DNA from: a virus
DNA: 27,073 nucleotides
Virus record (IMG/VR): IMGVR_UViG_3300027832_000089
Location: 1-27,073 of that record
Strand: one strand, 5' to 3'
Numbering within the stretch: the first letter of the stretch is position 1; each line of letters opens with the position of its first letter. Both the position numbers and the translations under genes were made by a program. The notes under the pieces are model-generated. The model had not been told where the DNA came from and made no database searches. It was given only the letters and a program-made list of their open reading frames with translations. Shown here in pieces: positions 1 to 27,073 of this stretch.

Positions 1-60
1 TTCATCATCATCGAGTGATGATTCATTGACGAATTTTCTATATGATTTAATATGACTCAT
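1..60 (-). CDS. Partial gene, N terminus with capsid-targeting-like peptide
   Basis: Only the first 20 codons lie in the window; the gene runs off the left edge. It starts with ATG at 60 and reads MSHIKSYRKFVNE followed by SS and a run of acidic residues. The segment Y-R-K-F-V-N-E has the same spacing as the T4 internal-protein targeting peptide (Y-Q-E-F-I-A-E in IPIII), in which the prohead protease cuts after the Glu. It is the last gene seen in the minus-strand baseplate block, 24 nt after the spike gene. The product cannot be named from 20 residues. That it is a gene is fairly likely, given the position, the open frame and the motif. Confidence 0.6.
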   Translation of the reverse strand, partial: MSHIKSYRKFVNESSLDDDE

Positions 61-84
61 GATCTATTTTATTTATCTATATAT

Positions 85-882
85 TTACATTGAAATCTCT
101 ACTGTCTGTGAAAGCGCTAATGATTTATATGCATTAACTATTCCAGTTGCAACTCCAGGTGTCGGATAATATTTAGCATCTATTACTGCAGCTAACTGAG
201 TTAAGCATAAAAATAGATTATCACCAAGTACGGCAGGCTGTTTAACTGGTCCATGTCCAATGGTTACAAAGTTACCATTGATCCATACATCATTTGAAGC
301 AGCTTCTATCTCACTACCTGATGTTAAGTTAATTGTACTATTAGAGTTTATGTTTATTTCTCCTCCACGTAATTCTATGGAAGAAGAGCTATCCGCGTGC
401 TCAACTGTAATAGCCTTATCCTGTCCGATATTAATTCTAGAATTCTTAAGTTGCATTGTTATGCCCTTATCTACGGTAAACCAAATCTTTAATTCTTCGT
501 CGCCATCGAATAGAACAATATGAGTTCCTAAATATTCTCCTTCTTTTGCTAATTCACTTCTAACATCAGTTGCAAGTTCCTGGATCGTATAGTATTCTGG
601 AGAATAAGAGTTTCCGTTATTAAACATTACGGCAACTACTGAATCCTTCTTTGGAATAGAAATAGATCCACCTTGTCCGTCTTGTCCAAAGAACGCAGAT
701 TTCTGTTTAGGATATGCCCATGGTAAATCTTCTGTTTCGATCTCATCTTCGTGCATCCCGAACACTCGAATCTTACATCGTCCTTCTTTATTAGGATCAT
801 TTGGATCTTCAACTACTCCTAGATATGCTTTATCTATGTAGTCCTCATCTCTTTTATTAATTTCTCCAGTTTTATCACTCAT
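85..882 (-). CDS. Baseplate central spike protein, gp5/gpV-like, without lysozyme domain
   Basis: The 265-residue product has an N-terminal OB-fold of the T4 gp5 / phage gpV type. The segment YLGVVEDPNDPNKEGRCKIR (about residues 20-40), followed by LPWAYP, is the typical opening of that fold. A short stretch of alternating hydrophobic/polar residues rich in Ile, Asn and Ser follows (about 145-205) and could form the beta-helical needle. The tail GHGPVKQPAVLGD is typical of gpV/gp45-like spikes. T4 gp5 has about 575 residues with a lysozyme domain between OB-fold and needle; here there is no room for one. It is encoded after the hub and tube-like genes, where a spike gene is expected. Fold-level assignment is confident; the exact T4 orthologue less so. 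Confidence 0.75.
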   Translation of the reverse strand: MSDKTGEINKRDEDYIDKAYLGVVEDPNDPNKEGRCKIRVFGMHEDEIETEDLPWAYPKQKSAFFGQDGQGGSISIPKKDSVVAVMFNNGNSYSPEYYTIQELATDVRSELAKEGEYLGTHIVLFDGDEELKIWFTVDKGITMQLKNSRINIGQDKAITVEHADSSSSIELRGGEININSNSTINLTSGSEIEAASNDVWINGNFVTIGHGPVKQPAVLGDNLFLCLTQLAAVIDAKYYPTPGVATGIVNAYKSLALSQTVEISM

Positions 883-902
883 ATAAATTTATACTGTTTT
901 TA

Positions 903-2036
903 TTAGTAAACGTTCCCGTTGTTCGGTTTATTCCACTTAGGTTTAGTATCTCCATTTGACTCATATCCTATTCCATATACATCATTTAAGTTTACAACTG
1001 GATTATCTATGAAATTACTAGCTGCTTCTAATGCTGGATTAATTAATCCACCTACTTGAGCTAGTCCGTTAATTACCTTTTGACCAGCGTTTGATAATGC
1101 ATCTCCTACTACTGGTAATCCACTTAGGAATGATCCTGCGTTTTGTACTCCTGCGCCTACGTTTCTAGATCCCCATGGGTTTCTAATATCAGTTTTGATT
1201 GGATCATCGTATATCTTACTTCCATCTCCGAATTTAGCCTCTTCATTTACCCATCCAACTTTAATCTTGAATGAATTTTCTTCTGACTTTCTTCCTTGTC
1301 CTCCAATATCAACTGATCTACCGATTGGTAAAGTATCTGAGAAATCAAATTCACATTGTCTACATTCAAATTTAACGTATCCGAATTGATCCATTACGTT
1401 TGAGAATGAATTTCCACCTCCAACTATATTACCAATTGCGCCACTATTTACACCTAATGCATTTGCTACATTCTGTCCAATTCCAGGAAGTCTATATCTA
1501 AGGTTTCTAAATTCAGCAATATAAATATCCATTGAAAACCATCTTAAATTATCTGGAACTCTTTCTCTTCTAAATTTATTGTCGAATATTGCATTACGAT
1601 ATAATCCAGAAAGTTCATGTATGCGTAAATCGACTGCCTCTAATGTTTTAATAGTTAGAGATATGTCTTTAGTCTTTAATCCCTTACTTTGATCCGTATT
1701 TTGCGCGTACATTTCACCTAATCCTTCAACTGATTGGAAATACCAAGGTGCGTTAAATGTAAGATATCTCAATATTTCTCTAAATGTAGCCAGTCCATCT
1801 GCTTGTGGATTATATCCTCTACTTATTAAGAAATTAATTGCACTTGAATATCCTCCAGTATTAAATAGTGGACTATTCATTAGTGCTACTTCAGATGTTG
1901 GATTCGGAACAGGTATTTCTTCAAAGTTGAAATCAATTGCGAATGTCAAATACGTAGGTTCATCGAAAGGATCTACGAATATTCCTTTTCTAAAGTTGTT
2001 ATGTTTTAGGTTTAATCCTGTAAAATTATGTGGCAT
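903..2036 (-). CDS. Putative tail-tube or tube-initiator-like baseplate protein
   Basis: The 377-residue product has no enzyme motifs. The region from about residue 100 to 195 (SVEGLGEMY, LTIKTLEAVDLRIHELSGLY, NLRWFSMDIYIAEFRNLRY) looks like the tube-domain proteins of contractile tails, in which a two-layered beta fold carries a helix and the strand FSMDIYIAEFR. The middle and C terminus are Gly/Asn-rich with weak predicted structure. Its start overlaps the stop of the hub gene by one base (TAATG), implying translational coupling, and the spike gene follows. By position and size it could be the T4 gp54/gp48-type tube initiator or cap, but a second candidate for that role lies upstream (4141-6123). 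Family resemblance is from memory, so moderate to low confidence. Confidence 0.5.
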   Translation of the reverse strand: MPHNFTGLNLKHNNFRKGIFVDPFDEPTYLTFAIDFNFEEIPVPNPTSEVALMNSPLFNTGGYSSAINFLISRGYNPQADGLATFREILRYLTFNAPWYFQSVEGLGEMYAQNTDQSKGLKTKDISLTIKTLEAVDLRIHELSGLYRNAIFDNKFRRERVPDNLRWFSMDIYIAEFRNLRYRLPGIGQNVANALGVNSGAIGNIVGGGNSFSNVMDQFGYVKFECRQCEFDFSDTLPIGRSVDIGGQGRKSEENSFKIKVGWVNEEAKFGDGSKIYDDPIKTDIRNPWGSRNVGAGVQNAGSFLSGLPVVGDALSNAGQKVINGLAQVGGLINPALEAASNFIDNPVVNLNDVYGIGYESNGDTKPKWNKPNNGNVY

Positions 2037-3526
2037 TATTGAACTATATTTTTTTCACCTAACCAATTAACTCGTGCTAATTGAAATTCAGTTTTAAATG
2101 GAAACGAGGGATCTAATCTATCATAGATATATTTAACACCGCTTACATAATATTTACCAGATATAATAGTATCTGGAATAGAATCTTGTATATTAATTGG
2201 AACAGCCGATTTACCGTCTACGTTTCCATCTTTAGTTTGAATACTTTTTTCCATTGTAGTAATTGGTGGAAAGTACATCATTATTGGAACTGCCATTCCT
2301 CTATTGACCTGAAAATTAACTCCAGCTGTTTCAACCTTTAACTTAACTTTATTAAGCTCACTATTATTGTGATCATTTATTAAAACCGATGCATTCCATT
2401 CTGCATGTGCGTTACCATAATCAATATTCATCCATTTTTTAATAATAGAATCTCTTAATGTTTCATCATCGGGCTCTAATCCTTTATTGTTACCAGTATA
2501 TCCCTTAATTTGAACAGGATTTACAAAGAAGCTAGTAAATTTATCATTTGCCAATGCCGCATCATAATAATAAATCTTCTTTTTATATCCTTTAGTCTTT
2601 AATATACTTCCATTACTACCCATTAGTGAATAATTGATAATGTATTCAGGTTTACCCCTATAATTATCTTTATTTGTTAATCCAGATACGCTTAACATTT
2701 TAGCTAGTTCTGGATTCTTTCCATCAGTTACGTCCTGTGATATATCTAATTCCGAAGAATCAACCATATTGTCATATGTCATATTATGTTCATTCAGTGG
2801 ATTCAACTGTTCTGCTATATTAATAAAAGTTAAGTGATAGAATTTATCAATGAACGTTGTGAAAAATGAATCATCATCTAGATAGGAATGTTTTGAAACA
2901 TGATCAATAAAATTCAAGCTACTCTTATTAGTATTCAACCATGTCATATTATCATTTGGTGTAAAATCATTACATGCAAATCCTAGATCTGTTTCAGCTG
3001 CTACTTGTTTCAATGTATCTTTTGAATTCATTGATCTGTAGCTCTTAGATACATTCTTGTAAATCTTAGGTATATATAATTCTCCAATCATAATGAACGT
3101 TGCTCCACTATCAATGTTCTCCGCATTCAATATAGCATCTTGATTTGTTTTTATACTTGTAATTAAAAAATCACAACGAATTGGTTTAAACTTATCATTC
3201 TGAGGTTTAATGTAAACACTCATAATTGGATCATTCTTAGGATAATTTGCTCCGGTCAGTGCTCCGGTTCCATCAACAAATATTATTTTAACAGTTGGAA
3301 CAATACCAGTCTCATCAATTATCAATAAATCAATGTCTGAAATTGGAATAGAATTTATCTTAACGAACGGTTTATCAGATCCAGTCTTCGTCTTAGCATT
3401 TCTAACTCCTCTTCCTGGTATATAGAACGGATTCTCAGGTGTCACCTGAGAATCATCTGTTGTCCATAATTCCTTAAGTGGAATTTTTGGATCAGTTATT
3501 ACTGTTATTAAATCTGTTTTAGCCAT
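2036..3526 (-). CDS. Baseplate hub protein, gp27/gpD-like
   Basis: The 496-residue product resembles the phage hub fold shared by T4 gp27, P2 gpD and the VgrG N terminus. Signs are the segment QVAAETDLGFACNDFTPNDN followed by MTWLNTN and then FIDHVSKHSYLDDDSFFTTFID (broken here for length), which matches the usual hub pattern of an alpha/beta module with a conserved Trp and an 'SFF..FID..Y' strand. The N terminus (SIPISDIDLLIIDETG) looks like the first barrel. The product would form the trimeric ring that joins the tube to the spike. It is encoded 3 nt after the gp53-like gene and overlaps the next gene by one base. No lysozyme or amidase domain is visible. Confidence 0.65.
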   Translation of the reverse strand: MAKTDLITVITDPKIPLKELWTTDDSQVTPENPFYIPGRGVRNAKTKTGSDKPFVKINSIPISDIDLLIIDETGIVPTVKIIFVDGTGALTGANYPKNDPIMSVYIKPQNDKFKPIRCDFLITSIKTNQDAILNAENIDSGATFIMIGELYIPKIYKNVSKSYRSMNSKDTLKQVAAETDLGFACNDFTPNDNMTWLNTNKSSLNFIDHVSKHSYLDDDSFFTTFIDKFYHLTFINIAEQLNPLNEHNMTYDNMVDSSELDISQDVTDGKNPELAKMLSVSGLTNKDNYRGKPEYIINYSLMGSNGSILKTKGYKKKIYYYDAALANDKFTSFFVNPVQIKGYTGNNKGLEPDDETLRDSIIKKWMNIDYGNAHAEWNASVLINDHNNSELNKVKLKVETAGVNFQVNRGMAVPIMMYFPPITTMEKSIQTKDGNVDGKSAVPINIQDSIPDTIISGKYYVSGVKYIYDRLDPSFPFKTEFQLARVNWLGEKNIVQ

Positions 3527-3529
3527 TTA

Positions 3530-4138
3530 TTATAAAAATAATTTATCTTTTAGTAATGCAGTTTGTAATCTAGATCTTGAAATAGGAACTGGACAGTTTT
3601 CTTTATTAACTGTCGTTACGTCTTCTCCAAATATCAATCTTCCATCTTTTACTTTAACACTCTTGTCTCCTACTTTAGATAGATTAGGAGGAAGTTCTCC
3701 ATTTGCTCCGATATTTACACCATCGCGGTTCTTAGGATTTTTACGTGCTAAATTATTAACTCTGTTTTTATCTTTCTTACTTATGACCGGCAAATTAGCT
3801 CCAGATTCCTTCTTTTGTTCTCTTTCTGCTAATACTCTAGGTGGAACATATACTGATTCTAATGATGAGAACGGTAATGCATATAATAAATCACCTGCTT
3901 GAATTGAAAATGGATTAGATATACCATTGTACTTTAACATTGCATCCCATTTGGTTTGATCTCCATATAAACGATTTGCCATTAAATCAGGTCTCATGTT
4001 TTCATATTCACTAACTGCAGTAACTCCCGCCCCATCTGATCCACGTGGGAATGAAAAGGTGCTATAAATTAAATCAGTTACCTGCTGATCATATTTAGTT
4101 ATAGTTCGTTTTCTAGATAATATTTTACTTATTAACAT
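3530..4138 (-). CDS. 53: Baseplate wedge protein gp53-like, with LysM-like module
   Basis: The 202-residue product is close to T4 gp53 in length (about 196). The stretch ENMRPDLMANRLYGDQTKW followed by DAMLKYNGISNPFSIQAGDL (about residues 47-87) is the LysM-like module typical of gp53: 'RPD..A...YGD...W..IL..N.I.NPF....G..L'. In T4 this protein joins six wedges into the baseplate around the hub. The C-terminal half (KKDKNRVNNLARKNPKNRDG and on) is charged and likely flexible. The gene sits between the large cap-like gene (2 nt upstream) and the hub gene (3 nt downstream), consistent with co-translation of baseplate parts. Confidence 0.75.
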   Translation of the reverse strand: MLISKILSRKRTITKYDQQVTDLIYSTFSFPRGSDGAGVTAVSEYENMRPDLMANRLYGDQTKWDAMLKYNGISNPFSIQAGDLLYALPFSSLESVYVPPRVLAEREQKKESGANLPVISKKDKNRVNNLARKNPKNRDGVNIGANGELPPNLSKVGDKSVKVKDGRLIFGEDVTTVNKENCPVPISRSRLQTALLKDKLFL

Positions 4139-4140
4139 AA

Positions 4141-6123
4141 TTAGTCTTTAGTTTTTAAATCTTTAAAATAGTCGGTTAATACTGGACTAGCTTCATAGAA
4201 TGATCCATACATATTACCTACTTGTCGTTTGTATCTAGCGACTATTTTTTCTAAGTTACCTGCTCCTCCTACTGCGTCAAATTTAATGGCTGAGTTAGAT
4301 GTAGGTAACATAGCATCGATAATATTCGATGCAACTGCGTTAACGTTTCCTCCAGTTCCTGCAGATATTGCATCCTCTGGGTTTGTACCTTCGATCCACG
4401 CATTAGCCTTTCTAGTATTATATTCGCCAAGTGAATTCGATGATGAACTTGGAGGAGCCAATTGATCAAATGCCATTCTACCATTACCTAAGTTAAACAT
4501 AGATTCTATATCCTGTTTAGCTCTTGGTCTACCATGATTTAATGTAACAGTAAATGAAAATTCCGTTGGAAAATCATCAATACCTAAAGTTTCTCCAATT
4601 TTCATACTTACATCGGCTAAACATAAGTTTCCAATCATTGCAATTGGGTTCATTGGATTACCAACAGTAAGATGCCATTCACCGACTGCTCTACCGTCTA
4701 GTATCGCTCTATAAATCAAAGGTTTTCTCATTAGTTTTCCTAATCTAGGAGCCAACATTTTAGAAATAGGATCTGCATTTCCTTCAAATTTACCATGTAG
4801 TTTATCTCTTTTTTCGTTTATTCTTGATTGATCATACGCTCCGCCTTTTCCGTCGTATGATCCTCCTGCTATTTCTTTTGCGAAATCTACTAAGTCTGCT
4901 ATATTCTTTTGGGCTAATGCCGCAAGTTGTTCTGCTCCTTGTGTTAATCCACCAGCTACATCTCCGTCTAACATTGAGTTCTCCATTCCAAAATTAGGTG
5001 TAGTTACTCCAGTCTTCTGGAAGTATCTAGCGCCACCTCCCCAGAACGGAGCAGTATTATATGTTAAACTTAGAAAGTTCGTTAGAAGGTCTAAGAATGC
5101 AATCTTTGGATTGATTCCACCATAAGACCTAAGTGAATACTCAAATTTTACCTTAATCGGGTTCACTGTTGTATCTTTAAATCCTCTATCTCTAATGAGT
5201 GTTTTATCAACAACATTGACTGGCCCTAATATTCTATTCCAATATGGTCCATCTGATCCGTACGCATCCTTAATATATTGTTGAATATTAGTATCATATC
5301 CTGATAATTTTAATATATCTTGAGTTCCATTTCCTGAGAATACTTGAGATTTTAATATGCTTATAATCTTTTCATTTTCAGGGCCAGTTAAACCGGCAGC
5401 AGCTGCTATTTCTTCAACTGTTATTTCATTTCCGGCAATATCCTGAACCTTAGATTCTCTAGGAGTCCAATTTAATCCCCATGAAATATTTAATATATCA
5501 TTTAAGCTATTATCAATATCACTACCATACCATGTAACGGCCTGAGCAATAGGAATAGCCGGAGACTTATCTTTATGAATTCTAATATCATCTTCAATTG
5601 GCATAGGATATCTCCTTAAAGTAACCATCCTATTATTAGGAACCTTTCCATAATACTTACACCATAGGAAATCTTGAGGAGAATATGGAACAGGTGATTC
5701 TGCTTCACCTTTATGTGCCCATCTAATTATATCAGATGCAGTTGGATTCTCCATTGACTTTTTAACCTCATTGAAAGATTTAAGAACGGCACTTGCTGAA
5801 GATGCTGCATCTTGTGTATCTTCAGCAAATGTATTAATTACCCTATTTAACAAACCTGACGAACCTGACGAACCTGCATTATCGAAGTGCATATCTCTTT
5901 CATATGCTTGTTCATTCAATCCAAATCCACTATATCTAAAAATCCTAAATGGGTTAAATAATGAGTATGATCCTGGTACTCCACCTAATTTATCAACAAA
6001 TGCAGCAGGGTCATCATTCTCTGACTCAATATACTGAGTTCTAATTACTGAGTACTCATCTCCTATTTCATTGCTAAGTAATCCACCGTTGAAAGCATCT
6101 CCTATATTCTGTAAAATTCCCAT
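4141..6123 (-). CDS. Large tail/baseplate structural protein, possible tube-cap (gp48-like)
   Basis: The 660-residue product has no enzyme signature. Its C-terminal third (about residues 470-560: RAVGEWHLTVGNPMNPIAMI, then DVSMKIGETLGIDDFPTEFSFTV, broken here) resembles the strand pattern of T4 gp48/gp54-type proteins ('W..TIGNP..P......L....V...G......D.P....F...L..AR'). A central block (PNNRMVTLRRYPMPIEDDI; EYSLRSYGGINPKIAFLDLL) looks like a conserved module of large myovirus structural proteins. It heads the run of baseplate genes, with an A-rich start element 12 nt upstream of ATG. If gp48-like it would cap the tube on the baseplate. It is nearly twice the length of T4 gp48 (about 364), so extra domains are present. 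Structural role likely, exact identity uncertain. Confidence 0.5.
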   Translation of the reverse strand: MGILQNIGDAFNGGLLSNEIGDEYSVIRTQYIESENDDPAAFVDKLGGVPGSYSLFNPFRIFRYSGFGLNEQAYERDMHFDNAGSSGSSGLLNRVINTFAEDTQDAASSASAVLKSFNEVKKSMENPTASDIIRWAHKGEAESPVPYSPQDFLWCKYYGKVPNNRMVTLRRYPMPIEDDIRIHKDKSPAIPIAQAVTWYGSDIDNSLNDILNISWGLNWTPRESKVQDIAGNEITVEEIAAAAGLTGPENEKIISILKSQVFSGNGTQDILKLSGYDTNIQQYIKDAYGSDGPYWNRILGPVNVVDKTLIRDRGFKDTTVNPIKVKFEYSLRSYGGINPKIAFLDLLTNFLSLTYNTAPFWGGGARYFQKTGVTTPNFGMENSMLDGDVAGGLTQGAEQLAALAQKNIADLVDFAKEIAGGSYDGKGGAYDQSRINEKRDKLHGKFEGNADPISKMLAPRLGKLMRKPLIYRAILDGRAVGEWHLTVGNPMNPIAMIGNLCLADVSMKIGETLGIDDFPTEFSFTVTLNHGRPRAKQDIESMFNLGNGRMAFDQLAPPSSSSNSLGEYNTRKANAWIEGTNPEDAISAGTGGNVNAVASNIIDAMLPTSNSAIKFDAVGGAGNLEKIVARYKRQVGNMYGSFYEASPVLTDYFKDLKTKD

Positions 6124-6135
6124 TTATAAATAGTC

Positions 6136-6150
6136 TTTTTATTATTTATC
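6136..6150 (-). promoter_or_regulatory. A-rich start element upstream of the baseplate block
   Basis: The minus strand reads GATAAATAATAAAAA and ends 12 nt before the ATG at 6123. The same 14-15 nt string recurs before several other genes at similar distance. The ATAAAT part resembles the T4 late promoter TATAAATA, while the A-run could act as a translation enhancer in hosts that do not use Shine-Dalgarno pairing. Which role applies cannot be told from sequence. Confidence 0.5.
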
Positions 6151-6174
6151 ATAGAAAGAAAGTTGATTGCCCGA

Positions 6175-6447
6175 TTACTTAGTGCTTCTCTGATTCATGA
6201 AATCTTGAAATGTTAATACCGTGTTAGACGGGAAACTTGCAGATTCCTTCTGTGTTTGTTTCTTTCTATATTTTTTACTACCCGAAGTGCTTGTAGTTTT
6301 AGATTTTCCAGGTCCGGAAAGTGCAAACATATCCATGTTATCTCCAGGAGAAGCTGTTGCAGGTACCTGATGCATAGGGGTTTGCGTAAATGAAGGAGAG
6401 TCAGCTGGCGCCAACATATCCTCTTCTATTTTCTTATCGTTTTTCAT
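6175..6447 (-). CDS. Small hypothetical protein, Ser/Thr/Lys-rich
   Basis: The 90-residue product is not recognised. It is low-complexity and hydrophilic (Ser, Thr, Pro, Lys), with basic KKYRKKQTQK in the middle, and probably disordered up to about residue 70. Its last 15 residues (VLTFQDFMNQR and on) contain F-Q-D-F-M-N-Q, which looks like the capsid-targeting-like motif seen at the N termini of other genes here, but placed at the C terminus and with Gln instead of Glu. The gene lies 2 nt downstream of the M15 peptidase gene and 51 nt before the large structural gene, so it probably belongs to the same late transcript. Confidence 0.55.
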   Translation of the reverse strand: MKNDKKIEEDMLAPADSPSFTQTPMHQVPATASPGDNMDMFALSGPGKSKTTSTSGSKKYRKKQTQKESASFPSNTVLTFQDFMNQRSTK

Positions 6448-6449
6448 AA

Positions 6450-7211
6450 TTAAAATATTCTTAATTGTTTAACTCCAGTATTTTCAGATGAACCATCATC
6501 CGTTGTACCACTAATCACTCCTCTACTTATTACATCATTTCCGGAATTATTAGGAGTTACGACTACATCATCTAATGCTCGACCTTGGTAAACTTTACCT
6601 TTTCCGCCAATTGCCGCAAGTTTATTATCGAAGTCTGTTCCTTTTCCAGTTAGACTACTACCATTTGCATCTTTTACGAAATCAAAGTATGAATATTCAG
6701 TACTTGACCCTGTTGATATATGAAAATGTCCAGCGGTTGCACGTCCAGATGGATTCTTATATTCATTAATCATTCCAAGATGTGGATATTTTCCAGATTT
6801 CATAATATCAATTACTACTTCTTCTATATCTGCCTGTTTATCATTAGTTGCCGTCCCGTCAATTACAAAATCTATTGCATTACCGGTTGCGTGTCTACTA
6901 CCTCTACTTCTATGGAAATGATCATTTCCTCCAGTTATATTAAGTCTAATTTTAGTTCTATCTTGTATAATATCTACAATATCAATTAGGTTTGATTCTA
7001 AACTAGCGCTACTGTGAGTAGACACTGCAGATATTAATTCTGGAGCTCCTCCTGGATATTTATCAAGGTGTTTAGTTGGTGTTGGGTTATTTGCGCTATA
7101 TGGTTTAAGTTTAATACCATGGCTTTTAGCAATATTCACAGCAGTGTCCGCATCAACCATTTTCTCGTTTATGCTTCTCCATTTATCATATGTGTTAATA
7201 TAATTATTCAT
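6450..7211 (-). CDS. M15-type zinc peptidase (cell-wall endopeptidase) with capsid-targeting-like N terminus
   Basis: The 253-residue product carries the zinc site of LAS/M15-type murein peptidases: H107 and D114 in SRHATGNAIDF and H162/H164 in GHFHIS. Such enzymes cut D,D-, L,D- or L-Ala-D-Glu links in peptidoglycan; which bond is unclear. The N terminus MNNYINTYDKWRSINE fits the pattern aromatic-x-x-aromatic...I-N-E of T4-type targeting peptides, with a predicted prohead-protease cut after E16. There is no signal peptide. After about residue 190 the chain is Gly/Asp/Ser-rich, with VVVTPN and a likely flexible tail. Start ATG overlaps the upstream stop (TAATG), so translation is coupled to the 67-residue gene. 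Besides packaging into the head, a baseplate-borne role is possible since the gene precedes the baseplate block. Confidence 0.75.
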   Translation of the reverse strand: MNNYINTYDKWRSINEKMVDADTAVNIAKSHGIKLKPYSANNPTPTKHLDKYPGGAPELISAVSTHSSASLESNLIDIVDIIQDRTKIRLNITGGNDHFHRSRGSRHATGNAIDFVIDGTATNDKQADIEEVVIDIMKSGKYPHLGMINEYKNPSGRATAGHFHISTGSSTEYSYFDFVKDANGSSLTGKGTDFDNKLAAIGGKGKVYQGRALDDVVVTPNNSGNDVISRGVISGTTDDGSSENTGVKQLRIF

Positions 7212-7414
7212 TATTTACCCATTTTTTCATATTGACCGAATGGCATGATATGTAATTCCTTTCTCTTAGTTGTCTGCTTTCGCATATATTCTATGATTGA
7301 AGTTTTTGGATTCTCATCTGGATGTTGAACTACTCCTACTTCCAATCGGGCCTTTCCTTTTGCCCAATCATTGATGTTTTTCCAACTCTCATCTTTATGT
7401 TTAGGATCTGCCAT
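7211..7414 (-). CDS. Small hypothetical protein heading the minus-strand structural block
   Basis: The 67-residue product (MADPKHKDESWKNINDWAKG at the start) is charged, with many Lys, and is not recognised. No membrane segment, signal peptide or Cys motif is visible. It is judged real because it starts 11 nt after a perfect copy of the A-rich start element (minus strand, 7439 to 7426) and because its stop overlaps the ATG of the peptidase gene. It is the first gene after the divergent intergenic region. Confidence 0.6.
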   Translation of the reverse strand: MADPKHKDESWKNINDWAKGKARLEVGVVQHPDENPKTSIIEYMRKQTTKRKELHIMPFGQYEKMGK

Positions 7415-7424
7415 ATGATTTAAA

Positions 7425-7462
7425 CTTTTTATTATTTATATGATAGAATAAATAATAAAAAT
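7425..7462. promoter_or_regulatory. Divergent pair of A-rich start elements
   Basis: The 60-bp gap between two divergent genes holds two back-to-back copies of ATAAATAATAAAAA, one on the minus strand (7439 to 7426, 11 nt before the ATG at 7414) and one on the plus strand (7448-7461, 13 nt before the ATG at 7475). The 14-nt core is identical in both. This is the cleanest case for a promoter or combined promoter/initiation signal, since each copy stands at the head of a transcription unit. Leaders would be very short if transcription starts about 10 nt downstream. Confidence 0.6.
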
Positions 7463-7474
7463 ATATTTAATACT

Positions 7475-8266
7475 ATGAATATTTTAGGTTATAGCGATTG
7501 GAAACTAAATGAACAGAATACTTCTAGTTTTAAAGTATATACGTTGCCAAATAGAGAAAATTATATCTATCGAAGAGCCGGAGACAGGTGGCAATTTCAA
7601 TATAAGTCAACTACTCGTAAAGATATATGGCACCGGGTTGAAAACAATCAATCAATTAACTTACTTAAATCACAATATATTAAAAATAAAGCAAAATCTA
7701 AAACTAATATGTCTAATTCAATACCTGTAAATGTTAATACTCAATCATATTGGACTTTAATTGCTATAATTGCATGTGAAAACTATATAGATAATAAGCA
7801 AGGAATGGCAGATGTTGCTCAGTCGATATATAATAGGTTTAATATTAATGGTAAATTATATGGTAAAACAATATTTGATATAATTATATCACAGAATCAA
7901 TATCAGCCAGTTACTGATGGAATCAGCAAAGGTGCAAATTGGAATTCAATTGATACGTTAAATAAATCAATACTTGCATATATGAAAACTAAAGGAGTAG
8001 ATAAGACAACTGCAACTGGCGCTATAAATAATGCAGTATCCGCTCAGAAGGATTCTAAATTAATATCAAATGCAAAAAAACATGTTGGATCTAGAACTGA
8101 GTTTCTATCAACGTTACCAAACTCAAGTAAAGCAATATCACCAGTTGAGAGATCTCCATTTGGATCTAATAATGCATTCTTTTGGAATTACGCTGGGAAA
8201 ACTAATTACTATGACAAACAACTACTTGCTGCAACATCTAAGCCTGGCTCAGTTCTAATATCTTAA
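7475..8266 (+). CDS. SleB-type cell-wall hydrolase with capsid-targeting-like N terminus
   Basis: The 263-residue product has three parts. Residues 1-13, MNILGYSDWKLNE, fit the targeting pattern Y-x-x-W...L-N-E with a predicted cut after E13. Residues about 28-70 form a small Trp/Tyr-rich module (YIYRRAGDRWQFQY, IWHRV) of unknown role. From about 92 a SleB-like hydrolase domain begins, with IIACENYIDNKQGMADVAQS followed by IYNRF: the usual pattern is E..G...GM.AVA..I.NR, and E102 is the likely catalytic acid. NAFFWNYAG near the C terminus also fits. SleB-family enzymes cleave the glycan strand of peptidoglycan. The gene stands alone on the plus strand, diverging from the structural block, with its own start element. 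Its stop lies 1 nt from that of the convergent gene. Confidence 0.75.
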   Translation: MNILGYSDWKLNEQNTSSFKVYTLPNRENYIYRRAGDRWQFQYKSTTRKDIWHRVENNQSINLLKSQYIKNKAKSKTNMSNSIPVNVNTQSYWTLIAIIACENYIDNKQGMADVAQSIYNRFNINGKLYGKTIFDIIISQNQYQPVTDGISKGANWNSIDTLNKSILAYMKTKGVDKTTATGAINNAVSAQKDSKLISNAKKHVGSRTEFLSTLPNSSKAISPVERSPFGSNNAFFWNYAGKTNYYDKQLLAATSKPGSVLIS

Positions 8267-8267
8267 A

Positions 8268-9956
8268 TTATTTAAATGTAGTATATTCACCATCGATAAA
8301 GTGAACATGCTGGGCCTTTCCACTTTTGTGAATAATAACGTGGGATTGTAACCAATTGCTTGGCCCAATATTGTAACCCATTCTCATTATGGTAGAAGTT
8401 CCAACTGCTAATGCTCCGTCAAATCTACCAGGAGTATGTGAATGTCCAGTTACAATCTTCGTGTTAAGTTTTCTGAATTGTTGTATTGATCCTCTTGATC
8501 CCCCTGATCCAATGTCTCCATGACATGCTAGTTCCCATCCATTAACGATGTAACTGTCGCTACGGCCCAATGTTATGAAATTTGGAAATACATTATTAAT
8601 TAGCTCTGGAATAACTCCTTTAACTTGTGGATCTTCTCCATATTGTTTAAGAAGTATTTGACTATATTGCATGTATTCCATTGAATTCTTTGCTGTTGGC
8701 ATCTTCTTCCAATCTTCATTCTTTAACCATCGGTCTAAGAAATCGTCATGGTTACTTCTAACAACAACGACATTCTCGTATTCCTCGAACATTGCTAATT
8801 GATTCAACATATAATCAACTTCCTTCTTCAAATCATTAGTTCCATTTACTTCTTTTCTATATTGAGCAAATGGATCTTTTGATTCATGATGATTAATAGA
8901 AGATCCATCGAATACATCGTGTAAAATAACGTGAGTTGGAACTAAATTTTCCATGAGTTTCTTACTTCCCTCAATTACTTCTGGATCCTCGTTGCCGAAG
9001 TGTAAATCTCCAAGAACACAAGCATCTACTTTTGTTACTCTAGCGATATCAGTTTCTCCTATCCATTCTGTAGGTTCCTCTCCGAAATTATCTCTCTTCC
9101 ATGCAATTTTAGCAATTAATGGAAATGTCTCATTTGAAAAATCTATATCTTGCTCTTCTCCATCGAACCATACATCGTAATATAAATCTGTAAAGTTACC
9201 TTCATCATCTGCTGATACCTGTCTCGTGTAAAATGTTTCATCATCTTTGATTTCAACTACTACGAATCCTAATGTATGGTGAAATTCTCCTTTCTTACCT
9301 GATTTAGAATCTGTGTAATTAGCTTTAGTACATGCTCCAGTAGTCATCATCATTTTAGGTTTACAACCTTCAAGAACTGGAATCATTTCCAATTGAAGTT
9401 TAGGAGATCCAAATATACATGAATTGATTCCTGACATTCCTTGCATCCCAGTCATTGGATTAACTGCAGTTGGCTGAACTTTAACATCTGACATTATTGA
9501 AAGATATTTATGTACATCATGTCTAGCTGCATCTAAATACTTTAATACTGGACCGTGCCATACGTCATGGTTCTTATCTGTAAATACCGATGTTGGATTT
9601 TTATATCTTCCAGCAATGACATGAATATCCGCTTTGATGTGCTTAGCATATGATTCTATATTCTTTAAAAATACAGGATGAACTGGTGTATTGTTTTGAG
9701 CCCATGTGATAATGAACCTCTTTTTATTTTGATTGAATTTTCTATTTTTAGCCTTTAAAAATTCTGGTGATTCGGCTGGAGAATTTGCTGTTCCTAATGT
9801 TATATTAAGTCTAGCTACCCACTTTTGAACGGTTCTTGATGATTTTCCAATATACTCTGCTAGTATCGCCATTCGATCCTCCCATTTAATAGATGTGTCT
9901 TGGTAGGTATGCTTAATAAAGTCTTTGTTGTCTTGATTTAATTCTTTAAATTCCAT
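8268..9956 (-). CDS. HTH–calcineurin-like metallophosphoesterase
   Basis: The 562-residue product has a helix-turn-helix at about residues 25-52 (MAILAEYIGKSSRTVQKWVA) and a complete calcineurin-like phosphoesterase core: GDLHFG 316-321, HDVFDG 346-351 (usual GDxxD with H for G), SNHDD 401-405, HGD 479-481, GHSH 504-507. All metal ligands appear to be present. The region between (about 75-300) includes IFGSPKLQLEMIPVLEGC and GACTKANYTDSKSGKKGEFH, an intact-looking domain that is not recognised. Such enzymes can be nucleases, phosphodiesterases or phosphatases; the HTH points to a nucleic acid substrate. It starts 16 nt after a variant start element (TAATATAATAAAAA). A role in phage DNA processing or host DNA breakdown is inference. 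Confidence 0.75.
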   Translation of the reverse strand: MEFKELNQDNKDFIKHTYQDTSIKWEDRMAILAEYIGKSSRTVQKWVARLNITLGTANSPAESPEFLKAKNRKFNQNKKRFIITWAQNNTPVHPVFLKNIESYAKHIKADIHVIAGRYKNPTSVFTDKNHDVWHGPVLKYLDAARHDVHKYLSIMSDVKVQPTAVNPMTGMQGMSGINSCIFGSPKLQLEMIPVLEGCKPKMMMTTGACTKANYTDSKSGKKGEFHHTLGFVVVEIKDDETFYTRQVSADDEGNFTDLYYDVWFDGEEQDIDFSNETFPLIAKIAWKRDNFGEEPTEWIGETDIARVTKVDACVLGDLHFGNEDPEVIEGSKKLMENLVPTHVILHDVFDGSSINHHESKDPFAQYRKEVNGTNDLKKEVDYMLNQLAMFEEYENVVVVRSNHDDFLDRWLKNEDWKKMPTAKNSMEYMQYSQILLKQYGEDPQVKGVIPELINNVFPNFITLGRSDSYIVNGWELACHGDIGSGGSRGSIQQFRKLNTKIVTGHSHTPGRFDGALAVGTSTIMRMGYNIGPSNWLQSHVIIHKSGKAQHVHFIDGEYTTFK

Positions 9957-10046
9957 GCAATATTAATATTTCTTTTTATTATATTAGAAACCAGCTCATT
10001 AGTTTCGTAAAATGAAAGGAATTAGCTACACCTTCCAATAGCGATA

Positions 10047-11861
10047 TTACTTTTCGTAAAACTCCAGTTCCTTCTGTAAATTAAAAAATTCAGAAGCTAT
10101 TGTGTTAGGAACCATTGCTTTAAACGTATTAAAATCACCATCTTCAATAGCTGCGATAACATCTATTGACTTTTGATAACTTGGAACTTCAATCAATTTG
10201 AATTCGTCATCTAATCTTAATGGAATATCTTTCTTCTTAACATGGTCTAGTTGTAAAACATAGTCCTTTATTTTATTTGAAGTAGATCCCCATAATATTG
10301 GACTAAATTGAGGTCTTAGTCCTGATAATATATTTTTAATAGATCCAGATCCTACGATCTGTACATCTCTAATTAATTCTGGATTGCTCTGTTGTACCTT
10401 CTTAAGCATTATAAGAACAGATCTCTCTGAAAATGGATATCTTCTATTCTTTTTATTAATTGATACAAATACACAAGGTAAACCATTTTTAGCTTTTAAT
10501 TTCTCAGCTGCTTTAATATGACCATTGTGAATTGGTTGGAAACTTCCAATTAATACATTTACCTTTTCAGTTTTAATATTAGCTTTGCTTTTAGTTTCAA
10601 AGTCTTCATTCTCACCTACAAAAAGTGAATCTCCCATGAATTCTCCAAATGATGGAAATAATCCTTCATATAGAACATCACCCATTATCACTCTCTTGAT
10701 TTTAGTAATCTGAATGTTAAGTTGGTTTAATAATTCAGGACTAAAAAAGCTAGAAGAAGATTTCTTTCTAGTTTTTCTAAAGAAGTTAATCAGTATTCTA
10801 TAAATTTCTTTGAATGTATCATTTCCCTGAATAGATTTAACTACTGCTTCATCTTGGATCAAGTCATATTCTATTTCAAATTCTGGTCTATTTAAATATT
10901 CAGGAATATCTAATTGAAGTCCATCATACTTGTTAGAATACTCTTTAATGAAGTCCTTATATATCGCGTTTATTAAGTTAATGTATTTTGCGTCATAATC
11001 ATCTTCACCATCGCACATAGCTCTTAACTCTTCTTCTGAATACATCTCAATCTTATTCATTAAATCGATAACGATTAACCATATGTAATCATTTGATGTA
11101 TTCTCTTTCTTTTTATCAGTTGTAGATCTAATGCTAAACATTGGATCAACTAATTTTGCAAGAAACGCATTTGCTTTTGCATTCTCATCGTTTTCATCAT
11201 AGAATCTAAATATGATACTATCGATGTCTCCATTGAATCCCTTTCTAGTTAAAGCTTCTCTTTCTCCAGAATTAATTATCGAGATAATATATTTGGTAAA
11301 TGATGTAGTTTTAAACTTATCTTGTAGATCTGCATCATTCGCATAAACGAATTCTAAGATGTCTCTCTTTTGATCATCATCTAATTTACCTTCGAATATA
11401 ATAGGTGGAGCTTCTACTTCTAAGTAATATGCCCATCTATCTAAATCATCTTTAGTCTGTAATGTTTCTTCAGGTTTTCCATCTTCACCTAATCGGTGAA
11501 TGTATGAAAGTATTAAATTATTCTTAGGAGATCTATTAAATGAAGACGATTTCTTGTCTCTTGATGTTACGAATTCAAATCCGAAATAAAAGTTAGATGG
11601 GATTCTTGATTTCTTATCTTCTGATAAAGTTTCGAAATATGCAATAGCTGGATTATAGAACTTCATCAGCATTCGATCAACATATGTGATCTCTCCTGAT
11701 TTTTTGAAATAACGGAATTTCCCGCTATCTTTATCCTTTTTAACTCCAAAGAAATTACCTTCGATATTCTCGTTTATTACTACAAAGTTATTTAGAAGAT
11801 TATTTAAAAATTCATCTCCCCTTTTATCGTGTACTTGTCTTAAGTTATTAATCCCTGCCAT
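10047..11861 (-). CDS. Ligase-like domain fused to an HxGH nucleotidyltransferase
   Basis: The 604-residue product ends in a cytidylyltransferase-like (NMN adenylyltransferase/NadM-type) domain: GSFQPIHNGHIKAAEKL at 439-455 has the HxGH site, RYPFSERS at 474-481 and LWGS/SIDV follow at the expected places. Such domains transfer a nucleotide to NMN or a related phosphorylated acceptor, so NAD metabolism is the leading guess. The first 240 residues look like a decayed nucleic-acid-ligase-type fold: NENIEGNFFGVKK at 30-42 matches motif I (EKxDG...) but lacks the nucleotide-accepting Lys, and DIDSIIFRF at 212-220 resembles motif IV (EGxVF). The middle (about 255-400) is helical and unknown. The gene ends at 10047, with a 28-nt gap to its upstream neighbour. 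The ligase-like reading is by eye. Confidence 0.65.
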   Translation of the reverse strand: MAGINNLRQVHDKRGDEFLNNLLNNFVVINENIEGNFFGVKKDKDSGKFRYFKKSGEITYVDRMLMKFYNPAIAYFETLSEDKKSRIPSNFYFGFEFVTSRDKKSSSFNRSPKNNLILSYIHRLGEDGKPEETLQTKDDLDRWAYYLEVEAPPIIFEGKLDDDQKRDILEFVYANDADLQDKFKTTSFTKYIISIINSGEREALTRKGFNGDIDSIIFRFYDENDENAKANAFLAKLVDPMFSIRSTTDKKKENTSNDYIWLIVIDLMNKIEMYSEEELRAMCDGEDDYDAKYINLINAIYKDFIKEYSNKYDGLQLDIPEYLNRPEFEIEYDLIQDEAVVKSIQGNDTFKEIYRILINFFRKTRKKSSSSFFSPELLNQLNIQITKIKRVIMGDVLYEGLFPSFGEFMGDSLFVGENEDFETKSKANIKTEKVNVLIGSFQPIHNGHIKAAEKLKAKNGLPCVFVSINKKNRRYPFSERSVLIMLKKVQQSNPELIRDVQIVGSGSIKNILSGLRPQFSPILWGSTSNKIKDYVLQLDHVKKKDIPLRLDDEFKLIEVPSYQKSIDVIAAIEDGDFNTFKAMVPNTIASEFFNLQKELEFYEK

Positions 11862-11889
11862 TTTATGAATAGTATTGAATTGTTATACC

Positions 11890-12432
11890 TTAAACTTCAC
11901 CATCAGTTTTAGAAGGTTGTGGATTTTCACTAGATACATCATTTTCAACTTTTGCTGAATCCTTTCTAATAGATTTAGAATCAATAGATATCGAGATACT
12001 TCTTACGTTGTCTACATCCTCTGAATTCTTACTAAAATATCCAATCACTTTTTTAAGATTCATGTTTGATTCGTTTCCAAATCCACCATACTCATCTATT
12101 TTGCCTCTTAGACTTTTAGTAGCATCCCAACTACCTGCATAACTAATTGACCAGCAGTAGAATTTAACTTCCTCTCCCTTACTTGAATAGTAATGCTCAA
12201 TGTCTTTAATTTTATTGATTGCTCCGTTTGCATCACGGTACGATAATGAATATCCCTTATTATCTGCAGGAACTCCAAACTTAACTCTATCTGACATGAT
12301 TTCCATTAATTCACTAATTCTAGCTACTAATGAATCTGCGCTATATCCCTTTAATGGTGCTGATTTTGCTTTAGCTTCTTCTTGTTCGTTAATTTTCTCG
12401 AACTGTCTAAATTTATTTACTCGATTTCTCAC
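11890..12432 (-). CDS. Hypothetical protein with capsid-targeting-like N terminus (GTG start preferred)
   Basis: The open frame extends to a TTG at 12459, but that codon lies inside the A-rich element GATAAATAATAAAAA. GTG at 12432 is preferred: it lies 10 nt after the element, as at other genes here, and gives MRNRVNKFRQFEKINE, which fits the targeting pattern F-x-x-F...I-N-E with a predicted cut after the Glu. The product would have about 180 residues. The body contains KFYCWSISYAGSWDATKSLR and GGFGNESNMNLKKV (about 90-130), not recognised, and ends in a hydrophilic tail rich in Ser, Asp and Lys. It overlaps or abuts the end of the kinase gene. If processed like T4 internal proteins, it would be a head-packaged protein of unknown function. 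Confidence 0.6.
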   Translation of the reverse strand: MRNRVNKFRQFEKINEQEEAKAKSAPLKGYSADSLVARISELMEIMSDRVKFGVPADNKGYSLSYRDANGAINKIKDIEHYYSSKGEEVKFYCWSISYAGSWDATKSLRGKIDEYGGFGNESNMNLKKVIGYFSKNSEDVDNVRSISISIDSKSIRKDSAKVENDVSSENPQPSKTDGEV

Positions 12433-12442
12433 GGCAATGAAT

Positions 12443-12457
12443 TTTTTATTATTTATC
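12443..12457 (-). promoter_or_regulatory. A-rich start element overlapping the kinase stop codon
   Basis: The minus strand reads GATAAATAATAAAAA. Its GAT AAA TAA part encodes the last two residues (Asp-Lys) and stop codon of the kinase-like gene, and its end lies 10 nt before the proposed GTG start at 12432. The match to copies at 6136, 7426, 7448 and 21695 is exact in the 14-nt core. Confidence 0.55.
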
Positions 12458-13039
12458 AACTAAACTATTCAATAATTTATTGAATTCAGTCTGACTTTTA
12501 GTATCGAACCTATTATTAAAGAGTATTGTGCTGTTTCCGCGAGTATTATCATTTATCTGCTCGTTAAATATTGTGAACCATTCATCGAACTCTTGTTTCT
12601 CACGATGATAATCTTCGTATTGATCAAATATATCCTTCTTTCCTCTATCATACGCCTTTACTGAATTATCTCTATTCATATAAATTAATTCACAACTGCG
12701 ATATAATGGACCTGATATTATTCTATGAAATTCCTCAATAAGCGCATGCTTCGGTATTCTATCTCTATATGTTGCCCATACATAAGCTGAAAATATTGAT
12801 CTGTCTAAGACTAATATTTTATCTTTAAATGTAGTGTTTCCCATTTCAAGAATAGTTAGAATGTTTGCTAAGCTAAAGTAGTGAGTAACATCACCTATGT
12901 CCTTTAGTCCTAGAAATTCAACCCAGCCTGCAAAGTTCCACTTGTAATAAATGAACCTATCGTCTGTGTTCTGAGCGAAGAAATTATCAACCAAGTGCGA
13001 TTTTCCCGCTCCACGGGGCCCCTCACATAATACTATCAT
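12449..13039 (-). CDS. P-loop nucleoside/nucleotide kinase (dNMP/thymidylate kinase-like)
   Basis: The 196-residue product begins with a Walker A loop, CEGPRGAGKSHLVDNFF (about residues 5-21). ILVLDRSIFSAYVWATYRDR (about 75-94) contains the DRS motif of thymidine/deoxynucleoside and thymidylate kinases. DRGKKDIFDQYEDY (about 131-144) fits a Lys/Arg-containing lid. The size is typical for TMPK-like enzymes (about 200). It would phosphorylate deoxynucleosides or dNMPs to feed phage DNA synthesis; the substrate cannot be told. Its start overlaps the stop of the homing endonuclease gene (ATGA), and it ends in Asp-Lys-stop because the next gene's start element overlaps its stop. Confidence 0.7.
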   Translation of the reverse strand: MIVLCEGPRGAGKSHLVDNFFAQNTDDRFIYYKWNFAGWVEFLGLKDIGDVTHYFSLANILTILEMGNTTFKDKILVLDRSIFSAYVWATYRDRIPKHALIEEFHRIISGPLYRSCELIYMNRDNSVKAYDRGKKDIFDQYEDYHREKQEFDEWFTIFNEQINDNTRGNSTILFNNRFDTKSQTEFNKLLNSLVDK

Positions 13040-13863
13040 AATAATTTAAATTTTTTGTCATATCTATCTGTAAAAATCAAATCGCCACTATTGTAAACAT
13101 CAATAATCTCATTTTTACTTAGTCTGGCACATTCAACCATTTTATATTTCAGATTATTATCATCGCAAAAAATAACAGCTGCATCCTTCTTTAATTGTAC
13201 TACTTTAGAATTCCAAAGTTTCTTAGGCTTACATTCAACCATGTATTTAGTAGATATAATAAAGTCAGCCATATATGTTCTATTTCTTCCGTCAAAATAT
13301 TTATATGGAACCATGTATTTTTTGGATTCAGCTGGTTTCCATTCTAATTTAAACCTTTCAATTATATTAATCATATATGACAATTCAGATATACTTCTAA
13401 AATACCATCCTTTATACCAACCTGACCGCCCATTGCCCGATCCCATCGGAGATGGCTTTCCATACATAGGATTATTTTCTCCTATATTCTTTTTGGATAT
13501 TTTCTCCCTAATTAATTTAGATTTTTCTCTACCAAATCGCTCATCATATGTTATGCCCTTATATTTATTTGGAATATGTTTTCCATACATTGGATTGTTT
13601 TCTCCAGTAACATTTAGCCTCCCATCAGTATATGCGATCTTTACATTATCACTAATATTATTTTTAGTATCAGAAGTATGAGATTTATTAGAAAAACCAT
13701 ATTCTAATTCTCCAGACTTCATTTTATTATGCATCTTATTAAAGTTACTAGTTCCTCGACATGATTTACAAAATGAATTTCTATTGTTCGCATATTTCAA
13801 TGTATACTTAGTAGAATATTCAATTGATATATTACATATTGGACAGTCTCTAAAGTGTTCCAT
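13036..13863 (-). CDS. Homing endonuclease: zinc ribbon, two NUMOD3 motifs, PD-(D/E)xK nuclease
   Basis: The 275-residue product has a four-Cys zinc site (C7, C10, C32, C35), then two NUMOD3 DNA-binding motifs GENNPMYGK at 87-95 and 128-136, then a nuclease-like C terminus with E160 (SISEL), D200 (YMADF), and E210-x-K212 (VECK). NUMOD3 is typical of free-standing phage homing endonucleases, usually with GIY-YIG or HNH domains; here neither is present and the D...ExK layout points to a PD-(D/E)xK (Vsr/TnsA-like) nuclease. It would cut a homologous, element-free phage genome to spread by repair. The gene overlaps the kinase start by ATGA and stands at the head of the minus-strand unit, with ATAAATAAAATAAAA 5 nt before its ATG. 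Confidence 0.8.
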   Translation of the reverse strand: MEHFRDCPICNISIEYSTKYTLKYANNRNSFCKSCRGTSNFNKMHNKMKSGELEYGFSNKSHTSDTKNNISDNVKIAYTDGRLNVTGENNPMYGKHIPNKYKGITYDERFGREKSKLIREKISKKNIGENNPMYGKPSPMGSGNGRSGWYKGWYFRSISELSYMINIIERFKLEWKPAESKKYMVPYKYFDGRNRTYMADFIISTKYMVECKPKKLWNSKVVQLKKDAAVIFCDDNNLKYKMVECARLSKNEIIDVYNSGDLIFTDRYDKKFKLL

Positions 13864-13868
13864 CTTTG

Positions 13869-13957
13869 TTTTATTTTATTTATTCGATTCCAGTTAAACT
13901 AAGTCACTTAACTATAAAATATGATTAATTGGTTTTAAAATGAATAAATAAACAAAA
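13869..13957. promoter_or_regulatory. Divergent intergenic region with two variant start elements
   Basis: The 103-bp gap between the homing endonuclease (minus) and the next gene (plus) carries ATAAATAAAATAAAA on the minus strand (13883 to 13869) and ATAAATAAACAAAA on the plus strand (13944-13957, 9 nt before ATG at 13967). The plus-strand form is identical to the copy at 18251 to 18238. Between them the sequence is AT-rich without clear -35-like boxes. Confidence 0.45.
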
Positions 13958-13966
13958 GCAATACAC

Positions 13967-14446
13967 ATGCGTCTTAAATATGTTCGTTTATATGAAGAAT
14001 ATACTGATCTAGAGAAGAAAAGTTTAGAAAAACACTACTCTTGGCCAGATGTTCGTAATACAATTCAATCTAAATTGCCGTTCATCATTATAGATTTTAA
14101 AGATGTTGAAAGTAGATCTGAATGTATTGATAGGGATTTATTCGATGAGAAATACATCGAACAGGAATTCCATTTAATGCGATCAGATGGAGAGCATAAT
14201 AAATATCCAAGTGTATTCATATTTGCAGAAGAATCTGATTTAACTAAGCGTGTATTGGAACTTGAGAAACGATTTGATATACTTAGAATAATAATAGGAG
14301 AATACGGAACTGATGCTCCTTCATTATATGTTGATGGAGACAACGTTGATATCGGTGGGAACCTATTAACATCAAATGATATTGACGATATGGATATTGA
14401 AGATTTTTATTCAATAGACTCTAAATACTATAAATTTATAGGCTAA
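13967..14446 (+). CDS. Acidic hypothetical protein with capsid-targeting-like N terminus
   Basis: The 159-residue product starts MRLKYVRLYEEYTDLE, which fits Y-x-x-Y...L-E and resembles N termini such as 'KLFEEF..E' that are common in T4-type phage internal proteins; the cut would follow E16. It lacks the N of the usual (I/L/V)NE ending, so this is the weakest of the six. The rest is acidic (VDGDNVDIGG, NDIDDMDIEDFY near the C terminus) and includes two probable helices with ESDLTKRVLELEKRF at about 85-99. No family recognised. It leads the plus-strand unit that continues with the endolysin 17 nt downstream. Confidence 0.65.
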   Translation: MRLKYVRLYEEYTDLEKKSLEKHYSWPDVRNTIQSKLPFIIIDFKDVESRSECIDRDLFDEKYIEQEFHLMRSDGEHNKYPSVFIFAEESDLTKRVLELEKRFDILRIIIGEYGTDAPSLYVDGDNVDIGGNLLTSNDIDDMDIEDFYSIDSKYYKFIG

Positions 14447-14463
14447 AAATAAACACGATTATT

Positions 14464-15435
14464 ATGATTTTAAAGAAAGGCGACAAAGGCAACGCGGTAA
14501 AAGAGCTTCAGGTATTACTTGGAATTAAGGCAGATGGTGACTTCGGTACATATACAGAAGCGGTAGTTATAAAATTCCAAAAATCTAAAAAACTAACAGC
14601 TGATGGTATCGTAGGATCAGCAACAATGAAAGCACTATCAAGGGGTGGATTAAGTATCGATACTGATAGAACTGGATTCGATGATTCGAACGACAAAGAT
14701 AATAAGCTTGTATATCATGGAAGTTATAAAACTGCAGATGGTTTAGTTATCGATAGAGCATATCTTGATTCAGATGAGTACGTAAGAGATTACGGAAAAT
14801 TAGAACCTACTATCTTTTTTATTCACCACACTGCCGGATGGAATAATCCATATGCTACAATTAATTCTTGGAACAAAGATGATAGAGGACGAGTATGTAC
14901 TCAATATTGTATAGGTGGAACATCAATTGCAAAAGGTAAATATGAAGATTCTAAATATGATGGCACAGTAGTAGAATGTTTCCCTAATAATTATGTAGGT
15001 TGGCACTTAGGAAAAGTAGGAGACTTTAATACTTCTAAATATTCATCAGGTGTTGAAATTAACAACTTCGGATATGCTGAAAAGCAAGGTGATAAGTATT
15101 ATAACTACGTAAACGTTGAAGTACCTGCAGATATGGTTTGTGATTTAGGTTACAAATTTAGAGGACATCAATATTGGCATAAATATACTGATGCTCAAAT
15201 TAAAAGTTTGAGATTATTATTAATTCACGTTGGTAAAACATATCCAAAGATCGATATACTTGCTGGAATTCCTAAATTATTAAAGGACGGAGTTTCTCCA
15301 AAGGATGCATTCGAATTCAACAGCGATGTATATAATGGAAAAGTAAAAGGTGTATGGACTCACACGACAGTTAGAAAAGATAAATTCGACTGTTTCCCAC
15401 AACCTGAATTAGTTAAAATGTTAAAGAACTTGTAA
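14464..15435 (+). CDS. Endolysin: peptidoglycan-binding domain plus N-acetylmuramoyl-L-alanine amidase
   Basis: The 323-residue product has an N-terminal PG_binding_1 domain (about 1-60: GDKGNAVKELQVLLG, DGDFGTYTEAVV, ADGIVGSAT) and a C-terminal Amidase_2 domain (about 112-323). FFIHHTAGW at 118-126 gives the first zinc His, WTH at 298-300 the second, and KFDC at 307-310 the Lys/Cys pair seen in T7 lysozyme-type amidases. It would cut the bond between MurNAc and L-Ala to release progeny at lysis. There is no signal peptide, so a holin would be needed; none is recognised in this window. Unlike the M15 and SleB enzymes, it has no targeting-like N terminus, as expected for a lysis enzyme. Confidence 0.9.
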   Translation: MILKKGDKGNAVKELQVLLGIKADGDFGTYTEAVVIKFQKSKKLTADGIVGSATMKALSRGGLSIDTDRTGFDDSNDKDNKLVYHGSYKTADGLVIDRAYLDSDEYVRDYGKLEPTIFFIHHTAGWNNPYATINSWNKDDRGRVCTQYCIGGTSIAKGKYEDSKYDGTVVECFPNNYVGWHLGKVGDFNTSKYSSGVEINNFGYAEKQGDKYYNYVNVEVPADMVCDLGYKFRGHQYWHKYTDAQIKSLRLLLIHVGKTYPKIDILAGIPKLLKDGVSPKDAFEFNSDVYNGKVKGVWTHTTVRKDKFDCFPQPELVKMLKNL

Positions 15436-15466
15436 AACCGTAAAATATTTACGAGTAAAATACTAC

Positions 15467-15952
15467 ATGGCAGAATACGATAACTTAGATGAATTCATAA
15501 ATGACACTCCTCCAAAGTCGAAAGATCCTTTGGAGGAATTGTGTGCTAAATATAATAATACACGTGGAACTATCTCAAATGAGATAAGAGAAAGTATTGA
15601 TCTCATGAGAACTGGGATGCATGGGCTAAAGGAAGTTCAAGTTAAAATGCTATCTATGCGTCAGCGATTATTAGAAGATAGCCACATATTAATAGAGAAT
15701 CTATCATCCGTTAAGAAAGCATATAGAAATGCTAGAAGTTCGATGATGGAAGAATTATCCACAAGTATTCAACATAGGTATCAATACAATGAAAAGACTG
15801 TTATTATCGATGGTAAAACTGCTAACGTAAAGGAAATGGTAGACACTATTGAAAATCAGATTACATTCTTTGTAGATTCCATTAAAACTGTCGATAACGT
15901 ATTGTTCGGTATAAAAACAAGAGTTGAGATAGAAAAAACATTAGGCATGTAA
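15467..15952 (+). CDS. Helical protein, possible UvsY-like recombination mediator
   Basis: The 161-residue product is strongly helical: a long heptad-like stretch from about residue 38 to 100 (RESIDLMRTGMHGLKEVQVK, MRQRLLEDSHILIENLSS) and a C-terminal helix pair (EMVDTIENQITFFVDSIKTV). It lies directly before the UvsW gene, with start and stop abutting (TAAATG). In T4 the recombination mediator UvsY (137 residues, helical, hexameric) is encoded close to UvsW, and its C terminus has a similar layout. That makes UvsY-like a reasonable guess, but sequence similarity is not obvious, so it rests on position and shape. Confidence 0.4.
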   Translation: MAEYDNLDEFINDTPPKSKDPLEELCAKYNNTRGTISNEIRESIDLMRTGMHGLKEVQVKMLSMRQRLLEDSHILIENLSSVKKAYRNARSSMMEELSTSIQHRYQYNEKTVIIDGKTANVKEMVDTIENQITFFVDSIKTVDNVLFGIKTRVEIEKTLGM

Positions 15953-17668
15953 ATGTTACAATTCGGTATAACCGACGATAATAAAAATCTTAAAATTACA
16001 TCTTATTCTCTTACATCTGAAAGAGACTATATGTATAGCTTTTTTAAAAAGAAGTCTAAGGACGCGGCGTTTAATCAAGCGGTTGAAAACGGAACATGGG
16101 ATGGTATGGATCATTTCATGACGAAGGATTTCACAATCCCAATTGGATTATGGAGAGAAGTATCAGAGTTCTCAAGAATCTATCAAATCGAAACCAAAAT
16201 TGAAGGAATTAAAAATCACTTAGATTTAGAAATAAATCGTCACAACTATGAGAAATTCGTTAATGCACTCTATAAAGGCATCACTACTGATAAGGGCGAG
16301 CCGTTTTATCCTAGGGACTATCAATACGAAGGAGCGTTTAGAGCAATTAAGTATAAGTTTTGCTGTGAGGAACTCGCAACCTCGAGTGGAAAAACTTCTA
16401 TATTTTATACGTACAATTCTTTTCTAAAATTTATAGGAAAAATTGGTAAAGGAAAGAAGGCATTGCTTATTGTTCCTAACGTAAGTCTTGTGAATCAAAC
16501 GGCAAAGGCATTCAAACAATATTCAAACGGACTAGTTGATTGGAATATCCATACGGTCGGTGGTAAGAAAGGAGAGTTTGATCCAGTTAAGTTCGCAGAA
16601 TGTGACATGATGATTACAACATATCAAAGTATGCTTAATATTGTTCCTAAATGTTTAAATAATAAACTTGGGAACTTAATTATGAAGGGTATTAAGAAAG
16701 GAGAAGAGGAGAAGCGTCAAGGTGACATAATGAATATTAAACGTAAACTTGCATCCGCTAAGATTATGGATATATGCTCAGATTTCTCTGTTGTATGTGT
16801 TGATGAGGCACATAAATCTGCAAGTCAGTCAATTGGAGATATATTAGCATCATGTGTAAATTGGGAATATAAACTTGGATTATCTGGAACAATGAAAATT
16901 GATTTAGAGTATTCTAATTTCTATACAATGCAAGAAAGAACTGGTCCACTTGTTATGACACTTAGTGCTAAATTCCTAATGGACAATGATTACTCACCAG
17001 ATGTTAAGATTAAACAGGTATTCTTAGAATATAGTAAGGATAATCCAGCAGTCGCAGAGTACATCAAAATTCAAACTGATAAAGAACTACGTAAGAAAAT
17101 AAAGGATCAATTCAATAAGCCCGAGGAGTTTGGTAAGCGTATGTTAGAGATTGAAAAGCAAATCATATTTGATAGTGATGAGCGTTTAAACTTCATAAGT
17201 AGACTTACTAAGAAGTTTGGAAAGAACACTTTGATATTATTCTCAGATATTAAGAATGAATATGGAGTCCGTATATACGATTCAATTAAAGCATGGAATG
17301 AAAATACTTTCTATATTGACGGAGGAATTGACACATCAGACCGTGAGCTTGCTAAAAACACTCTAGAATCTCATGATGATGTGATTATATGTGCAAGTTA
17401 CGGAACATTTGCGGTAGGAATTGATGCCAAGAACTTACATCATATTATATTTGCTGAATCAACTAAGGCTGAAATAACAATTAGACAAGCAATTGGACGT
17501 GGAATGAGATTCCTAGTTGGAAAGAATGTTGTTGTTATCTGGGATATCATCGATGACTTAAAAGGATATTCAGTACGACATTCAGAAGTTAGGCATGATA
17601 TTTATAAGAGTCAGGACTTTGAAATTCTTGGAAGTAAAAGAGTAAAACTAGAGGATTTTACTCTCTAG
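15953..17668 (+). CDS. uvsW: UvsW-like superfamily 2 DNA helicase
   Basis: The 571-residue product (T4 UvsW about 500) has a full set of SF2 motifs: Q-like RDYQYEGA at 121-128, Walker A ATSSGKTS at 142-149, motif Ia IVPNVSLVNQ, motif Ib ITTYQS, DEAH at 284-287, motif III SGT at 311-313, and in the second RecA lobe FAVGIDA, then QAIGRGMR (motif VI). UvsW remodels recombination intermediates and R-loops by ATP-driven branch migration and helps switch to recombination-dependent replication. The extra N-terminal 100 residues (IPIGLWREVSEFSRIY) match the UvsW N-terminal domain. Translation begins at the base after the upstream stop. The downstream neighbour is convergent with a 20-nt gap and no clear terminator. 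Confidence 0.9.
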   Translation: MLQFGITDDNKNLKITSYSLTSERDYMYSFFKKKSKDAAFNQAVENGTWDGMDHFMTKDFTIPIGLWREVSEFSRIYQIETKIEGIKNHLDLEINRHNYEKFVNALYKGITTDKGEPFYPRDYQYEGAFRAIKYKFCCEELATSSGKTSIFYTYNSFLKFIGKIGKGKKALLIVPNVSLVNQTAKAFKQYSNGLVDWNIHTVGGKKGEFDPVKFAECDMMITTYQSMLNIVPKCLNNKLGNLIMKGIKKGEEEKRQGDIMNIKRKLASAKIMDICSDFSVVCVDEAHKSASQSIGDILASCVNWEYKLGLSGTMKIDLEYSNFYTMQERTGPLVMTLSAKFLMDNDYSPDVKIKQVFLEYSKDNPAVAEYIKIQTDKELRKKIKDQFNKPEEFGKRMLEIEKQIIFDSDERLNFISRLTKKFGKNTLILFSDIKNEYGVRIYDSIKAWNENTFYIDGGIDTSDRELAKNTLESHDDVIICASYGTFAVGIDAKNLHHIIFAESTKAEITIRQAIGRGMRFLVGKNVVVIWDIIDDLKGYSVRHSEVRHDIYKSQDFEILGSKRVKLEDFTL

Positions 17669-17688
17669 TCTAAATTGAACAGATCTTC

Positions 17689-18195
17689 CTAGCCAATTCT
17701 ACTAGTATAATCTTCATAAGATCGACACCTATGATTAGAATTATTTTTATCAATAGTACGCGTTTCATTAATGACACTATTTACATTCTTATCACTAGAC
17801 TTTTCCATTTTTGGAACACTAAGACTAGTTGACTTAGTTCGTTTAGGTGAAATCGTTTCCTTTATATAAATATCATCAGGTTTCAATCTAAAATCATCTA
17901 ATCTCGTCTCGATATTCAATTCACCATGATTAACTTGTTCGTCCAATACAACGTTTACCGTCTTATTAACTTTAGTTTGACGGTTGTTAGTTGTAGATTT
18001 TGACGTATCATTATTTCCATCATATTTTTCATGATTAACTTGTTCGTCAAGTACATCGTTTGCTATTTCAGATGCAAGATTTATAGCCTCTCCTAGTCCA
18101 TTGAAATAATTATTCTCTCCATCTGTTTGTATCAATCGTTGAAACGTCAACGATGGCTTCTCTTCTGTTAAATTTAATTCTAAATGATCATTCAT
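17689..18195 (-). CDS. Hydrophilic hypothetical protein with internal VLDEQVNH repeat
   Basis: The 168-residue product is not recognised. After about residue 45 it is mostly low-complexity, rich in Asn, Thr, Lys, Asp and Ser, and probably disordered. The octapeptide VLDEQVNH occurs twice, 35 residues apart. No enzyme motif, membrane segment or targeting-like N terminus is visible. The start ATG at 18195 overlaps the stop of a 9-codon leader ORF. It is convergent with UvsW and lies 147 nt downstream of another unknown gene. Confidence 0.5.
   Translation of the reverse strand: MNDHLELNLTEEKPSLTFQRLIQTDGENNYFNGLGEAINLASEIANDVLDEQVNHEKYDGNNDTSKSTTNNRQTKVNKTVNVVLDEQVNHGELNIETRLDDFRLKPDDIYIKETISPKRTKSTSLSVPKMEKSSDKNVNSVINETRTIDKNNSNHRCRSYEDYTSRIG
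17925..18048 (-). repeat. 19-nt direct repeat inside the gene
   Basis: The string catgattaacttgttcgtc (plus strand) occurs at 17925-17943 and 18030-18048, 105 nt apart, in frame within the gene on the minus strand. It encodes DEQVNH in both copies, extended by similar VL codons. The bases outside the repeat differ. Confidence 0.75.
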
Positions 18196-18221
18196 AACTT
18201 AATCTTATACTTTTGAAACAT
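18192..18221 (-). CDS. Possible 9-residue leader ORF coupled to the 168-residue gene
   Basis: On the minus strand ATG at 18221 opens MFQKYKIKL and its TGA overlaps the ATG of the next gene (ATGA). It lies 16 nt after a start element, while the main ATG lies 42 nt away, so the leader sits at the expected distance. Chance is possible at this length; no SD is present at either start. Confidence 0.25.
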   Translation of the reverse strand: MFQKYKIKL

Positions 18222-18237
18222 TAAAAGTTTTAATACC

Positions 18238-18251
18238 TTTTGTTTATTTAT
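18238..18251 (-). promoter_or_regulatory. A-rich start element, variant form
   Basis: The minus strand reads ATAAATAAACAAAA, identical to the copy at 13944-13957. It is 42 nt from the annotated start of the 168-residue gene but 16 nt from the small leader ORF. Confidence 0.4.
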
Positions 18252-18268
18252 TCATCATGTTTTACTAA

Positions 18269-18403
18269 TTAGCCCTGGCAGTTTAAATCTTCCCACTTTG
18301 CGATTTCTTCATCAATGTCGTCCTTGCCATAACATTTATTATTTAATGAATTTTGGTTGCAATCACTATTCCTAGTAATATCTTGATGTGATGTAGATGT
18401 ATG
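18269..18403 (-). other. Open frame without start codon overlapping the end of the 205-residue gene
   Basis: In the -1 frame relative to the upstream gene, 44 codons are open from 18403 to the TAA at 18271-18269. The second half reads like a real C terminus (CYGKDDIDEEIAKWEDLNCQ) and contains three Cys. No ATG, GTG or TTG is in frame. It may be the former C terminus of the 205-residue gene after a frameshift, a frameshift product, or chance. Confidence 0.25.
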
Positions 18404-18960
18404 TTATAATATGACATAATACATCTCCTTGTTTCTTCGTCATACTCCTCATAGTTTACAGTTTTAAACATTGATTTAATTTTATTAAGATCCCTTTGAT
18501 CTATTACGATATCACTAGCTCCAAGTAATGAATCTAATAATCCACTGAATGCTTTTCCAGCAATTAGGCTCGTGCCTATTTTCTTTAAGAATAGTTCACC
18601 TTTCTTAATCATTTCTATTTTTACAATAATGTCCCTGCTATCTAACCCGGTGTTAATATCATGATTAACTGAATCTAACTTCTTTATGTGGTCTACGTTC
18701 TCTGAAATAAAAACCAAGTCATATGTATAAAACGATAAAGTGATTTTAGTATATTTACCGACGTAATTAAAGTTTACGAATTCAGGTTTTACAAAGTTAC
18801 TGGCTGCTTTAATTATGATTGGATCTATTCCTGCTGACGTAGCGTAGTCTTCCATTGAATCCAGCTGCATTGTATAATCTGGAAACGGAAATGACGCTAG
18901 GTATGGGAATGCTTCAAATACAGCAAGTTCTCCCGTGAGTTGATCTATGTGATCTTCCAT
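18343..18960 (-). CDS. Hypothetical protein, divergent from the polymerase gene
   Basis: The 205-residue product is not recognised. It starts MEDHIDQLTGELAVFEAFPY and mixes beta-like stretches (YTKITLSFYTYDLVFISE, about 72-90) with a Gly/Ala-rich hydrophobic helix (LIAGKAFSGLLDSLLG, about 136-151) that could pack or touch membrane. The last 20 residues (hydrophobic, ending ATKIH) look unlike the acidic body, and an alternative frame takes over there, which suggests a C-terminal frameshift. The start is preceded by AGAAGG at 10 nt, one of the few SD-like sequences here. The 57-bp gap to the polymerase half gene is AT-rich. Confidence 0.5.
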   Translation of the reverse strand: MEDHIDQLTGELAVFEAFPYLASFPFPDYTMQLDSMEDYATSAGIDPIIIKAASNFVKPEFVNFNYVGKYTKITLSFYTYDLVFISENVDHIKKLDSVNHDINTGLDSRDIIVKIEMIKKGELFLKKIGTSLIAGKAFSGLLDSLLGASDIVIDQRDLNKIKSMFKTVNYEEYDEETRRCIMSYYNIHLHHIKILLGIVIATKIH

Positions 18961-19017
18961 AATTAAAACCTTCTTTTAATTATTTATATAAGATATAACA
19001 AAATATAACTTGAGCAC

Positions 19018-20559
19018 ATGGAAGATAATTCTAAAAAAATCAAACAATTAAGCCTGAGGCAAGGAGCCATCAAGATTCTTATTAACTCGATATACGGAGC
19101 CTTCGGAAATAAGTGGTTTTATTTTTATAATCCAGATATCGCCCAGTCGATTACACTCCAGGGACAAGATATGATTAAGTTTGCGAATAAGGCAATTGAT
19201 TTTTACTTTAAAAACCGATGGCATCTAGATACCGAACTTCATGAAAAACTCGGATATGCTAATCATAAAATAAATCAGATTCCATCTGATACAATCATTG
19301 CAGTATACACAGATACAGATTCAACTTATGTTAATTTTGAGCCTGCTATATTGTCAATAGAAGGATTGGATTTAACTGAAGATGAAAACATGCGATTATG
19401 TATTGAGATCGATAAACATCGTATTATGGAATTTTACGATACTGCCTTTGACAAATGGTCAGCGAGATTTAATACTGAGAATCGTCAAACGTTTAAATTG
19501 GAGCTTATTGCAACTACCGCAGTTTGGATTAAGAAAAAGAATTATGTACTTAAAGTAGCATATGAACCTAATCCAAATGAGGAATTATATCCAATGTATG
19601 ACAGGTACCTTTTGATTAAGGGACTTGAGCCGATTAAAGCATCATATCCAATATGGGCAAGAGAGCACCAAACTGCATTCATCGAATACCTATTGAAGAC
19701 GGGTGTTAACTTTGATTTAGAACAGGATTTAGTTACAATGATAGAGAAAGTTAAAGAAGAATTTTTAACTCTTCATCCTGATGAATTCTCACAAAGTTTT
19801 AACCTGCGACAATATGATAAATACGTTCAGAGTGAAGCTAAATTCATATTAAAGGGAGGAGCAGCGAATGGACCAAAGGCGGTAATGCATCACAATCACT
19901 TAATTATTAAAAATGAATTAGAAGGTAGATATCCTAGGATTCGACAAGGTAGTAAATATCAAATGCTATATTGTAAACCAAATGAATTCGGAGTAGATCT
20001 ATTTGCATATAACCCAGGGCAATATCCAACCGAGATAGTTCCTGAACTAGATTTAGATCAACAATTCTTTGTTTTAATTGTAGAGCCTATTAATAGAATA
20101 CTGAAAGCAATTGGACTAAATACTCTCGATCCTAATTTACGAAGATCAGTTATATTCAAAACATCGAAGACTAAGAATCCAATGACTCATGATCAAATGT
20201 ACCCATATCATGTGATATGCGAAGCGACACTTGATCATGAAGAAGTTCCAGAGAAATTCTGGAACATAATTGGAAATCCAGATGCTGATGTTCCAGATGA
20301 TGATTTCGATGAATATCTACAAATCATAACAAAATATGGATTGAACACTGTAATAATCATAAATAAAAATCTAAAGCCATTCATTAATCGAATATCAAAG
20401 AAATTGGGGATTGGAGCATTCTCCCCAGAGGGATTAGCCGAATCTGCTAGAATAGCTGAAGAACGGGAAATCGAGAAAGACAGAAAGGCTGAAGAGAAAC
20501 GAGAGAACGCAATTGCTAGACATGCTGAAGTAGCAAGAAAGGCTACACTTAAACAATGA
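19018..20559 (+). CDS. 43: DNA polymerase family B, C-terminal half only (split gp43)
   Basis: The 513-residue product starts inside the polymerase fingers. KILINSIYGAFGN at about 19-31 is motif B (with the conserved Lys, Asn and Tyr-Gly of T4/RB69 gp43 KILINSLYGALGN) and YTDTDSTYV at about 98-106 is motif C with its two catalytic Asp. LKVAYEPN and the thumb region follow (about 180-470). Motif A (SLYPS-type) and the 3'-5' exonuclease are absent; a TAA lies in frame four codons before the ATG, so this is a true separate gene. The last 50 residues are a charged helix (EEREIEKDRKAEEKRENAIA), with no T4-like C-terminal clamp-binding sequence. The stop overlaps the primase start (ATGA). The other half must be encoded elsewhere for a working enzyme; it is not in this window. 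Confidence 0.9.
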   Translation: MEDNSKKIKQLSLRQGAIKILINSIYGAFGNKWFYFYNPDIAQSITLQGQDMIKFANKAIDFYFKNRWHLDTELHEKLGYANHKINQIPSDTIIAVYTDTDSTYVNFEPAILSIEGLDLTEDENMRLCIEIDKHRIMEFYDTAFDKWSARFNTENRQTFKLELIATTAVWIKKKNYVLKVAYEPNPNEELYPMYDRYLLIKGLEPIKASYPIWAREHQTAFIEYLLKTGVNFDLEQDLVTMIEKVKEEFLTLHPDEFSQSFNLRQYDKYVQSEAKFILKGGAANGPKAVMHHNHLIIKNELEGRYPRIRQGSKYQMLYCKPNEFGVDLFAYNPGQYPTEIVPELDLDQQFFVLIVEPINRILKAIGLNTLDPNLRRSVIFKTSKTKNPMTHDQMYPYHVICEATLDHEEVPEKFWNIIGNPDADVPDDDFDEYLQIITKYGLNTVIIINKNLKPFINRISKKLGIGAFSPEGLAESARIAEEREIEKDRKAEEKRENAIARHAEVARKATLKQ

Positions 20560-21689
20560 TGGAAACAAAAAGCAATTATCTAATAGTCGATTTTGTAGGT
20601 GATGTACTTAAGAATGTATTTCCTGGAAATAAATTTAAGCAGCATATTAATGATGACGATGATAAGCTTAATTTTGCATGTCCATATTGTGGAGATTCAG
20701 AAAAAGACGTTGGTAAAAAAAGAGGAAACTTATTTCTAAAATCATCAACTTATAAATGTTTCAATGATGGATGTTTAAAGTTTACAAAACTTAATAATTT
20801 CATTGCGAAATTCGCAATGAAATATTCGTTACCCATTCCTAAATTATCAGAGGGAGTATGTAAAGCAAAAATTGAAACCGTATCTAAAAAAGGAGCATTA
20901 ATCGAATTCTTAATGAATCCAAAAGTCAAGAATATTCTCATTGACTTTAAAGAACTAGCAGATAGATTTTTTCTAAAACCATGTATTGATGCTCCGGAGG
21001 AGTCAGTGATTGGTAAATATATTAGAGGTAGAAACCTAATGGAATTACCAGCTTTTGCAAAGTCCTGTTATTATGATAGCAGGATGGACAAAATCTATAT
21101 CTTTAATCTAGATTTAAGATCAGGTAGAGTTCTTGGATTATCAATGCGTCGAATTGACGAAAATTATACTGGACCTAAGTATGATATTAAAAATTATTCT
21201 CAATTCATTAAGAATGGGTTAATCTCAGTAGCTGATGAACAGACAATAGTTAAGATAGATATAGTAAATAGTTACTTTAATATTCTTAACATAAAATTCA
21301 ATGAGCCTATTATTGTATTGGAAGGACAGATCGATGCTATGTTTTTGAATAACTCAATAGCCACCACTGGGGTGACTAAAAGTAAAAATGTACTTGGTAC
21401 ATTAGTATCTAAGAAGAATGCCCGTATACTATTCGACAATGATGATGCGGGAAAGAAAGAAACATTCAAACTATTACAGGACGGATATTCAGTATTCCTG
21501 TGGTCTAAATTAATAGGTGAATTACGAAAACAATATCCTAAACATCGAGGTGCAATTAATGACATAAAGGATATTAATAACTTATTTAATTTCTATGATA
21601 AGATGGGAGACAGAAAATCATACGAAGAGTTTAATGAGATCGTTCTAAGTAATTTCTCTCAATCTATATTTGACTTATTGTTCGTATAG
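20556..21689 (+). CDS. 61: DNA primase, gp61-type
   Basis: The 377-residue product (T4 gp61 342) has an N-terminal zinc site, CPYC at 42-45 and CFNDGC at 68-73, and a TOPRIM domain with LEGQIDAMF (catalytic Glu, about residue 250) and LFDNDDAGKK (DxD, about 290). It would make RNA primers for lagging-strand synthesis together with a gp41-type helicase, which is not in the window. The first two codons are both ATG; the first overlaps the polymerase stop (ATGATGG), so the two are translationally coupled. Motifs appear intact. Confidence 0.88.
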   Translation: MMETKSNYLIVDFVGDVLKNVFPGNKFKQHINDDDDKLNFACPYCGDSEKDVGKKRGNLFLKSSTYKCFNDGCLKFTKLNNFIAKFAMKYSLPIPKLSEGVCKAKIETVSKKGALIEFLMNPKVKNILIDFKELADRFFLKPCIDAPEESVIGKYIRGRNLMELPAFAKSCYYDSRMDKIYIFNLDLRSGRVLGLSMRRIDENYTGPKYDIKNYSQFIKNGLISVADEQTIVKIDIVNSYFNILNIKFNEPIIVLEGQIDAMFLNNSIATTGVTKSKNVLGTLVSKKNARILFDNDDAGKKETFKLLQDGYSVFLWSKLIGELRKQYPKHRGAINDIKDINNLFNFYDKMGDRKSYEEFNEIVLSNFSQSIFDLLFV

Positions 21690-21694
21690 TCAAA

Positions 21695-21708
21695 ATAAAT
21701 AATAAAAA
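21695..21708 (+). promoter_or_regulatory. A-rich start element
   Basis: ATAAATAATAAAAA lies in the 30-nt gap after the primase gene, 11 nt before the ATG at 21720. It matches the copies at 6136, 7426, 7448 and 12443 exactly in the core and may start a late transcript for the head genes that follow. Confidence 0.5.
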
Positions 21709-21719
21709 GCTTAATCATC

Positions 21720-22037
21720 ATGAATAGATTATATACTACATTTGCATCATTTGATGCCAGTCAAATTAACGAAAATGCTGAAGTTGAAATGGATATGGAT
21801 GAAACCATACTTAACGCACTAGTTGATATTGTTGGATCAGAAGAAGATGTTGAAGAATGTGCAAGAGAGGCATTCGAAGATCTTAAGAAAGCATTTGAAA
21901 GAAATGAAGCTGATGTACCTGATGGAGAAAGAGGAGAACATCTTGCAATATCAGCACTTATAGTTAAATTGGTAGAAAAAGGAAAACTCGGCCCTCAAGA
22001 AGCTGATTCATTTATTGAGAACAAATTAAATGTCTAA
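21720..22037 (+). CDS. Small acidic protein with capsid-targeting-like N terminus (possible head core protein)
   Basis: The 105-residue product opens MNRLYTTFASFDASQINE, matching F-x-x-F...I-N-E, with a predicted cut after E18. The rest is acidic and helical (EEDVEECAREAFEDLKKAFE, about 48-67). Small acidic head proteins cut by the prohead protease are known in T4 (for example gp67, gp68 and internal proteins), and the gene is close to gp4 and portal genes, so a prohead core or internal protein is plausible. No direct similarity is recognised. Its 3' end overlaps the next gene by 8 nt. Confidence 0.6.
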   Translation: MNRLYTTFASFDASQINENAEVEMDMDETILNALVDIVGSEEDVEECAREAFEDLKKAFERNEADVPDGERGEHLAISALIVKLVEKGKLGPQEADSFIENKLNV

Positions 22038-22224
22038 GGATCCAGTTACTTTAGGAAACGTTACATCGAGTATAAAGGAACTGATGAATGAGATTAAAGA
22101 CTTAAATGAGGAACAAACTGCCGTGTTTATATATGGTATGTATCGAGCTCAATCTGACGACAAAGACATAACACTACACGAAGCAATAGAATATTCGAAA
22201 AATAATTGGTCGGATTTATATTAA
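22030..22224 (+). CDS. Small hypothetical helical protein
   Basis: The 64-residue product (MSKDPVTLGNVTSSIKELMN at the start) is mostly helical and acidic, with no recognised family. It overlaps the upstream targeted gene by 8 nt, so translation is likely coupled, and it is the last gene before a strong terminator. It might be a partner of the acidic protein. No membrane segment or Cys motif is visible. Confidence 0.6.
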   Translation: MSKDPVTLGNVTSSIKELMNEIKDLNEEQTAVFIYGMYRAQSDDKDITLHEAIEYSKNNWSDLY

Positions 22225-22249
22225 CGCCCCCTTATTGTATAACAACAAT

Positions 22250-22277
22250 AAAAAGCCCTCTTAATCGAGGGCTTTTT
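22250..22277 (+). terminator. Rho-independent terminator
   Basis: An 11-bp perfect stem, aaaaagccctc (22250-22260) and gagggcttttt (22267-22277), flanks a 6-nt loop and ends in a run of five T. It closes the polymerase-primase unit. With A-tracts on its left side it could also work on the opposite strand. Confidence 0.9.
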
Positions 22278-22295
22278 ATTGATAAATAAGTATAT

Positions 22296-22802
22296 ATGAG
22301 TAATAAGGACAAAAATATAAAAACATTTCTAAAGCCTAGAATCGGAAAGCGAATTCGACAGGGATATTATATTCCTAAGAATCCTGCTAAATACAAGGGA
22401 GACGTTACACAAATTATATACAGATCAGGATGGGAATTTAAATTCTTTAAGTTCTGTGATGAGAATCCAATGGTTATTGAATATGCAAGTGAACCATTAG
22501 GAATAGATTACTGGCACAGTATAGATAAACGCCAAGCTAAATACTGGGTAGATGGATATATGAAAACTCGTAATGCAAATGGTGTTGAGAAAGAATGGTT
22601 AATTGAAGTAAAACCTAATAAGTATATACTTCCTCCTAAGACTCCACAGAGAATGACAGAAAACCAGACACGCAGTTTTGTATCTCATGCTAAAGCATAT
22701 GTTGTAAATACCGATAAGTTCAAAGCAGCTAAGGCGTATGCCATCGCACATAACATGAGATTTGGAATAATAACAGAGAACTTTTTGTTCGCAAAGATGT
22801 AA
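22296..22802 (+). CDS. 4: Head completion protein gp4-like (TnsA/PD-(D/E)xK fold)
   Basis: The 168-residue product aligns by eye along most of T4 gp4 (150 residues): YIPKNPAKYKGD (T4 WVPKNISKYRGD), IIYRSGWEFKFFKF (T4 ITYRSNWEKFFFEW), KYWVDGYMK, WLIEVKPNK and NTDKFKAAKAYA (T4 NTDKWKAAQSLA). The Asp of YWVDGY and E-x-K of IEVK are the putative nuclease site. In T4 this protein acts after DNA packaging to complete heads so that tails can join. The first 14 residues are an extra basic extension. GATAAATAAG lies just upstream of the start, directly after the terminator. Confidence 0.88.
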   Translation: MSNKDKNIKTFLKPRIGKRIRQGYYIPKNPAKYKGDVTQIIYRSGWEFKFFKFCDENPMVIEYASEPLGIDYWHSIDKRQAKYWVDGYMKTRNANGVEKEWLIEVKPNKYILPPKTPQRMTENQTRSFVSHAKAYVVNTDKFKAAKAYAIAHNMRFGIITENFLFAKM

Positions 22803-22811
22803 AAGAATTAA

Positions 22812-23468
22812 ATGAAAAAATTAGAGGATATAGCTACAAATAGAAGAGAAAGAAACTTCTCCCAATCTATGCAATTATATGGAACCAGTATTAGTAGATC
22901 TGACATTATGCCAGGACATTACTATATGCTCGAAATTCAATTACCTAACTTAAGCACCGGATGGATTCCTAATTCAGAAGAAGACTGGAAAGAGGATCCA
23001 TCCCAATATATTACAAATAGACCGTATTTCGATTTAAATCCTATGGGATTAATATTTGCACATCCAAACTGGAAAACAACTGCACTTATACTAAATCTTA
23101 AAGTTATTCCACCTAAATACAGAGAGGTATTAATAGTTGCTCATATTAATTTAATAGAGCAGAACCTTGATCGATTAGGATTATGGGATGATGATACTGA
23201 GTTGAAGACAATTGAAGACAGAAAACGAATGAACTTACCAATGTTTGGGATAACTCCTAAAATGTTGGAAGATTTAACAGGATTTAAATTAGGATTTGCA
23301 ATCAGCGGATATAAATTAGATAAGATTACAGGAGCTAAACTTTTGGATTGGGATCATATTGGGGAATTACCTCAAGCTAATATTGATACAACCGGATTAG
23401 CATTTGCTAATGGTGCATTTGACATCTCTAGCATATTTACACAATTTGAAAATAAACAATTAAGATAA
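22812..23468 (+). CDS. Hypothetical virion-associated protein between gp4 and portal
   Basis: The 218-residue product is not firmly recognised. The segment YFDLNPMGLIFAHPN followed 20 residues later by LNLKVIPPKYREVLI (about 70-110) looks like a pattern met in several large myoviruses ('YYD..P......LN..YLPP..R..L'). The rest has no enzyme motif. It lies 9 nt after gp4 and 1 nt before the portal gene, so a head or neck role is likely by context only. The N terminus is basic (MKKLEDIATNRRERNFSQSM) and does not fit the targeting pattern. Confidence 0.55.
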   Translation: MKKLEDIATNRRERNFSQSMQLYGTSISRSDIMPGHYYMLEIQLPNLSTGWIPNSEEDWKEDPSQYITNRPYFDLNPMGLIFAHPNWKTTALILNLKVIPPKYREVLIVAHINLIEQNLDRLGLWDDDTELKTIEDRKRMNLPMFGITPKMLEDLTGFKLGFAISGYKLDKITGAKLLDWDHIGELPQANIDTTGLAFANGAFDISSIFTQFENKQLR

Positions 23469-23469
23469 C

Positions 23470-25170
23470 ATGGCAGGATTTGGCGATAATAGAAGTGGTG
23501 CAACAAGCAGTGCACTATCAGCGTTAAGTAAGTTTGGTACACGATATGATGACCTTCTACTTAAAAATTCCAAAGCGATAGGGTTTATCGAAAGTCAATT
23601 GGCTTCAAGAACTACTACGAACGGAAACAACGAACTTTTAAAGTTCTCAATGGCATTGGCAGATACTACGTCACAGCTAAGAACAAAAGCAATTGCGTTC
23701 TTTCAACTAGATTATACAGTTAAGAGAGAACGTCTTCGTGACATCGCATCTAATGGTGAAATTGAATTCATTCTTGATACCATAGCAGACGATATGGTTG
23801 TATATAGTGAGGAGAATAGATTCTGTTATGCAACTGATTTAACTGGTAAAATAATGTTTAAGGGTTCTAATAAAACCGAAAGACTAAATTACCAGGATGA
23901 TATTGTTAAGAAGTATCAAAGTAACTTTGAAGAGATTTACAATTCATGGGGATTCTCGGAAGGAATAGCAGCATGGCAATTTGCATATCAATTCTTGATC
24001 GAAGGACATTTAAGTTTTGAGATAATATACGATAATCCAGAAAAACCTAAGAAAGTTATCGGATTTAAAGAATTAGATCCTGCAAGTATAGCACCACAAC
24101 TTAATAAAGATGCTAAGGGAAAAATGTATTTACAATGGACTCAATATGATCCTTCAAATGGATCAACTAAAGTACTATCAGATTCACAAGTAATCTATGT
24201 ATCATATTCAAATCATTTTAAAACTAAGAGAGTTAGTTTTGTTGAACGATTAATTAGATCCTTTAATTTATTAAGAATATTGGAGCATAGTAAAGTAATA
24301 TGGCATGTTATGAATGCGCCAATTAGATTACAAACCAAAGTTCCAACAGGATCTAAATCCTTTCAAAAGGCACAAGAAGATGTTAAAGAATTTATGAACC
24401 TATTAAAAGAGGATGTATTTTTTAATGGTGATACTGGAGAGTTAACAGTTGACGGTAAGCCAAACATCATGTTCTATAAGAACTACGTAACTCCAGTAAA
24501 TGATCAAAACCAATCTATCTCGATAGAAGCATTACAATTTCCTGGACCTAATCTATCCAACTCTGAATTACTTGGATATTTCACTAAGAAATTGAAAATG
24601 GATTCTAAGATTCCTTATTCAAGATGGGAAGGTCAATCTGGAATGGGAGCATTCACTTTAAATGCTGAAGGTATTACAAGAGAGGAAATTAGATATCAGA
24701 AATTTATCAAGAGATTACGTTCAGCATATTCTGAATTAATAGTAAAACCTTGGTATTTACAAATGTGTATGGATTTTCCAGATCTACAAGACGATTACAA
24801 ATTTAAGAATGCAATTGGTATAACATATCACAATGATAACGTTTTCGAAGAGATGAAAGAGAACGAATTGGAAGCTAAGCGTATTGCATCATTTACCGCT
24901 AAAAAAGGAGTTCTTAAAGATGATGGAACACCGTATTACTCTACTGAGTATTTAGTTCGTAAAGAGTTAAGAATGACAGAAGACGAAATACAAGCAAATA
25001 AAAAGTGGTTTGAAATGGAGACAGATGAAGCAGCACAAGGAACACCAGCTGATATACAACCCGTATCAGGAGGAGAATCAGCCGCACCAGTAGCATCATC
25101 AGCAGAAGCCGAAGGCGGAAGTGGAGAAACTATCGAAGGAGGAGAAGTTGGAGCAGAAGGTAGCTTATAA
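23470..25170 (+). CDS. 20: Portal protein gp20-like
   Basis: The 566-residue product (T4 gp20 524) has several gp20-like blocks: REIRD-type LRDIASNGEIEFILDTIADD near 90, GFKELDPASI and DSQVIYVSYSNH in the clip/wing region (about 200-255), FVERLIRSFNLLRILEHSKV, then FPGPNLSNSELLGYFTKKL and IPYSRWEGQSG (about 355-395), the most conserved part of T4-type portals. It would form the dodecameric channel for DNA packaging and neck attachment. The last 45 residues are a Gly/Ala/Glu-rich tail, absent from T4. The gene begins 1 nt after the previous stop. No prohead protease or major capsid gene follows here, unlike T4. Confidence 0.88.
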   Translation: MAGFGDNRSGATSSALSALSKFGTRYDDLLLKNSKAIGFIESQLASRTTTNGNNELLKFSMALADTTSQLRTKAIAFFQLDYTVKRERLRDIASNGEIEFILDTIADDMVVYSEENRFCYATDLTGKIMFKGSNKTERLNYQDDIVKKYQSNFEEIYNSWGFSEGIAAWQFAYQFLIEGHLSFEIIYDNPEKPKKVIGFKELDPASIAPQLNKDAKGKMYLQWTQYDPSNGSTKVLSDSQVIYVSYSNHFKTKRVSFVERLIRSFNLLRILEHSKVIWHVMNAPIRLQTKVPTGSKSFQKAQEDVKEFMNLLKEDVFFNGDTGELTVDGKPNIMFYKNYVTPVNDQNQSISIEALQFPGPNLSNSELLGYFTKKLKMDSKIPYSRWEGQSGMGAFTLNAEGITREEIRYQKFIKRLRSAYSELIVKPWYLQMCMDFPDLQDDYKFKNAIGITYHNDNVFEEMKENELEAKRIASFTAKKGVLKDDGTPYYSTEYLVRKELRMTEDEIQANKKWFEMETDEAAQGTPADIQPVSGGESAAPVASSAEAEGGSGETIEGGEVGAEGSL

Positions 25171-25275
25171 TACACATGATATGATTAACGAAGAAAAATA
25201 ACTTAATTCCGGTATACTCTAATATAGTAGAGATATAGGTATCTGCAAATAAAATTGATATGAAGGGGTGATATT

Positions 25276-25371
25276 ATGAAGCATAGTAGTTTTGTAATTG
25301 AAGGAAATGATAGAGACTCTATGTATATAACCATCAGCAATAGAGGAGTAAGGGAAATAGATCAGATCTAG
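25276..25371 (+). CDS. Small 31-residue ORF with a strong Shine-Dalgarno sequence
   Basis: ATG at 25276 opens 31 codons (MKHSSFVIEGNDRDSMYITI and on, ending DQI). It is preceded by AAGGGGTGAT, which pairs with the 16S 3' end over nearly its whole length and is placed 4 nt before ATG. No other gene in the window has so clear an SD. The product is not recognised. The region 25171-25275 before it holds no gene; it has a weak hairpin (ctcta/tagag, 25217-25232). The gap 25372-25429 shows nothing beyond the terminator's approach. Confidence 0.4.
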   Translation: MKHSSFVIEGNDRDSMYITISNRGVREIDQI

Positions 25372-25429
25372 GGACCCATATTAATTGATTACTTAGAACT
25401 ATTAATTAAAAATATAAAAAGCAAATAAT

Positions 25430-25459
25430 AAAAAAGCCAATCCAATGATTGGCTTTTTT
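25430..25459. terminator. Bidirectional Rho-independent terminator
   Basis: A 13-bp perfect stem, aaaaaagccaatc (25430-25442) and gattggctttttt (25447-25459), with a 4-nt loop. A-tract on one side and T-tract on the other allow termination from both sides. It stands between the portal unit (plus) and the gp25 unit (minus), whose stop codon lies 4 nt away. Confidence 0.9.
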
Positions 25460-25462
25460 ATT

Positions 25463-25837
25463 TTAATCATATAATACTGCGAATGGGGATCTTAGTCCAT
25501 CGATCGTAACAGACAGTACGTAAATCTTTCGATCCTTTTCATCTGTGATATATTGCGGTTTAGCCGAGATTCTTCTTTTTCTAGCTTCACCTACATATTT
25601 TGAAATCTGAGTGTTAGCATCTTCTGCTAATTTAAATGGATCAAGTTCGAATTCAAATAGATATTTTTCAGATTCTATTCCGAAATTAGGTTCACCTAAT
25701 ACTTCACCACGATTTGTAAGTAAAGTCATCTTAACCTGATTTATACTTGCCTCTATCTCGTCATATACTTCAACTTGATATGGTTGGTATTTTGGATCAT
25801 TTGATGATCTCATGTAAAAGTCTCTAATATTCTCCAT
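25463..25837 (-). CDS. 25: Baseplate wedge protein gp25-like
   Basis: The 124-residue product (T4 gp25 132) has the gp25-like/lysozyme-like fold seen in sheath initiators of contractile injection systems. The core is INQVKMTLLTNRGEVLGEPN followed by FGIESEKYLFE (about 33-65), corresponding to 'L...L.T..GE....P.FG....LFE' in T4. The C-terminal strands DRKIYVLSVTIDG match the conserved end. It anchors the wedge to the inner baseplate and starts sheath assembly. The start is preceded by GATAAATAATAT, in which the stop codon of the upstream small frame lies. It ends 4 nt before the bidirectional terminator. Confidence 0.85.
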   Translation of the reverse strand: MENIRDFYMRSSNDPKYQPYQVEVYDEIEASINQVKMTLLTNRGEVLGEPNFGIESEKYLFEFELDPFKLAEDANTQISKYVGEARKRRISAKPQYITDEKDRKIYVLSVTIDGLRSPFAVLYD

Positions 25838-25840
25838 ATA

Positions 25841-25973
25841 TTATTTATCAATGTAAAGTAGTTCACTAAGTGCGTTCCTAGCTTCATCATCTAATAACTC
25901 TCTAAAATCATCTTTCATAAAGTGATTTATTAATTTGTCATTAGTTAATATATAACTTAACGTTTCTTTCCAT
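25841..25973 (-). pseudogene. Frameshifted small gene upstream of gp25
   Basis: ATG at 25973 gives only ten residues before a stop. The frame one base later is open for 43 codons to the TAA at 25843-25841 (KETLSYILTNDKLINHF..., ending ELLYIDK). Removal of one G from ATGGAAAGAAACG would join the two into a 43-residue protein beginning MKETLSYIL. It lies behind a start element (GATAAATAAT, overlapping the stop of the endonuclease remnant), and its own stop overlaps the element of gp25. A shorter frame from ATG at 25918 (25 residues) is possible. Either it is a recently broken gene, a sequencing or assembly error, or starts at a non-standard codon. Function unknown. Confidence 0.4.
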
Positions 25974-25979
25974 ATAATA

Positions 25980-26162
25980 TTATTTATCTAAAATCATGAA
26001 CTCAAAACTCATTCCATTTAATACTGTAGCATTCATTTTAGCTATGTTATTATCCAAGTCAGATTCATATGTATACTTAGACTTAACTTCTATTATTTTA
26101 TTCTCAGATATAATATAAATGTCTGGATAATATCTTCTAGTTTTACCTTCGAATTCGTACAT
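25980..26162 (-). pseudogene. Remnant of a homing endonuclease (PD-(D/E)xK C terminus)
   Basis: The 60-residue frame holds only the end of a phage endonuclease: RRYYPDIYIISENKIIEVKS has the Asp and E-x-K of the PD-(D/E)xK active site, followed by KYTYE and a typical NIAKMNATVLNGMSFEFMIL ending. The N-terminal DNA-binding part is missing, and the previous gene's stop is only 21 nt upstream. It could still make a small folded protein, but a complete enzyme is not possible. It ends in Asp-Lys-stop because of the overlapping start element of the next frame. Confidence 0.65.
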
Positions 26163-26183
26163 TATATTATTCGTATATTTAGA

Positions 26184-26918
26184 TTATTGGTGAACGAGGA
26201 ACATCCAATCTGTTGTATTTTCTCCTTTTATCATAGTAGCAACGTCTTCCATTTCCTTTTCAGCAGTAGTCACCATGCTTTGATAATTAATAGTAACGTC
26301 TCCTGGTAATTGGTAATTAAATGTTTGCAACATATGAGCTAGTCTAACTTTGGCTCTAGCACGAACGTGTCGTTGAAAAAGTTCATCGTCATATAACTTA
26401 TCAATCTGAATCTTCTTAAATACCTTAGCTACTGCATCAACCTTAGGTGTTCTTCCTACAACTCCTAATAACTTTGTATTCTTATTGTAGTCATATGCAA
26501 TAGTATCTAATATCATCCCCTTGGTTAAATCTAGGAATGAGAACATGATTGTTCTATACATGATTGATTCTCCCATGAATGGAGTAAGAAATACTTCCGA
26601 TCCCATGAATTTACCTTCAGAGAAATCTCTATCAATTGATGCAAATATTGATCCACCTTTCGCTTCCTTTAATTCAACCATAAATTGTACACAGTCTGGC
26701 ATTAATATTTGTCTACCGTTCTTAAATTCATCGGTTTTAAACATTGCTTTTGGTAGCAATAGATATTTAGACTCTACTGCATATCTCCAGTTATCATAAA
26801 AGAAAGCTGCATCAATTGCAATAATACGCTTTATTTCCTTTTCCGGTAGTGAATATGGAAGCATTCCTGAGAATGTGATTTCATCTTGTATGTCTGTAAT
26901 AAGTTCTGCCTCACTCAT
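26184..26918 (-). CDS. Putative virion structural protein, unknown
   Basis: The 244-residue product is not firmly recognised. It starts with a helical region (MSEAELITDIQDEITFSGML, then IKRIIAIDAAFFYDNWRYAV) and has YLLLPKAMF at about 50-58 and a second helical region with HVRARAKVRLAHMLQTF (about 184-200). Such layouts occur in neck or baseplate-connector proteins, but this is only a guess supported by the position upstream of gp25. No catalytic motif or targeting-like N terminus is present. The start is 13 nt from the stop of the upstream partial gene. Confidence 0.5.
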   Translation of the reverse strand: MSEAELITDIQDEITFSGMLPYSLPEKEIKRIIAIDAAFFYDNWRYAVESKYLLLPKAMFKTDEFKNGRQILMPDCVQFMVELKEAKGGSIFASIDRDFSEGKFMGSEVFLTPFMGESIMYRTIMFSFLDLTKGMILDTIAYDYNKNTKLLGVVGRTPKVDAVAKVFKKIQIDKLYDDELFQRHVRARAKVRLAHMLQTFNYQLPGDVTINYQSMVTTAEKEMEDVATMIKGENTTDWMFLVHQ

Positions 26919-26931
26919 ATCATTCTAATTA

Positions 26932-27073
26932 TTATTTTTCTCCTAATTCTCTACTGAATCCTTGTTTTCCTAAGTCAACTTTATAATCGTCTTCCTGGTT
27001 ACCACCGTCAGTTCTAATAGCTCTTTGGTTTTTCTTATCTGATCGCTCATCATGCTTACTTGCTCTTTCTTTG
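26932..27073 (-). CDS. Partial gene, C-terminal 47 codons
   Basis: The frame is open from the right edge to the TAA at 26934-26932. It is very hydrophilic (KERASKHDERSDKKNQRAIR, then DYKVDLGKQGFSREL and end EK). No family can be named from this part. It stands directly upstream of the 244-residue gene with a 13-nt gap, so the two probably share a transcript. Confidence 0.5.
   Translation of the reverse strand, partial: KERASKHDERSDKKNQRAIRTDGGNQEDDYKVDLGKQGFSRELGEK

Follow-up and report, generated by a model that had tools for sequence, protein, structure and literature searches.

Two putative peptidoglycan hydrolases of a T4-like phage begin with a capsid-targeting-like peptide and may be head cargo

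The window, that is the whole 27,073-base stretch of DNA analysed here, comes from a T4-like phage, with a portal gene, a gp25-like gene, a spike, a helicase and a minus-strand baseplate cluster. Among the long relatives, G009 (138 kb) stands closest and shares its gene order, most proteins being 70-94% identical; three contigs of 250-349 kb (G002, G003 and G004) stand further away. When portal and capsid are compared, the closest phages with a name are uncultured huge phages, Prevotella Lak phages and phages of Bacteroidota; from the capsid relatives (Lak, pT24, PAU and MA9V), Bacteroidota are possible hosts of the tagged relatives. One portal gene was seen in the window and in G009, whereas two different portal-protein genes lie in tandem in G002 (28572-31880), G003 (29170-32476) and G004 (316048-319281). 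The window also contains a Family-B DNA polymerase-like ORF (19018-20559, plus strand), apparently the C-terminal half alone and possibly part of a split polymerase. The features on which the analysis centred are as follows.

85-882, minus strand: gp5-like spike/baseplate protein, 265 aa, lysozyme domain not seen
2036-3526, minus strand: baseplate-cluster protein adjoining a LysM/gp53-like gene, lysin domain not detected
6175-6447, minus strand: 90-aa ORF downstream of the M15-type gene, 80% conserved in G009 (34981-35250)
6450-7211, minus strand: M15-type zinc peptidase (L-Ala-D-Glu peptidase-like, by fold and motif), 253 aa, domain at about residues 70-170
7164-7211, minus strand: targeting-like peptide MNNYINTYDKWRSINE at the N terminus of the M15-type protein
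7211-7414, minus strand: 67-aa ORF between the minus-strand promoter and the M15-type gene, untagged, 87% conserved in G009
7428-7439, minus strand: late-promoter-like element ATAAATAATAAA, 25 nt upstream of ORF 7211-7414, the first gene of the M15 operon
7448-7459, plus strand: late-promoter-like element ATAAATAATAAA, 27 nt upstream of the SleB ATG
7475-8266, plus strand: SleB/Hydrolase_2-type peptidoglycan hydrolase, 263 aa, catalytic domain at about residues 87-257
7475-7513, plus strand: targeting-like peptide MNILGYSDWKLNE at the N terminus of the SleB-type protein, candidate gp21-type cut after E13
14464-15435, plus strand: endolysin candidate (PG-binding and amidase-like), used as untagged control

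A first-pass annotation had assigned an M15-type and a SleB-type enzyme to the two divergent genes, and the ORFs, Pfam, fold and motif bear this out. The SleB-type ORF matched Hydrolase_2 (PF07486) with E=5.7e-5 and 24.1 bits, under the Pfam cut-off of 27. Its tagged and fused relatives gave E values of 2e-5 to 1e-6, one fused relative scored 29.6 bits, and the syntenic enzyme of G009 exceeded the cut-off (E=1.3e-7). A conserved Glu region and N-R motif, ACEN/AAEN...GMADVAQSIYNR, is present in all complete members. A Hydrolase_2 search of PAU, pT24, MA9V-2, MaF61, LR756500 and Lak-B1 returned no match.

The M15-type ORF matched neither Pfam nor PHROG families. Against PDB profiles, an L-alanyl-D-glutamate peptidase match was weak (E=0.26), and in one relative (L141) a Peptidase_M15_3 match stayed under the cut-off. 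An AlphaFold model of the domain was obtained with 11 relatives as input (pLDDT 70); it superseded a model built from two sequences (pLDDT 44), whose Foldseek matches were meaningless. The top three PDB matches of the new model were the ChiX L-Ala-D-Glu endopeptidase, LysECD7 and the RB49 L-Ala-D-Glu peptidase, with Foldseek probabilities of 1.00, 0.99 and 0.93, respectively, and E values of 3e-3 to 2e-2. On this model the domain is of the M15/hedgehog-type fold, with L-Ala-D-Glu peptidases as its nearest neighbours. The putative zinc ligands and catalytic acid (SRHxxGxAxDF, E and HxH) are invariant or nearly so in the alignment, the identity of the acid being uncertain because of the long spacing between it and the last H. 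Since an M15 sequence-family match was absent, the protein is filed as M15-like by fold and not by sequence family.

The region between the two genes holds a divergent, back-to-back pair of exact ATAAATAATAAA copies; the divergent pair had been described before. That description needs one correction: the gene next to the minus-strand element is the 67-aa ORF, and the M15-type gene comes second. The window contains five exact and nine near matches to ATAAATAATAAA, and none of 100 shuffles reached nine. In G009, an element of this type lies 24-28 nt ahead of the protease/capsid operon, the baseplate operon, five tagged genes and others; for the tagged genes, the late-promoter assignment is one of motif and position only. 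The 90-aa ORF behind the M15-type gene ends in VLTFQDFMNQ (VLTFEDFMNQ in G009), which is tag-like but without the final E.

Both enzymes begin with a targeting-like peptide, as the first-pass annotation had proposed, the pattern hxx[FYW]xx[FYW]...[LI]xE being found at each N terminus. The M15-type protein reads MNNYINTYDKWRSINE followed by KM and the SleB-type protein MNILGYSDWKLNE followed by QN; the G009 orthologue of the former keeps the tag as MSGHITTYKEWRKIQE, with IQE replacing INE. The core of the tag was defined as an aromatic pair with a 3-residue spacing followed by [LI]NE ([FYW]xx[FYW]..[LI]NE). When the ORFs of the four long relatives and the window were pooled, the N-terminal 26 residues contained this core 48 times, where the internal rate predicts 2.25; other aromatic spacings with [LI]NE gave 3-9 matches each. 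In all four relatives [LI]NE was enriched at residues 5-15. The broader pattern marked 13, 27, 32 and 38 genes in the relatives, against control means of 1.7-5.2, which corresponds to 8-9% of genes over a background of about 1%; in many of these matches E is not preceded by N, and a number of them must have arisen by chance. As internal 24-residue windows matched the tag pattern at a rate of 1.1%, the probability that both named genes are tagged by chance is about 1e-4. A first, looser pattern had been dropped, its enrichment being merely 2-5 fold. Two more proteins of the window are tagged.

11890-12432, minus strand: third tagged protein, MRNRVNKFRQFEKINE followed by QEE, GTG start after a promoter at 12445-12456
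21720-22037, plus strand: fourth tagged protein, MNRLYTTFASFDASQINE followed by NAE, promoter at 21695-21706

A further candidate, ORF 10047-11861 (minus strand, INEN), was rejected, its tag-like residues lying where ligase motif I is expected and where relatives read EKMDG. This ORF comprises a ligase-like N-terminal half with a degenerate motif I (ENIEG, compared with EKMDG in relatives) and a cytidylyltransferase-like domain.

The same pattern was applied blind to the 276 ORFs of T4. Five strict matches were obtained, including IPII, IPIII (MKTYQEFIAE followed by A) and gene 61.1, while those in the portal and pseT.1 look like chance; IPI was missed, as it shares the aromatic pair and has a later cut site. 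In the cultured outgroups PAU, MaF61 and pT24, which have related capsid proteins, the search gave background level only. The motif statistics, the T4 control and the background level in the outgroups together indicate that the peptide is real, lineage-bound and of CTS type. In PAU (L150-L160), about 16 proteins share another repeated leader, MKT[LI]xxLYE[AS]KLNE[AS], and some of them are annotated as scaffolding or internal capsid protein, a hint that lineages may own distinct address labels. A Lak phage M15-like ORF shows MKNIYKTILSES; a clear genome-wide tag was absent from 400 kb of Lak-B1.

Several observations connect the peptide to the head. A gp21-type protease is encoded in all four long relatives (G002, G003, G004 and G009), the window stopping short of the gene. 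In G002, the three genes right behind the capsid gene are all tagged, and so are their counterparts in those relatives that meet the pattern. The capsid N termini of G002-G004 read ...YHSLNE followed by SAG, comparable to ...SFLTE followed by AEI in T4. In a plain MAFFT alignment, the LNE of the major capsid protein and the T4 LTE fell into different columns, so the shared capsid cleavage site is an argument from motif. In G002 (42671-44692) and G009 (50951-52918), the protease domain lies within ORFs of 650-680 aa, about three times the size of T4 gp21, the domain being probably fused to another, perhaps scaffold-like, part.

The tag is not confined to the two enzymes. Wall-type proteins tagged in the relatives include four CHAP proteins, one SLT transglycosylase and PG-binding proteins of 416-467 aa, the 416-aa one by a weak match only. 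Two tagged PG-binding proteins carry long alanine-rich hydrophobic tails. Among the tagged PG-binding proteins (L057:8023-9426 and L059:1233-2483), that of L057 and its G004 counterpart have this region at the C terminus and might be channel or pilot proteins. Also tagged are an adenylate kinase, a CCA/poly-A polymerase, a RimK ATP-grasp protein and a GDPD; because it occurs on such cytoplasmic-type enzymes (adenylate kinase, RimK, CCA-adding-like), the tag alone does not point to the wall.

For SleB, presence of the tag goes with the free-standing form of the domain. All eight free-standing SleB relatives in viral contigs are tagged, the sequence between tag and enzyme being hardly alignable, whereas in about 13 others SleB is the C-terminal domain of an untagged 960-1500 aa protein, which adjoins a gp53-like baseplate gene where checked. 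M15 relatives are likewise C-terminal in this large protein family, as one member with M15 and one with SleB share 34% identity over 679 residues outside the lysin domain. The window's ORF 2036-3526 and this lysin-fused protein occupy the same position relative to the LysM/gp53-like gene. In Psychrobacter phage D'Alembert, an M15-like domain lies within a contractile injection system protein. The SleB slot of G009 is occupied by a different, distant SleB that is tagged with MSILNYNDWSLIE and flanked by the same pair of promoters, so that the enzyme has been exchanged under a constant tag and promoter. Polyproteins of 440-1060 aa combining NUDIX and SleB (and GNAT-like and more) domains were seen in L106-L111, L113 and L115 (e.g. 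L111:3422-4750, and L109). Those of L110 and L111 start tag-like (LDYRSFFRE and INYRSFFNE), and these polyproteins are possibly head cargo cut by the protease.

We consider these findings best explained, with a probability of roughly two in three, by both genes encoding head cargo that is processed by gp21 and acts on the wall at entry. Both enzymes would be late-made, virion-borne peptidoglycan hydrolases whose first 13-16 residues serve as a T4-type capsid-targeting propeptide, docking each enzyme on the prohead scaffold core. The gp21-type protease would then cut after [LI]-x-E, and the cut enzymes would be retained in the head and exit with the DNA. Lysin domains that in relatives sit on the large baseplate-cluster protein would here be free-standing and re-addressed to the head, most likely helping to open the wall for DNA entry in the manner of T7 gp16. 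Head packaging of both enzymes appears quite probable. Given packaging, a function in entry is favoured, if less firmly: it is the likeliest job because both domains are common to tail-hub lysins and because the spike and the hub-like protein here have no lysin domain. That the spike lacks a visible lysozyme domain, as the first-pass annotation had noted, follows from its gp5-type match, which covers the N-terminal part only, and its length of 265 aa. Support for a particular site and time of action falls below that for packaging and is tentative. The earlier proposal that the enzymes are tagged for the head is thus partly supported: tagging follows well from the motif statistics, the T4 control, the relatives' protease, the head-gene cluster, the enzyme swaps and the outgroups, whereas packaging, proteolytic processing and release with the DNA are inferred, as is where and when the enzymes act.

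The arrangement would be a variation on CTS-addressed head cargo, with a functional parallel in T7 gp16. The T4 CTS carries foreign proteins into heads, and CTS fusions show that the peptide suffices for packaging (PMC9958956, PMC3012670). Shared with T4 IPI, IPII and IPIII are the N-terminal h-x-x-aromatic-x-x-aromatic...[LI]-x-E, the gp21-type protease (here in the relatives) and otherwise unrelated cargo (PMC9958956). Unlike the T4 internal proteins, the cargo here consists of peptidoglycan hydrolases; the tag is carried by 8-9% of genes in the relatives compared with a handful in T4, and it usually ends in LNE instead of IAE. The literature examined is consistent with the earlier remark that tagged T4 cargo includes no known wall enzymes, nothing linking CTS tags to wall enzymes was found in the open-licence literature, and cultured phages yielded no tagged wall enzyme. 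Wall enzymes inside a phage head are not unprecedented as such: the transglycosylase gp16 of T7 resides within the head, and its proposed role on ejection is to open the wall (PMC8954989). The likeness is functional only, as gp16 is a large core/channel protein with membrane segments from a short-tailed phage, whereas the present enzymes are small (253 and 263 aa), free and T4-type tagged, and belong to a T4-like phage. The T4 gp5 tail lysozyme and hub-fused lysins such as that of D'Alembert, which has the same M15-type domain, perform the same task; they are covalently in the tail, whereas the enzymes here are free-standing and tagged. In the unrelated phage P1, the N-terminal 30 residues of DarB are enough for capsid targeting, the cargo there being anti-restriction (PMC9024508). 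In SPN3US/phiKZ, head and ejection proteins have N-terminal propeptides cleaved by the prohead protease, mostly long and cut at AxE, unlike here; the text of that paper does not mention peptidoglycan (PMC10052503).

T4 internal proteins work in the cytoplasm, a compartment without peptidoglycan. Delivery to the cytoplasm as in T4 would therefore make the enzymes miss the wall unless they were released early, in the periplasm, and this topology is the weak step in the entry function. The enzymes could instead be packaged and injected and act at a later stage or another site, either to exclude a second phage or to remodel the wall from the inside. T4 internal protein I does work after injection (PMC3012670), and the remaining tagged cargo looks cytoplasmic; an export signal is not visible, however, and the relatedness of both domains to lysins fused to the tail favours entry, so that we regard later action as unlikely, though the strongest of the alternatives.

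Somewhat less likely still, the two proteins could be entry lysins of the tail, bound non-covalently to the baseplate, with the peptide docking there or being a remnant. Both genes adjoin the baseplate cluster, towards which the operon of the minus-strand promoter runs, both domains have their closest relatives as fusions to the large protein beside the gp53-like gene, and the lack of a lysin domain on spike and hub-like protein would suit tail lysins equally. Yet the peptide is also found on core-type genes next to the capsid gene, on adenylate kinase, RimK and dozens more, which are implausible baseplate parts; the tagged SleB genes of G002-G004 lie far from baseplate genes, and the baseplate genes of the window carry no tag.

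Endolysins of many phages have M15, SleB or CHAP domains. Together with promoters of late type, this would fit lysis enzymes released late in infection, the peptide having another role. Against this, a separate endolysin candidate is present in the window and in the four relatives, untagged in 5/5 cases, and non-wall enzymes share the tag, which makes a lysis role improbable. Finally, that the N-terminal match reflects chance or AT-rich composition is very hard to sustain: the motif is loose and one match in the window proved to be the ligase region, but shuffles, internal windows and other spacings are all at background, outgroups show none and orthologues keep the peptide.

We therefore retain gp21-processed head cargo acting at entry as the preferred reading. 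A broader version, in which a whole lineage of large T4-like phages stocks its heads with a CTS-addressed wall-cutting kit (SleB, M15, CHAP, SLT and PG-binding), the peptide allowing tail-lysin domains to move into the capsid and the soluble enzymes then being sent through the tail tube at infection, seems to us possible, at a little under even odds. Injected cargo is otherwise read off by virion proteomics. If our reading is right, it would provide a sequence rule for the injected cargo of large uncultured phages, amounting to about 30 proteins per large relative examined, and it predicts muralytic activity inside heads. The natural CTS sequences and their cargo may also be usable for protein delivery. 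Contractile phages would then supply wall enzymes from the head as well, beyond those of the tail tip.
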